This document shows positions 1-64,000 of a stretch of DNA of 64,000 nt, in pieces. Under the pieces are notes generated by a model. It ran no database searches. It worked only from the letters and a program-made list of their open reading frames with translations, and was not told the origin of the DNA. The DNA lies in the NCBI GenBank assembly GCA_017642965.1, contig JAEPOJ010000001.1:103576-167575 (forward strand), in the 5' to 3' direction. The stretch is from Phycisphaerales bacterium (lineage in GTDB: Bacteria; Planctomycetota; Phycisphaerae; Phycisphaerales; UBA1924). The position numbers and the translations under genes are program-made. How positions within the stretch are numbered: position 1 is the first letter of the stretch; every line of letters starts with the position of its first letter.

Positions 1-130
1 CCACGATGCGGCGGGCCAGGCGGAAGGTGCCCGGCGATGGGCGCGGCTTGAGCCATCGGCGCGAACCGTCGGGGTTGAGGGTCGAGAGGACCCTTTCCTT
101 CGGGGCCAGCAGTGATTCGTTGCTCGACAT
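1..130 (-). CDS. ccoG: Cytochrome c oxidase accessory protein CcoG, N-terminal fragment
   Basis: Only the first 43 codons lie in the window; the gene runs off the left edge. The start is the ATG whose complement ends at base 130. The fragment begins MSSNESLLAPKERVLST and continues with LNPDGSRRWLKPRPS, which resembles the N-terminus of CcoG/RdxA/FixG before its membrane and ferredoxin domains. CcoG is a membrane iron-sulfur protein required for cbb3 oxidase assembly, with a proposed role in copper reduction. Its position directly downstream of ccoNO-ccoQ-ccoP on the same strand is the usual order. The call rests on context plus this short resemblance, since the ferredoxin motifs are outside the window. 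Confidence 0.72.
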   Translation of the reverse strand, partial: MSSNESLLAPKERVLSTLNPDGSRRWLKPRPSPGTFRLARRIV

Positions 131-206
131 CGTAAACGCCTCCCGGCTGACTCACCCCAGTGCCTGCGAGCACACGTGAACCAACACGACGAGCACCAAC
201 GCGGGC

Positions 207-848
207 TCAGCCGCCGCTCTGGTCCTCCGCCTGCTCGGGCTGGGGGAACGGCGGGATGACCTCGCCGACCATCTGGCTCTCTGGGCCGGGCACGTTTCGC
301 CCGCGCATCGTGGCGACGTAGCCGGCGGCCATGACCATCTCGTTCTCGTCGAACTGCGACTGAGGGAGCATCTTGCCGTTGGGCGAGCCGTCCTTGATGA
401 TGTTGTAGATGTCCATCAGCGATTCGATGTGGACGTACTTGTCGTCGGTCAGGTTGAAGCCGAGGTTCTCGAGCCCCTGGCCTTCCGGCCCGTGGCAGGC
501 GGCGCAGGTGCCCTTGAAGATCGACTCGCCGGCGCTGAGCCATTTCTCGTTGCCCATGACGGCGAGGATCTTGTCCTGCCCGAGGGGCATGTCCTTGAGG
601 GGGCCGTACTGGGCCTCCTCGGCGCGGATGACCGCGGCCGCGTGTCGCTCTTCGAGCGTTGGGATGATCGGTGTCATGTGCCAGACGACGACGTAGCAGA
701 CGGAGAAGACGACAGAGCCGAGGAAGATCAGGTGCCACCACCCCGGGATGGGGTTGTCGTACTCCTGGATGCCGTCGTAGTTGTGGTCGAGCAGCTCGTC
801 GGTGTGTTCTTCGAGCGGGCCGAGTGGTTGCTTCTCGTGATCAGACAT
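207..848 (-). CDS. ccoP: cbb3-type cytochrome c oxidase subunit III (CcoP), single-haem form
   Basis: A 213-residue membrane-anchored c-type cytochrome that passes electrons to the cbb3 oxidase. The N-terminal part carries the FixP_N signature (YDGIQEYDNPIPGWW, about residues 24-38) followed by one membrane helix (about 39-58). One haem motif, CAACH, lies near residues 115-119, with likely distal Met residues downstream. Typical CcoP is about 300 residues with two CxxCH domains, so this one lacks a cytochrome domain. The ccoQ stop overlaps its start region by 8 bases, which indicates translational coupling. ccoG follows 76 bases downstream. There is no sign of frameshift: the reading frame ends cleanly after an acidic tail. 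Confidence 0.9.
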   Translation of the reverse strand: MSDHEKQPLGPLEEHTDELLDHNYDGIQEYDNPIPGWWHLIFLGSVVFSVCYVVVWHMTPIIPTLEERHAAAVIRAEEAQYGPLKDMPLGQDKILAVMGNEKWLSAGESIFKGTCAACHGPEGQGLENLGFNLTDDKYVHIESLMDIYNIIKDGSPNGKMLPQSQFDENEMVMAAGYVATMRGRNVPGPESQMVGEVIPPFPQPEQAEDQSGG

Positions 849-1061
849 GGCTCCCCCCTTCGTCTGCGCTGTTCTGCTTGATGGTGTGACGCGGCGCGAC
901 GACCGTGTCGTCGTCGAGCACGATGTTCGCGGCGTCGTCGATATCCTTCTTGGTCGTGGTCATGACACGCCAGATGACGGCGATGAACGCGGCGAGGAAG
1001 AAGACGAGCGCGATGCTCGGGTATACGGAGAGCTCGAGGAACGACATGATCTTGGACATGC

Positions 1062-1065
<4 letters not shown>
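841..1065 (-). CDS. ccoQ: cbb3-type oxidase small subunit CcoQ/FixQ-like
   Basis: A 74-residue protein with one membrane helix (about residues 12-32, PSIALVFFLAAFIAVIWRV) followed by a charged cytoplasmic tail. CcoQ stabilises the cbb3 complex, and its sequence is poorly conserved across phyla. The identification therefore rests on length, topology and position: it starts within the last four bases of ccoNO (overlap 1062-1065) and its end overlaps ccoP. The tail, about 40 residues, is longer than in many CcoQ proteins. No competing function is suggested by the sequence. Confidence 0.8.
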
Positions 1066-3452
<2,387 letters not shown>

Positions 3453-3535
3453 GAGGATACCTATTTCGGATATCCATGCCTGTTTGACCGCATTGATTCT
3501 CGTTTTGTGAGAAAAAATACGGCATAGCAAGACAA

Positions 3536-3563
3536 ATCATACCATTTCGTCCACATGGGTCAA
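3536..3563 (-). promoter_or_regulatory. Sigma70-like promoter of the cbb3 oxidase operon
   Basis: On the minus strand, TTGACC (3558-3563) is followed after 16 bases by TATGAT (3536-3541), matching the -35/-10 consensus at 4/6 and 5/6. Predicted initiation falls near 3529, giving an untranslated leader of about 75 bases before the ATG at 3452. I see no clear FNR-type palindrome here, although cbb3 operons are often oxygen regulated. Confidence 0.65.
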
Positions 3564-3606
3564 CCGCTATAGAGATTTCTTTATCCTATTTGGACTCCGC
3601 GTCTAC

Positions 3607-3636
3607 AAAAAAGCCCTGACACGACAATCAGGGCTT
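3607..3636 (-). terminator. Rho-independent terminator after rfbB
   Basis: A perfect 9-bp stem (3611-3619 with 3628-3636, minus-strand arm AAGCCCTGA) with an 8-base loop, followed on the minus strand by a run of six T (complement of 3607-3612). It lies 37 bases past the rfbB stop and upstream of the oxidase promoter, so it separates the two operons. Confidence 0.9.
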
Positions 3637-3672
3637 GGAACGGCTGTTCTTCCTGCTTGGCAGTGAGCCGGA

Positions 3673-4704
3673 TCAGGCGCGAGAGGCGTAGTTCTGCTCG
3701 TAGAAGCGGCGGTATTCACCTGAGCGGACGTGATCGCACCAGGTGCGGTTGTCCTTATACCACTGGACGGTCTGCTCCAGCGCCTCCGGCCATGCCGAGC
3801 GGGTGGGCTCCCAGCCGAGCTCGCGCTTGATTTTGCTGGCGTCGATCGCGTACCGCTTGTCGTGCCCGAGGCGGTCGGGGACGTGCTCGATCGCGGACTC
3901 GTCTCGGCCGCAGAGTTCGATGAGCATCTTGGTGAGCTCGAGGTTCGATCGCTCGTTGTTCCCGCCGATGTTGTAGGCCTCCCCGCTCTTGCCGTCGTCG
4001 AGCACGCGGCAGATGGCCTCGCAGTGGTCGAGCACATGCAGCCAGTCGCGGATGTTGGAGCCGTCGCCGTAGAGCGGGACGGTCTTGCCCTCGATCAGGT
4101 TATTGACGAAGAGCGGGATGACCTTCTCGGGGAACTGGTAGGGCCCGAAGTTGTTCGAACATCGGGTGATGCAGACATCCATGCCGTAGGTGTGCCAGTA
4201 CGCACGCGCCAACATATCGCCGCCGGTCTTTGAAACGGCGTACGGCGAGTTGGGCTTGAGGGGGGTCTGCTCGGTGAAGAGCTGCGACTTGTCGTCGAGC
4301 GGGAGCTCGCCGTAGACCTCGTCGGTCGAGACGTAGACGAAGCGTGCTTCCTTGCCCTTGTGCTTCTTGAACGAGTCGAGGAGCACCTGCGTGCCGATGA
4401 TGTTGGTGCGCAGAAAAAGCGACGGGTCGTGGATCGAGCGGTCGACGTGCGACTCGGCCGCAAGGTGCAGCACACAATCGACCCGAGGCGTGACCTCGTC
4501 GAGCTTGTCGGCGTCGTTGATGTCGCTGTGGACGAACTCGTAGCGAGGATCGTCGGTGAACTCGGCGAGCGATTCGAGATTGCCCGCGTAGGTCAACCCG
4601 TCCAGGTTGATCACGCGATCGTCCGGCCGGTTCTCCATGATGAAGCGGATGAGGTTGGATCCGATGAACCCGGCGCCGCCGGTGACGAGGATGGTCTGTC
4701 CCAT
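3673..4704 (-). CDS. rfbB: dTDP-glucose 4,6-dehydratase
   Basis: A 343-residue extended SDR enzyme that converts dTDP-glucose to dTDP-4-keto-6-deoxyglucose, the second step of dTDP-rhamnose-type sugar synthesis in the cytoplasm. The NAD-binding motif TGGAGFIGSN is at about residues 7-16, the catalytic STDEVYGEL near 125-133, and YAVSK (Tyr-x-x-x-Lys) near 160. Length is normal for RmlB. The frame is open upstream to 4824, but the conserved N-terminus MGQTILVTGG starts at 4704, only 17 bases after the rfbA stop. It forms a two-gene operon with rfbA; rfbC and rfbD are not in the window. A strong terminator follows. Confidence 0.96.
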   Translation of the reverse strand: MGQTILVTGGAGFIGSNLIRFIMENRPDDRVINLDGLTYAGNLESLAEFTDDPRYEFVHSDINDADKLDEVTPRVDCVLHLAAESHVDRSIHDPSLFLRTNIIGTQVLLDSFKKHKGKEARFVYVSTDEVYGELPLDDKSQLFTEQTPLKPNSPYAVSKTGGDMLARAYWHTYGMDVCITRCSNNFGPYQFPEKVIPLFVNNLIEGKTVPLYGDGSNIRDWLHVLDHCEAICRVLDDGKSGEAYNIGGNNERSNLELTKMLIELCGRDESAIEHVPDRLGHDKRYAIDASKIKRELGWEPTRSAWPEALEQTVQWYKDNRTWCDHVRSGEYRRFYEQNYASRA

Positions 4705-4721
4705 GTTGTTGCTGCTTTCGC

Positions 4722-5477
4722 TCAGGAGAGGACGGGCATCTTGCCGTTGACTTTGTTCGCGCCGGTTTCGGCGACGAGGTTCGTTGCGCGGTGCAGCGAC
4801 TCGATGGTCCCCGCGTCGGTCCACCAGCCCTCGAGCTTCGCCCAGGTCAGGTTACCGCGCCGCAGGTACTCGTTGTTGACGTCCGTGATCTCCAGCTCGC
4901 CGCGGTCGGAGGGCTTGAGCGTGTCGCAGATGTTGAAGACGTCCGAGTCGTACATGTAGAGCCCGGTGACGGCCATGTTGCTCGGCGGGTCCTTCGGCTT
5001 CTCGATGATGTTTGCGATCTCGTTGTGCTCATCGAACGCGACGACGCCGAATCGCTCGGGGTCGTGCACTTCCTTGAGGAGGATCTTGGCCCCGTCGGGC
5101 TGGCTGCGGAAGTCTTCGACGGCGTCGTTGATGTTGTGCTCGATGATGTTGTCGCCGAGGATGACACAGACCTTGTCGTCGCCAACGAAATGGCGCCCGA
5201 GGCGGAGTGCGTCGGCGATGCCACCCTCGCCGACCTGGAACGCGTACTCGATGCGATCGAGGCCGAGCTCTTTGCCGTTACGGAGGAGCTTGATGAAGTC
5301 GCCGGCGTTCTCCTCGCCGGTGACGAGCATGATCTCGGTGATGCCCGCGTTCACGAGGCACTGGATGGGGTAGTAGACCATCGGCTGGTGGTAAACGGGG
5401 AGCAGGTGCTTGTTGGTCACCAACGTCATCGGGCGCAGCCGCGTCCCGAGTCCACCTGCCAGAATCATGCCCTTCAT
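4722..5477 (-). CDS. rfbA: Glucose-1-phosphate thymidylyltransferase
   Basis: A 251-residue nucleotidyltransferase that makes dTDP-glucose from dTTP and glucose-1-phosphate. The nucleotide-binding loop GGLGTRLRPMT (about residues 8-18), the metal-site motif ILGDNI (about 105-110) and EKPKDPPSN (about 157-165) are all present. It is shorter than RmlA of enterobacteria (about 290 residues), as in the short RmlA-like class, so activity on another sugar phosphate cannot be excluded. The start has a good ribosome site (GGAGGG). rfbB follows 17 bases downstream, so the two steps are co-transcribed, probably for surface polysaccharide sugars. Confidence 0.92.
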   Translation of the reverse strand: MKGMILAGGLGTRLRPMTLVTNKHLLPVYHQPMVYYPIQCLVNAGITEIMLVTGEENAGDFIKLLRNGKELGLDRIEYAFQVGEGGIADALRLGRHFVGDDKVCVILGDNIIEHNINDAVEDFRSQPDGAKILLKEVHDPERFGVVAFDEHNEIANIIEKPKDPPSNMAVTGLYMYDSDVFNICDTLKPSDRGELEITDVNNEYLRRGNLTWAKLEGWWTDAGTIESLHRATNLVAETGANKVNGKMPVLS

Positions 5478-5793
5478 CCGATAACCCTCCAGAAAACGGT
5501 TCGCTGCCCGTGGTGAGTGCGAGTGTAGACCCTATCGGCGGGTTCCCCGCCTGTATCCAGCTACGAAGCGTTCGCTTGACAGGATCGCGCCCTCAATCTT
5601 CCGGTTCTGGAGCAGCCCGAGCCGCCCAGCGAGGTCGATAAGTCTTTGAATTTTAGCTATTTATGCCTCGATCTGTGCCAATTCCCCTGTTTTTGGGTCA
5701 AAGCCACGATCCTTTGGTGGCCGGGGTGCGAAACGGATGTATGTTGCTGTAGCCATTGTGTTTACGGCAAAAAAATCAAAGAGGAGAGTACGT
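5478..5793. other. Divergent intergenic region, rfbA / exported protein
   Basis: A 316-base gap between the divergent rfbA and the exported-protein gene at 5794. It holds a small GC hairpin (GGCGGG 5537-5542 with CCCGCC 5546-5551), a short palindrome near 5564-5574 (CGAAGCGTTCG), a locally AT-rich patch at 5645-5665, and the promoter-like element at 5714-5741 described separately. I see no gene or RNA with recognisable structure. Confidence 0.6.
5714..5741 (+). promoter_or_regulatory. Promoter-like element shared with the downstream paralogue
   Basis: TTGGTGGC (5714-5721) is followed by GATGTA (5736-5741), with 16 bases between TTGGTG and GATGTA. The same layout, TTGCTGGC then GATGTA with 16 bases between, occurs at 6565-6592 ahead of the paralogue at 6641. 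Distances to the start codons are similar (52 and 48 bases). The -10 match to the sigma70 consensus is weak, so it may be a regulator site or an alternative-sigma promoter. Confidence 0.35.
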
Positions 5794-6468
5794 ATGAACT
5801 TCCTGAACACTATTCCGGTCGCGATCACCCTTGCTGCAGGCACTGCTGCCCTTGCTGGCCCGGTTGTGAACCTCGCACCCAGCCAGTACACCGACGCCCT
5901 TGACGGCATCGACAACCGTGAGCTTGTCGAGCTCCGCGGTCAGACGCTCTCAGATAAGTACATCAACTTCAGCATCATGAGCGGCAGCGAAGGCGACGCT
6001 CAGGAAGTGCTCTACCAGGGCACCCTGATGACCCGCATCGTCCGCTCGCACATGTCCGGGAACCTGCACTTCAACTACCGGATCATGGACGCGAACCCCG
6101 AGCTTGCCGGGCGCATTTCGCACGTTGAAATCGGTGGTTTCGGCGATTTCCAGACCCGTGTCGAGTTCCGTGATGACCCGATCTCCACCGGCGATGAGGG
6201 CCCCTTCAGCGCCGATCGCAGCCTTGATGGTGACATCATCGACTTCGCGTTCGACGGCGGGCTGAACACGGCGGACGAATCGCACTACTTCTTCGCGATG
6301 CTCGATACCGACACGTACTTCGAGGATTCGGCCCTGGCCACGATCTACCTCGAGTCCGGCGAGGCGGTCAGCCTGATCGTTGACAGCGCCACACCGGGCG
6401 TTCCGACCCCCGGCAGCCTCGCTTTGCTGGGCACCGCTGGCCTGATCGGATCACGTCGTCGTCGATAA
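5794..6468 (+). CDS. Exported protein with C-terminal PEP-CTERM-like sorting tail (paralogue A)
   Basis: A 224-residue secreted protein of unrecognised fold. It has a signal peptide (about residues 1-21, ending AGTAALAG), a beta-rich body, and a tail PTPGSLALLGTAGLIGSRRRR matching the P-x-P-x / hydrophobic / polyarginine plan of exosortase substrates. The frame is open from 5737, but ATG at 5794 has GGAGA six bases upstream. The 219-residue protein at 6641 is a close paralogue: both share ELRG, the GTL(M/L)TR(I/V)VRS block, (D)ANP(E/D)LAG and QTRVE(F/Y)R. A rho-independent terminator follows. No exosortase lies in the window, so anchoring is inferred only from the tail. Confidence 0.88.
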   Translation: MNFLNTIPVAITLAAGTAALAGPVVNLAPSQYTDALDGIDNRELVELRGQTLSDKYINFSIMSGSEGDAQEVLYQGTLMTRIVRSHMSGNLHFNYRIMDANPELAGRISHVEIGGFGDFQTRVEFRDDPISTGDEGPFSADRSLDGDIIDFAFDGGLNTADESHYFFAMLDTDTYFEDSALATIYLESGEAVSLIVDSATPGVPTPGSLALLGTAGLIGSRRRR

Positions 6469-6494
6469 ATGCACGCTTGATACTCACCCTCAAA

Positions 6495-6518
6495 GCCGCC
6501 CTTCAAGGGCGGTTTTTT
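6495..6518 (+). terminator. Rho-independent terminator after paralogue A
   Basis: Stem CCGCCCTT / AGGGCGG with a two-base loop, followed by six T (6513-6518). It separates the two paralogous genes into different transcription units. Confidence 0.88.
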
Positions 6519-6564
6519 GCGTCCCGATGCGGTGGCGGGTGTCCGAGAAGAAAAAGGTCCGAGA

Positions 6565-6592
6565 TTGCTGGCATCGCGCAGAGGTTGATGTA
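6565..6592 (+). promoter_or_regulatory. Promoter-like element, second copy
   Basis: TTGCTGGC (6565-6572) and GATGTA (6587-6592), with 16 bases between TTGCTG and GATGTA. It has the same arrangement as at 5714-5741 before the paralogue. Conservation of the two boxes and spacing, with an unrelated spacer sequence, supports a functional site, but the -10 box is poor for sigma70. Confidence 0.35.
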
Positions 6593-6640
6593 GCTTTCCC
6601 TGACGGGGACGTATCGACATGCCCCGAGAGGAGATACGAA

Positions 6641-7300
6641 ATGAAGACCACGACAACCATCGGGCTCACCCTGCTCACCGCCTGCGGTGCCGCCGTGGGT
6701 GGTCCCGTGTTTGATCTGCAGCCGGGCGACTTCTACGGCAGCCTGAGCGGGATCAGCAGTGCACAGATGCAAGAACTCCGCGGCTCAACCGAGTTCGATC
6801 TGTACCAGGACTTTTCCATGGAAGCGCTGGGCGGCACCGACACCGGGATGCTCTACGAGGGCACCCTGCTCACCCGCGTCGTCCGCTCGTTCCAGACCGG
6901 GAACCTGACATTTAACTTCCGGATTCTCGACGCCAACCCTGACCTTGCCGGTCAGGTGAAGCACATCGAGATCACCGGCTTTGAGGGTCTGCAGACCCGC
7001 GTTGAGTACCGCAGCGAGGCGGGATACGGCGATCAGGGCCCCGAGTCCGCGTCGCGGAGCGAGGACGGCGGCACCGTCTCCTACAGCTTCGGCACTGACT
7101 TTGACACCTCAGAATCGTCCATGTTCTTCTTCGCGATGCTCGACGTTGCGGAGTATGACTTTGAGCTGAACAACCCGCAGGCGACCATCTACCTGTTCTC
7201 AGGCGAGCAGGTCACGCTTGACATCAATCCCATCCCGACACCGGGGGCGATCGCGCTGTTTGGTGCCGCAGGGATCTGTGCCTCGCGTCGTCGTCGCTGA
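6641..7300 (+). CDS. Exported protein with C-terminal PEP-CTERM-like sorting tail (paralogue B)
   Basis: A 219-residue secreted protein, tandem paralogue of the product of 5794-6468, to my eye roughly half identical over the central region. A signal peptide spans about residues 1-19 (MKTTTTIGLTLLTACGAAVGG). The tail IPTPGAIALFGAAGICASRRRR has the P-T-P-G / hydrophobic / RRRR form of exosortase substrates, except for a Cys in the hydrophobic segment. The frame is open from 6527, but ATG 6641 has GAGGAGA six bases upstream. It has its own promoter-like element and terminator, so the pair arose by duplication of a whole transcription unit. The body shows no catalytic motif I recognise. Confidence 0.88.
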   Translation: MKTTTTIGLTLLTACGAAVGGPVFDLQPGDFYGSLSGISSAQMQELRGSTEFDLYQDFSMEALGGTDTGMLYEGTLLTRVVRSFQTGNLTFNFRILDANPDLAGQVKHIEITGFEGLQTRVEYRSEAGYGDQGPESASRSEDGGTVSYSFGTDFDTSESSMFFFAMLDVAEYDFELNNPQATIYLFSGEQVTLDINPIPTPGAIALFGAAGICASRRRR

Positions 7301-7323
7301 GACTTCAGTACACCGCTGATTCA

Positions 7324-7351
7324 ACCGCCCTCGAGAACGAGGGCGGTTTTT
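7324..7351 (+). terminator. Rho-independent terminator after paralogue B
   Basis: Stem ACCGCCCTC / GAGGGCGGT with a six-base loop and five T (7347-7351). The right arm reads almost the same as in the terminator at 6495, consistent with duplication of the unit. Confidence 0.88.
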
Positions 7352-7475
7352 ATTTCCGGACGCAAACTACAACGGTCTGCGGGGCTGGGCGGGATGCGTG
7401 CTTCTTGACTCGGAACGTTCTGCTCGGTGCGGGCTCTGAGCCCAGCGGGCCGACTGGAATGCCGATTCTGGGCAC

Positions 7476-8141
7476 ATGAGCACTCTTCCCGTTGCAGCGT
7501 CAGACGATCGACCATCGCTTGCCCTCGTCGCCGATGAGGCGGCTGGTTCTGTCTCGACGCCACCGCTCGATGCGATGCATATCGAGCAGCTCGAGCGGTC
7601 GGTGCGGTACGCTCGCCCTGCGCGGCGTGCGGCGGGCTTTGCGTCGTTCTCGGGCTGGACCACCCTCCTCGCGGGTGGGGTCTCGCTGCTCTTCTCGATC
7701 GGGAATCTCCCGCTCATGATCTTCTGTGTGGTGCTGGCGGGGATCGGCACGCGCGAGCTGACGCTTCGTCGTCGCCTGCTCCGGCTTGAGACAACCGCCC
7801 CGCGTAAGCTCGCGATCAATCAGCTCATCCTCGGATCAACGCTGGCCGCGTACGCGGTGTTCATGCTGACGCGTCCGCCCGGGGAGTCGATGATCGCGTC
7901 GGCGACAAGCGGCGATCCCATGCTCCAGAGCGTTCCCGAGATCTCCGGGCAGCTGCAGGACCTGTCGCAGATGGAGCAGGTGGTGAAGGCCGGGATCTAT
8001 GTGCTGATGATCGTGATCGCGGTCCTCGTGCAAGGTGGAACAGCGGTGTACTACGCGTGCAAGTCCCGGTCGCTGCGGAAGCTGCACAAAAATACGCCGG
8101 AGTGGTGCGTGCGTGTCTACCGTGCCGTGAACGCGTCTTAA
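7476..8141 (+). CDS. Hypothetical membrane protein, about four helices
   Basis: A 221-residue protein with a roughly 50-residue hydrophilic N-terminus and likely membrane segments near residues 54-73, 75-92, 112-132 and 169-190. Between helices 2 and 3 is a basic stretch (TRELTLRRRLLRLE) that should be cytoplasmic. I recognise no family; the body has no catalytic motif. No strong ribosome site precedes the ATG. It ends about 100 bases before the S41 lipoprotein gene on the same strand, so co-transcription is possible but not shown. Confidence 0.72.
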   Translation: MSTLPVAASDDRPSLALVADEAAGSVSTPPLDAMHIEQLERSVRYARPARRAAGFASFSGWTTLLAGGVSLLFSIGNLPLMIFCVVLAGIGTRELTLRRRLLRLETTAPRKLAINQLILGSTLAAYAVFMLTRPPGESMIASATSGDPMLQSVPEISGQLQDLSQMEQVVKAGIYVLMIVIAVLVQGGTAVYYACKSRSLRKLHKNTPEWCVRVYRAVNAS

Positions 8142-8239
8142 TCTCGCGTGCAAGTCCTGAGCCGCTGAAACCCGAGGCGTGCCGGGCGTTATATACTCCT
8201 GGGTTGTCAGAACTGACCCACTGCGCCAGGAGTCTCAAC

Positions 8240-9694
8240 GTGCAAATCAATCGAATCAAAGCAACAGCCCTCTGCCTGGGTGCCGCGGTGTTTGCCGCCT
8301 CGCTCTTCGCGGGGTGCTCTACGACAGGCGAGAAGGCGGCGGAAAAGCCGCAGCAGCGGACGATCTCAGAAGCAGAGGCCCTCGCTGACTTTGATCGCGC
8401 ATGGGAGTTGGTGAACGAGACGCACTTTGACCCGGACTTCAATGGTGTCGACTGGGTTGCGGTACGCGAGGAGTATCGCCCCAGGGCCTCGGCGGCGATG
8501 AGCCGCGGCGAGCTCCGGCGGGTGATGCAGGAGATGCTTGAGGAGCTCGGGCAGTCCCACTTTGGGATTATCCCCGCCAGCGCTGCTGATCCGGTTGCCG
8601 ATGCGGAGCCGAGCGATGATTCCTCGCAGAACGATGACGACAACGTGCGATCGACGGAGGCGCTCGTGCCTGGTGATAACGGGGACGGGCTGGGTGACGC
8701 GGTCACCGGCATCGACATCCGGATCATCGACGGGCAGGCCGTTGTGAGCAGCGTGCGTGACGGGTCCTCTGCGGATCGTGCCGGTGTCAAGACCGGCTGG
8801 GTTCTGGAGCGGATCCGTGACCGCGAGGTCGGGGAGCTCATCGACCAGTTGCTTGAAGTGCTGAGCGAGCAGGAGCTGGGGATCTACGCGGTCGGTGCGA
8901 TCAACTCCCGCATCGAGGGGCGCGAGGGATCCACTGTTGAGCTGACCTTCCTCGATGGGACGGACAGCGAGGTAACCCTGGAGATCGAACGCGAGGCACG
9001 CCCGGGCGAGTCGGTCAAGTTTGGCAATCTGCCGCCGATCAACACCCAGCTCGATTGGCAGCGTGAAACCTTCACCAACAACGATGGTGAAGAGATCAGC
9101 GTGGGCATCATCCGGTTCAACATCTGGATGATCCCGATCGCCCCGAAGTTTGAGCGTGCGATGTATGAGCTTCGTGATTGTGACGGGATCATCATCGACC
9201 TGCGAGGGAACCCCGGCGGCGTTGGCGCGCTCTCTTCGGCGATGAGCCGCTTCATCATGAGTGAGAAGGGCTCGCTGGGGACGATGACGATGCGCGGGGC
9301 TGAGATGCAGTTCAATATCGAGCCGGTCATCGTCACCACGTGGGGCGAGCCGCTCGATCCGTTCACCGGCCCGGTGGCCATCCTGCAGGACTCGGGCAGC
9401 GCGAGCACGAGCGAGGTCTTCGCGGGCGGGCTGCAGTCTTTGGGGCGGGTGAAGGTGTTCGGCACCACCAGCGCTGGGATGGCGCTGCCCGCGAACATGG
9501 ATAAGCTGCCCTCGGGGGATGTGCTGCTGCACGCGATCGCGGACTTCGTGACCTCGACCGGTGCTCGGATGGAGCATGGCGGCGTTGTCCCGGACTATGA
9601 GGTCAAGCTCTCGCGAGAGGACCTGCTGATGGGGATCGATACCCCTGAGCTCCGCGCCAAGGAGTGGATCAGCGAGAACGCCAGCTCGCGCTAA
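8240..9694 (+). CDS. S41-family (C-terminal processing peptidase-like) lipoprotein
   Basis: A 484-residue periplasmic lipoprotein. The frame is open from 8057, but the GTG at 8240 has AGGAG seven bases upstream and begins a signal peptide with lipobox LFAGC. Then come a helical N-terminal region, an acidic linker (about residues 115-135), a PDZ-like domain (GIDIRIIDGQAVVSSV), and the S41 core: IIIDLRGNPGG, then GSASTSEVFAGGL with the nucleophile Ser. In CtpA-type enzymes a Lys follows in the pattern T-x-G-K-G; here the segment reads TTSAGMALPAN with no Lys. The catalytic dyad is therefore not standard, and the protein may be inactive or use another base. The substrate is unknown. Confidence 0.85.
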   Translation: MQINRIKATALCLGAAVFAASLFAGCSTTGEKAAEKPQQRTISEAEALADFDRAWELVNETHFDPDFNGVDWVAVREEYRPRASAAMSRGELRRVMQEMLEELGQSHFGIIPASAADPVADAEPSDDSSQNDDDNVRSTEALVPGDNGDGLGDAVTGIDIRIIDGQAVVSSVRDGSSADRAGVKTGWVLERIRDREVGELIDQLLEVLSEQELGIYAVGAINSRIEGREGSTVELTFLDGTDSEVTLEIEREARPGESVKFGNLPPINTQLDWQRETFTNNDGEEISVGIIRFNIWMIPIAPKFERAMYELRDCDGIIIDLRGNPGGVGALSSAMSRFIMSEKGSLGTMTMRGAEMQFNIEPVIVTTWGEPLDPFTGPVAILQDSGSASTSEVFAGGLQSLGRVKVFGTTSAGMALPANMDKLPSGDVLLHAIADFVTSTGARMEHGGVVPDYEVKLSREDLLMGIDTPELRAKEWISENASSR

Positions 9695-9770
9695 CATACC
9701 AAGACAGAATCTCAGAATCACATGACTCCGGCACGCACTGGTCGTGCATCAATCAGAAGGAACCGAATCT

Positions 9771-10586
9771 ATGAAACGTATGAACACACTCAAGGCCGCA
9801 GCGATCGGCATGTCGATCCTTACGCTCGGCGGCATCGCCGGCGCCACGACCGCGACCGGCATCGCTTTCCTTGAGCCGGAATCGGATGCGAAGCACGACG
9901 AGAAGGCCGTTGAGGTCATCGAGAAGTCGATCGAAGCCGTCGGCGGTCGTGACCTGCTCGAGTCCGCGAAGTACATCCACACCAAGGGCGGGCTGAACAT
10001 CCCCGCGGCTGGGATCACCGGCTCGATCGAGACGTGGATCCATGCGCCGGACAAGCTCTTCGTGCTGGTGAACATCCCGATGATCGGCGAGCAGAAGCAG
10101 GGCATCAACGGTGACGTTGCCTGGTCGAGCGACCCGATGGGTGGCCCGCGCCTGCTCCCTGAGGACGAGGCGGAGGCGCTCCGCGAAGAGACCAACCCCG
10201 CGAGCCGTCTGGACTTCAAGAATGACAATAAGGTCATCGAGTACGTCGGTGAGGTCGACTTCGACGGGCAGAAGGCCCACAAGATCCGTCTGGTTGACAA
10301 CGACGACAACCAGAGCCACGAGTACTTCAGCGTGGAGAAGGGCTACATGATCGGCATGGAGGCCAAGGTCCCCACCCAGATGGGCGAGATCCAGATGACC
10401 TCGTACATGCGCGAGTACAAGGAGATGGGCGGCGTGCTCCAGCCCACCAAGATGGTCCAGAAAGCCGGCCCGCAGGAGTTCGTGATCACGGTCAGCGAGG
10501 TCTCGTACGACGAGATCGAAGCGGACGTCTTCGAGCTCCCGGACGCGATCAAGGCGCTCGTTGAGGCACAGAAGAAGGACGACTGA
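9771..10586 (+). CDS. Secreted protein, possible LolA-like fold
   Basis: A 271-residue protein with a signal peptide (about residues 1-26), then VIEKSIEAVGGRDLLESAKYI, a motif common at the start of exported beta-sheet proteins that resemble outer-membrane lipoprotein carriers or domains attached to M16 peptidases. The body repeats strands of the type GxxxWxxDPMGGPRLL and DFDGQKAHKIRLVD (cf. DGxxxYxIxL), also typical of that group. ATG 9771 is preferred (AAGGAA upstream); the ATG at 9780 is an alternative. It lies 76 bases after the S41 gene on the same strand. The function is unknown and the fold assignment is by eye only. Confidence 0.75.
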   Translation: MKRMNTLKAAAIGMSILTLGGIAGATTATGIAFLEPESDAKHDEKAVEVIEKSIEAVGGRDLLESAKYIHTKGGLNIPAAGITGSIETWIHAPDKLFVLVNIPMIGEQKQGINGDVAWSSDPMGGPRLLPEDEAEALREETNPASRLDFKNDNKVIEYVGEVDFDGQKAHKIRLVDNDDNQSHEYFSVEKGYMIGMEAKVPTQMGEIQMTSYMREYKEMGGVLQPTKMVQKAGPQEFVITVSEVSYDEIEADVFELPDAIKALVEAQKKDD

Positions 10587-10635
10587 TCCGCATCAGTCGC
10601 CCGCTCAGTCGTAGAACTGAAATCCGACGGCTCGG

Positions 10636-11544
10636 TCAGCGTCCCTGGACGCGGATCGAGCCGTTTGTCGTTCTGAGCGCCGAGATCTCGTCGCCCTGTC
10701 CTACGCGGAGCTCGATGCTGTTGTTGCTCGATTCGATCAGCTGCGTCTTGGGGAGCTGGGTGACGGTGACGCGTCCGTTGGTCGTGTCACACTTGAGGAT
10801 GCCTTCGAGCCCCTCGCCGAGGTTGAGCGTGATCGGGCCGTTGCTCGTGCGGATGCGCACCGGGCCCGTGTTCCCCGGCATGGTTGTCACCACGGCGCTG
10901 CCGTTGCTGCTCTCGGCGCGGACCGAGCCGAACGCGTCGCTGATGGTGACGCTGCCGTTTGACGAGTACATCTCGATATCGCCGGAAACGCGGTCGGCGA
11001 AGAGCTTGCCGTTGCTGGTGTTGGCGTAGACGCTGCCGTCGTGGGTGTCGACGCGGATCGTACCGTTCGTGGACTTGAGGTCCGCGTGCCCGCCGAGGCC
11101 GGCGATGGTGATGCTCCCGTTGCTGCTGTGGGCGGTCACGTCGCGTGCGTCGGGCAGGTTGATGGAGATGGAAGCGCCCTCGTTGCTTTTGCGCTTGCCG
11201 TCGGGCCAGTCCACCCGGACGTGGAGGGTGTTGTTCGAATCGCGGTGGGCGACGACGCGGGCGAGTTGGAGGCGTTCGAGATCCGGGGATTGCAGGGACA
11301 CCTCGATGCTGACATCCTCTCGATCGGTGGAGAGCGCTTCGATTTTGCCGTTCTCGCTGCCGATGCTGAGCGCGGAGCCGGCGACGTGCGCCATCCTCAG
11401 CGCCCTGGTCTCGCGGTGGGTTTCTGACCAGTCGGAGTAGCCGCACCCGCTCAGGGCGAGCAACGCTGCGCTGGAGAGCGCGAGCGGGATCAGGCGGCGG
11501 CGGCTGGGGCGTGTGCGGGCGGGGGATGCTGGTGCGCGGAGCAT
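10636..11544 (-). CDS. DUF4097-like beta-repeat lipoprotein
   Basis: A 302-residue lipoprotein (basic N-terminus, hydrophobic stretch, lipobox LSGC at about residue 34). After residue 120 it is built of short beta-strand repeats of about 20 residues, each containing S/T-N-G: SSNGSITI, STNGTIRV, TSNGKLFA, SSNGSVTI, ESSNGSAVV, TSNGPITL, TTNGRVTV, TTNGSIRV. This pattern is that of the DUF4097 right-handed beta-roll seen in putative adhesins or envelope-stress proteins. It is convergent with the gene ending at 10586 and upstream of greA's end on the same strand. No catalytic residues are expected. Confidence 0.85.
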   Translation of the reverse strand: MLRAPASPARTRPSRRRLIPLALSSAALLALSGCGYSDWSETHRETRALRMAHVAGSALSIGSENGKIEALSTDREDVSIEVSLQSPDLERLQLARVVAHRDSNNTLHVRVDWPDGKRKSNEGASISINLPDARDVTAHSSNGSITIAGLGGHADLKSTNGTIRVDTHDGSVYANTSNGKLFADRVSGDIEMYSSNGSVTISDAFGSVRAESSNGSAVVTTMPGNTGPVRIRTSNGPITLNLGEGLEGILKCDTTNGRVTVTQLPKTQLIESSNNSIELRVGQGDEISALRTTNGSIRVQGR

Positions 11545-11658
11545 GCTCTATCCTCTCGGTTTGGTGTCGACGCGATGATACCGCATGTTTGTGCGGTGGC
11601 TGACAGTCGTTGGGATGCGCGAACGGGGGATTTCAGTCCCGATACCCGGAATCCGGGG

Positions 11659-12123
11659 TCAGCTGACCTCGACCACCTCGAAGCACTTGACGCCGCGGGG
11701 TGCGTTGACGCGGATGATCTCGCCGACGCGTGCTTTCATGAGGGCCTCGCCCATGGGGCTGGTGGCGGTGACCTCGATGACCTCGGGGTCGTCCGAGCCG
11801 GACGCCTCGCCCACGAGGCGGTAGGTCTCGACCTCGTCGTCGTCTTCCTCGCGGAGTTTCACGAGCGAGCCGATGAAGACCACGCCCTGGGCGGTTTTGG
11901 TTTCGTCGACGACGTGTGCGCTGGCCAGGCGTTCCTGGAGGCGTTTGATCTCTGCCTCCTCCATGCCCTGCTGCTCGCGTGCGGAGTGGTACTCGGCGTT
12001 CTCTTTCAGGTCGCCCAGCGCCCGCGCCTCGGCGATTCGCTCACTGATCACGGATCGGTTCGCGAGCAGCGCATCGAGGCGTTCCTGCAGTTTCTGCTTT
12101 TCGGCGTGGGTGATGACGTCCAT
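11659..12123 (-). CDS. greA: Transcription elongation factor GreA
   Basis: A 154-residue cleavage factor that rescues backtracked RNA polymerase. An N-terminal coiled-coil hairpin spans about residues 1-75, with the acidic tip ARALGDLKENAEYHSARE. A C-terminal FKBP-like domain with SPMGEALMKARVGE closes the protein at normal GreA length. The frame opens at a TTG (12138), but GGGAG eight bases before the ATG at 12123 fixes the start. It stands between a lipoprotein gene and a membrane-protein gene, all leftward. Confidence 0.95.
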   Translation of the reverse strand: MDVITHAEKQKLQERLDALLANRSVISERIAEARALGDLKENAEYHSAREQQGMEEAEIKRLQERLASAHVVDETKTAQGVVFIGSLVKLREEDDDEVETYRLVGEASGSDDPEVIEVTATSPMGEALMKARVGEIIRVNAPRGVKCFEVVEVS

Positions 12124-12185
12124 AAATCGAGCTCCCAAGTGGTTGCTTCCAAAGCGATTGGCCGGCGAGCGGCGCAGATATCATT

Positions 12186-13025
12186 CTAAGCGCGAACCCG
12201 AGCGTAAGCCACCTCAAGCGCCCGGGCGATCAGGAGCAGCGCCAGGCCCACACAGCCGATCGCGAGCAGCATCCGCACCTGCTGCGGGTAGATCTTTGCG
12301 GCAACGCCGATCGCCTCACGATCTCGCACGATCTCCAGGACCCCTGTCACCGGGCTCAGGAGCCATCCGATGCGTGGCTGGTCGAACGGGGTCGTTGGTG
12401 CAACCTGCCCGAGCACGCCGGCGAGGGGTGCGGCGCCGATGATCACGAGGAAGATCAGCATCCAGAGGGCCCGGGCGGTTGGGCTGTCGTTGCGTGCGAT
12501 GGAACGCATGGCGAGCGCGAGGACGCCCGCGATCAGCAGCAACCAGCTGGCGCACAGCAGCGTGAGTGTTGCGACGACGGGGATCGACCAGTGTGCGAGG
12601 ATCCCCGAGATCTGGGGCCAGAGCACGGCCTGAAGCGGTACGAAGAGGACGAGCGCGTCTCGGAGTGCGAACCAGACGTGCCCGCTATGGGGATGACGCT
12701 GGGAGAGGCGGAGCATCGGCCAGAGCACGCTGAAGCCGATGACGATCAGGATCAGCATGGTCCGCGCTGCTGGCCTAGAGATGCCGTAGCTGATCGCGTG
12801 GGCCCGGCTCATGCTGGCGAACATGACCGCGGTGGTGCCCATGAGATAGATCATCCAGAAGAGCGCCATGACGCGCGGCTCACCACGCCTGTGCGACCAG
12901 TCCCGGCGTCCCTTCGGGGTGTTTCCGAAGAGATCCCGATCGACGTACCCCTCGCTGGCTGGGTGCATGTATCGCCCCTCATGCTCCGGCGCGTCGGGTT
13001 CGGGATGTGGTGGGAACTCGCTCAT
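12186..13025 (-). CDS. Hypothetical polytopic membrane protein downstream of the ftsQ-like gene
   Basis: A 279-residue protein with a polar, Pro/His-rich N-terminus of about 50 residues and six or so hydrophobic segments (near 54-72, 86-106, 122-142, 146-172, 186-208, 252-270). I do not recognise a family and see no catalytic motif. It lies 18 bases after the FtsQ-like gene on the same strand, so it is probably the distal gene of the murC-murB-ddl-ftsQ-like operon. An envelope role is only a guess from position. Confidence 0.75.
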   Translation of the reverse strand: MSEFPPHPEPDAPEHEGRYMHPASEGYVDRDLFGNTPKGRRDWSHRRGEPRVMALFWMIYLMGTTAVMFASMSRAHAISYGISRPAARTMLILIVIGFSVLWPMLRLSQRHPHSGHVWFALRDALVLFVPLQAVLWPQISGILAHWSIPVVATLTLLCASWLLLIAGVLALAMRSIARNDSPTARALWMLIFLVIIGAAPLAGVLGQVAPTTPFDQPRIGWLLSPVTGVLEIVRDREAIGVAAKIYPQQVRMLLAIGCVGLALLLIARALEVAYARVRA

Positions 13026-13043
13026 GTATGGTCGGCACGCGGA

Positions 13044-13916
13044 TCAGTCCGAGTGCTTCTTGACCATGATATCGTCGCCGCGGATGTCGATGTACTCCAT
13101 GCCGCCATCGAGGAGCCCTGCTCGCTTGTAGATCTCTCTGAGGTATTGCACTTTCACGCTGGAGACCTGCTCACCGGGGCGTTCACGCCCGGGCCCAGCG
13201 CCCCAGTAGATCTCGGTCCCGCGGGTGGTGATGATCGTGATCGAACCCGAGTGTGCTCCGCTGCCGAGGTCGAAGCCGTCGACCTGCTCGAGGAGCCCGT
13301 TCTTTCTCAGTTCCCTGAGCAGTGCGATGCCGTCGTGCAGGTCGGTCCCCAGCCACTGTTCGCCCACACGCGGAAGGGGCGCGTCGACGTTGGTGAAGAA
13401 GCGCTGGTTGCTTTCTCCGATGGCGTAATCGAGGGGGAGGACCACACGGTTCCAATCAATCAGGATCTCGCGCTGACCGGTGCGCACGACCGCGGCGGGG
13501 ATTCGCCAGCTGGCGTCGAGTTCGATGGTGCCATCGCTCGTCCAGCGTGCTTCGGGGACGCCGTCGACCCATCCGGAGCCCTGGAGGGTCAGGACCGCTT
13601 CGCGGAGTGGCTCGGCAGAGAGCGCCTTGCCGCCCTGGATCGCGCGGGCGATTGATTTGTGCAGGTTCTCCTGCTCACGCAGCGGCATCCAGATCGTCCC
13701 GTCGCTGAGGGTGGGCCAGTCGATCTTGATCTCTGGCGTCCCGTTCACGATGGTGGCGGCGGCGGCCCGATCGAGCTCTCCCACACCCATCGCGCCGCCG
13801 ACAAAGACCGCTCCGGTGAGCACCACGATCGACGTGCCGATCGCGATGCGTTTGTTGCGCTCCGCGGTCTCGGGGTCACGTTTTGTGGTCTTTCTTTTGG
13901 TCTTCTTCTTGGCCAT
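13044..13916 (-). CDS. FtsQ-like divisome protein (by position and topology)
   Basis: A 290-residue bitopic protein with a strongly basic cytoplasmic tail (MAKKKTKRKTTKR), one membrane helix at about residues 23-45, then a soluble periplasmic domain. FtsQ links early and late divisome proteins, and it has this topology and length. Primary sequence similarity is weak: a beta-rich domain is followed by an R-E-L / V-D-G-F-D-L stretch and a GTEIYWGAG segment comparable to the FtsQ beta domain. Gene order murC-murB-ddl-(this) is exactly that of the dcw cluster, where ftsQ follows ddl. It is 8 bases downstream of ddl. Confidence 0.72.
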   Translation of the reverse strand: MAKKKTKRKTTKRDPETAERNKRIAIGTSIVVLTGAVFVGGAMGVGELDRAAAATIVNGTPEIKIDWPTLSDGTIWMPLREQENLHKSIARAIQGGKALSAEPLREAVLTLQGSGWVDGVPEARWTSDGTIELDASWRIPAAVVRTGQREILIDWNRVVLPLDYAIGESNQRFFTNVDAPLPRVGEQWLGTDLHDGIALLRELRKNGLLEQVDGFDLGSGAHSGSITIITTRGTEIYWGAGPGRERPGEQVSSVKVQYLREIYKRAGLLDGGMEYIDIRGDDIMVKKHSD

Positions 13917-13924
13917 GGCCTTGG

Positions 13925-14911
13925 TTATCCTTGGGCGATTGGGCTGCGGTTGGTATCTGCCGCTCGATCTTCACGCTGTGCGCAGCGCACGAGATGCTCA
14001 CACAACATCGGCATGCTCAGCCCGATTGCGCCAGCAGCCTTGGGGAGCAACGAGGTGGGCGTAAAGCCCGGCATGGTATTGACTTCCAGCATCGACCATG
14101 CGCCGGACTCTTGGAGGAGAAAGTCAACGCGCGCCAGGTGACGGACACCGAGCGATTCACAAATGTGGCGTGCCTGCTCTTGGATCGCGATGGCCGCATC
14201 GGGGTCGATCTGCGGGTTGACCGTGTAGACGGTGTCGTTGCGAACGTACTTGGCCTGGTAGTCGTACACACCCTCTTTGGGTGCGATCTCCACGATCGGG
14301 AGAGCCATGAGCTGGTCGGGCGCATCAGGGTTGCTGATGACGGATGCGGTGAGCTCGCGTCCGGGGGTGTAGCGTTCGATCATGTAGACGCGATGCGGGT
14401 GCTTGATGATGTCTGCGGCGACCTGCTCGAGTGCCGACTGCCACTGCTCATTGGATCTGCAGATGTGCAGGCCCATGCTCGAGCCGTCGTGGACGGGTTT
14501 GACGACGATGGGTAGCTCGATCGGTGGATTGAGCGCGCCGTTCTGGCGGAGGAGCCCCGCATCGAGCACGCAAGAACAGGGGGTGGGTATGCCCAGACCC
14601 GCAGCGATGAGCTTGGTCGCGAGCTTGTCCATCGCCATGGAGGAGGCGTAGAAACCGGAGCCGACGAACGGACGACCGGCCTGATGGAGTCGGTTCTGGA
14701 GTTCGCCTCCCTCGCCGAACTTGCCGTGCAAGACCGGGAAGATGACATCGGTGTCCCAGGCGCGGATTTCTTCGACGCTCGGGGTGTCCACGATCAGGAG
14801 TGTCGCATCAAGACCCGCATCCATGCATCCCTGATGCACGCCGCCCGCGCTGGCGATCGAGACTTCTCGCTCGGCATCTGGACCGCCGCCAAGAACAAGC
14901 ACCCGTGTCAT
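13925..14911 (-). CDS. ddl: D-alanine--D-alanine ligase
   Basis: A 328-residue ATP-grasp enzyme that joins two D-alanines for the peptidoglycan stem peptide. Visible motifs are GGPDAEREVSIAS (N-terminal), FPVLHGKFGEGGELQ, PIVVKPVHDGSSMGLH (ATP-grasp Lys and Ser loop) and MLEVNTMPGFTPTSLLP (metal-binding Asn and Glu). The frame is open far upstream, but the start is the ATG at 14911, which overlaps the murB stop as ATGA (14908-14911), so the two genes are translationally coupled. The C-terminus extends slightly past the usual end. Confidence 0.95.
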   Translation of the reverse strand: MTRVLVLGGGPDAEREVSIASAGGVHQGCMDAGLDATLLIVDTPSVEEIRAWDTDVIFPVLHGKFGEGGELQNRLHQAGRPFVGSGFYASSMAMDKLATKLIAAGLGIPTPCSCVLDAGLLRQNGALNPPIELPIVVKPVHDGSSMGLHICRSNEQWQSALEQVAADIIKHPHRVYMIERYTPGRELTASVISNPDAPDQLMALPIVEIAPKEGVYDYQAKYVRNDTVYTVNPQIDPDAAIAIQEQARHICESLGVRHLARVDFLLQESGAWSMLEVNTMPGFTPTSLLPKAAGAIGLSMPMLCEHLVRCAQREDRAADTNRSPIAQG

Positions 14912-15834
14912 GATGGCGTGCCCTCTCGTTCGGACCAGATCACCAGCTCGTTGTGAAGTTGTACCCCGAAGCGGTCCTCGGTGCGTTGGCGGACCTGATC
15001 GATCAGCTCGATCACATCGCGTGCTCTGGCATCGGGTGTTGTTGTGATGAAGTTGGCGTGGACCTGCGAGACGCTCGCCCCGCGTACGCTGAGCCCCTTG
15101 AGCCCGGCGCGGTCGATGAGCATGCCGGCGCTCACCCGGTCTCCGGCTTCGCCGACCTTGTCGATCGATTCGATGAGTGTCGGGTTCTTGAACACACAGC
15201 CGGCGGATTTCTCGCCCAGTGGCTGGGATTTGGCCTTGTAGGCCATGCACTCTGCACGGGACGCGGCGATGTCCGCTTTGTCGCCCGGTTCGAGCTGGAG
15301 CACCGCTCCGGTCACGACCAGGTGGTTCAGGTGCGACTGGCGGTACCCGAAATCGATCTGAGCACGATCGAACTCGTGGGTGCGTCCGGCGCGGTCGATG
15401 GCGTACACGCGTGTGATGAACTGTGCGAGTTCACCGAATGCGCCGCCGGCGTTCATGATGGTGGCCCCGCCGATCGTGGCGGGGATGCCGGCGAGTTTTT
15501 CGAGCCCGCCGAGCCCAGAGCGGACGCATCTGTTGATGAGCCCGGGGAGCGCGACGCCCGCGCCTGCATAGACGAGCCCGGTCTGCTCATCGATCTGTGT
15601 CTCGATGAATGATCCCTGCTGGAGCGAAACGACGAGATCGGACACGCCCTCGTCGTCGACGAGTAAGTTCGCACCCTCGCCCAGGATGCGCAGCTCGTCG
15701 TCGAGTTCAAGGCATGCGAGCAGGTCGGTCGGGCTCGCTGGGCGGGCGAGGCGACGCGCGCGACCGCCGATATGGAACCAGGTCGAGATGGGGGCGTCGT
15801 CCTGGAGATCAAGCTGATGCGATGCGGTGCTCAA
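14908..15834 (-). CDS. murB: UDP-N-acetylenolpyruvoylglucosamine reductase
   Basis: A 308-residue FAD enzyme that reduces UDP-GlcNAc-enolpyruvate to UDP-MurNAc. The N-terminal FAD domain contains ILGEGANLLVDD, and the central region has AGIPATIGGATIMNAGGA. The catalytic Ser segment is GEKSAGCVFKNP. Translation appears to start at a TTG (15834) that shares bases with the murC stop (TTGA, 15831-15834), preceded by a G-rich ribosome site; no alternative ATG precedes the conserved core. Sandwiched between murC and ddl with overlaps at both ends. Confidence 0.94.
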   Translation of the reverse strand: MSTASHQLDLQDDAPISTWFHIGGRARRLARPASPTDLLACLELDDELRILGEGANLLVDDEGVSDLVVSLQQGSFIETQIDEQTGLVYAGAGVALPGLINRCVRSGLGGLEKLAGIPATIGGATIMNAGGAFGELAQFITRVYAIDRAGRTHEFDRAQIDFGYRQSHLNHLVVTGAVLQLEPGDKADIAASRAECMAYKAKSQPLGEKSAGCVFKNPTLIESIDKVGEAGDRVSAGMLIDRAGLKGLSVRGASVSQVHANFITTTPDARARDVIELIDQVRQRTEDRFGVQLHNELVIWSEREGTPS

Positions 15835-17327
15835 GAGATCCCCCCCTGGAGGTACCCACGCCCGACTTTCCAGACAGGCCCGGCGCCCATGACGACGAGC
15901 AGATCACCCGGGCGGCACACGTTCTCGAGCTGCTCGATGATCGCCTCGAAGGGATAGAGGTGCATCGCCCTGACGCCCTTGGCACGCAGACGATCGACTA
16001 GGTCCGCGCTGCTGACACGGTGCTTCTCGATCTCCGAATCACGAACGAAGTAGATGTGCGGCACGATCACGATGTCCGCCTGTTCGAAGCTGTTGGCGAA
16101 CTCGTCGAGGAAGAAGCGCGTGCGTGAGTGCTGGTGGGGTTGGAAGACGCAGATGAGCCGCCCGCCGTTCGCGTGCGGCTGCTCTCGCTGCGCCAGAGCC
16201 CGGAGAGTTGCGTCGATCTCCGTCGGGTGGTGCCCGTAGTCGTCGTAGACCTTCACGCCGTCGCGCGTGCCTAGCAGTTGCAGGCGTCGGTCGAGCCCCA
16301 TGAACGCCCCGAACGAGTCGGCGAGCTTGTCCGCGTCGGCGCCGAGTGTCCGCCCGAGCACGTAGGCCATGGCGGAGTTGAAGGCGTTGTGCTCGCCGGG
16401 CATGGAGAGCCCCCACTCTCTGGTCTCCCCTTCGGGATCTCGGACGGCGACCTTGCCGGTCGTTGGTTCGTGCGTTACGACCCAGTCCGACGCGGGGTTG
16501 AAGCCGATCGTCTCCACATCGCATTCGACGCCCGCGGTCACCTCTCGGCGATGCGCACCGTCGTGGGCGATGATCAGCTTGCCGCCCTCAGAGGCGGGCG
16601 CGACGAGTCGAGCGAACTCCGCGAACGCCTCGACGACGGCGTCGAGCGAGCCGTAGATGTCGAGGTGGTCCGCCTCGATCGAGGCGATTGAGGCGACCGT
16701 GGGTCGCAGGTGGTGGAATGAGCGGTTGAACTCGCACGCTTCGGCGATCAGGATGCCCGCCTGACCGGCCCGCGGGCCGATCGGGATCTGCTGATCCCCG
16801 ACGCGGTAGCCCACTGGGTCGTCCGAGCCCGCGAGTGCCCCGTTGCTGAGCTGGGTGCATGTGGCACCGACGATCACCGATGGGTCGAGCCCGGCGTCGG
16901 TCAGTGCGCAGCCGAGCATCGCGGTTGTGGTGGATTTGCCGTGCGTTCCAGCGATGGCGACGCCCGAGTGTCCCCGCATGCAGATCCCGAGCGCCTCGGG
17001 ATAGGTCACAATGCTCAGTCCCCGGCTGGCGGCCTCGATCATCATGGGGTGATCGTGCTTGACCGCCGCTGATGCGATGATGACCCGCGCGTCGTCTGGC
17101 AGGGAGGACGCCGACTCATCGAAACCGACGGGCACGCCGGAGGTGCTGAGGGTGTCGGTGACTGGGGATGGGGTGGAATCGCATCCGCGGACCCGGAGAC
17201 CGGCGTCCCGCATGAGGCGCGCGAGCGCGGACATGCCGCACCCGCCGATCCCGATCATGAACGGTCGATCGCAGCCGAGATGGCTGGCGATGGTCTCGGC
17301 GCGGTTGGTTTGATCCGGTTTCGTCAT
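15831..17327 (-). CDS. murC: UDP-N-acetylmuramate--L-alanine ligase
   Basis: A 498-residue Mur ligase that adds L-alanine to UDP-MurNAc. The N-terminal Rossmann motif IGIGGCGMSALARLM, the ATP P-loop GTHGKSTTTAML, the central EACEFNRSF segment and the C-terminal domain with YDDYGHHPTEIDATLRAL are all present. A GTG at 17351 would add eight residues; the ATG at 17327 is chosen because the added residues are not conserved. No strong ribosome site is visible for either. First enzyme of the murC-murB-ddl-ftsQ-like block; murG and earlier dcw genes are absent upstream, where an M16 homologue lies 67-91 bases away. Confidence 0.94.
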   Translation of the reverse strand: MTKPDQTNRAETIASHLGCDRPFMIGIGGCGMSALARLMRDAGLRVRGCDSTPSPVTDTLSTSGVPVGFDESASSLPDDARVIIASAAVKHDHPMMIEAASRGLSIVTYPEALGICMRGHSGVAIAGTHGKSTTTAMLGCALTDAGLDPSVIVGATCTQLSNGALAGSDDPVGYRVGDQQIPIGPRAGQAGILIAEACEFNRSFHHLRPTVASIASIEADHLDIYGSLDAVVEAFAEFARLVAPASEGGKLIIAHDGAHRREVTAGVECDVETIGFNPASDWVVTHEPTTGKVAVRDPEGETREWGLSMPGEHNAFNSAMAYVLGRTLGADADKLADSFGAFMGLDRRLQLLGTRDGVKVYDDYGHHPTEIDATLRALAQREQPHANGGRLICVFQPHQHSRTRFFLDEFANSFEQADIVIVPHIYFVRDSEIEKHRVSSADLVDRLRAKGVRAMHLYPFEAIIEQLENVCRPGDLLVVMGAGPVWKVGRGYLQGGIS

Positions 17328-17418
17328 ACGCTTTGTTTCTGGTGCTTCCACGCCAGAGCATATCGTCGATTCGCCCGCGGGATCAGCACAAAACGCCCAT
17401 CCTAGCTGCAGATCCGCC

Positions 17419-18666
17419 TCATGCGGGGGGCGTGAGCGAATCGGGCCCGAGCGTCTGAATCGTCATCGCGCCAAGGTCCCTGCGTTGGAGGTACACATTG
17501 AGCTCGTCGAGCGAGATCGCGTCGAGCTGTTCGACGATCTCGTCGAGCGTTCGCACGCGTCCCAGGTTGAAGTAATCCGCTGCGATCGCGCCCGCGCGGG
17601 CTTTGGTTGATTCGCCCGCGAAGACGAGGCGGCTCTTGAGGCCGGTCTTTGCTCTGGTCAGCTCCGCATCGGACACGTCGCCGGAGTTGATGCGGTGCAG
17701 TTCCGCGTGGAGCACGTCGAGCGATTCCTGTGCCCGTTCGGGCGTGGTTCCCACGTAGTTCGTGACAACGGCGCGGTCTTTGTCTGCGCGGTAGGCGCTC
17801 GAGACCGCGTAGCAGAGCCCACGCTTCTCCCGCACCTCCGTGAACAGACGCCCGGACATGCCGCCCGAGAGCACGGCGATCGCGAGTCGTTCGAGGGGGT
17901 TGTCGGCGTGGCTGATGGTGGGCGCGTCGTGGACGATCATGATCTGCACCTGATTGGAATCGTCTTCGAGGTGCCCGTACCCACGCTCGGGTGTTCCCTC
18001 CGTCTCGGGCATAGCGGTTTCGCCCGTCCAATCGGTGATTTGCTGCCCGATCTGCTCGACCAGTTGATCGTGATCGACGTCGCCCGCGGCGGAGATGAGC
18101 GTTCCACCGGGGCGTGCGAGCCCGTCCCACCAGTCGCAGAGTTGTTCGTGGGTGAGCGACGCGATCCCTTCCTGCGTGCCGAAGGTGTTGCGGTTGTACG
18201 GCGAGGGGAGGTGCCGTTCACGTGCTTTGAGTGCTGCGCGGTGCTGCGGATCATCTTCGAGTGACGCGACGCCGAGCAAGGCGAGTTCCTGTGCGGGCGC
18301 GAAGGACTCCTTGGCCATGCGTGGTCGGCGGATCATGTCCATGAGGAGCGGGATCGCGTCGCCCGCGCGGTGTCCGAGCGTTGTGGTCGAGAGTTGCATG
18401 AACCGGATCGCGTTGTCGACGTCTCGGAGTGCGCCAGCGCGGTCGAATGCGTCGGCCTGCTGACGTGAATCGAGATCGCCCGCACCGCGCATCAGCATCT
18501 CTGCGCACACACTCGATGCGCCCAAATTGTGGATATCTTCGAAAACGGCGCCCGCCGGAATGATGCAGCGCATCGCGAGCGATTGAACGCCGCTCACTTG
18601 TTCCGATACGAGCACGAGCCCGTTGTCGAATCGGTGTACGCGTGTGCTTGGTGTTGTGTCAGGCAT
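17419..18666 (-). CDS. M16-family peptidase homologue lacking the zinc motif
   Basis: A 415-residue, two-domain pitrilysin-like protein. M16 enzymes bind zinc through HxxEH about 50 residues from the start, inside G-x-x-H-x-x-E-H-M. Here the aligned stretch reads GASSVCAEMLMRGAG, so both His and the catalytic Glu are missing. The C-terminal domain keeps the usual REKRGLCYAVSS (Arg/Tyr substrate-binding motif). It is therefore probably the non-catalytic partner of an M16 heterodimer or an independent binding protein; no active partner is in the window. ATG 18666 has AAGGAG upstream. No signal peptide is evident. It precedes murC on the same strand. Confidence 0.85.
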   Translation of the reverse strand: MPDTTPSTRVHRFDNGLVLVSEQVSGVQSLAMRCIIPAGAVFEDIHNLGASSVCAEMLMRGAGDLDSRQQADAFDRAGALRDVDNAIRFMQLSTTTLGHRAGDAIPLLMDMIRRPRMAKESFAPAQELALLGVASLEDDPQHRAALKARERHLPSPYNRNTFGTQEGIASLTHEQLCDWWDGLARPGGTLISAAGDVDHDQLVEQIGQQITDWTGETAMPETEGTPERGYGHLEDDSNQVQIMIVHDAPTISHADNPLERLAIAVLSGGMSGRLFTEVREKRGLCYAVSSAYRADKDRAVVTNYVGTTPERAQESLDVLHAELHRINSGDVSDAELTRAKTGLKSRLVFAGESTKARAGAIAADYFNLGRVRTLDEIVEQLDAISLDELNVYLQRRDLGAMTIQTLGPDSLTPPA

Positions 18667-19238
18667 GAAAACTCCTTGGTGTTGCGCTCGCTTGAACTGG
18701 CATGCGCGCACGTTGAATCATTGCCACGTTTGCGTGCATTGCGCGTCTGCGCGTGGAAGAAAAAGCGCACGCTCGCCATAAAAATGACGCGATCTTGCTG
18801 CGAACACGCTCCGATCTGCGCCGAAATGCACCCTAAACGACAAAGTTGCTGCGGCATGACACCTGTGCATGGTTTGACGGTGTGTTGCGCGTGTCGATGC
18901 GCGCTCGACGCGTGTGGTGCGTGGTGGTCGATGAAGCGAAGAGCGCTTCGAGCGTTACGGTGCGCGTCGTGTCGTGCTGGTTCAGCGACGACGAGAAGAG
19001 CCCGTGTTGCGGCGCGCACCTGTGGTGTGATGGCGCGCGCATGTGTTCGTGTTGCGCGCGATGTTGGTGTATGCTGTTGCGTGATGGCGCAATGCTCGCG
19101 CATCATCTTGTAGAAAATCATCGGAATCGACCGATGAGTTTTCTGGTTTGTTTGACACGCGTTTGTAGAGAGTCGATATTCGACTACAACCAATCTGCTT
19201 CACCCTGAAGCAAACAAGGACCAACGAGGAGACTCGAA
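18667..19238. other. 572-base gene-free region between the M16 homologue and the histone-like gene
   Basis: A long divergent intergenic region with skewed composition: much of 18850-19110 is rich in TGCG, GCGCG and GTGT steps and differs from the neighbouring genes. Open frames crossing it encode His/Thr/Arg/Gln-rich or Cys/Arg-rich sequences without family features or ribosome sites. The last 90 bases hold the strong promoter at 19152-19185. A structured RNA or regulatory region is possible; I do not recognise a known RNA. Confidence 0.5.
19152..19185 (+). promoter_or_regulatory. Strong promoter of the histone-like gene with overlapping palindrome
   Basis: TTGACA (19152-19157), a 17-base spacer and GATATT (19175-19180) give a near-consensus sigma70 promoter. 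Predicted initiation is near 19187, leaving a leader of about 50 bases with a GAGGAG ribosome site. The -10 box sits inside a perfect inverted repeat AGTCGA-TAT-TCGACT (19171-19185), a plausible operator for a repressor. Confidence 0.65.
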
Positions 19239-19661
19239 ATGGCAAAGAAGAAAGCCACCCGTAAGAAAGCGACTCGAAAGAAAGCCGCTAAGAAAACCAG
19301 CCGGAAGAAAGCAACCAAGAAGAAGGCCACTCGCAAGAAGGCCGCCAAGAAGACCGCGAAGAAGAAGGCGACCAAGAAGAAGGCTACTCGCAAGAAGGCC
19401 GCCAAGAAGACGACCCGCAAGAAGGCCACCAAGAAGAAGGCCACTCGCAAGAAGGCCGCGAAGAAGAAAGCGACCAAGAAGAAGGCCACCAAGAAGAAGG
19501 CAACACGCAAGAAGGCCACCAAGAAGAAGGCCACTCGCAAGAAGGCCGCCAAGAAGACCGCGAAGAAGAAGGCGACCAAGAAGAAGCCAACTCGCAAGAA
19601 GGCAACCCGCAAGACGACCGCACGCAAGAGCACCGCACGTCGTCGCGCCACGAAGCGCTAA
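19239..19661 (+). CDS. Lysine-rich histone H1-like DNA-binding protein
   Basis: A 140-residue protein made almost wholly of Lys, Ala, Thr and Arg in the repeating unit KKATRKKA / KKAAKKT. It resembles the C-terminal tail of eukaryotic histone H1 and bacterial Hc1/Hc2-like or AlgP-like proteins, which bind and condense DNA without a globular domain. The last 20 residues shift from Lys to Arg (KSTARRRATKR). The DNA is correspondingly repetitive (units such as AAGAAGGCCAC), prone to length variation between strains. The ATG is preceded by GAGGAG and a strong promoter, and a terminator follows, so it is a highly expressed single-gene unit. Confidence 0.9.
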   Translation: MAKKKATRKKATRKKAAKKTSRKKATKKKATRKKAAKKTAKKKATKKKATRKKAAKKTTRKKATKKKATRKKAAKKKATKKKATKKKATRKKATKKKATRKKAAKKTAKKKATKKKPTRKKATRKTTARKSTARRRATKR

Positions 19662-19727
19662 AGCGGATCTTCGAGACGGGTGATTCGTTGGCCCGCTCGA
19701 ACCAGAATCTCTCAAACGCGAATAATG

Positions 19728-19760
19728 ACAGGGCCGATCGGAAGATCGGCCCTGTTTTTT
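19728..19760 (+). terminator. Rho-independent terminator after the histone-like gene
   Basis: A 12-bp stem (ACAGGGCCGATC with GATCGGCCCTGT) with a short loop, followed by T residues to 19760. It could work partly in the reverse direction for the gene ending at 19784 because the left flank is A-rich. Confidence 0.9.
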
Positions 19761-19783
19761 CGTCTCATCTGTGCTGCGGAACG

Positions 19784-20269
19784 TCAGGCGGCGGGGCGTT
19801 TCTTGAAGAACCGGTCCACGAGTTCCATGTCGGCGCCCGGGAACGGGTAGTGCGTCTCGAGCCCGCGCCGGAGGGTCTTGAGATCGCAGATCGAGAAGGT
19901 GCAGATGCCGTTGAGACGCCAGTTCACGAAGCGGAGCGAGCGGGCGAGGGTCTCGCGTGCAGCCACCAGCATGATCTCTTCTCCGTTGATCGCGTACGGC
20001 ACAAAGCCGAACTGCCATGCCTGGCGTTTGGTGATCAGTTCGAGGACCTGGGCGGGGATGTCGAGTTCGGCCGGGTCGACCCTTTGTGCGATCATGGCAT
20101 ACTGCACGGCCCAGGCCTGCTCGATCGCGCCGGGTTCGATCCCGAACTGCTCCTCCGCGATGACTCCGAACGGCCTGCCGGACGATCGTTGTGTTTCGAG
20201 AATCTCTACCTGCTGCTCAGGGGTGATGACCCCTTGGAGAACCAATAACTCGCCGAGTCGGATGCTCAT
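19784..20269 (-). CDS. Stand-alone MshEN / GspE N-terminal-like domain protein
   Basis: A 161-residue protein matching the N-terminal domain of type II secretion and pilus ATPases (MshE/GspE). It begins IRLGELLVLQGVITPEQQVEILETQ and continues FGVIAEEQFGIEP, the usual tandem L-G-x-L-L motifs. In ATPases this domain binds the inner-membrane platform, and in MshE it binds cyclic di-GMP; here no ATPase domain follows. It may act as a c-di-GMP responsive adaptor, but the two full MshEN motifs (RLGxxLxxxGxI and its repeat) are only partly kept, so ligand binding is not certain. No pilus or secretion genes adjoin. Confidence 0.72.
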   Translation of the reverse strand: MSIRLGELLVLQGVITPEQQVEILETQRSSGRPFGVIAEEQFGIEPGAIEQAWAVQYAMIAQRVDPAELDIPAQVLELITKRQAWQFGFVPYAINGEEIMLVAARETLARSLRFVNWRLNGICTFSICDLKTLRRGLETHYPFPGADMELVDRFFKKRPAA

Positions 20270-20508
20270 CGAATGCTCCTGCGTCCCGCGGACGGTGCGG
20301 GATGATGTGAACCATCACTTCCTGAGTCGGATCGCACCAGCAAAGAATCGAGTTCAAGCTCGATGTATGGCCATCCTTCTGGGTATCGGCGTGTCCCTCG
20401 CGAGATAACCCGCCCAGAGCGTTCGTGGGCCGAGATTTCGTGTGAAGATCGTTTGCGAGAGAGGTATGAGTCTCGCGCGGCGAAACGCCCGAGAATCCAT
20501 CAGCGGCT

Positions 20509-21855
20509 CTACTTCCCGACACAGAACGTGGCGAAGACACGTCCGATCACGTCGTCTGGAGAGACCTCGCCGACGAGTTCACCCAGCGCGTCGAGTGCTT
20601 CTCTGAGCCCCAGCGCGATGATTTCCGGGTTGTCGAAGGCGTGCGCCGCGTTATCGATGTGGTCGCAGGTGGATCTCAGGGATTCGACCGCGGCGTTGAG
20701 CGCCCGACGGTGACGGGGCACGAACACGCCAATGCCGCCGCCGCTCCCGCGTGACGTCGCGTCCGCGATTGCTCGGCGCAGGACGCCGAGCGTCGAGGGA
20801 TCGAACGCGCAGATGGCGACGGCGGAGCCGAGCGTTGTGCTGCCCGGGAGGTCGCTCTTTGTCCGGACACGGATGACCTGAGCGCCTTCAGGTATCTCGA
20901 ACCCGGCCTGATCGAAACGGCCGGTGGGATCGCACCAGAGCATCGCGTCCGCGTGCTGCATGGTCGACCGGGCCAGCTGCTGGGCCTGTGCGTCGAGCTC
21001 ATCAACGCTGTCCACATCGAGCCCGGCGAGGTCGACAAGCTCAACACGGCCCGCGCCGGGGATCTCGCGCGAGAGATCGAGCGCTTCACGCAGCGCATCG
21101 CGCGTGGTCCCGGCTCGCTCGCTCACGACTGCTCGCTGTCTCCCCAGCAGCGCGTTGAACAGGGCGCTCTTGCCCGCGTTGGGACGCCCGACGAGCACAA
21201 CGCTCGGGTGATCCTGCACCACGCGTCCGCCAGCGGACGCCCCCGACTGGGCCTCGAGCTCGTGGATCAGCTGATCGAGGCGGTTGAGGAGTTCAGCTGG
21301 CGCGATCGGGACAACGTCTTCCTGATCCGAGAAATCGACGCCGGCCTCGACGAGCGCGAGCATCCCCGCAATGGCATCGACCCATGCGCGGCACTGCTCT
21401 CCGTAGCGTCCATCGAGCAGGGCCTGTGCGGCCCTGAGTGCTTCGTCGCGCTGCGCACTGATCCGCAGGGCGATGCCCTCCGCTTCGCTGAGTGTCATGC
21501 GCCCGTTCATGTATGCGCGGGCGCTGAACTCGCCGGGCTGTGCCAGCACGACCCTCGGGTCTCGGAGAACCTCTTCGAGCGCCCTCGAGGAGATCGGCGC
21601 GCCGCCCGGGAGGAGGATTTCGATCGTGTCCTCACCGGTGTAGCTGCGTGGTGCAGGGTACACGAGCACCAGCACCGGCATCGAGAATCGGGCGTCGATC
21701 GCCATGCGTGCGTGGATTGCGCCGCGAAATTCGATCGGGGTATCGAGCAGGTCCCGGGCGACCGCGCGGGTCTCGGGTCCGGAGATGCGGATCATCGCTC
21801 TCGGGGCGCTCCCGGGCGCGCTGCTGATCGCGACGATGGTTGTCCCGGTTGGCAC
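20509..21855 (-). CDS. mnmE: tRNA modification GTPase MnmE
   Basis: A 448-residue enzyme that, with MnmG, installs the 5-aminomethyl-type group on U34 of certain tRNAs. The N-terminal folate-binding domain (TIVAISSAPGSAPRAMIRISGP), the G domain with GRPNAGKSALFNALLG and DLAGL (usually DTAGL/I), and the C-terminal FATFCVGK (FCIGK motif with the catalytic Cys) are present. G4 appears as TKSDL in place of NKxDL. The GTG start at 21855 has GGAGG seven bases upstream. It follows yidC by 24 bases, the arrangement seen next to many replication origins. Confidence 0.95.
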   Translation of the reverse strand: MPTGTTIVAISSAPGSAPRAMIRISGPETRAVARDLLDTPIEFRGAIHARMAIDARFSMPVLVLVYPAPRSYTGEDTIEILLPGGAPISSRALEEVLRDPRVVLAQPGEFSARAYMNGRMTLSEAEGIALRISAQRDEALRAAQALLDGRYGEQCRAWVDAIAGMLALVEAGVDFSDQEDVVPIAPAELLNRLDQLIHELEAQSGASAGGRVVQDHPSVVLVGRPNAGKSALFNALLGRQRAVVSERAGTTRDALREALDLSREIPGAGRVELVDLAGLDVDSVDELDAQAQQLARSTMQHADAMLWCDPTGRFDQAGFEIPEGAQVIRVRTKSDLPGSTTLGSAVAICAFDPSTLGVLRRAIADATSRGSGGGIGVFVPRHRRALNAAVESLRSTCDHIDNAAHAFDNPEIIALGLREALDALGELVGEVSPDDVIGRVFATFCVGK

Positions 21856-21879
21856 GCGCGATCCTCCGCCCCTGAGCGG

Positions 21880-23973
21880 TTACTTCTGGCGTCGGTTGAA
21901 CTCTTTCGATGCCGGGTTGATGGGCTTCACGCCCTTCTCGCGGATCTGCTGCTGAGCCTCTGCGGCCTGCATCATGCGCTGCATGAACCCAGGGCCCTTC
22001 TTGGCCTTCTCGGCCTTGATGTTCTCGATCTCGAGCATGCCGTGCTTCTTCATGTGAGCGCGGATCCACTTGTTCTCGAGGATGCCGACGGTCGAGTTGG
22101 TGATGAAGTAGAGCGCGAGCCCGGACGGAGCGGCGTACATCATCAGCGGGAACATCACGACCATCATGACCTTCATCAGCTTCTGCTGCGACTCCTGCTC
22201 CGGGGTGAGCGACGCGGTCGTTGGCGGGGTGAGGTACTTCTGATGAAGGAACATGAGCACACCCATGAGCAGCGGGAGCAGGTTGACGGAGTCGACCGAG
22301 CCCCAGAGCGGGAAGCTGAAGTGCATCATGCTGGGCAGCGGGATGGCGCCGTCGGGCGCGGCCAGGTCGCTCATGAACCCCCAGTTGCCGAAGCTCTGGA
22401 AGATGCCGTAGAACGCCGGCTCGTGACGCAGCTCGGTGGCGAAGAAGAGCGTCGCGTAGAGCGCGATCCAGACCGGGGTCTGGAGGAACATGGGCAGGCA
22501 GCCGAGCGCGCCTGCGGGGTTGATGCCCTCCTCCTTCCAGAGCTTGGCCATCTCCTGCTGCATCTTTTTGGAATCGTCCTTGTACTTGTCGCGGATGGCC
22601 TTCTGCTTTGGGGCCATCGCCTGCATCTGAACGCTGAAGCGTTGGAGGCGGATCTGTGACCAGCGGGTGATCGGGTGCAGGCAGGCGCGGACAAGGAACA
22701 CGAGGAGGATGATCGAGATCGCCCAGTCCTGAACGATGGAGTGGAACAGGCGGAGAACGTCGATGAGCATGTGCGCGAGCCACTGGAAGGTGCAGGGGGC
22801 GCAGATGCCGCCGAGGTTCGAGACCACCATCTCGGGCATGTTGATCGCCGCGACCATGGGCTCGGCGTTCATGATCTGCTTGTTCCGCAGCCCGGCGTAG
22901 ACGCCCAGGCGTCGCACCGCCGATTCGCCGGGAGCGATCTCCATCTGGGTGGACTGCATGCCCAGCGCCTGGGTCGCGTCGATCGCTTCGGCGAGCGGCT
23001 CGAGCATGTAGCGATCGATGCGTGCGATGCCGCTGAGCAGCTTCTCATCCGCCGAGCTGATCGAGCTGGGGTCGAACACCGGGTGGATGACGACGGCGAA
23101 GTAGCGGTCGGTGAAGCCGATCCAGCTGAGGCGCTGGGCGCCGGGGAGCACGTCCTCGTTGGGCCAGACGAGGCGCTCGCTGGGGTAGGCCTTGCCGAAC
23201 TGGGTGACCTCACGCTTGCCGAGGAGCTTGTTGCGGCTCAGGAGCTCGTTGTCCACCCGCACGCGCATGGAGTTGCCCTGCTGCTCCGGGGGGAGCAGGT
23301 AGCCGTAGCGGATGCGCCGGCGATCGCCGCCGTAGGTCGAATCCGCCTTGGGGAAGTCGTTCATCGCGAGTGTGTTGAGGACCACGCGGGCTGGCGCGTC
23401 GCTCATGTTCTCGATTGTCTCGGTCAGGATGAAGCCGTGGCGCTGCTCGGGCTTGAGCTCGAACCGACGCTCGATGCGGATCTGGGGGTTACCCTGCGCG
23501 TCGTCGATGTAAAGCTCGAAGACGCCGGGACGGATCTCCGTCCAGAGCGGATCGGTGTCGCTGCCGCCGATACCCACCGTGGTTCCGTTGAGGAAGAGCG
23601 AAACCGCGGCGAAGGGCACAGCGCGCTGGTTCGCGTTGTTGACCTGCTCGGACTGGAGGGTGACGTGCTTCTCGAACTTGACCGTCTCGTATTCGTCTGG
23701 CAGCTGGATGGATCGGACGCCGGCCCCGAATGGCGAGAACTCGAGGTAGATCGTCTGCTGCTCGTCGTCGAGATCGCCCAGCGGCGTGAAGCCGTCCTCG
23801 TCCGCCTGCGCCGGACGTACGACGTAGGTCGGGGCGCTGGTGGCGGGTTCGGATTCGCTGGGCGCGGCTGCCTCCTGCGCAAGCACGGCGGGGGTGAGCA
23901 GCGACAGGATCGCTGCGATCAGCAGGGGCATCGCGGTGAATCGGCTGGGATATCGGCAGTGCGTGTGCATCAT
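21880..23973 (-). CDS. yidC: Membrane protein insertase YidC
   Basis: A 697-residue Oxa1-superfamily insertase. It has an N-terminal signal-anchor (about residues 14-32), a large periplasmic beta domain (to about 385), then five C-terminal membrane segments with the conserved LLVFLVRACLHPITRWSQ (hydrophilic-groove Arg), AGALGCLPMFLQTPVWIALY and YAAPSGLALYFITNSTVG. Longer than the E. coli protein (548) because of an extended periplasmic domain and tail, as in other planctomycetes. It sits upstream of mnmE in one operon; rnpA and rpmH, its usual partners, are not seen upstream, where a divergently placed promoter region for clpP begins after the phosphoesterase. Confidence 0.95.
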   Translation of the reverse strand: MMHTHCRYPSRFTAMPLLIAAILSLLTPAVLAQEAAAPSESEPATSAPTYVVRPAQADEDGFTPLGDLDDEQQTIYLEFSPFGAGVRSIQLPDEYETVKFEKHVTLQSEQVNNANQRAVPFAAVSLFLNGTTVGIGGSDTDPLWTEIRPGVFELYIDDAQGNPQIRIERRFELKPEQRHGFILTETIENMSDAPARVVLNTLAMNDFPKADSTYGGDRRRIRYGYLLPPEQQGNSMRVRVDNELLSRNKLLGKREVTQFGKAYPSERLVWPNEDVLPGAQRLSWIGFTDRYFAVVIHPVFDPSSISSADEKLLSGIARIDRYMLEPLAEAIDATQALGMQSTQMEIAPGESAVRRLGVYAGLRNKQIMNAEPMVAAINMPEMVVSNLGGICAPCTFQWLAHMLIDVLRLFHSIVQDWAISIILLVFLVRACLHPITRWSQIRLQRFSVQMQAMAPKQKAIRDKYKDDSKKMQQEMAKLWKEEGINPAGALGCLPMFLQTPVWIALYATLFFATELRHEPAFYGIFQSFGNWGFMSDLAAPDGAIPLPSMMHFSFPLWGSVDSVNLLPLLMGVLMFLHQKYLTPPTTASLTPEQESQQKLMKVMMVVMFPLMMYAAPSGLALYFITNSTVGILENKWIRAHMKKHGMLEIENIKAEKAKKGPGFMQRMMQAAEAQQQIREKGVKPINPASKEFNRRQK

Positions 23974-24007
23974 TCGTTCGTGCTCAGATCAGGATGGGTG
24001 CGCTCGA

Positions 24008-24787
24008 TCAGCGGCCTTCGAACAGTCGCTCACCGAGCCAGTCGTGCAGCTGGGGGATGGCTTTGATCTTGTCCGCGGTGTCCTTGATGTCGTACTCGAC
24101 ACGCACGAACTCGACCTGCCCCGGCGAGAGGATCACGTAGCTGGCGCGTGGGTTGAAATCTCGGGGTTGGCCGACGGACCCGACGTTGATGACGGCCTTC
24201 TCGTCCGCGATGAACCTGAATATGGGCTCATCGCCGATCTCGTTGGGTGGGTAGAAGTCGGGCTCGTTGGAGAACACGCCGGGGACGTGGGTGTGGCCGA
24301 CGAGCGCGACCTGCTGGACCCGATCGAAGATGGCATCGATCTTGTCGGGGGCGTCGTTGACATCATCCGGGAAGATGTACTCGTTGATCGGCCTGCGTGG
24401 TGAGGCGTGTACGGCGAGCACGTCCGTGCCGTCTTCGCAGAGATCCTCGACCTGACGGACCTTGAGCGAGCTGAGGTAGGCGTAGCGGCGCTCGCGCTCG
24501 GCTTCGTCCGGCTCGGCATCGAACTGCTCTCGGGTCCAGAACGCTGCGGCTTCGGCGGTGGCGTTGAAGTTGGTCGGCTCGTAGAGCACGCCGAAGTCGT
24601 GGTTGCCCATGAGTGCCCAGGCACACTTTTCCTGAACGAGGTCGATGCACTTGAGCGGCTCGGGCCCGTACCCGACGATGTCGCCGAGGCAGACGATTTT
24701 CTCGATCCCCCGCGACTCGATGTCCTCGAGGACACTGCGCAGGGCGGTCGCGTTGCCATGAATATCGCTGATGACGGCGGTCGGCAC
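24008..24787 (-). CDS. Calcineurin-like metallophosphoesterase (YfcE/MJ0936-type)
   Basis: A 259-residue soluble phosphoesterase. All metal-binding motifs are visible: SDIHGN (residues 7-12), CLGDIVGYGPEP, MGNHDF, and GHTHVPG, with an added AVHASPRR block. This is the compact two-domain form whose substrates are often cyclic nucleotides, phosphodiesters or dinucleotide polyphosphates; which applies cannot be read here. Translation probably starts at the GTG at 24787 because no in-frame ATG precedes the DIHGN motif. It lies 34 bases before yidC on the same strand and diverges from clpP. Confidence 0.88.
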   Translation of the reverse strand: MPTAVISDIHGNATALRSVLEDIESRGIEKIVCLGDIVGYGPEPLKCIDLVQEKCAWALMGNHDFGVLYEPTNFNATAEAAAFWTREQFDAEPDEAERERRYAYLSSLKVRQVEDLCEDGTDVLAVHASPRRPINEYIFPDDVNDAPDKIDAIFDRVQQVALVGHTHVPGVFSNEPDFYPPNEIGDEPIFRFIADEKAVINVGSVGQPRDFNPRASYVILSPGQVEFVRVEYDIKDTADKIKAIPQLHDWLGERLFEGR

Positions 24788-24918
24788 GACGGATGTCTCA
24801 CAGAATCAAGGGGTTGCGGCTGGCACGACGTGCCCGGGCGCGGGATACAGGAGGGAACAATAGGAGGGCGGGCGGGCTTGTGCAATTCCTTTATTAGACC
24901 CGCGGGGGTGCCGATTTC

Positions 24919-24945
24919 TCGACCCGTTTAAACGAGGCGTATGAT
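24919..24945 (+). promoter_or_regulatory. Possible clpP operon promoter with CGTTTAAACG palindrome
   Basis: TATGAT (24940-24945) is a good -10. A -35 of TCGACC (24919-24924) would give a short 15-base spacer, filled by the perfect palindrome CGTTTAAACG (24925-24934). Both features suggest a regulated promoter, but the -35 is weak and no known heat-shock operator is matched. Confidence 0.35.
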
Positions 24946-25055
24946 GATTCAGGCCCATATGGCCGATGAATCAGGACGACGGGGCGGAGGAACGGGGCTC
25001 GTCACCCCGATCCCGCGACGCCCAGAACGCGTAGACGCATGTCAGGGAAAGACTT

Positions 25056-25661
25056 ATGCCCGCAGCCTCAGTCAGTTACCAACGGACCCGCGAGATGACG
25101 ATCGACGAGCTGCTGCTCGAGAATCGGATTGTCTTCCTCGTCGGGGAAATCAACCCTGCGAGTGCCTCGCGTGTGATGATGCAGATGCTCTATCTGGAAA
25201 ATCAGCGCCGCAACCAGGAAATCAACTTCTACATCAACTCGCCGGGCGGTGCCGTGGACGACACCCTCGCGCTCTACGACACGATGCGGTTCCTCAGCTC
25301 TCCGATCGCGACGTACTGCATCGGGCGGGCGTACTCGGGCGGCTCGGTGCTGCTGACCGCTGGGACCAAGGGTCGACGTTTCATCCTCCCGCACGCGAAG
25401 GTCATGATCCACCAGCCCTACGGCGGGATCACCGGTCAGGCGGAGGACATCCGCCTGCAGGCCGAGCAGATCATCAAGAGCAAGCAACTCCTGACAGACA
25501 TCATCGCCAAGCACACCGGGCAGTCGCCGGAGCAGGTGAAGGAAGACTCCGAGCGTGACAAGTACTTCTCCGCACAGGAGGCGAAGGCGTACGGTCTGGT
25601 GGACGAGGTCCTGACCGAGCCCCCGGAAGAGATGAAGATGGCGGGAGGCAGCAAGAGCTGA
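25056..25661 (+). CDS. clpP: ATP-dependent Clp protease proteolytic subunit (first copy)
   Basis: A 201-residue ClpP peptidase subunit. The catalytic triad lines up as Ser94, His119 (VMIHQP) and Asp168 (ERDKYF), almost the E. coli numbering. The Ser motif is GRAYSGGSVLL instead of the usual GQAASMGAFLL, so the residues flanking the nucleophile differ (Tyr for Ala, Gly for Met). NSPGG and QAEDIRLQAEQI are conserved. The N-terminus (residues 1-13) would carry the short propeptide or axial loop. A second, more canonical clpP follows after 57 bases, so a mixed ClpP1P2 barrel is likely. Confidence 0.93.
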   Translation: MPAASVSYQRTREMTIDELLLENRIVFLVGEINPASASRVMMQMLYLENQRRNQEINFYINSPGGAVDDTLALYDTMRFLSSPIATYCIGRAYSGGSVLLTAGTKGRRFILPHAKVMIHQPYGGITGQAEDIRLQAEQIIKSKQLLTDIIAKHTGQSPEQVKEDSERDKYFSAQEAKAYGLVDEVLTEPPEEMKMAGGSKS

Positions 25662-25718
25662 GCCGGCACCAATCGTTGAACACCCCCACGACACAACACC
25701 GATCGAGGTGAAACACAT

Positions 25719-26336
25719 ATGACCACCCCAAGCGCCCATCTCGTCCCGATCGTGATCGAACAGTCCGGTCGCGGCGAGCGCTCGTACGACATTTATTCAC
25801 GCCTGCTCAAGGACCGGATCATCTTCGTGACCGGCGGTGTCATGGACGACATGGCCAACCTGATCGTCGCCCAGCTCCTCTTCCTCGCGAACGAGGACGC
25901 GAACGCGGACATCCATCTGTACGTCAACTCGCCTGGCGGCTCCGTCACCGCGGGCCTCGGCATCGTCGACACGATGAACTTCATCAAGCCCGACGTGTGC
26001 ACCTACATCATCGGTCAGGCGGCATCGATGGGCTCGGTCATCGCGTCCAACGGCGCGAAGGGCAAGCGTTACTGCCTGAAGAACGCCCGCAACCTGATGC
26101 ACCAGCCGCTGCTCTCGGGCGTGATGGAAGGTCAGGCGACGGACCTTGAGATCGAAGCCAAGGAGATGCTCCGCCTGCGTGACCGCCTGTACCAGATCTA
26201 CGCGGACGCGACCGGTCAGGACAAGGAGAAGATCCATCGTGACTGCGACCGGAATCTCTGGCTCGACGACGGCGAGATGCTCGAGTACGGCCTGATCGAC
26301 CAGGTGCTCGATTCGATGCCGATGCAGGACGACTGA
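25719..26336 (+). CDS. clpP: ATP-dependent Clp protease proteolytic subunit (second copy)
   Basis: A 205-residue ClpP with a fully canonical active site: [13 protein letters not shown] (Ser103), LMHQP (His128) and the DRNLWL segment (Asp177). The N-terminal [25 protein letters not shown] is nearly the standard ClpP start, with fewer changes than the upstream copy. Its ribosome site is GAGGTGA. It is co-transcribed with the first copy and followed by a strong terminator; no clpX is adjacent. Tandem divergent clpP genes are known in several phyla, where the two rings assemble together. Confidence 0.95.
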
Positions 26337-26353
26337 TCCCGAACCAAACCGCT

Positions 26354-26387
26354 CACGAAAACCCGCGAGTTCGCGGGTTTTTTCGTG
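26354..26387 (+). terminator. Rho-independent terminator after clpP pair
   Basis: Long hairpin: CACGAAAACCCGCGA paired with TCGCGGGTTTTTTCGTG around a two-base loop, with the T tract embedded in the right arm. It is nearly symmetric but no gene enters from the right. Confidence 0.9.
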
Positions 26388-26451
26388 GTGTATAGAAGTT
26401 TGGTATAGTGATTCGGTCCAACACGCACGCACAACAGGAAAGGATCGTGTC

Positions 26452-27048
26452 ATGGAAGTTGCACTCTCGGATCTCTGGCTGCCCATCCTCATCGCAACGG
26501 TCTGTGTGTTCTTCGCCAGCTCCATCATCTGGATGCTGCTGCCGTATCACAAGAAGGACATCCAGTTTCTGCCAAACGAGGAGGAACTGACGGCCAAGGT
26601 CACTCAGATGAACATCAAGCCGGGGCTGTACATGTTCCCGAACTGCCAGGACCCGAAGGACTACAAGGGCGACGAGTATAAGGCGAAATGGAAGGCGGGC
26701 CCTTGGGGCACCATCACGGTGCAGCCCGGGCAGCCGAGCTTCGGGATGAATCTGTTTAAGACGTTCCTCGCCTACCTGGTGATCACGATCTTTGTGGCGT
26801 ACATCACGGCCGCGAGCACGAGAGCCGGAGCGGATTATCTCGCCGTGTTCCAGGTTGCGGGTGCGGCGGGTGTGCTCGGTCACTGCATGGGCGGGCTCGC
26901 CGGCGACTTCTTCCTGGGCAAGCCGACGCGGTTCATCATCACCGGGTTCATCGATGGCGTGATCTTTGCGCTGATCACCGCGGGCGTGATCGCCTCGATG
27001 TGGCCTGCCGCATCATCCGCGCTCGAGGGTACGCTGATCGTGCAGTGA
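26452..27048 (+). CDS. Hypothetical membrane protein, about four helices
   Basis: A 198-residue protein with an N-terminal helix (about residues 7-30), a soluble segment of about 70 residues (KKDIQFLPNEEELTAKV, then GPWGTITVQP), and three further helices (near 101-121, 128-146 and 158-184). I do not recognise the family. An AGGAAAGGA ribosome site precedes the ATG, and a TATAGT box at 26404-26409 could be its -10, though no matching -35 is evident. It is convergent with the oxidoreductase gene ending at 27052, three bases away. Confidence 0.78.
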   Translation: MEVALSDLWLPILIATVCVFFASSIIWMLLPYHKKDIQFLPNEEELTAKVTQMNIKPGLYMFPNCQDPKDYKGDEYKAKWKAGPWGTITVQPGQPSFGMNLFKTFLAYLVITIFVAYITAASTRAGADYLAVFQVAGAAGVLGHCMGGLAGDFFLGKPTRFIITGFIDGVIFALITAGVIASMWPAASSALEGTLIVQ

Positions 27049-27051
27049 GAC

Positions 27052-28023
27052 TCAGTCCATCACGACGAGGACACCGAGATTCGCGGGGTCCTGTGCGGCG
27101 CGCAGGGCCCCGATTGAATCCTCGAACCTGAACCGTTTGGAGACGAGCCCGCTGAGGTCGATCCCGCCGCTCATCATCGCTCGGATCCCCTCGCTGAGTG
27201 AGCCGGAGCGTGCACCGACGACCCTGATCTCCTTGTCCGCGATCAGGGCGTGATTGATCGGGATGCTGCCGTTGCTGCTTGGCACCGGGTGCCCCGCGAG
27301 CACCACGGTCCCGAGCGGGCGTGCCATGCGGATCGCGTCGTCGAACGACTCCGCGGTGCCGGTTGTTTCGATCACGACGTCCTGATCGCCACGCCGGCCG
27401 ACCTGGTCGAGGCGTCGGTGTTTGATGCCCCACTTGGCGCAGATCTCGAGCGGGTCCTGTCGGTTGCTCAGCAGTCGGACCGATGCGTTCTTGCGTGTCA
27501 TGACCTGAGCACAGAGCAGCCCGATCAGCCCGTCGCCGAGGACTGATACAAACGGTCGCCCCTCGATGTGGGCGACCTGCCCGGCGTGGATCGCTCTGGC
27601 GAGTGAGAAGGTCAGCGCGGCCTGCTCGTCCTTGATCGACTCGGGAACCTCGACGAGGTTGCGGGTCTCGAGCGTGAAGCGTTCCGCGAGGCACCCGTCT
27701 CGGTCGCGGAGCCCGAGGATCGCGCGTTGGGGGTCGTGCGCGCCGAGGCCTCTCCTGGCGAGTTCCGAGGCGGGATCCGCGATATCGACCTGGCCGACGA
27801 CGCGTTTTCCGACCCATGAGGAGTCGTCGCAGGCCTCAACCACACCGACGAACTGGTGCCCGAGCACGCCGTTATAGTCGATCTCGCCCTGCGCGACCCC
27901 GAGGTCGGCGTCGCCGATCAGGACGTGGGTGGCGCGGATCAATGCCTGCCCCTTCACGGCGCTTGGCGTGGGGGCATCGGTATCGATGTAGAGCTCGTGG
28001 TTCACTCGTCTGACTGCGCGCAC
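27052..28023 (-). CDS. MDR-superfamily (alcohol dehydrogenase-like) oxidoreductase without zinc ligands
   Basis: A 323-residue medium-chain dehydrogenase/reductase. The fold markers are clear: GVLGHQFVGVVEAC (usual GHE motif), then the Rossmann region with SVLGDGLIGLLCAQ and VVIETTGTAES. The catalytic zinc Cys (normally in G-x-C-G-x-D) is replaced in HVLIGDADLGVAQG, and GHE reads GHQ. The structural zinc Cys cluster is also absent; that region is ARRGLGAHDPQRAILG. It may be a zinc-independent reductase. The substrate is unknown. Neighbours are a HEAT-repeat lipoprotein upstream and a membrane protein convergent downstream, giving no pathway clue. Confidence 0.85.
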   Translation of the reverse strand: MRAVRRVNHELYIDTDAPTPSAVKGQALIRATHVLIGDADLGVAQGEIDYNGVLGHQFVGVVEACDDSSWVGKRVVGQVDIADPASELARRGLGAHDPQRAILGLRDRDGCLAERFTLETRNLVEVPESIKDEQAALTFSLARAIHAGQVAHIEGRPFVSVLGDGLIGLLCAQVMTRKNASVRLLSNRQDPLEICAKWGIKHRRLDQVGRRGDQDVVIETTGTAESFDDAIRMARPLGTVVLAGHPVPSSNGSIPINHALIADKEIRVVGARSGSLSEGIRAMMSGGIDLSGLVSKRFRFEDSIGALRAAQDPANLGVLVVMD

Positions 28024-28137
28024 GGTGATCTCCGCCGGGGGTATTCCCAGTGGTGGTATCGGGCGGATCGGCGGTGGTATTGTGGGGTTTCGCTCGGAGG
28101 CGGGTTTCTCGGACCTTCCGGGCAGGTCTGTGACGGA

Positions 28138-28962
28138 TCAGCCGTCGATCACGGGGTCCATGCCCACCGGCGACCCCTTGGTCTCGTTGGGTGGTGGCGG
28201 CACGAGCGGCAGGTACTCGATGATCTTCTTCTTGCGGTTGAAGACCGGGTAGGTGTAGGGCTGCGCCCCCGCGAAGATGTCGTCGGTCGCGTTGTACCAC
28301 TCGAGCCAGGCGGGTCGATCCAGGCCGAAGTTCTGCCCGGTCAGGAGCATCAGCGAGTGCTGCACGCGGTTGTTGACGGCGAGGCGTGAGTCACGCAGCG
28401 CCCCGATGAGCCCGAGCACCACACGCTTCTGTCGGTACTGCCCGAGCGCGTCGGCACACGCGGCGCGGATATCGGTGTTGCTCTCGTTTTCTTCGTCGAT
28501 CAGTTCCAGCATCGGATCGATCGCGTCGCTCGAGTGGATGCGTTGGAGGCCCCGAGCCGCTTCGAGACGGACGAAGTCGTCCTCGTCATCGAGGGCCTGG
28601 ATGAGCAGGGCGGCGTGCTCCGGGTCGCCGTGGCGGCCGAGCGCTCGGACAGATGCGCCACGCACGCTCGCGTCGGGGTCGTCGAGCCCGTCGATGTACA
28701 GTTCCAGATAGATGGGCTGGCCACCGAAGTCGGCGCTCGACAGGAGCGTGATGCCCTTGTAGCGATTCTCGGCGCTGTAGGGGTCGGTGGCCATCTCGGC
28801 GGCCTCGGATGGTGAGGTCGTCGGCGCGAGCACCTGTAGCAGCGAGGTGGTCCCACGGGGCGCACCATCGAACGCGTTGCACCCGGCGAGTGATGCGAGG
28901 CATCCCGCAGTGATGATCGTGGCCAGGCGGTAGCGGTAGCTGATTTTGGTCACTGCGTCCAT
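28138..28962 (-). CDS. HEAT-repeat lipoprotein
   Basis: A 274-residue lipoprotein with signal peptide and lipobox LAGC (Cys at about residue 28). From about residue 90 there are tandem helical repeats with the spacing of HEAT/PBS-lyase type units: LDDPDASVRGASVRALGRHG, LDDEDDFVRLEAARGLQRI, DIRAACADALGQY and LRDSRLAVNNRVQHSLMLL. Such repeats serve as protein-binding scaffolds. The C-terminus is proline-rich (YLPLVPPPPNE). The function is unknown. The 114 bases downstream contain several GGTGGTAT copies but no gene. Confidence 0.85.
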   Translation of the reverse strand: MDAVTKISYRYRLATIITAGCLASLAGCNAFDGAPRGTTSLLQVLAPTTSPSEAAEMATDPYSAENRYKGITLLSSADFGGQPIYLELYIDGLDDPDASVRGASVRALGRHGDPEHAALLIQALDDEDDFVRLEAARGLQRIHSSDAIDPMLELIDEENESNTDIRAACADALGQYRQKRVVLGLIGALRDSRLAVNNRVQHSLMLLTGQNFGLDRPAWLEWYNATDDIFAGAQPYTYPVFNRKKKIIEYLPLVPPPPNETKGSPVGMDPVIDG

Positions 28963-29036
28963 GTTTGATTATATCGAGCCGATCCGCCCAGATGCATGAA
29001 ACCAGGACGCATGAAACAGGGGTCGGTGTGCGGGGA

Positions 29037-29813
29037 TTACCCCCGCATGCTGCCCGGAACGCTCTGGGCGTTCCGCAGCGCGATGGGCGAATCGAGGATC
29101 TCTCGCGCGATGATGGCCTGACGCGTCAGACGCCGGTTGCGGAGGAGTGACCGGGCGGTGATCTCGCTGGAGCCCAGCAGCGATCCCTGATCCGACTTCT
29201 TGCGCGGCGACGCGATCGGGTTGGCCCCCGGCTCGATCTTTTTGGGCATCGGCGCGGGCGTGTCGAGCCCGGGGCTCGATTCCGGGATCGGTGTCGGTCG
29301 TGTCTTGGGCTGGACAACCTGCGGGCGGCTTTGGGCTCCGCGGCTGAACTGGGTTGTTGCGGGGATGACCCGCGGGCGGCTGGGGGGTATCCGCGTCTGC
29401 GGCGTCCGCTGGGCCGGGCGGGCGGGCATCTGCTGACGCCCAGTGCGGGCGGGCGAGCGTGTGGGTGTCGGACGGGCGGGCGCGGCTGTGGATGCCGCGG
29501 ACCGTTTCTCTCGCATCGCACGCAGCTGTTCCATACGCTGCTTCCGGAGGGCCTCGATGCGGGCTTGTCGCTCTTCCTTCGCCTGCTGCTTCTGGCTTTT
29601 CTGTGGCTCGTCGTAGACGATGACGGGCTCATTGACCGGTTTGCCGGTCCGCATGGCGTCGGTCTTGCGGCGCTGGATCTCGGCGAGCGCGGCACGCTTG
29701 GCGCGCTGCTCCTTGGCCTTCTGCTGCATCCGTACGGCGACGTTGAACAGCCCGATGAGGACCGGGACCAGAATCCAGAGGTTGCCCAGGATGAACTGCA
29801 GGAAGCCTTGCAT
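29037..29813 (-). CDS. Membrane-anchored basic, proline-rich hypothetical protein
   Basis: A 258-residue protein in three parts: a membrane helix at about residues 5-25, a highly charged coiled-coil-like stretch (MQQKAKEQRAKRAALAEIQ to about residue 105), and a disordered Pro/Thr/Arg-rich linker. The C-terminal block, LLRNRRLTRQAIIAREIL (about residues 225-242), looks helical and ordered, and resembles a short terminal motif in other planctomycete proteins with this architecture. The function is unknown. No ribosome site stands out, and the start was set at the ATG just before the helix. Confidence 0.78.
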   Translation of the reverse strand: MQGFLQFILGNLWILVPVLIGLFNVAVRMQQKAKEQRAKRAALAEIQRRKTDAMRTGKPVNEPVIVYDEPQKSQKQQAKEERQARIEALRKQRMEQLRAMREKRSAASTAAPARPTPTRSPARTGRQQMPARPAQRTPQTRIPPSRPRVIPATTQFSRGAQSRPQVVQPKTRPTPIPESSPGLDTPAPMPKKIEPGANPIASPRKKSDQGSLLGSSEITARSLLRNRRLTRQAIIAREILDSPIALRNAQSVPGSMRG

Positions 29814-29855
29814 GCACTGAGTATATCGTCTGGCGCGGCGTTTGGATGCGGAGTA

Positions 29856-30620
29856 TCACTGATCGTCGATGACGAGGACCGGAGCGTGCCCGGGGATCTG
29901 ATGGCTCTCGATCTGAACTTCGAACACCTGCGCGAGGATTTCGGGCGTCATGGCCTGCTCGACGGTCCCCTGTGCCGCGAGTCTGCCATGCTGATTGAGC
30001 ACGATGGCCCGATCGGCGAACCTGCAGGCGATATTCAGGTCGTGAATGACGACACCGATGCCCAGGCCCGCTGCCGCGAGCTCGCGCATGGATTTCATGG
30101 TCTGGATGGTGTGGCGCGGATCCATCGCTGAGCATGGCTCGTCGGCGAGCAGGTAGGCGTTGTCGCGTCCTGCGATCTGCACCCAGGCGCGGGCGAAGGC
30201 GCAACGCTGCTGCTGACCGACGCTCAGAGAAGCGAACGGCTGATCCCGGATGTCTTCGAGCTCGAACCGCGCTAATGCCTCGGAGATCAGGGCGCAGTCC
30301 CGCTCGCCCGTGAAGGCCCCGAATGAAACGACTCGGAGCACGCTGAAATCGAACGCGAGTGACGGACGCTGCTCAAGAAACGCGATGCGTTGCGCCCGAT
30401 CGCGCGGCCTGAGCGAACTCAGGGCGCGATCGTCGATCCGCACGCTCCCCGAATCGGTGTGGCGCAGGCCCGCCAGCAGCCGGATGAGGGTGCTCTTCCC
30501 GGCGCCGTTCGGTCCAACTATCGCCGTGACCCGGGCGGGCTCGATGGCACACGTGACCGCGTTGAGCACGCGCGGGCCCCTGGGGTAGCTGAAAGAGATG
30601 GATTCGGTGGTCAGGGGCAC
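29856..30620 (-). CDS. ABC transporter ATP-binding protein, FecE/HmuV-like
   Basis: A 254-residue ABC ATPase. The frame is open far upstream, but similarity begins at the GTG 30620 (VPLTTESISFSYPRGPR); upstream sequence lies under the divergent gene. Walker A is GPNGAGKST, the Q-loop is FLEQRP, the signature is LSVGQQQRCAF, Walker B is YLLADEPCSAMD and the switch His is in VIHDLN. The order of motifs and the length match iron-siderophore or haem importers (FecE/FhuC/HmuV). No permease or binding protein adjoins, so it is an orphan ATPase. Confidence 0.85.
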   Translation of the reverse strand: MPLTTESISFSYPRGPRVLNAVTCAIEPARVTAIVGPNGAGKSTLIRLLAGLRHTDSGSVRIDDRALSSLRPRDRAQRIAFLEQRPSLAFDFSVLRVVSFGAFTGERDCALISEALARFELEDIRDQPFASLSVGQQQRCAFARAWVQIAGRDNAYLLADEPCSAMDPRHTIQTMKSMRELAAAGLGIGVVIHDLNIACRFADRAIVLNQHGRLAAQGTVEQAMTPEILAQVFEVQIESHQIPGHAPVLVIDDQ

Positions 30621-30671
30621 ACACCATGGTACGCGGAGCGGATACGCTCTGGGGTAAGGAAGATGAACGTG

Positions 30672-31655
30672 ATGAGCACCGCAGATACCCATACCGTGGC
30701 GATCACCGGCGGAACAGGATTCGTTGGACGCCATGTGATCGCGCGATTGCTGGAAGACGGCTACCGCGTCAGGGCGCTGACCCGCTCGGCTGATAAAGCG
30801 AGAAAAGTGCTCGACGCCGACGCCATCGACGACGGGCGCATCACGCTCTGCGATGGGACGCTTGACGATCCGGATGCGCTGCGCCATCTCGTGAAGGGAT
30901 GCGATGCGTGCATCCACCTCGTTGGGATCATCCGCGAGACCAAGAACCAGACCTTTGAGAAGGTCCATGTGGACGGGACGCGCGCGATCGTGGAGGCGTG
31001 CCGCCAGCACGATCCGGATATGCGGTACGTGCACATGTCCGCGCTAGGGGTCGGGCCCGACAAGCGAGCCGGGTATCGCGATACCAAGCATCGGGCGGGG
31101 CAGATTGTCCAGAAATCCGGGCTTCGCTGGACGATTGTGAAGCCCGGGCTGATCCATGGGCACAACGGCGAGTTCACGGAGATGGCCGTCGAATGGGTGC
31201 GTGGCAAGGCCCCGCCCTACCTCTTCCTCCCCTACTTCTCGCGCTGGAAGTCGGAGGGATTCGGCTTCGAGGCACCGACGGTTGCACCGGTGTTTGTTGA
31301 GGACGTGGCGCGGGTCTTTGTTGAGGCCCAGAGCGATGAACGGACGATCAAGAAAACGTATGAGATCTGCGGTTCGCAGCGGGTGCTGTTCCCGGAGATG
31401 CTCAAGGTCTACGCCCGGAACCTCACGCCCAGGCCCAAGGACCGCCCGGCGATCGGGCTGCCGTGGTTCGTCGCGGCCTTTCAGGCACGGGTGGCGAAGC
31501 TGATCGGGCTTGGCGGGCTGCTGCCCTTCGATGAGGGCATGGCGGTCATGGGTGGGCGTGACAGCGTGAGCGACAACGAGGGCGTCATTGCTGATTTTGG
31601 GTTTACACCCGCAGAGTTTGAGGGTTCGCTGCAGACTTATGCCGATCGGCTCTAA
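30672..31655 (+). CDS. NAD(P)-binding SDR protein, complex I NDUFA9-like
   Basis: A 327-residue atypical short-chain dehydrogenase. The N-terminal TGGTGFVGRHVIARLL binds NAD(P). The central region has CIHLVGIIRE and DTKHRAGQIVQKSGLRWTIV(K)PG, the NDUFA9/YfcH-type pattern in which the catalytic Tyr of YxxxK is not kept (TKHR here). It is likely a nucleotide-binding structural or isomerase-type protein, as in the accessory subunits of respiratory complex I and in plant-type IFR proteins. Start chosen at ATG 30672, which has AAGGAAG at the proper distance; ATG 30663 is too close to it. Divergent from the ABC ATPase gene. Confidence 0.85.
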   Translation: MSTADTHTVAITGGTGFVGRHVIARLLEDGYRVRALTRSADKARKVLDADAIDDGRITLCDGTLDDPDALRHLVKGCDACIHLVGIIRETKNQTFEKVHVDGTRAIVEACRQHDPDMRYVHMSALGVGPDKRAGYRDTKHRAGQIVQKSGLRWTIVKPGLIHGHNGEFTEMAVEWVRGKAPPYLFLPYFSRWKSEGFGFEAPTVAPVFVEDVARVFVEAQSDERTIKKTYEICGSQRVLFPEMLKVYARNLTPRPKDRPAIGLPWFVAAFQARVAKLIGLGGLLPFDEGMAVMGGRDSVSDNEGVIADFGFTPAEFEGSLQTYADRL

Positions 31656-31700
31656 GATCAGGCGTACGGAAACCCAGAACACACAACGGATTGGACACGC

Positions 31701-34217
31701 ATGTCAGGCCGACACCGGGATCGATTGATCTCTCACATTTCGCACGAAGACTACACGCCCAAGCCGATCCCGGTCGTGGCCAAGGAACTCAACATCGATG
31801 ATGTGAAGGAGTTCGGCTACGAAGTGCGCGACCTGGCCGAGGAGGGCGTGATCGACCTCGACGAGTCGGGGAAGATCCAGCTACCCTTCCACCCGGATGA
31901 GGGGGAGCTGATCGGGCAGTTCCGCGGCACCCAGTCGGGCGTGGGGTTTGTGATCCCGGCGCAGGCCAAGCACGGCTCGGACATCTTTATCCCGCCCCAG
32001 TACACCAACGGAGCCCTGAGCGGTGACACGGTCAAGGTCTGGTTCGAGCGTGATCAGCGGCGCGAGCGGAAGCTGGGCACGCTGGAGCGCCAGTACGCGG
32101 GCGAGGTGCTGGACATCGTGGCACGCAAGCGGGCGAACTTCACCGGCGAGATCGAGAAGCGCGACGGCAAGTGGCTGGTCTTCCCCGACGGGCGCGAGCT
32201 GACCGACCCGGTCATCATCCGCGATGCTGAGTCCAAGAACGTCAAGAACGGCGACAAGGTCGTCATCGAGATCCTCGAATACCCGGAGAACGGTCGCCTG
32301 GCGATCGGCGTGGTGACCAAGGTGCTGGGCGCGGCCGGTGAGCCGGACGTTGAGACGCAGGCGGTCATCGCGGCGTACTCGCTGCCCAGCAACGATTTCC
32401 CCGAGGCGTGCGTGCAGCAGGCAAGGGAAGCTACCGCCCGCTTTGAGGAGGAGATGGACCTCTACGAATCCAAGGGCATCGAGGCGCTGGACATGCGCCG
32501 CGACCTGACGGGCGACTTCATCACGACCATCGATCCGCCGGACGCGAAGGACTACGACGACGCGATCTCGCTCAAGCGACTCGATAACGGCGGCTGGGAG
32601 CTTGGCATCCACATCGCGGACGTGGCGCACTACATCCCGACGGGTTCGCCACTGGACGAGGAGGCGCGTGAGCGGGGCAACTCGGTGTACCTGCCGCGCC
32701 TGGTGATCCCGATGCTGCCCGAGGTGCTGTCCAACGGCATCTGCTCGCTGCAAGAGGGCGTGCTGCGGTACGCCAAGACGTGCATCATCCGCTACGACCG
32801 GATGGGCAACGTGCAGTCACGGGGCGTGTGCCAGTCGCTGATCAAGTCGCGCAAGCGGATGACGTATCTGGAGGCCCAGGCGCTGATCGACGGCGACCTG
32901 GAGGAAGCCAAGAAGCACGCTAAGACCGACACGCCGCACAGCGAGGAGCTGATCCAGAGCGTGCGGGACATGAACGAGCTGTCCAAGCTCATCCAGGCGC
33001 GCCGGCACAAAGCGGGGATGATCCACCTTGACCTGCCGGAGGTCGAGCTGATCTTTGACGAGAACGGCAAGGTCGTGGATGCGCAGAAGGAGGACGACGC
33101 CTTCACGCACACGCTGATCGAGATGTTCATGGTCGAGGCGAACGAGGCGCTGGCGTCGCTGTTCGAGAAGCTCGAGGTGCCGGTGCTGCGGCGGACGCAC
33201 CCCGAGCCCACGCCGGGGGATGTGGACGACCTGCGCAAGACGGCCACCGTCGCGGGATTCAAGATCCCCAAGTCGCCTACGCGTGAGGAGCTGCAGACGC
33301 TGCTGGATGCCACGGCCGGGACGACGGCGGCCCGCGCGGTGCACATGGCGGTTCTGCGGACGATGACCAAGGCCGTGTACTCGCCCGCGCTCATCGGGCA
33401 TTACGCGCTGGCCTCGCACGCGTACTCGCACTTCACCTCGCCCATCCGGCGCTACCCGGACCTGACGCTGCACCGGGCGCTGGTGGCGTACCTCAAGCGG
33501 ACGAACAACGGCGAGAACCGCCCGCAGAGCGACGGGGCGTGGAAGAACCTGGGGCGCGAGCTGCGGGATGATGACGACTGCCCAGACAAGAACACCCTGA
33601 GCGAGATCGGCAACCACTGCTCGCAGACCGAGCAGAACGCGACGGCGGCCGAGCGCGAGCTGCGCCAGTTCCTGGTGCTGCAGCTGATGGAGGACCACAT
33701 CGGCGAGGAGTTCGACGGGTTCATCACCGGCGTGACACCCAAGGGCGTGTACGTGCAGATCGAGAAGTACCTCGCGGACGGCATGGTCGCCAAGAAGGAC
33801 CTTGTGGGCGACACCACGCGCTCCAAGCGCCCGCCGACGTGGCGGATCGACGACCGCAGCGGGGCCATGGTCGATCAGCACAGCGGTCGCAGCTACAACA
33901 TCGGCGATCGCGTGCGGGTGAATATCGCCAACGTGGACCTGGCGCTGCGTCAGATGGACCTGGTGATCACGGACGGCGCTTCCCGCGCGGCCGGCAAGCT
34001 CAAGGGCCCCGCGGCCAAGCTCAAGCTGGGCGGTGGCGACATGGGCGGGCTGGGTGAGACGGAGGGCGCCGGGTTTAAAAAGGCACCGGGTGGGCAGCGG
34101 CGCAGCCGGAAGTCCAAGTCGCGCGATCGGGGGAAGACGGACTACCGGCGCGAGGCCCAGGGGAAGAGCGGGCCCGGGGAGAAGAAGAAGGGCAAGGGGA
34201 AGGGGAAGCGGAAGTAA
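31701..34217 (+). CDS. rnr: Ribonuclease R
   Basis: An 838-residue 3'-to-5' exoribonuclease that degrades structured RNA. An N-terminal winged-helix region (residues 1-60) is followed by cold-shock/OB domains, with TQSGVGFVIPA. The RNB catalytic domain contains DPPDAKDYDDAISLKRL (the Asp cluster that binds Mg) and the motif HAYSHFTSPIRRYPDL. A C-terminal S1 domain has GVTPKGVYVQIEKYLADG. The last 80 residues form a Lys/Arg/Gly-rich tail (KKGKGKGKRK), as in other RNase R proteins. The start is at the ATG at 31701. Confidence 0.96.
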   Translation: MSGRHRDRLISHISHEDYTPKPIPVVAKELNIDDVKEFGYEVRDLAEEGVIDLDESGKIQLPFHPDEGELIGQFRGTQSGVGFVIPAQAKHGSDIFIPPQYTNGALSGDTVKVWFERDQRRERKLGTLERQYAGEVLDIVARKRANFTGEIEKRDGKWLVFPDGRELTDPVIIRDAESKNVKNGDKVVIEILEYPENGRLAIGVVTKVLGAAGEPDVETQAVIAAYSLPSNDFPEACVQQAREATARFEEEMDLYESKGIEALDMRRDLTGDFITTIDPPDAKDYDDAISLKRLDNGGWELGIHIADVAHYIPTGSPLDEEARERGNSVYLPRLVIPMLPEVLSNGICSLQEGVLRYAKTCIIRYDRMGNVQSRGVCQSLIKSRKRMTYLEAQALIDGDLEEAKKHAKTDTPHSEELIQSVRDMNELSKLIQARRHKAGMIHLDLPEVELIFDENGKVVDAQKEDDAFTHTLIEMFMVEANEALASLFEKLEVPVLRRTHPEPTPGDVDDLRKTATVAGFKIPKSPTREELQTLLDATAGTTAARAVHMAVLRTMTKAVYSPALIGHYALASHAYSHFTSPIRRYPDLTLHRALVAYLKRTNNGENRPQSDGAWKNLGRELRDDDDCPDKNTLSEIGNHCSQTEQNATAAERELRQFLVLQLMEDHIGEEFDGFITGVTPKGVYVQIEKYLADGMVAKKDLVGDTTRSKRPPTWRIDDRSGAMVDQHSGRSYNIGDRVRVNIANVDLALRQMDLVITDGASRAAGKLKGPAAKLKLGGGDMGGLGETEGAGFKKAPGGQRRSRKSKSRDRGKTDYRREAQGKSGPGEKKKGKGKGKRK

Positions 34218-34251
34218 CCATGCTCTCGCTTCATCGGCTTGAGTGCCAGTC

Positions 34252-34689
34252 ATGATTCTCGCGTCACTCATCATCCACGCCTTCCTGCTGATCGCCGGTT
34301 ACGGGTCGGTCGTGGTGTTCGCCAGGCAACACCTTGTTCGCAATCCTGAGGAATCGCTCGATTCGTTTGCCCAACGAGACGCGGTTTCGGTGTTCGCGTC
34401 CGTGGTCTCGCTCGGTGTGGTGGGCAGCGCGGCCCTGGTGTATGTGCTCGTTGCGCTCAGGCTGCGTGAGGACGATACACCTGCGCGAGCATTGCTCGGC
34501 GAGGCCCTGCCATGGGCCTATGCGCTGTATGGGGGTTTCGTTGTTCCTGTTTGGATGCTCTTCCTGGAGTCACGCATCAACCGGAACATGCGTCGGATGC
34601 GTTATGTGTATGCGATGGGGGCGGTCGTGCTGGCCGTCGTGGTCTGGCTGAGCGTGCTGCGCCACATCGTCTGGTTCCCGGGAGCGTGA
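34252..34689 (+). CDS. Hypothetical membrane protein, four helices
   Basis: A 145-residue integral membrane protein with helices near residues 2-22, 44-66, 82-103 and 115-135. The charged loops contain RQHLVRNPEESLDSF and ESRINRNMRRMRYV. No family is recognised. An upstream GTG at 34243 would add three residues; neither start has a clear ribosome site. It follows rnr by about 35 bases and ends two bases before the convergent thiL. No function can be inferred. Confidence 0.7.
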   Translation: MILASLIIHAFLLIAGYGSVVVFARQHLVRNPEESLDSFAQRDAVSVFASVVSLGVVGSAALVYVLVALRLREDDTPARALLGEALPWAYALYGGFVVPVWMLFLESRINRNMRRMRYVYAMGAVVLAVVVWLSVLRHIVWFPGA

Positions 34690-34691
34690 GC

Positions 34692-35627
34692 TCAGTGATC
34701 CCACCCCATCGACGACGCGTCGTGCGCCTTGCCGTACGGGTCGATGATGACCGCACCGGGTGATCGGCCCTGCTCGCACGCCGCGACACGCCCGATCGGA
34801 CCGAGCAGTTGCATCGGGCAGTCATCTATGTTGTGCTCCGGACCCAGAGCGACGAGCAGCTCGTAGTCCTCGCCCTCGCTCACGGCCTGTTGCCAGCCAT
34901 CGCAGCGGTGGCTGAGGGGGAGCTTGGTCGCGTCGAGCTCGATCCGAACGCCCGAGGCGGTGGCGATGCGGTGGACGTCGCGACCCAGCCCGTCGGAGAG
35001 GTCCATCATGGCGTGGGCGTTGGTCCGGGCGGCCCACTGCCCGACGTCGAGGCGTGGCTCGAAGCGCAGGTGCCAGGCGGACTCGAAGGAGCCGCCGATC
35101 TGGGCGGTGACGTAGAGCAGATCGCCGGGTTTGGCACCGCTGCGGAGCACGGGCATGGTGGCGGCGGGCATTACGCCCCCCACCGTCACCGTGAGGGTGA
35201 GCGGGTGGTCTTCGCGGCTGTGACTGGCGATGTCGCCGCCGATGAGCGGGCAGTGCCAGTGGTTGGCCCAGCGGTGCATGGCGTCGAAGAGCATATCGGC
35301 ATGCTGGTAGCCCTTGGGGAGCACGCCGGTGCCCAGGGCCCAGGCGGGGATGCCGCCCATCGCGGCGATGTCGGACACGGAGCGGGCGATGGCCTTGCGG
35401 GCGATGAGGTCGAGATCTGTATCCGGCTTGAAGTGGCGCCCCTCGACGAGTTGGTCGACGGTCAGCAGGTGCAGCTCGCCCGAGGGCGATCGGGTGACAG
35501 CGCAGTCGTCACCGGGGCCGACGAGCAGCTCGCCCGCGCCGAGGGTCAGCGACGCTGAGCGGGCGTAGATATGATCATGGAGGCGTGATTCGTCCACGCA
35601 CGATGATAGGAGATCCCCCATGCCCAT
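34692..35627 (-). CDS. thiL: Thiamine-monophosphate kinase
   Basis: A 311-residue AIRS/PurM-fold kinase that makes thiamine diphosphate from thiamine monophosphate and ATP. Motifs seen are LVGPGDDCAVTR (metal and ATP site), SDIAAMGGIPAWALGTGVLP, PLIGGDIASHS and DLSDGLGRDVHRI. The start is uncertain: the frame opens with ATG 35627 or ATG 35621, but these overlap the divergent gene at 35620; a GTG at 35597 is a good alternative. No thiamine riboswitch (THI box) is visible upstream. It ends convergent with the small membrane protein gene. Confidence 0.92.
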   Translation of the reverse strand: MGMGDLLSSCVDESRLHDHIYARSASLTLGAGELLVGPGDDCAVTRSPSGELHLLTVDQLVEGRHFKPDTDLDLIARKAIARSVSDIAAMGGIPAWALGTGVLPKGYQHADMLFDAMHRWANHWHCPLIGGDIASHSREDHPLTLTVTVGGVMPAATMPVLRSGAKPGDLLYVTAQIGGSFESAWHLRFEPRLDVGQWAARTNAHAMMDLSDGLGRDVHRIATASGVRIELDATKLPLSHRCDGWQQAVSEGEDYELLVALGPEHNIDDCPMQLLGPIGRVAACEQGRSPGAVIIDPYGKAHDASSMGWDH

Positions 35628-35868
35628 CTATGAGTACCGCTGCGAGGCCAATGACACGACTCTTGAGGTCTCGCACGCGATGAGTGTCACGATCGAGAAC
35701 TGGGGGCAGCTGTGCGAAGCCGCGGGGATCGAGCGGGGCACGACGCCAGCGACCTCTCCGGTCGAGAAACTCATCTCTATGCCCATCGCGCACGGCTCGG
35801 ACAAGCCCAGCGGCCCGGCCATCCCGCCGGGTGGGTGCGGCGCGGGGTGCGGGTGCGTGGGGATGTGA
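35620..35868 (+). CDS. Small FmdB-like putative regulatory protein
   Basis: An 82-residue protein opening MPIYEYRCEAND, the hallmark of FmdB-type zinc-ribbon proteins. FmdB proteins carry two CxxC pairs; here the first reads C-E-A-N, so only one Cys remains, and the Cys residues at the far C-terminus (GGCGAGCGCVGM) are in a Gly-rich tail. Metal binding is therefore doubtful or different. An AGGAGA ribosome site precedes the ATG. It overlaps or abuts the start of the divergent thiL, so the two share a promoter region of at most a few tens of bases. Confidence 0.8.
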   Translation: MPIYEYRCEANDTTLEVSHAMSVTIENWGQLCEAAGIERGTTPATSPVEKLISMPIAHGSDKPSGPAIPPGGCGAGCGCVGM

Positions 35869-35975
35869 TTGGTCATGGGAATCGCAACTAGGTGAATGTT
35901 GCGAGCCCATGCAAACTCATGGTTCACCGCACTACGCGGCTGTGCGCGAGTACGGGCACCCATCGAACGAACTAC

Positions 35976-36893
35976 TCACGCGCCCGCGGGTGCGTTGGCG
36001 TCCTCGAGGACACGGTTGGCGTAGTCGTTCATGGCATCGCGGAGCTGCTCGAAGCTGTCGAGCACATAGACGATGTCCTGGAAGTGGTCGATCTCGAAAG
36101 GGGTGTTGATGACCTGCTCCAGGTCGAACGGACGGCGCTCGATCTCGCCCTTGGTGTGCCCGCCCTTGCCCTCGGGGGCGGTGAGGGCGTACTCGGACTC
36201 GGAGTGGGAGGATATGGTTCCGGAGCCGTAGACCTTGAGCTTGTTGCCCTCGGAGATGAGCCCGAACTCGACGGTGAACCAGAACAGACGGGCGAGGGCT
36301 TCTTCGTGCTCGGGGCCGGCCAAAAGCGCGGCCTTGCCGTAGGTCTGGAGGAAGTCCGCGAAGACCGGGTCGGCATGGAGCGGGACGTGCCCGAAGACGT
36401 CGTGGAAGATGTCCGGCTCGGGCAGGTAGTCCATCTTGTCCTCGGGGCGGACGACGATGGTCGAGGGGAACTCGCGCCGGCTCAGGCAGCTGAAGAAGGC
36501 CTTGGCGGGCAGGTAGCCCGGCACGCCGTGGGAGGCCCAGCCGGTGAGGTCCTTGAGGTACTCGTTGATGCCGACGATCTCGCGCCCGGGCTCGTATGGG
36601 TCCTGGACCCTGCCGAAGAGCAGCGGCACGCGGTCGGGCACGAGGTTGATGGCGTCGAGGCCCTTGAGGTATGTCTCCGAGGCCTGGTCCTCAAGGACGC
36701 CCTTGCGGCGCTCCCAGAGGGTCTTCCAGACGCGGTGGTTCTCCTCGGAGTACTTCTCGTACTGCTGCGTGACGTAGAAGGAGTCCGTCTCGATCTGCTC
36801 AGCGGGCAGCCCGGCGGCATCGTCGGCGGCTTTCTGGGCCCGCTCGAACTCCTCGCCGTCGATGATGTTGTTGTAGTTGATGTCTTCACGCAT
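35976..36893 (-). CDS. phhA: Phenylalanine 4-monooxygenase (aromatic amino acid hydroxylase)
   Basis: A 305-residue non-haem iron enzyme that hydroxylates phenylalanine to tyrosine with tetrahydropterin and O2. The iron ligands are visible in FHDVFGHVPL (two His) and FWFTVEFGL (Glu), with the pterin-site motif RREFPSTIVVRPEDKMDYLPEPD in between. Length and lack of an N-terminal ACT domain match bacterial PhhA. The ATG at 36893 has AGGAGG six bases upstream. No pterin carbinolamine dehydratase (phhB) adjoins, so cofactor recycling must be encoded elsewhere. Single-gene unit. Confidence 0.95.
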   Translation of the reverse strand: MREDINYNNIIDGEEFERAQKAADDAAGLPAEQIETDSFYVTQQYEKYSEENHRVWKTLWERRKGVLEDQASETYLKGLDAINLVPDRVPLLFGRVQDPYEPGREIVGINEYLKDLTGWASHGVPGYLPAKAFFSCLSRREFPSTIVVRPEDKMDYLPEPDIFHDVFGHVPLHADPVFADFLQTYGKAALLAGPEHEEALARLFWFTVEFGLISEGNKLKVYGSGTISSHSESEYALTAPEGKGGHTKGEIERRPFDLEQVINTPFEIDHFQDIVYVLDSFEQLRDAMNDYANRVLEDANAPAGA

Positions 36894-37072
36894 GGCGGAC
36901 CTCCTGTCGCGGTTGCCAAGCCCGATAAGGGCGTGGTTGCTCCTTTATTATAGAATCCTGCCCGACTGCCGCCAGCTTTTCTGATTCGGCAACCCGTTTC
37001 GCCGGTCGGGAAAGAGGAAAACAAACCGGAAATTGATGCCGAGTGACTGGCGACGATAACGATTTCCGGGTC

Positions 37073-37078
37073 TATACT
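37073..37078 (+). promoter_or_regulatory. Likely -10 box of the tRNA-Ile gene
   Basis: TATACT (5/6 to consensus) lies 11 bases before the first tRNA base, the right distance for a -10 with a short leader. No good -35 is seen at 16-18 bases upstream, so the promoter may rely on other elements. Confidence 0.4.
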
Positions 37079-37089
37079 CTCCGCCCATG

Positions 37090-37163
37090 GGGCCTGTAGC
37101 TCAGCTGGCTAGAGCGCACCGCTGATAACGGTGAGGTCGACAGTTCGAGTCTGTCCAGGCCCA
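37090..37163 (+). tRNA. tRNA-Ile, anticodon GAT
   Basis: A 74-base tRNA with all arms: acceptor GGGCCTG / CAGGCCC, D arm GCTC...GAGC, anticodon stem CACCG / CGGTG with loop CTGATAA (anticodon GAT at 37124-37126), T arm GACAG-TTCGAGT-CTGTC and discriminator A. CCA is not encoded; the gene is followed at once by ATTGAAA and a terminator. It reads AUC/AUU codons. A decayed look-alike of its 3' half occurs near 51.7 kb. Confidence 0.97.
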
Positions 37164-37170
37164 TTGAAAA

Positions 37171-37199
37171 AACCCTGACCCGATCGGTCAGGGTTTTTT
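37171..37199 (+). terminator. Rho-independent terminator after tRNA-Ile
   Basis: Perfect 10-bp stem AACCCTGACC / GGTCAGGGTT with a five-base loop, ending in a T run (37194-37199), starting eight bases past the tRNA. The flanking A run also lets it act in reverse for the M28 gene. Confidence 0.92.
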
Positions 37200-37232
37200 C
37201 GTGGGGATTTCGTTGCGTTTGCAGCTTCAGAA

Positions 37233-39131
37233 TTAGCGAGCTTGAAGTGTAACCTCAATGGTGATTTCTTCGCCCTCGCGATTCACGCCAACCTTGACGG
37301 TATCGCCCGGCTCATGCTTCGCGAGCAGCTCGAGCCAAGCCTGGATGTCGGTGAGCTTCTGCCCATCCCAGCGCACGAGCCGGTCACCGGCAAGGATTCC
37401 GGCTTCGGCCGCGGAGCCGCCCTCGGTCACGTCGCCGATCGGGATGCCCGCCTCTTCATCGGTGTAGCTCCCGGGCATGATGCCGAAGCGGACCTTGATG
37501 TCGCTCATTGGGCTCGATGACTGCTGGGAGCTCTGCGCGGCATACTCGAAGCGTGTCGGGTAACTCGCGTACGAGCTGACCATCTCCGCGTAGAGGTGTA
37601 CGGCCTTGGTCGCTCCGACACGGTTGATCTTGTCGCTGGTGTCCTCAGGCGTGTGGTAGTCGGCGTGGAGCCCGTCAATGTGGCTGAACACGACGGGGAT
37701 GTCCGCCCGGTAGAACACGGTGTGGTCGCTCGCGCCGGACATGCGCTCGGGCGCGTTGATCACCAGCCCGGTGTCCTCGAACATCGGCGTGAAGAAGTCA
37801 CGCATACCGACGCCCGTATCCAGACCCGAGACGACGAGCCGCTCTTCCTCGATCCGCCCGATCATGTCCCAGTTAAACATCATGGCGTGGTTCTCGATAT
37901 CGACGATCGGGTCGCTGACATAGTGGCGGGAGCCGTTGAGCCCGCTTTCCTCGCCGTCGAAGAGCATGAGGAGCACGGAGCGGCGGTCGCCATCGGACTC
38001 CTGAGCCATCTCGCTGAGTATGTCGGCCAAGAGCAGGACGCCAGCGGAGCCGGAGGCGTTGTCGTCAGCTCCGGGGTGAAGCTTGCCGGGGCCGGTCCGT
38101 GAACCGAAGTAGCCCATGCCGAGGTGATCGAGATGAGCCCCAACAACGATCCATTCGTCTTGCAGCGCGCCGGACCCATGGATTACGCCGCCGACGTTCG
38201 CGGCCTGGATCGTCTGACGCTCGCTTGCCCCTTCGAGAGAGACACTGCTGCTGGCAGAAACCAGCTCCCCGCCGGTATCGGCGTGCCGACGCAGCCCCAT
38301 CAAGTCCATGCCGCCAAACCCGGCAGCGGTGACAAACTTCTCGCCCGCTTCGGGCGTCATCATGAAGACCGGGAAACCGGCCCCACCACCGCCTGAACCA
38401 AATCGGCTGATCCGATTCGCACGTCGATCGAACGTACCGGGCGGGTTGATGATGATCGCCCCTGCGGCGCCGCGCTCACTGAGGGCGCGCAGCTTGTTGT
38501 TGAATGAGGCACGCCCGGACCACGAACCATCGCCCCAGAGTGCCTCGCCGTCCTCGTCGACCGGTTCGAACCGGAACAGGACCGCGATCTTGCCATCGAG
38601 GTCCTCGACCCCGTTGAAGCTGTCGAAGCCGTCCGGGCCGTTGTCGATGCTGTAGCCAACAAAGACCATCTCGCCCGAGACCGCCCCGTCGCTGCCGAGC
38701 CCGGTGTACACGAAGTCCTCACCGGCCTCGAGCTCGACTCCCTCGAGCGTCAGGGTTTCTTGAGTCGCTTCCCAGGAGCCGCCGAGATCGAACGGGTCGT
38801 AGTAACTTGCGAAGGGTGTGCCGTCCTCGGAGGGGAACGCGGGCTTGATGCCGGCCTGCTCCAGCGTGAAAGCGCAGTATTCACGCGCACGCTCCATGCC
38901 TTCTGAACCGGGCACGCGCCCCATCATGTAGGGGCTGGCGAGCGTCGTGAGGTGCTCGTTGTAGAGCTTGACATCCTCGCTCACGGCCAGGATCGCATCC
39001 GAGATTGGTGCCCCGTCGAGGCCTTGGGTGCTCTTTGTTGCTCCAGTATCCAGCCCGGATGCGATCGCGAGAGTGCCCGCGGTTGCCAGTACTGCTGTGA
39101 TCGCCTTGAGGTGGTCGCATGTCCTCGTCAT
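37233..39131 (-). CDS. Secreted M28-family zinc aminopeptidase with PA and PDZ domains
   Basis: A 632-residue exported peptidase. A signal peptide (about residues 1-25) is followed by a substrate-facing region and a protease-associated domain (about 150-300, with GKIAVLFRFE and GAAGAIIINPP), then the M28 catalytic core. Zinc ligands and base are seen in VVGAHLDHLG (His), HPGADDNASGS (Asp), LFDGEESGLNGSRHY (Glu pair), NWDMIGR (Asp) and HADYHTPED (His). The last 95 residues form a PDZ domain (GIPIGDVTEGGSAAEAGILAG). PA-M28-PDZ proteins trim peptides outside the cytoplasm. Single-gene unit, divergent from the operon at 39287. Confidence 0.95.
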   Translation of the reverse strand: MTRTCDHLKAITAVLATAGTLAIASGLDTGATKSTQGLDGAPISDAILAVSEDVKLYNEHLTTLASPYMMGRVPGSEGMERAREYCAFTLEQAGIKPAFPSEDGTPFASYYDPFDLGGSWEATQETLTLEGVELEAGEDFVYTGLGSDGAVSGEMVFVGYSIDNGPDGFDSFNGVEDLDGKIAVLFRFEPVDEDGEALWGDGSWSGRASFNNKLRALSERGAAGAIIINPPGTFDRRANRISRFGSGGGGAGFPVFMMTPEAGEKFVTAAGFGGMDLMGLRRHADTGGELVSASSSVSLEGASERQTIQAANVGGVIHGSGALQDEWIVVGAHLDHLGMGYFGSRTGPGKLHPGADDNASGSAGVLLLADILSEMAQESDGDRRSVLLMLFDGEESGLNGSRHYVSDPIVDIENHAMMFNWDMIGRIEEERLVVSGLDTGVGMRDFFTPMFEDTGLVINAPERMSGASDHTVFYRADIPVVFSHIDGLHADYHTPEDTSDKINRVGATKAVHLYAEMVSSYASYPTRFEYAAQSSQQSSSPMSDIKVRFGIMPGSYTDEEAGIPIGDVTEGGSAAEAGILAGDRLVRWDGQKLTDIQAWLELLAKHEPGDTVKVGVNREGEEITIEVTLQAR

Positions 39132-39286
39132 CTTCGCCTCTTCTGTATGGAGTTGAACTGAAACCCGGCAACGCAGAACGCGTTGTCTGACCGAACTGGT
39201 GCATGTATTACCCGGATCGACCGCCTTGGTTGCAAAAAAACGTGATCGTGAAACCCTGAATCGTTTCCGGAAGATAGAGTTTTGGC

Positions 39287-40633
39287 GTGCGTCCTGCTCA
39301 TGCCCTGGCCATCTTTCTCGCCTGCCTCCTCGGGCGTGCGTCCTACGCGGGGTCGCTGCACCCCCAGGATGGCCCTCACGCGGACCTGCGGGTTGCCATC
39401 GAGGATCGGCAAGTCCGTTTTTCGGTTGGCGTCAATCTCGCGTTTCTGGACGAGACCATCGATGTCCCGCGCGAGGCACTCAATGAGCTCAGCGAGGCCG
39501 AATCGGAACGCGTTCTGGAGGTCTTCCGGGCGTATCTGATCGAGCAGGCAACGTGCATCATCAACGGCGACCGGGTCGAGCCAGCGTTCGAGCGATTGGA
39601 GATGTTCACCCACCCTGATCCGGGCATGATGGCGATCTTTCCGAAGATGGGCGCCCGCGCGTTGATCCGAGCCACCGTCGTGATGCGGTTCGATGCGCCA
39701 TCGGAGATCGAAACGGTGGATCTGACGTGGCCCGCGTACCCATACGACCTGCTCGCGGAGGAGATGGAGCAGGCGAGCGCTGTTCGAGCAAGGATGTACT
39801 TCGAGGCCGTGCTGACCGCCAACGGCAAGACCGAGCCCGCCCGGTTTACCCAAGCCGAACCGACGCTGCGCTGGTCACGATCGGTTACGGAGACCGCCGA
39901 CCCCCTAGAGGACTTGCCGGTCCCGGTGATCGCCGATGTGTCGGAGGACTCGGTGCTCACACGCATCGTGGTGATCGCCCTGGTGCTGACGCTGGCGGGT
40001 GCCGTGATGGCGAAGAGAAGGAACACGACGCTCGCGCGGATGTTTGGAGCCGCGTTCCTGCTCACGGCGGCGGCGATTGTGTATCTGGTTGTTGTCGCGC
40101 CCGGGCTGCGCCCCCCACCACCGCCGCTGCTTTCGGTAACAGACGCGGAACGGGTGCTGCTGGCGCTGCACGAGCGCCTGTACCGGGCGTTCGACTACAC
40201 CGCGGAGTCGGACATTTACGATCATCTTGCGTTCGCGATCGAGGGCGATTTGCTGGGTGAGCTCTATGAGCAGATCCGCCTGTCGTTGCTGCAAGCCGAA
40301 GAGGAGATGAAGATCGGCGTCGTCACCGGGCTCAAGCCGATCGAGACGAGCGTCCTTGAGATCGATGATGCGGGCGAATCCTCGGTCGGGCTGGGCTTTC
40401 GGGCCCGGCACCGCTGGCGCGTCGATGGGACGGTGTACCACTGGGGGCACAGCCACACCCGCGCGCACATTTACGAGGCCGACTACCGTGTTCGCTACAC
40501 GCAGGACGGATGGAAGCTCACGGCGCACGAGCTGCGATCGCAGCAGCGCATCGATCCGGACGACGGATCGCTGTTTAATGAGAGCGAGTCGATCCAGGAT
40601 CAGCTCGAGGATCTCGGGCTGCCGGATATCTAA
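39287..40633 (+). CDS. Hypothetical envelope protein, first gene of the hybrid ABC operon
   Basis: A 448-residue protein starting at a GTG. It has a signal peptide (about residues 1-21), an extracytoplasmic domain of about 200 residues (GVNLAFLDETIDVPREAL; AYPYDLLAEEMEQASA), two close membrane helices (about 224-243 and 250-270) with a short basic loop (KRRNTTLARM), then a C-terminal soluble domain of about 175 residues with HRWRVDGTVYHWGHSHTRAHIY, an unusual His-rich strand. I do not recognise the family. It ends three bases before the ABC ATPase gene, so the four genes to 43411 act together. The His cluster would fit metal binding, in line with the ZnuA-like partner. Confidence 0.8.
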   Translation: MRPAHALAIFLACLLGRASYAGSLHPQDGPHADLRVAIEDRQVRFSVGVNLAFLDETIDVPREALNELSEAESERVLEVFRAYLIEQATCIINGDRVEPAFERLEMFTHPDPGMMAIFPKMGARALIRATVVMRFDAPSEIETVDLTWPAYPYDLLAEEMEQASAVRARMYFEAVLTANGKTEPARFTQAEPTLRWSRSVTETADPLEDLPVPVIADVSEDSVLTRIVVIALVLTLAGAVMAKRRNTTLARMFGAAFLLTAAAIVYLVVVAPGLRPPPPPLLSVTDAERVLLALHERLYRAFDYTAESDIYDHLAFAIEGDLLGELYEQIRLSLLQAEEEMKIGVVTGLKPIETSVLEIDDAGESSVGLGFRARHRWRVDGTVYHWGHSHTRAHIYEADYRVRYTQDGWKLTAHELRSQQRIDPDDGSLFNESESIQDQLEDLGLPDI

Positions 40634-40636
40634 ACG

Positions 40637-41332
40637 ATGGACGTCACCGGCACCAACTCGGTCATCCGTCTCTCGGATGTGGCGTACCGGTTCCCCGGGC
40701 ACGATCGGCTCACGCTGCGCGTGCCGAGCTTCAGCGTTCCGGAGGGCGAGCACACCGCGATCACCGGGCCGAGCGGCTGCGGGAAGACGACGCTGCTGCG
40801 CCTGATCGCGGGCGTGCTGGTCCCGGGCGAGGGATCAGTCCAGACGCTGGGGACAGACACAACCAGGCTGCATCACAAGGCACGCAGCAGGCAGCGCCTT
40901 CGCTCGATCGGGATGGTCTTCCAGGACTTCGCGATCCTGGACTACCTGACCGCGTTTGAGAACATCATGCTGACAGCCAGGATTGGGCGTGCAGACTCCG
41001 GCTCCTCGCGTGAGCATGCGCGAGCGCTGGCGGAACGCGCCGGAATCGGGCACGTGCTGCACCGGCGTCCGGGTCGGCTGAGCCAGGGTGAGCGACAGCG
41101 CGTTGCGGTGTGCAGGGCGCTCGTGACCAAACCCCGGCTTGTCGTCTGTGACGAGCCGACGGGCAACCTCGACCCGTCCCGCTCCAAGGCCATCGTTGAT
41201 CTTGTGCTGGCCGAAGCGGACACGCTGGGTTCCACGGTAATCACGGTCACACACGACCAGACGGTGCTTGACCGGTTCGATCGCACGATCGACCTGAGCG
41301 AGGTCGCGACGCTCAAGGGGGTTGACGCGTGA
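40637..41332 (+). CDS. ABC transporter ATPase, LolD/MacB-like
   Basis: A 231-residue ABC ATPase of the type that works with FtsX-fold permeases. Walker A GPSGCGKTTLLRLIAG, Q-loop VFQDFAILDYLTAFEN (typical of LolD/MacB/FtsE: FQ-x-F-x-L), signature LSQGERQRVAVCRAL, Walker B LVVCDEPTGNLD and VTHDQ (switch His) are intact. The next gene, encoding the permease, starts on its stop codon (GTGA, 41329-41332), so the two are made in step. LolD/MacB ATPases drive mechanotransmission, meaning periplasmic lipid, protein or drug handling, rather than import. Confidence 0.94.
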   Translation: MDVTGTNSVIRLSDVAYRFPGHDRLTLRVPSFSVPEGEHTAITGPSGCGKTTLLRLIAGVLVPGEGSVQTLGTDTTRLHHKARSRQRLRSIGMVFQDFAILDYLTAFENIMLTARIGRADSGSSREHARALAERAGIGHVLHRRPGRLSQGERQRVAVCRALVTKPRLVVCDEPTGNLDPSRSKAIVDLVLAEADTLGSTVITVTHDQTVLDRFDRTIDLSEVATLKGVDA

Positions 41333-42492
41333 TCTTTTTGGCGCTGCGCCATGCTCGGTATCGGTGGGGTCGAACGCTGATGCTCTGCGTGTGCGTGTTT
41401 GTCATCGCCGGGCTGCCGCTTGTGACGCGGAGCGTTGTGCGATCGTTCGAGGATTCACTGCGCGATCGGGCGATCACGGTGCCGATGATTGTCGGGTCCG
41501 CGGGGAGCCGGTTCGATCTGGTGCTCGCCTCTCTGCACTGGCGGGCATCGGATGTGACCCCTATCCCACTGGGCGTTGCGGAGGAGATCCGTTCCGAGCC
41601 CGGCGTGATGGCGATCCCGGTGCACGTGCGTTTCCGGGCGCGGGGGATCCCGATCGCGGCGGTGCCGTACGAGTACTTCGAGTACCGCCTCCTCACTCCG
41701 CGTGACGGACGACTGGTGGCCGGGCTGGGCGAGGCGGTGCTGGGCTCTTCCGCCGCGGCGGAGCTGGGGCTCGTACCCGGGGATGAGCTGCCGAGCGACC
41801 AGCTACGCTCGTACGACATCACCGCTCCGTCCGCGGTCATGCTGCGTGTCGTGGGCGTGCTCCGCGAGACGGGCACCGCGGATGATCGCGCGGTCTTTGT
41901 GGACCTCGAAACCGCGTGGACGCTTGAGGGCATCGCCCACGGGCACGAGGAGGCGTCGTCGATCACCGACGAGAACAAGCTGATCGGTCGTTCGGATGAC
42001 CGCGTGGCGTTGTCAGGGGCCGTCATCGAGCACCAGCGGATCGACGAGTCCACGATCGGCTCCTTTCACCTCCACGCGGACCGGGCGGACCTGCCGGTCA
42101 CCGCGATCCTGGTGTTCCCGGGGTCAGAGAAGACAGCCACGCTCGTGCGCACGCGCATCAATGCCGACCCAACACGTCAGGCGCTGTCGCCCAGCGCGGT
42201 CTCGGAGGAGCTGATCGGGTCGGTCCTGCGTGTGCGCCGTGTGGTCGATGCGATCTCGCTGGTCGTGGGCATCGCGATGCTTGGGCTGCTGGTGCTCGTC
42301 GCCCTGCTGAGCTATCGTGCGCGGGCGGATGAGGTGCGGACGCTGCTGGAGATCGGCGCGACGCCGTCCCAAGTCGCGGCGCTGTTCCTGACCGAGTTCG
42401 GGGGCGTGATCCTGGTCGGGGTCGGCGCGGCTTTTCTGGCGGCGTGGGCATTGGGCGGGGCTTCGGACCGAATACTCACCCTGTTTACCTGA
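41329..42492 (+). CDS. FtsX/MacB-type ABC permease
   Basis: A 387-residue permease starting at GTG with an overlap of four bases on the ATPase stop. An N-terminal helix (about residues 12-33) is followed by a large periplasmic domain (about 34-300, MacB_PCD-like: VPIPLGVAEEIRSEPGVMAIP and SSAAAELGLVPGDELP). The C-terminal FtsX region has helices near 304-326 and 346-375, with RADEVRTLLEIGATPSQVAALFL, the standard cytoplasmic loop. The usual FtsX fold has four helices; only three are evident, and the protein ends ten residues after the last one, so it may be slightly short. Confidence 0.88.
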   Translation: MIFLALRHARYRWGRTLMLCVCVFVIAGLPLVTRSVVRSFEDSLRDRAITVPMIVGSAGSRFDLVLASLHWRASDVTPIPLGVAEEIRSEPGVMAIPVHVRFRARGIPIAAVPYEYFEYRLLTPRDGRLVAGLGEAVLGSSAAAELGLVPGDELPSDQLRSYDITAPSAVMLRVVGVLRETGTADDRAVFVDLETAWTLEGIAHGHEEASSITDENKLIGRSDDRVALSGAVIEHQRIDESTIGSFHLHADRADLPVTAILVFPGSEKTATLVRTRINADPTRQALSPSAVSEELIGSVLRVRRVVDAISLVVGIAMLGLLVLVALLSYRARADEVRTLLEIGATPSQVAALFLTEFGGVILVGVGAAFLAAWALGGASDRILTLFT

Positions 42493-42508
42493 ACAGAAGG
42501 ACGAACGG

Positions 42509-43411
42509 ATGAGACTGCTGAGCTTGTTGGTTATCGCGCTGGTCGGGCTCGCTCTATGTGGGTGCGATCGAACCGATGCATCACCAGACCAACTGCACAT
42601 CGAAGACGTTGTGCGCACCACCTCAGCACCGGTCGATGCGCTGACGCGTCGAATCGCTGGCGATGCGGTGCCGGTCGAACTGCTCTGCCCGCAGTCCGAG
42701 GACCCCGCCGCGTGGCGCCCCGACCCCGAGACGGTTGCGTCGTATCAGCGAGCCAAGCTCATCGTGGCGAACGGCGCAGGGTACGAGGCGTGGGTACAGA
42801 CCGCCCCGCTGCCGCGCTCACGCCTGATCGAAGCGGCCGATGGGCTCTCAGAGCCGCTGATCACGGTCCGGGGCGAGACGCATTCCCACGGCCCCGAGGG
42901 TCATCACACGCATGAGGTGACACTCGGGGAGGTCTGGCTTGATCCGTTGAACGCGATTGCGCAGGCACGGGCGATCACCGCGGGGCTCGCTGACGCGTTC
43001 CCCGAGCATCAGGACAAATTTGGCGCCAATCTTGATGTACTGAGCACCGAGCTGATGGATCTGCATCAGCGGCTCGAACGTCTAGAGCAGGAAGGTGCAG
43101 CGATCGTCGCGCCCAGCACCCCGTTCGGCTATCTCGCCCGGCGGTACGGCTGGCAGACGCTCGATCTCTCACAGGCCCCAGAGGATTGGCCGATGGATCT
43201 GTACTCGCACGGGATGGAGTCAGGGGATTTCGGATCAGGGCCCCGGGCGCTCTTGTGTGACAAGCCCCCCGACCCGGCGGTCGCGAACACCCTGCTCGAA
43301 TCGCACGACGTGCATCTCGTACTCTGGCGGACCGGTTCCCGCGACCGTGGCAAGTCATTCACTGAGATGCTCTCAGGGAACATCGATCGACTCGAAGCCT
43401 CGATTCCCTGA
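42509..43411 (+). CDS. ZnuA-like metal-binding lipoprotein
   Basis: A 300-residue lipoprotein (lipobox LCGC, Cys19) of the cluster 9 / TroA family that binds Zn or Mn for ABC import. Family marks are VVRTTSAPVDALTRRIAGD, DPAAWRPDPETVASYQRAKLIVANGAGYEAWV, VWLDPLNAIAQARAIT and VAPSTPFGYLARRYGW. A His-rich loop (HSHGPEGHHTHE, about residues 133-144) is typical of zinc-specific members. It follows the permease gene by 16 bases. Its partners in ZnuABC would be a ZnuB/C pair, but here it is encoded with an FtsX-type permease. The family His in PHPHFWLDP-like positions are partly altered (VWLDP). Confidence 0.88.
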   Translation: MRLLSLLVIALVGLALCGCDRTDASPDQLHIEDVVRTTSAPVDALTRRIAGDAVPVELLCPQSEDPAAWRPDPETVASYQRAKLIVANGAGYEAWVQTAPLPRSRLIEAADGLSEPLITVRGETHSHGPEGHHTHEVTLGEVWLDPLNAIAQARAITAGLADAFPEHQDKFGANLDVLSTELMDLHQRLERLEQEGAAIVAPSTPFGYLARRYGWQTLDLSQAPEDWPMDLYSHGMESGDFGSGPRALLCDKPPDPAVANTLLESHDVHLVLWRTGSRDRGKSFTEMLSGNIDRLEASIP

Positions 43412-43927
43412 CGAGCCGGAGTCAGAGGCGGATGCTCGAGTCTGAGGCAGATCGAGTTTTCATCCGCACCTCGTGCTTCTCTGCCGTCTTTGAGCCAGAG
43501 GCACGAGATTCAATGACACCGCGGGCAACCTCACCTGCAGGATGCCGGGGCCACAACATTTATATATCAATATACACGAAACCGACACAACTATGAGTCG
43601 TCGGCCGCCGCGACGCACGCGCCTCCCGATGGTCCTACAGGCGCCGAAGTCCGCCCTGTCCGAATATTTACGGTCATTCTGGTGTCTTGCACGAGCACAC
43701 GCCTCGACGGGCGCCGACACCTCGGATTGCTATGCAATTAATATTAGCAATAATTCTATGTACGCGCAGATTATATTAATACGCCGCAATGCCCCTTGAT
43801 ATTGGATGTCGTGCGTGTATCTTTGGGAAGACCATCGATGCGTATGTTGAACTTGGCGTTCAGGAAACGCCCCGGCTCTCGGGGGGTTGCGCTATCGGCA
43901 TGCCATCGAGACACCTGGAGATACGAA
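43412..43927. other. 516-base gene-free region upstream of the lamin-tail protein
   Basis: This stretch is unusual for its AT-rich islands: 43558-43575 (TTTATATATCAATATACAC) and 43735-43792, which carries AATTAATATTAGCAATAATT and ATTATATTAATACG. No terminator with a T run follows the operon ending at 43411, and no clear sigma70 promoter is seen for 43928, though TATGTTG at 43842-43848 resembles a -10. One short frame (about 43574-43799) has no ribosome site or homology features, so I leave it out. It may mark an old junction. Confidence 0.55.
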
Positions 43928-45028
43928 ATGAACCTGCGAATCACACTGTCATGCTTGACGCTCGCCGCCATCGCCGGATCCGCTGCCGCGGGCCCCATTT
44001 ACATCAACGAGATCGTCAGTGACCCGGACGGGGGCGACGGCGCATGGGAGTACATCGAGCTCTTCGGCTGCCCCGGCGAGTCCCTCACGGGCTACGTTGT
44101 GATCGTCATGAACGATAACGGCTCAACAGCTGAGATCGACGAGGCGTTCCACTTCCCAACCACGGGCTCCCTGTACAGCCTCGATGAGGACGGGTACTTC
44201 GTCATCTGGAACACCGAGTACGACGAGGAGAGCGAAGGGGATGCCGGCTCACCCTCAGACCACGCGCTCGAGTCCGACATCTACAGCGTCCTGCCAGACA
44301 CCATCACCAACAACGACGCCGACATCGACAACTCGACCGACCGCCATGAAGCCAGCTTTGTCGAGCTCCGCACCGCGGGCGACTACGCCGGCAAAATCGC
44401 GAACGACGGCTCCATCACCATCATCCTCGCCAATAACGTCTCCAACTACGGCATCATCGAGAAGGACGACAGCATCCCCACCACCTACCCGTTCACCATG
44501 GTCGACGAGGTCGCCTGGTCCGACGGCGGGTCCGAGTACACTGTCGAGGAAGCCAACGAGTTCGACTACACCCCCGGCTTCAACCCCGACATGCTCGTCC
44601 GCTGCGGCAACACCAGCGCCAACATCGTTGACACCACCCTCGATCTCGACCCCACCAGCGGCACCGAGCCCTACCGCGATGCATACATCGAGTGGTTCGG
44701 CGCTGAGGTTGACTCCAACCCGACCGCCAACAACGAGGGCGACGTGTTCTACTCCAAGAACAGTGAGGACTCGTACGGCGCCGGCGCCTACACCGCGGGC
44801 CCACCCAGCTCCTTCACACCGATGGAAGACGTGGATGATGTCACCGCGACGCCCGGGTTCGCCAACCACTACTTCGACAGCGACTCCAAGCAGATCTCCG
44901 TCTCTTGCCGCCTCGCGGGCGACATGAACCAGGACGGCAGCGTCAACTTCGCCGACATCGAGCACGTGCTCAACAACGGCGGCAGCTACGCCGATCTCCT
45001 CAAGGTCATGGACTCGATGGGCCGCTGA
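43928..45028 (+). CDS. Secreted lamin-tail-like protein with dockerin-like C-terminus
   Basis: A 366-residue exported protein. A signal peptide of 21 or so residues (ends GSAAAG) is followed by an LTD-like (lamin tail) beta-sandwich opening YINEIVSDPDGGDGAWEYIELFG. An acidic, Asn/Thr-rich middle follows. The C-terminus has DMNQDGSVNFADIEHVLNNGG, a single EF-hand-like dockerin repeat, but lacks the GCP ending of its neighbours. The leader GGAGATACGAAATGAA (43917-43932) is identical to that before 6641. Paralogues of the LTD part are encoded at 46074-47810 and 49010-50401. It lies apart from both on the same strand as the latter. Confidence 0.85.
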   Translation: MNLRITLSCLTLAAIAGSAAAGPIYINEIVSDPDGGDGAWEYIELFGCPGESLTGYVVIVMNDNGSTAEIDEAFHFPTTGSLYSLDEDGYFVIWNTEYDEESEGDAGSPSDHALESDIYSVLPDTITNNDADIDNSTDRHEASFVELRTAGDYAGKIANDGSITIILANNVSNYGIIEKDDSIPTTYPFTMVDEVAWSDGGSEYTVEEANEFDYTPGFNPDMLVRCGNTSANIVDTTLDLDPTSGTEPYRDAYIEWFGAEVDSNPTANNEGDVFYSKNSEDSYGAGAYTAGPPSSFTPMEDVDDVTATPGFANHYFDSDSKQISVSCRLAGDMNQDGSVNFADIEHVLNNGGSYADLLKVMDSMGR

Positions 45029-45080
45029 TCCCCCCACGATGATCCATGTCCACGAGCGCCCCCAGCGCTCTACTCAGCAG

Positions 45081-45111
45081 GACGTCCGGGCCACAACCCG
45101 GGCGTCTTTTT
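45081..45111 (+). terminator. Rho-independent terminator after the lamin-tail protein
   Basis: Stem GACGTCCGGG / CCCGGGCGTC (one G-U pair) with a six-base loop and five T (45107-45111). Confidence 0.8.
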
Positions 45112-45130
45112 CGCGACCAGCGCCGCAGTC

Positions 45131-45167
45131 ACACAAAGAAGCACGCCCGGGCCATACCCGGGCGTGC
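45131..45167 (-). terminator. Terminator of the PEP-CTERM-like gene
   Basis: Perfect 11-bp stem GCACGCCCGGG / CCCGGGCGTGC (45141-45151 with 45157-45167). On the minus strand it is followed by TTCTTTGTGT, a modest T-rich tail, 30 bases past the stop at 45197. Left arm and GC core resemble the plus-strand terminator at 45081, so the pair may share an origin. Confidence 0.75.
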
Positions 45168-45196
45168 GACGCGTGGTGCGGTTGTGACAGAGCCGA

Positions 45197-45940
45197 TCAG
45201 CGCCGACGACGGGCCGAGAACAACCCGCCAAGCCCCAGCAGCGCCATGGCGCCAGGGGCTGGCACCGTGGTGATCGAGAGCGAGGTGCTGAGGAACTCAT
45301 CGACTGAGGTGAACGCGGGATCACCCTCACGCACGTAGTGCTCGAAGATGAACTGGACCTCGATCACATCGCCCGCGAGCAGCGGCGTGTCGAAGCTGAA
45401 TGGCGAGTCGACCTGGGTGCCGGTGTTGAAGCCCGCCGAGAAATCCGCGAATGAGCCGAGCTGGGAGCTGACATTGAAGGTGACCTCCAGCGCGGTGCGG
45501 TCGTTCGTCGCCGCTCCGAACATCCCATCGAACGCGATGGTGGCCATGGTCGCCTCGGTGACCTGGATCTGCACATCGAGCCCGATGGTGTTGCGGGTCC
45601 GTGCGCGGTTTCCGCCGATCATAGCGGACTCGAGCAGCGAGCCCTGGATCGCTGAATCGGCGCTGATCACGACCGAGTTGGCGCCTGAGCTCACGCCCCC
45701 CGAGAACTGGTTGTGCCAGCCACTGATTGTCGGGTGTACGCTGCTGTCGAGGTCGTAGCCGAGGTCGAAGCTGCTGCTGCCCGTCATCACGTCTTCGATG
45801 CTCTGGCTGACCTGCGGATCAGCGGAGCGGAAGATGTACAGCGACGTCGCCTGTCCGTCGCCCGTGGTCATGAGGTCCGCCTGCGCCCCGCCCGCGAACG
45901 CGAGGACCGCGCCCATACCGATAGTTGCCTTGATGCTCAT
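45197..45940 (-). CDS. Exported protein with PEP-CTERM-like sorting tail
   Basis: A 247-residue secreted protein. A signal peptide (MSIKATIGMGAVLAFAGGAQA) is followed by a beta-rich body with SGANSVVISADSAIQG and two long acidic strands near residues 160-215. The tail VPAPGAMALLGLGGLFSARRRR is a clear exosortase-type signal (P-A-P-G, hydrophobic stretch, four Arg). The frame is open to 46018, but the ATG at 45940 has GGAGA six bases upstream, the leader pattern shared by other exported genes here. The body is not related to that of the 5794/6641 pair and matches no family I recognise. Confidence 0.87.
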   Translation of the reverse strand: MSIKATIGMGAVLAFAGGAQADLMTTGDGQATSLYIFRSADPQVSQSIEDVMTGSSSFDLGYDLDSSVHPTISGWHNQFSGGVSSGANSVVISADSAIQGSLLESAMIGGNRARTRNTIGLDVQIQVTEATMATIAFDGMFGAATNDRTALEVTFNVSSQLGSFADFSAGFNTGTQVDSPFSFDTPLLAGDVIEVQFIFEHYVREGDPAFTSVDEFLSTSLSITTVPAPGAMALLGLGGLFSARRRR

Positions 45941-46073
45941 GTGCTCTCTCCTCTTGGAAACTCTCTCAGAAAGAATGGTGCGCAAGCGTGCCGACAACGT
46001 GTCATGCCCGCGGCGCAACGGTTTGGAATGGGCGGGCGTCCCCTCTCAGCGACACCCGCCCGTGCGTAGCCGG

Positions 46074-47810
46074 TCAGGGACAGCCGCCCTGGTATTCGCT
46101 GAGGAACAGCGACACGTCGAAGAAGTTGAACAGCCCGTCGCTGTTGAAGTCCGCCGGGGTGTCCATCGCGTTGAACGCCGAGAGGAACGCCGATACATCG
46201 AAGAAGTTGAGCGTCCCGTACGGCAGCGCCAGGTCCGCGGGTGAGCACTGCGGGACCAGTGCCCGCACCGCGTTCACGTCTTCGGCCGTCGCGTGCGTGC
46301 CCGAGTCCCACTCGCCCGTTGTCCCGTCGCTCAGGTCCATCCGCACCAGCATGAGCAGCGCGTTGAACCCGTCTGCCTGATGGGCCCAGCCCATGTATTC
46401 CAGGTCATCGTCCGGGTCGTCGGTGTTGCGATCGTTCACCGCCGGCGCCTGGTCGTCGAGATCCGCCCCGAGAAGCGACTCCGCGATCGCCACGTCATCG
46501 AAGCCCACCAGGCCATCGAAGTTCAGATCACCCGGGAGAAAGCGGAACTGCGTTCCCAACGCCGTACTTCCCGCATGTGAACCCGAGGGCGCATCGTTGA
46601 ACGAGCCGGGCGTGATCTGGAAGCCCGTCATGTCGTAGGGCTCGAACAGCAGCGATCCGCCCGGGTCCAGCGCGGGTGAGTAGCCCAGGAAGGGCGCCTC
46701 GAGCGGGTTGTCATCGCCCACGCCGTCGTAGCTGTAGAACGCCCCGCCCGGATTCGTCGGGGCAAGGTAGTTCAGCTCATCGTCGATGGTTCCCTCTAAG
46801 AGATCCTTGCCAGCGTCGAGCAGCGACTTGAACATCAGGTAGTCCGGCGTCCCAGGCTGCACGTTAAGCGTCTCGCCGTACATCCAGTTCTCGTCTGCGA
46901 GGCTCGTGAAACCGAGGTTCCCCGAGTTGCTCACTCGTGAGCCGAGCCTCGGGTTGCGGGTGAGATATCGCAGCCGTGAGAGGGCATCCGGATTGAAACG
47001 GGGCGTCTCGGAGATCTCGCCTGTGTCGTCGCCCCGCCCAGGGATGGCGTACTCCTTGCCGCTGTTGTTGCTCCACGCGATCTCATCAACGATCTGCACG
47101 GGTTCCATGAGCAGCGCGCCGCGCTGCGTGCCCATCAGACCATCGCCCACGTAAATCGCGACGCCCAGCTTGTCCTCGTCACCAAAGTCAAGGCGGCTGT
47201 TGAAGTCCACATCCGGGTTCGCGTCCTTCTTCCACGCGTACTGCGGTCCGTAGACGCTCACGCCTGCGCTGTCCAGTGTGTGATCGGGTCGCTTGCGGAT
47301 CAGCAGGTAGGTCGACGAATCCTCGTTGGAGAGGTTGCCGCGCACATCGACACTGGGGATGTGCAGCGTGGCCATGCTCGCCCCGTTGAGAAATCGCTTG
47401 TTGTCCGGGCTCTCGGGGAGAAAGAACAGGTAGTCGGGGTTCTCGATAAGGTACGGCGCGAGGGCGGTGAACCCGAAGTCGCCCACGTTGTAGAGCACGA
47501 ACAGGCCGTCTGGCCCGATCGTCCACCCGTCGAGCGCAAACGCCTCATCGATCTCCGGGCCGTGCTGCGCGTGCCCGCCGTCGGGAACACCGTACGGCTC
47601 CTCGATGTCTTTCCCGCCCTTGACGAGTGCGACGGCGTACCCGCTGAGGTTGTAGCCGGGCGGCCCGTAGATCTCGATGTACTCCCAGGTGCTGTCGCCC
47701 CCGTTTGGCGGGTTCTCGAAGACCTCGTTGATGACCAGCTGTGCGCTGGCTTGCTGGGCCGAGAAGACCGCGACGAGGATCGCGCCCATGATTCGATAGT
47801 AACTCTTCAT
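46074..47810 (-). CDS. Secreted lamin-tail-like protein with GC-type dockerin repeats
   Basis: A 578-residue exported protein with a signal peptide to about residue 23 (ASAQ). The N-terminal LTD-like domain opens LVINEVFENPPNGGDSTWEYIEIYG. A large beta-rich middle follows, with ISETPRFNPDALSRLRYLTR shared with the protein at 49010. A first EF-hand-like stretch (GDLNFDGLVGFDDVAIAES) is followed by two C-terminal units, GTLNFFDVSAFLSAFNAMD and SDGLFNFFDVSLFLSEY, and the ending GGCP. Such Cys-Pro ended tandem repeats resemble what has been called a GC-type dockerin in planctomycetes. ATG 47810 has GGAGA six bases upstream. It follows the prepilin-like gene by 40 bases on the same strand. Confidence 0.87.
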   Translation of the reverse strand: MKSYYRIMGAILVAVFSAQQASAQLVINEVFENPPNGGDSTWEYIEIYGPPGYNLSGYAVALVKGGKDIEEPYGVPDGGHAQHGPEIDEAFALDGWTIGPDGLFVLYNVGDFGFTALAPYLIENPDYLFFLPESPDNKRFLNGASMATLHIPSVDVRGNLSNEDSSTYLLIRKRPDHTLDSAGVSVYGPQYAWKKDANPDVDFNSRLDFGDEDKLGVAIYVGDGLMGTQRGALLMEPVQIVDEIAWSNNSGKEYAIPGRGDDTGEISETPRFNPDALSRLRYLTRNPRLGSRVSNSGNLGFTSLADENWMYGETLNVQPGTPDYLMFKSLLDAGKDLLEGTIDDELNYLAPTNPGGAFYSYDGVGDDNPLEAPFLGYSPALDPGGSLLFEPYDMTGFQITPGSFNDAPSGSHAGSTALGTQFRFLPGDLNFDGLVGFDDVAIAESLLGADLDDQAPAVNDRNTDDPDDDLEYMGWAHQADGFNALLMLVRMDLSDGTTGEWDSGTHATAEDVNAVRALVPQCSPADLALPYGTLNFFDVSAFLSAFNAMDTPADFNSDGLFNFFDVSLFLSEYQGGCP

Positions 47811-47850
47811 ACGCTCTCTCCAGTGAAGGATCCCGAAGGATCGGTGTGTT

Positions 47851-48831
47851 TCATCTCGCCCGGAGCGGCGACCCCGCGTCCGTGAACCAGCCGGTGCGGA
47901 GGTGCCCGCCGAACACCTCGCCCTCCAGCTCCGGATACTCGTCGCTCTGGGGCAACGCGCCCCCGCCCGACAGGTCCCACCCGAACGTCCCGTCCCGGTT
48001 CGTGTCGTGAAAGCCGGCGACGTGACCGTCGGCGAACAGGATGTTGCCCACGGTGCGGTCGTGCTGGTCGGCGTTCTGCTTTCGATCCGACATGTGCGCC
48101 GGCCCGAAGTCGTCGTAGTCCTGGCGACCCCACACCCCGCTGGGGTAGCGCGCGGGACCGTCGAGGAACGCCTTGGCAACGCGAACCTCGCCTTCACCGA
48201 AGTCCTCGTAGTCCTGCACGGAGCCATCGGTACGCCCATCACCCATCAGCGGGACCTTCGAGGTGGAAGTCGAGGTGATATAGTGGCTCCGCAGCGGCCC
48301 AATGACGCTCTCGACGCGCAGGGGGCTTCCAACGAACGCGTTCCCCGGGTCCCTCATCCCGGTGAAGCCGAAATACCACGACATCGTGTAGTTCGTGTTA
48401 AAACCGCGTGCAACGAGCGTGTCACGCTCGACCCGATCGATCGCCCGTTGCGGGCGTCCGTCGTCCAGGCGCGCGAGGGTCATGTTCTGGGTGTGCTGCG
48501 CCTCATTGCTGGGACAGAGGAACTTGCCGGGGAGCAGGTATCCCCCGTTGACCATATCGGCGAGCCACCCGGACTCATCAATGGCGCCGTAACCGTTGCC
48601 CATGCGATTGTCGAACGGCCCTGACGAGTAGAAGTCCCTGTTCGCCGTGGCGTAGGTGAGGATCGCCACCCCGCACTGACGCAGATTGCTCTGACACTTC
48701 ACCTTTTCCGCGATCTGTTTCGCCTTTGAGAGCGAGGGGATCAGCAGCCCGATGAGCAGCGCAATGATTGAGATCACGACGAGCAGCTCGATGAGCGTAA
48801 AGGCGGGCTTGAGTGGGCGGATTCGTTGCAT
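47851..48831 (-). CDS. Type IV prepilin-like (pseudopilin) protein with C-terminal HXDG-type domain
   Basis: A 326-residue protein beginning with a class III signal peptide: MQRIRPLKPAFTLIELLVVIS, cleaved after Ala (A|FTLIE), followed by a long hydrophobic helix (VVISIIALLIGLLIPSL). The remainder is a globular domain with CQSNLRQCGVAILTYA and VGNILFADGHVAGFHD, which marks the DUF1559-type or related prepilin-like families expanded in planctomycetes. ATG 48831 gives the shortest leader; upstream TTG 48891 is not preferred. It shares a transcription direction with the LTD protein 40 bases downstream, and diverges from the other LTD gene at 49010. Likely processed by a PilD peptidase encoded elsewhere. 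Confidence 0.9.
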   Translation of the reverse strand: MQRIRPLKPAFTLIELLVVISIIALLIGLLIPSLSKAKQIAEKVKCQSNLRQCGVAILTYATANRDFYSSGPFDNRMGNGYGAIDESGWLADMVNGGYLLPGKFLCPSNEAQHTQNMTLARLDDGRPQRAIDRVERDTLVARGFNTNYTMSWYFGFTGMRDPGNAFVGSPLRVESVIGPLRSHYITSTSTSKVPLMGDGRTDGSVQDYEDFGEGEVRVAKAFLDGPARYPSGVWGRQDYDDFGPAHMSDRKQNADQHDRTVGNILFADGHVAGFHDTNRDGTFGWDLSGGGALPQSDEYPELEGEVFGGHLRTGWFTDAGSPLRAR

Positions 48832-48974
48832 CGCCTCATGCTTGTGGATGGCGTGTGACGCGTCAACGCCAAGCGTCCCGAACACGTTCAAATAATATTA
48901 AAGATTGCGCTACTTACATCACAACCCGATATGTATCTCGTTACATATCCCCGCATACCTCGGGACGCGAGGCG

Positions 48975-49003
48975 TCGAATGCCCCCATCGACACGGGTAC
49001 AAT
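48975..49003 (+). promoter_or_regulatory. Promoter-like -10 twelve bases before the 49010 start
   Basis: TACAAT (48998-49003) is a 5/6 -10 box. A weak -35, TCGAAT (48975-48980), lies 17 bases upstream. With the -10 ending seven bases before the ATG, transcription would begin at the start codon, and no ribosome site precedes the ATG, so the mRNA may be leaderless. Confidence 0.45.
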
Positions 49004-49009
49004 CTCCCT

Positions 49010-50401
49010 ATGCGCCGACCGAACCGCACACAGTGCCGAGCCGCGAAGTACGCCGTGATGGCGCTGGCGTGCTGCGTGTGCGCCCCGCGACTGAGCGCGC
49101 AGGTTGTGCTCAATGAGATCTTCGAGAACCCGCCGGGGCAGCGCGAGCTGGAGATCGGATGGGAATACATTGAGCTCTACGGTGCGCCGGGCACGCCGCT
49201 GGACGGGATGGCTGTTCTGGTGCTCAAGGGCGGGCGTGACGACGACCGCGACGGTATCCCCGAACTGCTGCCGCACCTCGACGAGGTGCTCGTGCTCGAC
49301 GGGTGCACGCTCAGCGACGAGGGCTTCTTCACGCTTGTCGGAACAGATGACAACGGGCGCAGCGCGGCGCGCATCCGCTGCCATGATTTCAGCTCCGCAT
49401 CAACGGTCGACGAGCACGTCCGTCTCTTTCCCGAGACGTTCCCGTCCCAGGCGTCCGATCGGTCCATCTCTTCCCGCCTCGACAACCAAGGGTCATCGAC
49501 CTACCTTCTGGTACGCATCGATCCGGAAGATCCCGCTCGCAAGAACCTCGTTCCCGGCGCGCAGATCGATACCGACTTTGACGGAGAGCTCGACGAGCTG
49601 CTCACGATCGGAAGTGACAAGCTCGCCTGGCCGAACCTGCAGGTGCTCGATGAGATCGCCTGGTCGCACCAGGCGGGACATGAGTACACCATCCTCAGTG
49701 AGAACGAGATCAGCGAGACCGCTGGGCTCAACCCGGACGCGGTCTCACGCGTTCGCTATTACCCAGGCAACCCGCGCCGTGGGCACCGGACGAAGGATGT
49801 CGTCAGCAGCGACGGCAGGATTGTCGGTTTTGAGGTTCGGAGTACGACCACCGCCGATGAATCATTCCTCTTCGGCGTGCTCAACACCGAGCTCTTCCCC
49901 GAGCAGCTTGTCTATTTCGACGGCTATGACCTGGACGGGTGGGACCAGCTCCGAGGCCCGACCGACCGAGCACGCACGCCCTACTCGTCCCTGCCCTCCG
50001 ACCCCGAGCCGGACCGTGACCCGTTCCCGGCGCTCATCCCGCGTGACCCAGACGGCACACTGTTCTTCGACGACATCCGGCCGCGTGGCTTCTCGCTCAC
50101 GCCGGGTACGTTCAACGACTCGCAGAGCGACTCGATCTTCCAGGGCCGCTTCATACCGGGGGACATCGACTTCGACGGCCACGTGGACAAGCGTGACGCC
50201 GAGCTCGCGCGGGCACTGCTCGGTGCCGGGCTCGGTGATATGGTGCAGACCGAGCAGGGGCGCCGGTACCGCTGGCAGTGCGGGGCCGCCCAGCAGATCA
50301 TGGCCATCAAGGCACTCAACGGAGACCGCTCGCTGCTCCAGCCCATCAGCGTCGAGCACGTGCGCTCAATCGAATCGCTGCTCATGAGCAACGAAGAGTA
50401 G
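49010..50401 (+). CDS. Secreted lamin-tail-like protein, paralogue of 46074-47810
   Basis: A 463-residue exported protein. The start ATG 49010 gives a basic N-terminus (MRRPNRTQCRAAKYAVMA), a short hydrophobic stretch and LSAQ as cleavage site; an ATG at 49058 is an alternative. The LTD-like domain opens VVLNEIFENPPGQRELEIG and continues WEYIELYGAPG. Later segments (ISETAGLNPDAVSRVRYY and FIPGDIDFDGHVDKRDAE) mirror the 46074-47810 product, including one EF-hand-like stretch, but this protein stops at SNEE and lacks the FFDVSAF repeats and the GCP end. It was probably derived from the same ancestor and lost or never had the sorting module. Confidence 0.82.
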   Translation: MRRPNRTQCRAAKYAVMALACCVCAPRLSAQVVLNEIFENPPGQRELEIGWEYIELYGAPGTPLDGMAVLVLKGGRDDDRDGIPELLPHLDEVLVLDGCTLSDEGFFTLVGTDDNGRSAARIRCHDFSSASTVDEHVRLFPETFPSQASDRSISSRLDNQGSSTYLLVRIDPEDPARKNLVPGAQIDTDFDGELDELLTIGSDKLAWPNLQVLDEIAWSHQAGHEYTILSENEISETAGLNPDAVSRVRYYPGNPRRGHRTKDVVSSDGRIVGFEVRSTTTADESFLFGVLNTELFPEQLVYFDGYDLDGWDQLRGPTDRARTPYSSLPSDPEPDRDPFPALIPRDPDGTLFFDDIRPRGFSLTPGTFNDSQSDSIFQGRFIPGDIDFDGHVDKRDAELARALLGAGLGDMVQTEQGRRYRWQCGAAQQIMAIKALNGDRSLLQPISVEHVRSIESLLMSNEE

Positions 50402-50419
50402 ACGCAGGTCAGAGTGCGC

Positions 50420-51103
50420 TCAATCCTCGCTCACCTCGAGCACGACCGTGCACGACTTGGACAGGAGCGGGTCGGGAACCATGCCGCTGAGCACGTCTGA
50501 GAGCATGAAGATCCGGGGCTCACTCGGGCCCTGCGGACGCATATCCAGGAGAATCACCCGCCCGGTCGCGTTGTCGAGCAGCCCGCCGGACTTCTGAACC
50601 AGCTCGCTGAGCGTGACTTCGGTTTCACGCGTGAACGACCAGGCACGTGGGTCGCGCACCGCACCCTGCACACGCACCGTACGGAGTGTTTGCGCCGGAC
50701 GGAGCATCTCGCTCGACCTGAGCGCTTCGATAGCGCCGATCTGCCCGCTCACCCGTGATTCGAGGTCGAGGTTCCGCCCCTTGAGCACGCCTGCATGCGT
50801 GTGGAGTGTCCACGCGTAGACACCGAGCGCGAGGATCAGGATGAGCAGGGCCAGCAGGGCAGCGAATGCAAGCCGTTTCCACGGCGCGAGCCCGATGCTG
50901 ATCATCTCCGCGCGGACCTGCGGGATGTCCCCGAATGCCTCGCTGGCGGCGATGTCCGCCTGCTGCGGGTGCATCCCCGAGTCGATGAGCGCTCCACGCC
51001 TGGATTCGACGTGATGCCTGATCTCCGCGTCCACGTCGGCGCAAACCTGCCTGACGGAGCGCGGGAAGAGCGTGCGTGCGGTGATGGTCAGCGATCGGCT
51101 CAT
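50420..51103 (-). CDS. Permease-prefix / TM / SLBB-like protein coupled to PadR
   Basis: A 227-residue membrane protein with an unusual build. Residues 13-75 form a helical domain (VDAEIRHHVESRRGALIDSGMHPQQADIAA) like the permease-prefix domain found before MacB-type permeases. A single membrane helix (about 78-98, LLALLILILALGVYAWTLH) follows. The exported part (about residues 140-225) resembles an SLBB beta-grasp domain: TVRVQGAVRDPRAWSF, then TLSELVQKSGGLLDNATG. No permease domain follows. The start overlaps the padR stop as ATGA (51100-51103), so PadR and this protein are made together. A ligand-sensing membrane protein is a reasonable guess. Confidence 0.82.
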   Translation of the reverse strand: MSRSLTITARTLFPRSVRQVCADVDAEIRHHVESRRGALIDSGMHPQQADIAASEAFGDIPQVRAEMISIGLAPWKRLAFAALLALLILILALGVYAWTLHTHAGVLKGRNLDLESRVSGQIGAIEALRSSEMLRPAQTLRTVRVQGAVRDPRAWSFTRETEVTLSELVQKSGGLLDNATGRVILLDMRPQGPSEPRIFMLSDVLSGMVPDPLLSKSCTVVLEVSED

Positions 51104-51480
51104 GCGTATCGCTCGCCACTGGCCTTGGCGATTGTCCTGAGCCCGCAGATGACGCTCACCAACTGCTCCCACTGGCTCGCGCGTGACTCCATCGCCCCCC
51201 GTCCTGTATCCGTGATGAAGTACTGCTTCGTACGCCGGTTGTTGCTCGACATCACCCACTCGGAACCGATCAGCTTCTTCGACTCAAGCTTGTGCAGCAG
51301 CGGGTAGACGGCCCCCTCGCTGATGCTCAGCTGCCCGTTTGACTGAGAACGCAGGCGCTCGATCAGCCCGTACCCGTGGTCGCGACGCTCGCTGAGCAGC
51401 GTGAGGATGATGATGTCCAGCGTACCCCTGTAGAGGTCATGATCGATCTTCTGCTCTCCCATGCCCGGATCATACTTCAT
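51100..51480 (-). CDS. PadR-family transcriptional regulator
   Basis: A 126-residue winged-helix repressor: LYRGTLDIIILTLLSERRD, then HGYGLIERLRSQS, GAVYPLLHKLESKKLIGSEW (recognition region), RRTKQYFITDTGRGA and a C-terminal dimerisation helix. PadR proteins respond to small hydrophobic ligands or unfolded membrane cues and usually control an adjacent transporter; here the adjacent gene is the permease-prefix/SLBB protein. No ribosome site marks the start: ATG 51480 is used, ATG 51462 is an alternative. An inverted repeat GATCC-N9-GGATC at 51495-51513, just before the gene, could be its own operator. Confidence 0.9.
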   Translation of the reverse strand: MKYDPGMGEQKIDHDLYRGTLDIIILTLLSERRDHGYGLIERLRSQSNGQLSISEGAVYPLLHKLESKKLIGSEWVMSSNNRRTKQYFITDTGRGAMESRASQWEQLVSVICGLRTIAKASGERYA

Positions 51481-51494
51481 GCCCGGCGTCACAC

Positions 51495-51513
51495 GATCCA
51501 AAACACTCGGATC
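51495..51513. promoter_or_regulatory. Inverted repeat upstream of padR, possible operator
   Basis: GATCC (51495-51499), nine bases, then GGATC (51509-51513). Position just before the padR gene suits autoregulation; the arms are short and chance cannot be excluded. PadR sites known elsewhere are ATGT-N8-ACAT types, which I do not see here. Confidence 0.3.
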
Positions 51514-51603
51514 ATGTAGGATTGCGTATTAAGTAATTGTTGCGGTTCAGTGCGTGACGTCTTTGCTGCGTCAGCACGTGGGCACCGGCCCCACGCCCCC
51601 AGC

Positions 51604-51733
51604 TTTGGCCCTCAGCTCAGAACTATGCGGAAATCCTATTCATCAGATCCGCGATCTCAGTCCGTCTCTCCATTGGTCGGTAGTTCGAAACCGAAACCAG
51701 CAGGTGTCCGAGTCTGCCCAGGCCTGTTGAATG
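51604..51733 (+). pseudogene. Decayed tRNA-Ile-like remnant
   Basis: The stretch GTCCGAGTCTGCCCAGGCC (51706-51724) matches the T-arm and acceptor strand of tRNA-Ile at 37143-37161 at 17 of 19 positions, and both are followed by TTGAA and a terminator. About 95 bases upstream, GGCCCTCAGCTCAG (51607-51620) resembles the tRNA's start (GGCCTGTAGCTCAG). Between them no anticodon stem can be formed and the spacing is about 55 bases too long. A second T-loop-like TTCGAAACC occurs at 51684-51692. It is best read as a degenerate duplicated tRNA locus. It cannot be a working tRNA. Confidence 0.5.
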
Positions 51734-51766
51734 AAAAAACCCAGCCACTCGAGCTGGGTTTTTCAT
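51731..51766. terminator. Bidirectional terminator
   Basis: Stem AACCCAGC / GCTGGGTT extended by A/T tracts on both sides (ATGAAAAAA... and ...TTTTTCAT). It can end transcription from the left (tRNA remnant) and from the right (gene ending at 51789). Confidence 0.85.
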
Positions 51767-51788
51767 CGCCCGGTCATCGGCGTCCAGA

Positions 51789-54371
51789 TCAGGGACAGCC
51801 GGCCGTGAAAGCGTTGAGGAACGCCGATACATCGAAGAAATCAAAGTTCCCATCGCCCGTCAGGTCCGCGATCGGGTCATCCGCGTTGAACGCGTTGAGG
51901 AACGCGCTGACATCGAAGAAATCGAGCACGCCGTCGCCGGTGAAGTCCGCGATGCACGCGTTGACGGTGTCCGCGATGAAGTCGTAGAGCAGGACGTCGT
52001 AGCGGTTCACGATCTCTGGCTCGAACGAGCCTACCACGTGCACGTGCCCGCCTCCGCTCGCGGTGATCGCGGTCGGGAACTCGAGCGAGACGCCCGTATC
52101 GAAGCGCGACCGGCTCTGGAACACGCCGCCCGTGCTCCACTGCTCAACGATGACATCGCCGCCGTCGGAATCGATAAAGTAAAGATACCCATCTCCCGAA
52201 GACGCGAGGTGCTGTCGCTTGTTGGTCGTGCTGACCGTAGCGTTAACGCCGATTGACCAGTCGAACACCCCCATCGGGTCGAAACTGGCCGCGAACAGGC
52301 CCTGCGGGCCCGAGCCCGAAAGAACCAGCTGATCCGGCGCGATCCAGGTGAAGTCGTACGGGTACGCGCTCCCGGGCTGTGCATCGAAGACGGTTTCGAT
52401 CAGCGTTCCATCTGAGGCGTACATAACGATCGCCGCATCGCGATCGCTGAATCCGTTCACGGAGACTCTCGCGCCGACAAAGACATTCCCCGCGCTGTCG
52501 GTGGTGATCGCGCTCCCGAGGGTTTCATTCACGCTCGTGTCGGTTGTCAGATCCAGTCGCTCTTCCCAAAGAACCGTCCCGCCGGGATCAATCTTGGCGG
52601 TGATCATCTCGGTGCCGAACTCGTCGTCGTCGTTCCCGTGCCCCGTCGCGATGATGTTGCCCGACGGGTCAAAGGTGATCGCCTCGCCCTGGGCGCTGGC
52701 GTTGCCCGTGTGCGCGGATGGGAAGTACACGTCGAACATCTCGTTGCCCATCGCGTCGTAGCACACGACCGCGAAGTACACGTTCTGGAAACTCGCGTCG
52801 CGTGCCCACCCGGTCATTGCGAACTCGCCGTTTGGTCCGATGGCGAACCCGCGTGGGTACTGCTGGGCGCCGGGGTTCCCGCCGTCGAAGCGGCGAGACC
52901 AGAGCAGGTTGCCGTCCGTGTCGTATTTCACGACCAGCCACTGCACGCCAAAGCTGGGCCCCCACGACTGCCCCGCGATATACACGTTGCCCTCGTGGTC
53001 GAGCCCCATGAAGCCGGGCTGGTCGTAGTGATCGCCAGACCCGTTGAAGCTCCTGTCCCAGAGTAGATTCCCATCCGCGTCGAACTTGGCGATCAGGAAG
53101 TCCTCTTCGTTGACGTTGAATGTGGTCGTCCCGCCGACGAAGACCTCGCCCTGCTTGTTCACTTGCACGAACTCGCCACGGTCGATATTGAAGAAGTTGT
53201 CGTACCCCTCCTGCCAGTTTACCACCAATGCGGGCGGATCCACGGGCGTGTCGCAGTCGTTGAGCATCGTGTACACGCGGCTGAAGGTGTTATCGACATA
53301 GGCGATGTCGATTGCGCCGTCCCCGTCGAAGTCATTGAGCGTGACGCCGATCGGGTTGGTCCCGTTATCAAGGGTATGGGCCGTACCAAAGGTCCCGTCA
53401 CCGTTGCCCGGCAATAGCGTGATCACATCGCCCACCTGACACGCGACAACCAGATCGAGGAACCCATCATCATTGAGATCCGCGGCCTCCACGCTTCTGG
53501 GCGCGACTCCGGTCGTGAACCGCTGCTCGGGCGCAAAGCCGCCCACGCCGGTCCCCATCAGCACCGAGACCGTATTGCCCAGCTGTGTCAGCCCGTCCCA
53601 GTTTGTCGCGATCGCGTCCAGGTTGCCGTCCCCGTCGAGGTCTTCGAGAATTACATCGACCGGGCGCTGCCCGACCGTGAACGCCTGCCGCGTCGGGTAG
53701 GTCCCGTCGCCCGCGTTGTAGAGCACGGTGACGGTGTTCGAGTCTTCGTTCCCGACGATGATGTCGGTGTCCCCGTCGTTGTCCACATCGCCCGCGTCCA
53801 AGCAGTATGGGTTGACGTTGGCTGGGAACAGGCCAACCGAGGTGAACCCCAGCCCGTTGATATTGCGGTAGGGCCGGATCTGCGACCCGAAGTTGTCCAC
53901 GGTCACGAAATCGAGGTCGGTGTCGCCGTCGATATCCGTGAACATCACGCTCACGCACCCACCTCCACCGGCGTAGAAGATACCCGGATCGAACGTGCCC
54001 CCGCCGGTGTTCCGGAAGAAGTAGACGCCGTTGGAAAAGTAGTTGCAGCGTAGGACATCGAGGTCGCCGTCGCCGTCCATATCGCCCAGCGCGACCTCTC
54101 CGAAGCCCCACCCGCTGGTGAGCGAGGGGCCGATGCTGAATGCGCCGCTCCCGTCGTTCCAGAGGATCGTCGTCGGGTCGCCGCCCGGCCCGTTGGAGTC
54201 CACGATGAGGTCGATATCGCCGTCGTTGTCGATATCACCAGACGCGATGTAGTTCGGGTCCTCGCCGAGCGAATACATCATCTCGGTATCGAAGTTGCAG
54301 AACTGTGCCCGCGCCGCGCCGGAGAACAGCCCCGCGGCCGCGATGAGGATGGTGGTGTGTGTGTTGAGCAT
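51789..54371 (-). CDS. Secreted FG-GAP/VCBS and propeller protein with GC-type dockerin
   Basis: An 860-residue exported protein. A signal peptide (MLNTHTTILIAAAGLFSGAARAQ) leads into seven or so FG-GAP/VCBS-like units, each with a Ca-binding D-x-D-x-D-G-D-x-D motif: SGDIDNDGDIDLIVDSNG, LGDMDGDGDLDVLRC, DINGDTDLDF-like, AGDVDNDGDTDIIVGNED, LEDLDGDGNLDAIATN and ADLNDDGFLDLVVAC. This half predicts a calcium-dependent beta-propeller. The second half has SBBP-type repeats with GLDHEGNVYIAGQS and TTDSAGNVFVGARV. The C-terminus is the paired FTGDGVLDFFDVSAF and TGDGNFDFFDVSAF with ending AGCP. The start was placed at 54371, before a proper signal peptide. Confidence 0.88.
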   Translation of the reverse strand: MLNTHTTILIAAAGLFSGAARAQFCNFDTEMMYSLGEDPNYIASGDIDNDGDIDLIVDSNGPGGDPTTILWNDGSGAFSIGPSLTSGWGFGEVALGDMDGDGDLDVLRCNYFSNGVYFFRNTGGGTFDPGIFYAGGGGCVSVMFTDIDGDTDLDFVTVDNFGSQIRPYRNINGLGFTSVGLFPANVNPYCLDAGDVDNDGDTDIIVGNEDSNTVTVLYNAGDGTYPTRQAFTVGQRPVDVILEDLDGDGNLDAIATNWDGLTQLGNTVSVLMGTGVGGFAPEQRFTTGVAPRSVEAADLNDDGFLDLVVACQVGDVITLLPGNGDGTFGTAHTLDNGTNPIGVTLNDFDGDGAIDIAYVDNTFSRVYTMLNDCDTPVDPPALVVNWQEGYDNFFNIDRGEFVQVNKQGEVFVGGTTTFNVNEEDFLIAKFDADGNLLWDRSFNGSGDHYDQPGFMGLDHEGNVYIAGQSWGPSFGVQWLVVKYDTDGNLLWSRRFDGGNPGAQQYPRGFAIGPNGEFAMTGWARDASFQNVYFAVVCYDAMGNEMFDVYFPSAHTGNASAQGEAITFDPSGNIIATGHGNDDDEFGTEMITAKIDPGGTVLWEERLDLTTDTSVNETLGSAITTDSAGNVFVGARVSVNGFSDRDAAIVMYASDGTLIETVFDAQPGSAYPYDFTWIAPDQLVLSGSGPQGLFAASFDPMGVFDWSIGVNATVSTTNKRQHLASSGDGYLYFIDSDGGDVIVEQWSTGGVFQSRSRFDTGVSLEFPTAITASGGGHVHVVGSFEPEIVNRYDVLLYDFIADTVNACIADFTGDGVLDFFDVSAFLNAFNADDPIADLTGDGNFDFFDVSAFLNAFTAGCP

Positions 54372-54415
54372 GGTCTGTCCAGTCTCTGGTGTGTGTTGTT
54401 GTAGGAGGTATCTGA

Positions 54416-57400
54416 TCACGGGCAGCCCGAGCCGAACGCGTTCAGGAAGGCGCTGACATCGAAGAAGTCGAAGACCCCGTCGCCCGTCAGGTCCGCGGAT
54501 TGGTTCATGGCGGTGTACGCACTGAGGAACGCGCTCACATCGAAGAAGTCGAGCACGCCATCTCCCGTGAAGTCCGCCGGGCACGGGTTGCTCATCGCGA
54601 TGCTGAAGGCACCGGTGGTGTTCGATGAGTCCTGGAAGCGGTGGTCGAACGCGACCACGCGCACCCGCACATCGTCCATGCCGGAGCTCTCGGGGAGCAG
54701 CCAATCGAACGACCTGGCATCGCCGGGGAGATCGCGCACGACCGAGTGCCAGGTCCTGCCGCCGTCGTAGCTCGCCTGGATCTTGAACGATCGCAATCCT
54801 TCGTCGTCTGAGGCGTTCCAGCGGACAGGGATGACGCCATTCCCGAAGTAGGTGTCACCCGAACCGGGCGAGGTCACATCGACGATCGGCGGCTCGTCCC
54901 CCATCCGCTCGTCCGGTCGGATCGAGAAGTAGTCACTGAACGAATAGTTCAGGCGACCACCGGCACCGTACGTCGTGATGATGACCAGTCGCGCGGTATC
55001 GGTGCTTGAGTATGGCAGCGTCGCGCCGATGGGTAGACACCCGGTATTCGATCCGCCCGCGCTGTCGGAGACACCGATGCCGTCCATCAGCACATACGCG
55101 CTGGCGTTCCCACCAGGCGACCAGCAGAAATCGATGTTCTCGTGCGGGCGGACAACGGGCCCTGGGGTCTCGACGTCCTGTGGCACGACGGTCCAATCTT
55201 CCTGATAGGGGATGCGGATCAGCTCGCGATCGGTATCACGCTGCCCCGCTGAGTCGATGGCCACGACCCGGATGCCCGAGGCCGTCGTGTACAGATTGGT
55301 TGGCGAGAAGCCCGGGAGTGTGAACTCATAGCTCTGCGCATCACCCGGGAGTGTGGCCACGGTGCTGTACCGGCTCGGGAAATCCGAATCGGCGAACTGC
55401 ACCAGATGCTGCACGACCTCGTCGTCGTCGCTTGAGGTCCAGCGCAGGATGATCTTCTCACCCACGCGACCCGTGAAATAGATCGGCTCCATCTCAACCG
55501 TCGGGTACTCATCTTCGAGTAGCGGCGGCGCATCGAGGAACGGTGTGAACGCGGCTGGGTGCAGATCTAGCACCTCCTCGCCCTGCCCATCCGGGTGCAG
55601 GACCGAGTGCGGGCCCGTCGGATCCCCCCACCAGTTGTTCCGCATGAACGGCAGCCCGTTTGTGTTGTTGTACTCCACCGCAACGTTGTTGCCATCGAAG
55701 ATGCTCGGTGTCACAAACCCGTCCGCCTCGATGCGACCCGACGTCGTCGTCACCATGCCGACGTTGTTGTCAACGATCTGTGAGCCAAAGAGCCGGACGA
55801 TTCCGCCGGTCACCGATGCGGTTCCCTCAAGCGAGTTGCGCACGGTCGAGTGAACCATGTCGAGCTGCCCGCCGTCGGACTGGATCGAGATCTGCCCGCC
55901 ATCGAAGATCGTGTGACGCATCTTCGCTTCGTGGTTATCGACCCACTTGAGACCGAACCAGCGCTGATTCGGGTTGAAGGACTCCAAGAGGATCGGCTCC
56001 TCCCGTGTGCCCTGGAGAATCAGGTTCGCGTCGAGGATGAGGAACGCGCCGGCGCCCGGCTGAAACTTCAGATTGGTGCCTGGCTCGACATCGAGCGACC
56101 CGCCGTAGATCTGCGGGAACTCCCCGATCACATAGGGCACCCCCGTGTTCGCCCACTCACGATGCTGTGCGAGCCCAAGACGCTCGACCGGGATGTAGTT
56201 GTTGATGTTCGCGTCGGCATCGAGCTTGGAACCGTGCATCAGACCGGCCCCGCTGAAACCCATCTCGATGGGGTACAGGTTGTTCTCCAGCACGAGGTTG
56301 TCGCCGAGCATGAAGTTTGGCCCGTACATGCTGATGCCCGCCCCGCTGCTGTTGTTGGTCACACTGATGTTGTCCAGCAGGATCGGGTGCGCGGTGCTCT
56401 CGCCCTGATAGTTCAGCACAGCGCCATCGATGCTTACGTTGTCGATGTGTGTCAGGCCGCCCAGTGATGCGTACGCCCCGTTCTCGAACGACGAGTTCGT
56501 GACCCTGACCATCCCGATGACCGAGCTCATGGGCCCGCCGTCGAACACGCACGAGTCGACCGAGACGAACGCCTCCACCGCCGCGATCGAGCCGGCGTTG
56601 TTGATGTTCGCGTTGGAGATCATGAGCCCCGCATCAACACGCAGCGCGTTCAGCTTCGTGCCGATCTCGGCGTGGTCGATCTCAACCTGCCCCGACGAAA
56701 CCACCCTGATCCCGTCGCTGAACCCGTTGCGACCCGTCATCACGATTTTGCTCAGCTCCGTTCCCAGAGCGGAGAGTTCGCCCTCCACCGTCAGGGTACC
56801 TCCGGAGAAGTCGACCGTTGTCCCGGGTTCGACCTCTACGCGCCCGCCAGCGGGGATCGTGATGTCCTGGCACACCATGAACGGCCCTTCAGCCGCCGCC
56901 CAGATCACAGTCTCGCCCGGGTCCGGTATCGGTATGCCGCAAGGGTCATCCCCCTCTGGCCCGACGCTCACCGTATCGATCGAGATCGTGGCCCCGTTGC
57001 CCGCGAAGGTCTGGATGAACGGCGCGTGGAACCGCATCGCGATGCGACCATCACCCGGCACCACAACAGAGACACGCTGGTAGCCACTCTGCGCGATCGG
57101 GAGCTGTGCGCTGTACAGCACCTCGGTAAAGTCACCCACATGATCCGGGAGGATGCCGGTATCAGTCCCGCTCGGAGCGTACCGCACGTCGAAGTACGTG
57201 GGATAGCTGAACGCCCCACCCCCATCGACCCATACGGTAAACACATCGCCCGCCTGCTGGCCACTGATCGCTGGCAGGATCGCCCAGCTGCTGATCGCGC
57301 CGCCGAAGAAATCCGTCGCCAGCCCTGAAGAGATCAGGTAACCAGTTCCGTCGAACGCCTGCGTCCCGAACTCATCGCCCGGAGACCAGGACGCGCCGAC

Positions 57401-57586
57401 CGGCGGCTCCGCCTGATTCCGGAAGATCCATCCCTGATCGATCAGGACCTGGGGCTCGTTTCCGAGCGGTGAGCCGTTCACAGACTCAAAGTCCTCTGTG
57501 TACGACGCCTGCGCTTGTGCAAAACCAGCAAACAGAGCGAGCGCGAGTGTCGAAACGGCCATGGCGTGTGTGGGGCGTGTCATCAT
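54416..57586 (-). CDS. Secreted multidomain protein: choice-of-anchor / beta-helix / dockerin
   Basis: A 1056-residue exported protein, the largest of the window. A signal peptide (to AQAQ, about residue 26) is followed by a jelly-roll-like domain of the cleaved-adhesin type (DFESVNGSP, WIFRNQ, about 30-215). Then comes a long right-handed beta-helix (about 235-690; repeats such as GGRVEVEPGTTVDFSGGTL, NIN-type turns and NNTNGLPFMRNNWWGDPTGP). Two Ig/Fn3-like domains follow (LRWTSSDDDEVVQHLVQFAD; VRWNASDDEGLRSFKIQASYD). The end is the doubled FTGDGVLDFFDVSAF / TGDGVFDFFDVSAF and SGCP. The domains imply extracellular binding or adhesion. No enzyme motif is seen. AAGGA precedes the start. Confidence 0.87.
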   Translation of the reverse strand: MMTRPTHAMAVSTLALALFAGFAQAQASYTEDFESVNGSPLGNEPQVLIDQGWIFRNQAEPPVGASWSPGDEFGTQAFDGTGYLISSGLATDFFGGAISSWAILPAISGQQAGDVFTVWVDGGGAFSYPTYFDVRYAPSGTDTGILPDHVGDFTEVLYSAQLPIAQSGYQRVSVVVPGDGRIAMRFHAPFIQTFAGNGATISIDTVSVGPEGDDPCGIPIPDPGETVIWAAAEGPFMVCQDITIPAGGRVEVEPGTTVDFSGGTLTVEGELSALGTELSKIVMTGRNGFSDGIRVVSSGQVEIDHAEIGTKLNALRVDAGLMISNANINNAGSIAAVEAFVSVDSCVFDGGPMSSVIGMVRVTNSSFENGAYASLGGLTHIDNVSIDGAVLNYQGESTAHPILLDNISVTNNSSGAGISMYGPNFMLGDNLVLENNLYPIEMGFSGAGLMHGSKLDADANINNYIPVERLGLAQHREWANTGVPYVIGEFPQIYGGSLDVEPGTNLKFQPGAGAFLILDANLILQGTREEPILLESFNPNQRWFGLKWVDNHEAKMRHTIFDGGQISIQSDGGQLDMVHSTVRNSLEGTASVTGGIVRLFGSQIVDNNVGMVTTTSGRIEADGFVTPSIFDGNNVAVEYNNTNGLPFMRNNWWGDPTGPHSVLHPDGQGEEVLDLHPAAFTPFLDAPPLLEDEYPTVEMEPIYFTGRVGEKIILRWTSSDDDEVVQHLVQFADSDFPSRYSTVATLPGDAQSYEFTLPGFSPTNLYTTASGIRVVAIDSAGQRDTDRELIRIPYQEDWTVVPQDVETPGPVVRPHENIDFCWSPGGNASAYVLMDGIGVSDSAGGSNTGCLPIGATLPYSSTDTARLVIITTYGAGGRLNYSFSDYFSIRPDERMGDEPPIVDVTSPGSGDTYFGNGVIPVRWNASDDEGLRSFKIQASYDGGRTWHSVVRDLPGDARSFDWLLPESSGMDDVRVRVVAFDHRFQDSSNTTGAFSIAMSNPCPADFTGDGVLDFFDVSAFLSAYTAMNQSADLTGDGVFDFFDVSAFLNAFGSGCP

Positions 57587-57617
57587 GAGGTCCTTGTATC
57601 AAGAAGCACGGGCGCGA

Positions 57618-58919
57618 TCACGGGCACCCTGCGTTGTACGCGTTGAGGAAGGAGGAAACATCGAAGAAATCGAGCGTGCCGTCACCGGTGAAGTCCGCGA
57701 CCGGATCGCTCGCGTTGAACGCGTTGAGGAATGCGCTGACATCAAAGAAGTCCAGCACACCATCGCCAGTGATGTCCGCTACGCACTGCGAACCCTGAAG
57801 GCGGGCGAGGATCCCCCGCCACGGAGCGAGCTTGTGGCCTGCGAAGACGAGGTCGCACGCATCGAACGCCGCGATCCCGACCATGTTAATCGAGGACGCG
57901 CTGCCAGGATCGAACTCCTGCGGGAGCAGTGACCACTGATCCCCATCCCAGTGCACAATGCGTCGGCCAGAAACGCCGTAGATGTTGTCGCTGGAGAACG
58001 CGTGCAGGTCGACCGCAAAGCCCGGTGATTCAAACCGTGTCCAGCTCGCACCATCCCAATGCCAGAACAACGGGAACGACACAACCTGCCCGTCGACGAC
58101 CTCGTCATAGACACCCGATGCCCAAACATCGTTCGGAGAGATCACGCTCACCGCGTACAGAATCTCTCCAAACCCGGTCTGCGGCGGGTTGTTCGGCTGC
58201 CACGAACTCCCATCGTAGTGTGCAGCGATTGCACGCCCGACAGCGACCGCGACGCCGCCTCGTGCGCCGACCGCCCACACATCATCCGCCGAGCTCGAAT
58301 CGATATCCCTGTATCTCGCCACAGCATTGGTCGGAATCCCAACGCAATGCGCATCGAACCCGCCCGAACCATCGGTGCTGACGAGAAAACCTTCTCCGCG
58401 GACACAAGACACCGCCTGCCCTCCGAACCAGACGGTCCCGTCGTCAGTGACATGGACCGCTTCGAACTGAAATCCAGACGCGCCGAACCCGCTCTGCCCG
58501 GGTGTGATGACGTGCTCCCACTCCGAGCCATCCCAGTGGAGCGCGAGCGTATCGTTCGAGTTCGCAACCTGGTTCGTATACCCGCCGACCGCCCAGATGT
58601 CGTCACCGGATCGCCCATCGAGATCCATCAGCGTGTTCTCCGCCTGCCCCAGCACGTTCTCGGGAGAGGGAGTCTGGACCTCAACCCACTCGTCACCCTC
58701 AAGACGCATGACAATATTCAGCAGTTCATCGATGGTCTGCTGATAGCCGACGGCCCACGCAGTCCCATCGATCACTCGCACACGCTTGAAGAACGTGCGG
58801 GTGACGAACGGTCCATCCTCTAGCTCGAACTGGTCGAGATCACCAGCACAAGGCTGGGCATGGCTGAGCGCCGGGGCCATCATCAGCACGCCCGCATAAG
58901 TGAGTATCTGCCGCATCAT
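57618..58919 (-). CDS. Secreted beta-propeller protein with GC-type dockerin
   Basis: A 433-residue exported protein. A signal peptide (MMRQILTYAGVLMMAPALSHAQ) precedes a propeller of W-x-V-G repeats: GTAWAVGYQQ, DIWAVGGYTN, TVWFGGQAV, DVWAVGARGG, DVWASGVYDE and NIYGVSGRR, most followed by HWDG-type turns (LALHWDGSEWEH, FWHWDGASWTRF, VHWDGDQWSLL). This pattern is common in exported proteins of unknown ligand. The last 60 residues are the paired FFDVSAFLNAFN units and end AGCP. GGAGA lies seven bases before the first ATG. It forms part of a same-strand array with the neighbours on both sides, spaced by 31 bases each. Confidence 0.9.
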   Translation of the reverse strand: MMRQILTYAGVLMMAPALSHAQPCAGDLDQFELEDGPFVTRTFFKRVRVIDGTAWAVGYQQTIDELLNIVMRLEGDEWVEVQTPSPENVLGQAENTLMDLDGRSGDDIWAVGGYTNQVANSNDTLALHWDGSEWEHVITPGQSGFGASGFQFEAVHVTDDGTVWFGGQAVSCVRGEGFLVSTDGSGGFDAHCVGIPTNAVARYRDIDSSSADDVWAVGARGGVAVAVGRAIAAHYDGSSWQPNNPPQTGFGEILYAVSVISPNDVWASGVYDEVVDGQVVSFPLFWHWDGASWTRFESPGFAVDLHAFSSDNIYGVSGRRIVHWDGDQWSLLPQEFDPGSASSINMVGIAAFDACDLVFAGHKLAPWRGILARLQGSQCVADITGDGVLDFFDVSAFLNAFNASDPVADFTGDGTLDFFDVSSFLNAYNAGCP

Positions 58920-58950
58920 CTTCTCATCTCCAGAGTGGTGCCTTCAGGGT

Positions 58951-61158
58951 TCAGGGGCAGCCCGTGTTGTAAGCATTGAGGAACGCGCTGACATCGAAGA
59001 AATCAAAGACGCCATCGCCTGTCATGTCCGCGATCGGATCGTCCGCGTTGAAAGCGTTGAGGAACGCGCTGACATCGAAGAAATCCAGCACACCGTCGCC
59101 CGTGATGTCTGCCACGCACGCGTTACCCTCGACGCTGATGATGGCGATCGCTTCGCTCGCGCATGCGACCCACACTTCGTAGCCGTCAGGGGTCTCACGC
59201 GACTCCAGGTCCCAGATCTGGTTGTGCGGCAGCGGGCTGGTCGGCTGCGACCACACCCGCCACACACCGTCACTGAGCTGCGCTACGCCGCCCGGGTACG
59301 GGAAGATCTGGTCGAACATCGAGATCCAGACCGAGCCGTCCGGCGCAACCTCGACGTTGTGAATGTCGTCGCTCGGGAGCGGCGAGTTGCTCAAGTCGTA
59401 GGTGTCATACAAACCGGTAGCGGGATCGTAGTGATAGAGCCCCATGCCCGAGGCGAGCCAGAGCGTGCCGTCGTCCGCGACGTCGAACGCCCAGAAGTGA
59501 TACCCCGTCGAGTCGCGATCGAGCCCAACCGCCTCGCGCGGAATCACATCCCATGTCACGCCGTCGGTGTTCGCGATGCCGAACTGTGTGCCGATGTACA
59601 CCCGGCTGGGATCGGTTGGATCTGCCACGATCCCGCAGATGCTCCCGCTGGGCAGCCCGTCCGCGTAGCCGAACTGCTGCCAGCTCCCATCATCACGCTC
59701 CATGAACGCGACACCGCGATCTGTAGCCGCCCACCCGCGCCCGTCATTGGCGAAACCGATGAACTCGAAGTCAAAGGTCGTGCCGATCAGCTCGTTGAAC
59801 CCAGCGCCGTCGTACTCGTGAAGACCATTGTTCGTCGGCGCGAAGAGCAGGTTGTTGTTCTCGCGGAACGCGACCGCGCTGGTGTTGTCCGTCGGGTATG
59901 GCCAGGGCAGACCGAAGCCGTACGTCGCGACGTTCGCGTTCGTCCAGGTTCGATCCGGATGCATGATGTCGAACCCACCCGTCCCAGGGGCTGCGTTGGC
60001 GGTCATGGCCACGTCACCGTTGGGGGCAAGGGCGACATCGCTCGCGAAGTAGTCGAGCATGCCGGTGTTCGTCAGCCGGTAGCGTTGCCACTGACCGTTC
60101 TCATACTTTGAGGCCCCACCGATGCCGCCAGCCCAGAACGCACCCTTGGAGTCCTCTGTCAGCACGTAGGTATGGTTACCCGAGCCCCAGTTCCCCAGAT
60201 GCGTCCAAGTCCCCTCATCCCAGAGGAACACGTCCGCGTAGTAGGTCCCGAGCAGCACGCGGTTGCCAGAAACCGGCTCGATAATCGCGACCTCCGAGCC
60301 AAGCCCGGCAGGATACCCACCCACGATCGTGTACGTGCCGTCCGGGTGACGGAACGCGATGCCCTCATCGGTGGTGAGCAGCATGTCGCCGTTGGGAAGC
60401 ACCGGGTCCTTCCCGCCCATGCCCGTGGGGAGCGGGTCCGATGGCGGCGGCGTCGGGCTGCCGTACCAGATGAAGAGCCCATCCTTATATGTCGTCATGC
60501 CCATCGTGCTCGAGCCGAACCAGACGGTGTAGCCACCCGAGGCGTCCTCCTGGACCGCGACGTAGTGCACATCATCCCAGCCGGCCCACCAGGGCAGCCC
60601 GTTGCTCGTATCCCACGAGTTCCATGTATCTGTTGATGGGTCATACTGCGAGAGCCCCCCGTCTGGCCCGCCGCCCCACGTGTCGCAGCCCATCCAGATC
60701 GTGCCGTCGGGCGCAATCGAGAGCGCGTTTACCGAGTTGCCTGCGATCCCGGAGTTTGCGGTGGTGTACTTCGTGACGCACCATTCATCCTGACTCGGAT
60801 CAAAGCGGAGCAGCCCACGCCCAGTTCCGATCCACATGACCCCGTCGTCTGATCGTACGATGTCGCTGAATCTTGGGGAGCCGATCTCTTGCCCGATCTG
60901 CGGGCAATCGACGTTGTTGAGCACGCGCCAGGCGTTGCCGCCCTCAAGGTGTGCGATGCCGCCTTCTTCCCAGAATGGGATGTACCCCGCAATCCATGGG
61001 GAATCATCGTCATCGATATAGATCACCTGCGTGTAGTCACCCGGAATCCCGGTGTTGCTCGGGCGGAGCAACTCCCATGAGACATCCCCGGGCTCGGCCT
61101 GGGCCATAAGCGGAGCGATAAGGAGAGAACAAGCGGCTGATCGGATGCGCGATTTCAT
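58951..61158 (-). CDS. Secreted two-component-regulator-propeller-like protein with GC-type dockerin
   Basis: A 735-residue exported protein. A signal peptide (MKSRIRSAACSLLIAPLMAQA) precedes a propeller whose blades read W-I-G-T-x-x-G-L-x-x-F/Y-D: VMWIGTGRGLLRFDPSQ, TIWMGCDTW, GLHEYDGAGF, RGWAATDRGV, TLWLASGMGLYHYDPATG and SVWISMFDQ. Such propellers occur as sensor halves of hybrid histidine kinases, but no kinase follows here. Two FFDVSAF units and the end TGCP close the protein. ATG 61158 has AGGAA upstream; sequence before it is not a signal peptide. The region upstream (61159-61411) holds its promoter. Confidence 0.9.
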   Translation of the reverse strand: MKSRIRSAACSLLIAPLMAQAEPGDVSWELLRPSNTGIPGDYTQVIYIDDDDSPWIAGYIPFWEEGGIAHLEGGNAWRVLNNVDCPQIGQEIGSPRFSDIVRSDDGVMWIGTGRGLLRFDPSQDEWCVTKYTTANSGIAGNSVNALSIAPDGTIWMGCDTWGGGPDGGLSQYDPSTDTWNSWDTSNGLPWWAGWDDVHYVAVQEDASGGYTVWFGSSTMGMTTYKDGLFIWYGSPTPPPSDPLPTGMGGKDPVLPNGDMLLTTDEGIAFRHPDGTYTIVGGYPAGLGSEVAIIEPVSGNRVLLGTYYADVFLWDEGTWTHLGNWGSGNHTYVLTEDSKGAFWAGGIGGASKYENGQWQRYRLTNTGMLDYFASDVALAPNGDVAMTANAAPGTGGFDIMHPDRTWTNANVATYGFGLPWPYPTDNTSAVAFRENNNLLFAPTNNGLHEYDGAGFNELIGTTFDFEFIGFANDGRGWAATDRGVAFMERDDGSWQQFGYADGLPSGSICGIVADPTDPSRVYIGTQFGIANTDGVTWDVIPREAVGLDRDSTGYHFWAFDVADDGTLWLASGMGLYHYDPATGLYDTYDLSNSPLPSDDIHNVEVAPDGSVWISMFDQIFPYPGGVAQLSDGVWRVWSQPTSPLPHNQIWDLESRETPDGYEVWVACASEAIAIISVEGNACVADITGDGVLDFFDVSAFLNAFNADDPIADMTGDGVFDFFDVSAFLNAYNTGCP

Positions 61159-61411
61159 CGGAGATTCCTGTCTGTTTCCGTGGACGAGTGTGTAGCCGGG
61201 GATGTTGCAAGCGGCATGCCAGACTGGCGTGCGTGTTTGCATGCGAACAACGCGTTCAGCTCAGGCGGTCCTGTGGCCAGTCATGGCCATCACCTACCCG
61301 GCTGGCCACGGTTCACCAGCGCCATCCCCGCAGTTGCGATCGCACACATTGAAGGTAACACACACTCAGCGTATTTCGGATGAAAAATGGTTCATTGTCC
61401 CGAGCCCGCTG
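61159..61411. other. Intergenic region with inverted repeat between two dockerin genes
   Basis: A 253-base gap on the minus strand. It contains GTGGCCAG (61273-61280) and CTGGCCAC (61302-61309), an 8-bp inverted repeat around 21 bases that itself holds TGGCCA. A second imperfect hairpin, GCATGCCA / TGGCGTGC, occurs near 61213-61231. Neither has a T run, so they are not typical terminators. An AT-rich patch at 61375-61395 may hold a promoter. Confidence 0.45.
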
Positions 61412-62880
61412 CTACGGGCATCCGGCGTTGTAGGCACCAAGGTACGCGCTGACATCGAAGAAGTTGAGCAGCCCGTCGCCGGTGAAATCGGCCTCGGGGA
61501 GCTGGGCGTTGTAGGCGCTGAGGAATGCGCTGACATCGAAGAAGTTGAGTATGCCGTCGCCAGTCAGGTCTGGCGGGCAGAGTGACACCACGATATCGCT
61601 TTCCGAGATAACGCCATCGCCGTTGAGATCACGCAGGTCAAAGTGCGGGCCGAAGTTCACGATCGTCACTTCGCCATCGACAATACCGTCCGCGTCGGCA
61701 GCGGTCCCGTCCAGCGAATCGATCGTGTCCACAATGATCTGAGAGTCGAGCTCAGTGGACATGTCGTCGTTGTTGAGATCGCCGTACGTCTCACCATACC
61801 CCGTGTCGGTCCAGACGAAGAGCGCCGCCGGATCCTTTACCGTCGGCGCTGTTCCGATCAGGGCCGTCGGCTTCCAATCGCGCGGTCGGAAGTAATCATC
61901 GATGTCACGCCCCTTCCAGTCGTCGACCAGCTGGTACAGGTCACCCTGGGCGTAGTCAGCGCCGTAGATCAGGTCGTCCAGCGCCTCCGCGATCGAGGTA
62001 TGGTTCGAAACATCTGAGTCCAAAGACTGCGTTGGACCGCCGGCAAGCATCGCGGCTCCGTGGTTGGTGATCGGGAATACGAGCGTGATGTATGTGCGAT
62101 CCTCAGGGATATCGTGCTTGAACTGCAGCTCGACGACAGGGTCGAACAAGCCCTCATCGCTCCCGCCAAACAAGCCGCTCGCGGGCTCGAACGCAGTGAA
62201 TCGTTCAAAGAACCTGCCGCTGACGATCCACGTCTCACCAGCGTCGAAGACCGAATCCATGTCGCCGTCCTGCGACACGATCGTTGGCGTGAAGCACCCG
62301 CACAGCGTAAGGGTGAACTCGCCACCCGTGCGCTCGAACTGCGGAGATGAGCTGAAATCAGAATCGATATCTTCCGCTGAATCCCGCACCATCCGGTGCG
62401 AAATTGATCCGTAAGGGCTCTGCCCGAAGCGTCCCACGTTCGCGAGGTACCGGTTCCTGGCGAGCGGCATGAACTCGCCGCCCGAATCCTTGCGGTCGTC
62501 CACATCGAGCTCGATGTATCCGAAGATCGGGCGATCGCCGAACTGGTATGGCATATAGGGCGAGCCGTCGATTCCGATCGGCCCAGGCGGCGCGACCAGT
62601 CCATCCACGATCAGCTGAATCCGAGCGATATCCTCGTCCCCACCAGACGTGTTCCCGGTGTACGGGTCCGTTTGGGGAGAGAACGGCTCCCACCCCTGCA
62701 CCCGCAGTTCGAGCAGATCGATCGGTACAAACCCCGCCGGCAGCGGCGCATCGTTGCCGACATCGGTGCGCCGGATGACCGCGTCGCCCGCCTCGTCGGT
62801 ATAGACACCGTCATCCGACGCGAGAACGGCTGCGCCAGAGATCATCAGTGTCAGCATCGAGATGGCACGTTTCATGGGCA

Positions 62881-62881
<1 letters not shown>
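61412..62881 (-). CDS. Secreted protein with GC-type dockerin, coupled to a sigma54 activator
   Basis: A 489-residue exported protein. The start is the ATG at 62881, which shares bases with the TGA of the sigma54 activator (TGATG), and a further ATG at 62875 is possible. A signal peptide (MKRAISMLTLMISGAAVLAS) leads to an acidic, Tyr/Asp-rich region with FGYIELDVDDRKDSGGEF, MPLARNRYLANVGRF and CGCFTPTIVSQDGDMDSVFDAG. Farther on is an EF-hand-like LRDLNGDGVISESDIV, and the paired TGDGILNFFDVSAF / TGDGLLNFFDVSAY units ending AGCP. The body matches no family I recognise. Translational coupling to a regulator is unusual for a secreted protein. Confidence 0.85.

Positions 62882-64000
<1,119 letters not shown>

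What the first reader, a model, noticed from the sequence alone, without database searches (positions are those of the whole stretch)
39287..43411. Hybrid ABC operon: ZnuA-like binding protein with LolD/MacB ATPase and FtsX permease
Four genes in a row, spaced by 3, -4 and 16 bases, encode an unrecognised envelope protein with a His-rich strand, a LolD/MacB-type ATPase, an FtsX-type permease and a ZnuA-like lipoprotein with a His-rich loop. Zn-binding proteins of this class normally serve ZnuB-type importers; FtsX permeases act by mechanotransmission. A metal-responsive envelope machine or a new kind of importer is possible. The permease seems one helix short, and the first gene has no known family in my reading.
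Basis: partly seen in the sequence, partly recalled or inferred. Interest (0 to 1): 0.7.

Follow-up and report, generated by a model that had tools for sequence, protein, structure and literature searches.

The report
Three-helix MacB-type envelope metal machine
Four genes that often stay together in planctomycete bacteria encode an ABC-type machine of the cell envelope that is predicted to use ATP to pass metal ions, likely zinc or nickel, between histidine-rich proteins; by sequence and predicted structure its membrane protein lacks a helix that related machines have, which makes it a new variant worth testing.

Summary
In detail: four genes (39287-43411, gaps 3, -4, 16 bases) encode a protein of no Pfam family, a LolD/FtsE-type ATPase, a MacB/LolE-fold permease and a ZnuA-like lipoprotein. 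It is no chance neighbourhood. The same order occurs in 22 of 57 Phycisphaerales loci and 21 of 32 loci elsewhere in the phylum; gene 1 or gene 4 lies near the permease gene in 55 of 57. Two proteobacterial plasmids carry the module, one near NikR, the other beside two DUF4198 genes.

New: (1) the N-domain of gene 1 is predicted to fold like ZrgA/PA4063 and the 'anglerase' Ang-1 domain, so gene 1, not gene 4, looks like the receptor of Zrg systems. (2) The permease has three membrane helices in 57 of 57 complete members, and four invariant periplasmic histidines (59 of 59). (3) Gene 4 lost the first zinc ligand of ZnuA (75 of 76), while a HSHGxxGxHSH-type loop is nearly invariant (74 of 76); the window copy lacks all three ligand histidines. 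ZnuB-type permeases exist separately in 56 of 57 genomes.

Best reading: a Zrg-like, MacB-type metal-acquisition machine with displaced metal sites. Metal, direction and mechanism are inferred. New variant of a known kind.

The parts
39287..40633 (+). Gene 1 (448 aa): signal peptide, ZrgA/Ang-1-like periplasmic domain (about res 27-196), two TM helices (221-242, 247-274), periplasmic ARC6-IMS/NTF2/VirB8-like domain (277-425)
   Evidence: ORF; no Pfam/NCBIfam family; AlphaFold pLDDT 84.0; fold matches; matched in 30 of 30 genomes tested, one of them (G025) only in part
39359..39379 (+). HPQDGPH near the start of the mature protein of gene 1 (H25, H31)
   Evidence: His in 60 and 61 of 66 homologues
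40436..40456 (+). YHWGHSH hairpin of gene 1 (H385, H388, H390)
   Evidence: the three His are invariant in 66 of 66, as is H295
40637..41332 (+). Gene 2 (231 aa): FtsE/LolD/DevA-type ABC ATPase
   Evidence: PF00005 117 bits; NCBIfam FtsE 180, LolD 168 bits, under cut-off
41329..42492 (+). Gene 3 (387 aa): MacB/LolE-fold permease with three TM helices (13-48, 288-331, 346-386), no TM4
   Evidence: MacB_PCD above cut-off; AlphaFold pLDDT 87.6, pTM 0.74; fold search; C-terminus counts
41938..41946 (+). Periplasmic HGH (H204, H206) of gene 3
   Evidence: His in 59 of 59 family members, each in 1 of 12 outgroup permeases
42067..42075 (+). Periplasmic HLH (H247, H249) of gene 3
   Evidence: His in 59 of 59; also in 9 and 11 of 12 outgroup permeases, so older
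42509..43411 (+). Gene 4 (300 aa): ZnuA-like lipoprotein, lipobox Cys at residue 19
   Evidence: PF01297 121.7 bits; Cys19 invariant in 26 of 26 aligned; the two plasmid copies show no such Cys (by eye)
42881..42913 (+). HSHGPEGHHTH loop of gene 4
   Evidence: pattern in 48 of 48 and 26 of 28 homologues; the three canonical ligand positions are A, E, S in the window copy
37233..39131 (-). Divergent neighbour: secreted-type M28 metallopeptidase with PDZ domain; conserved beside the operon, role in it untested
   Evidence: Pfam; upstream on the opposite strand in 24 of 57 loci, 19 of 23 of the window's family

Best explanation
The four genes encode a predicted MacB-fold, three-helix ABC machine of the cell envelope that likely serves metal acquisition: ATP hydrolysis by gene 2 would move the periplasmic part of gene 3 and so pass a transition metal (probably zinc or nickel) between a membrane-tethered ZrgA/anglerase-like receptor (gene 1) and a ZnuA-like lipoprotein (gene 4). 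Shown here: gene content and order, the invariant histidines, the loss of the canonical ZnuA ligands, the short permease C-terminus, and the separate ZnuB-type genes. Predicted: the folds and the missing TM4. Inferred: metal binding at these histidines, complex formation, the metal, the direction. Whether the metal crosses the membrane through gene 3 or is handed on to a separate importer is not shown; with three helices per permease and the mechanotransmission known for MacB/LolCDE, a hand-over on the periplasmic side is the more economical reading.
Against: No sequence link of gene 1 to ZrgA: no PF10986 hit, no ZrgA chain found by the gene 1 profile up to E 10. Ang-1 was slightly destabilised by zinc in the paper's assay, so the fold match does not argue for zinc. 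The similar P. aeruginosa pair is argued to be an exporter (PMC11481552, passages). The Paracoccus module follows type II secretion genes. No Zur or NikR gene or site was recognised at the window operon, but none was searched for systematically. Gene 4 of the window lacks all three classical ligand histidines. Six of 57 genomes have no gene 4-type protein. No metal, complex or phenotype was measured.
Confidence: 0.45

Rival explanations
1. It is a metal or metal-complex exporter, as argued for PA4063-PA4066: the MacB-type pair pushes out a metallophore-metal complex and genes 1 and 4 capture or sense periplasmic metal.
For: MacB superfamily members with known roles are mostly exporters or extractors (general knowledge); in P. 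aeruginosa loss of PA4065 raised cell cobalt, and in a zinc-uptake mutant also cell pyochelin (PMC11481552, passages). The Paracoccus copy follows type II secretion genes.
Against: No outer-membrane factor or MacA-type adaptor among the 25 most frequent families of 71 neighbour ORFs (85 further families not shown). Binding-protein-type partners and, on one plasmid, an annotated TonB receptor and NikR point to uptake.
Confidence: 0.2
2. It is a periplasmic metallation relay: ATP-driven motion of gene 3 moves metal from gene 1 to gene 4 and on to exported metalloenzymes such as the divergent M28 peptidase; nothing crosses the inner membrane.
For: Three-helix permease, the conserved His on the periplasmic side of the predicted topology, M28 peptidase divergent in 24 of 57 loci.
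Against: The peptidase was not found in the fetched stretch of the other 33 loci; no direct evidence of hand-over.
Confidence: 0.15
3. Gene 4 works in trans as the binding protein of a separate ZnuB/ZnuC importer, and its place in the operon is only co-regulation.
For: The window genome has one PF01297 gene, gene 4, and a ZnuC/ZnuB pair without a binding-protein gene; a close relative has a similar orphan pair.
Against: The window copy lacks all three ligand His; other carriers looked at have a full ZnuA beside ZnuB; gene 4 lies near genes 2-3 in 42 of 57 loci. The assembly is about 92% complete, so a ZnuA may be missing.
Confidence: 0.1
4. It is a LolCDE-, FtsEX- or BceAB-like machine for a non-metal substrate or signal, with incidental histidines.
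For: Closest folds are LolE and MacB, then HrtB, YbbAP, BceB and FtsX; ATPase nearest FtsE/LolD.
Against: Invariant His clusters in three of four proteins and PF01297/ZrgA-like partners.
Confidence: 0.1

Closest known systems
ZrgABC(DE) of Vibrio / PA4063-PA4066 of Pseudomonas (PF10986 ZrgA with MacB-like ATPase and permease)
   Same: Separate ATPase and MacB-like permease encoded with a periplasmic metal receptor of the same predicted fold (papers; fold).
   Different: Gene 1 has no PF10986 match, is membrane-tethered and carries an ARC6-IMS/NTF2-like domain; the permease has three helices, not the four predicted for ZrgB; a ZnuA-like lipoprotein is added. ZrgB/ZrgC sequences were not compared directly.
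ZnuABC / cluster A-I metal importers
   Same: Gene 4 is PF01297.
   Different: Partner permease is MacB-type, not PF00950; first ligand His lost in 75 of 76, loop nearly invariant.
MacB / LolCDE / type VII ABC superfamily
   Same: ATPase type, MacB_PCD domain and overall fold.
   Different: TM4 absent in all complete members read; extra periplasmic HGH pair.
Anglerase (Ang-1) HupE/UreJ-2 proteins
   Same: Predicted fold of the receptor domain and a conserved His close to the mature N-terminus.
   Different: Followed by two TM helices and an NTF2-like domain, not by a HupE/UreJ-2 permease; the His is often a few residues from the likely cleavage site (by eye).

Membership tests
Zrg system (ZrgA, PF10986) | Receptor matches PF10986 | tested here: not met
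   No PF10986 hit for gene 1 at E<=1; the PF10986 search of G000 hit only another contig, under cut-off
Zrg system (ZrgA, PF10986) | Receptor has the ZrgA ferredoxin-like fold | tested here: met
Zrg system (ZrgA, PF10986) | Zur regulation / zinc-limited growth | not testable with these tools
   No expression data; 14 upstream regions were printed and read by eye only
MacB / type VII ABC superfamily | MacB_PCD periplasmic domain | tested here: met
   33.9 bits, cut-off 27; fold
MacB / type VII ABC superfamily | Four TM helices (full FtsX domain) | tested here: not met
   Three helices; FtsX 20 bits, cut-off 25.5, positions 3-73 of 120
MacB / type VII ABC superfamily | LolD/MacB-type ATPase | tested here: met
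   Best models FtsE, LolD, DevA, each under its cut-off
ZnuA-type zinc-binding protein | PF01297 family | tested here: met
   121.7 bits; nearest solved relatives by profile YcdH, AdcA
ZnuA-type zinc-binding protein | Three ligand histidines in the cleft | tested here: not met
   A, E, S in the window; His at site 1 in 1 of 76 (L038, likely a misalignment), site 2 in 43 of 76, site 3 in 61 of 76; canonical set 10, 12, 12 of 12
ZnuABC importer | ABC-3 (PF00950) permease as partner | tested here: not met
   Partner is gene 3; PF00950 genes lie elsewhere in 56 of 57 genomes
Anglerase (Ang-1) | Fold and N-terminal His | tested here: inconclusive
   Fold match; H25 in 60 of 66, but no cleavage-site prediction was run

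The most novel reading that the evidence does not exclude
A three-helix descendant of the MacB family that has given up the route across the membrane and works as an ATP-driven metal relay on the outer face of the inner membrane: it moves metal between a tethered ZrgA/anglerase-type receptor and a ZnuA-like lipoprotein whose metal site has migrated from the cleft to a near-invariant HSHGxxGxHSH loop, to load exported enzymes or feed other importers. A phylum-wide mechanotransmission metal machine would be a new functional class.
Probability: 0.18. Interest if true: 0.88.

Novelty: new variant of a known kind. Interest (0 to 1): 0.7.

Why it matters
Whether MacB-type metal systems import or export is disputed (Vibrio Zrg against Pseudomonas PA4063-4066). 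This family isolates the question: its permease lacks a helix, its two metal-binding partners have unrelated folds and either can be the only one next to the pump, and its ZnuA-like partner has abandoned the classical zinc site. That makes 'can a mechanotransmission ABC machine move a metal ion, and where to' directly testable. It also gives a first functional reading to a conserved, unnamed membrane protein of planctomycetes.

Tried and rejected
Regulation: the sigma-70/terminator scan gave no promoter-like site before gene 1 and no terminator-like site just after gene 4. Fourteen upstream regions of f2 loci were printed and read by eye; no Zur-like palindrome was obvious; patterns were written into the script but no motif search was run. 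A regulator among neighbours: none among the 25 families shown of 110 that match 71 neighbour ORFs; I chose the 71 from 143 listed by a GC3 heuristic; most frequent was Amidohydro_1, 5 of 71.

Not in print, as far as searched: seven literature searches, seen as listings with starts of abstracts and some of them capped, show no paper on a FtsX/MacB-type permease with a ZnuA-like protein; the library holds open-licence papers only.

Limits: A5, the gene 4 profile, misses some canonical ZnuA (G230: one match, two), so absence of PF01297 was judged only for the 14 genomes. G097 has two short contig fragments that may be a further member; not counted. The domains of gene 1 were not folded or searched alone. 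One search stopped half-way on a script error; its second half was rerun.

Full report
What is there. Four + strand genes at 39287-40633, 40637-41332, 41329-42492 and 42509-43411 are spaced by 3, -4 and 16 bases. Gene 2 is an ABC ATPase nearest FtsE, LolD and DevA, each below its cut-off. Gene 3 passes Pfam MacB_PCD and matches only the first part of FtsX, below cut-off. Gene 4 is PF01297 ZnuA. Gene 1 matches no Pfam or NCBIfam family above cut-off. The window lies in an unnamed assembly (G000, about 92% complete); named relatives of genes 1 and 3 are mostly Phycisphaerales and Planctomycetota.

Conservation in the order. A profile of gene 3 (A3) found 159 of 251 genomes at E <= 1e-10; full-length scores fall into a family at E <= 5e-61 (56 genomes) and other permeases from 7e-41 on. 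With G025, found earlier, 57 loci were read. Gene order: 1-2-3-4 in 22 (G063 is listed as 2-1-3-4 because of an over-long ORF; its coordinates give 1-2-3-4), 4-1-2-3 in 2, gene 4 divergent from 2-3 in 14, 2-3-4 in 4, 1-2-3 in 13, 2-3 in 1, 3 alone in 1; at least G025, G248 and G225 are cut by contig ends. So gene 4 is near in 42 of 57, gene 1 in 37 of 57, one or other in 55 of 57 (within about 3.6 kb, centre to centre). In the window's family (f1) 20 of 23 have 1-2-3-4. Gene 1 is matched in 30 of 30 genomes searched (30 of the 57 given), on a contig other than that of gene 3 in 19 f2 genomes, and only in part, on another contig, in G025. A gene 4-type protein (E <= 6e-54, or adjacent in G036) is somewhere in 51 of 57 genomes; six f6 genomes have none. 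In G048 genes 2 and 3 are fused as in MacB.

Conservation in the phylum. Gene 3 at E <= 1e-45 is in 61 of 246 genomes drawn, 55 of them outside the order; 32 loci from 31 of these 55 were fetched. Of the 32, 21 have 1-2-3-4, 4 have 1-2-3, 4 have 2-3-4, 1 has 3-4, 2 have 2-3.

Outside the phylum. tblastn of gene 3 against plasmids gave two strong hits (38.7% and 36.6% identity); 44 records match in all, 25 were listed. Paracoccus liaowanqingii: type II secretion genes, DUF4198, a 166 aa protein, ATPase, permease, ZnuA-like, DUF4198. Methylomagnum ishizawai: CopC, two further proteins, a 498 aa protein, ATPase, permease, ZnuA-like, a small protein, TonB receptor, NikR (names as annotated; DUF4198 and NikR confirmed by Pfam and NCBIfam). 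Profiles confirm all four parts; gene 1 is matched mainly over its C-domain (112 and 68 bits) and exists as that domain alone in Paracoccus. The receptor domain thus looks exchangeable: in Paracoccus a DUF4198 gene stands in its place; a DUF4198 protein is reported to bind nickel best (PMC12537917, passages). The plasmid gene 4 copies show no lipobox Cys (by eye). Two weaker hits, from Thermus thermophilus and Paracoccus pantotrophus, have permeases with the longer C-terminus, and none of the three CDS tested at each matched gene 1 or gene 4.

Gene 4. Site 1 of the classical zinc site is His in 1 of 48 and 0 of 28 homologues, site 2 in 25 and 18, site 3 in 39 and 22; among 12 canonical ZnuA of the same order 10, 12 and 12. 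The window copy has A, E and S. An HxHGx(1-6)HxH loop is found in 48 of 48 and a slightly looser pattern in 26 of 28, against 1 of 12 canonical ones. One of the 48 (L036) is not beside a permease gene; all were picked by a profile made from linked members, so they are not a random draw of PF01297. The PDB profile alignment with YcdH and AdcA supports the register of site 1.

Not the ZnuB system. PF00950 permeases occur in 56 of 57 genomes, the miss being the 78% complete G153; in the carriers looked at a canonical ZnuA lies beside them. In the window's genome the only PF01297 protein is gene 4, and a ZnuC/ZnuB pair about 6 kb before the window has no binding-protein gene. This keeps the in-trans rival alive, though the assembly is incomplete.

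Neighbours. An M28 metallopeptidase with a PDZ domain (37233-39131, -) lies upstream on the opposite strand in 24 of 57 loci, 19 of 23 in the window's family; in the wider set 10 of 32 loci have a relative nearby, 7 on the opposite strand.

Comparison with the known. Papers were read as passages: ZrgA is required for zinc import through zrgABCDE in V. cholerae, and ZrgB is predicted to have four TM helices and a MacB-like domain (PMC9820375); the zrg operon of V. parahaemolyticus is Zur-regulated (PMC9817125); PA4064/PA4065 are argued to be a MacB-type exporter of pyochelin-cobalt, though loss of PA4065 also harms growth of a zinc-uptake mutant in low zinc (PMC11481552). The window system resembles these in architecture but fails two tests (PF10986; four helices), so it is filed as a new variant and not as a member. 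ZrgB/ZrgC sequences were not at hand for a direct comparison.

Mechanism. Shown: components, conservation. Predicted: folds and helices. Inferred: metal binding, complex, ATP-driven transfer, uptake direction. Uptake is preferred because receptor-type partners dominate and because the Methylomagnum copy lies near NikR and an annotated TonB receptor. That copy, the DUF4198 neighbours and the Ang-1 match also mean that the metal may be nickel, cobalt or copper and not zinc.

Noticed in passing
G000:C11, locus L161:7847-9633 (-), about 6 kb before the window: A ZnuC/ZnuB pair with a His-rich loop in ZnuB and no binding-protein gene, beside a large heavy-metal P-type ATPase (by eye, CcoI/FixI-like); a similar orphan pair lies in relative G019 (L164).
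   Followed up: partly
L034:5261-6755 (G051): Gene 1 is split into two overlapping ORFs at the border between its receptor domain and its TM/NTF2 part: a natural split or a frameshift.
   Followed up: no
L033:7181-9115 (G048); also database protein P0028: ATPase and permease fused into one protein (644 and 618 aa), as in MacB.
   Followed up: partly
window 43796-46018: Two secreted-type ORFs beside the operon; the one at 45197-46018 (-) ends in a C-terminal GLGGLFSARRRR sorting-like tail, and relatives of the one at 43796-45028 appear to recur in the window and in other loci (by eye).
   Followed up: no
L144-L153: A second group of FtsX-type permeases of the order (E about 1e-41 to 1e-26 to the family profile) that mostly keep the HxH pair H247/H249 but have the longer C-terminus; their role was not studied.
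   Followed up: partly
G058, G091, G149, G216, G239, G161, G180, G225, G248: Genomes in which the gene 4-type protein is encoded on a contig other than that of the pump genes.
   Followed up: partly
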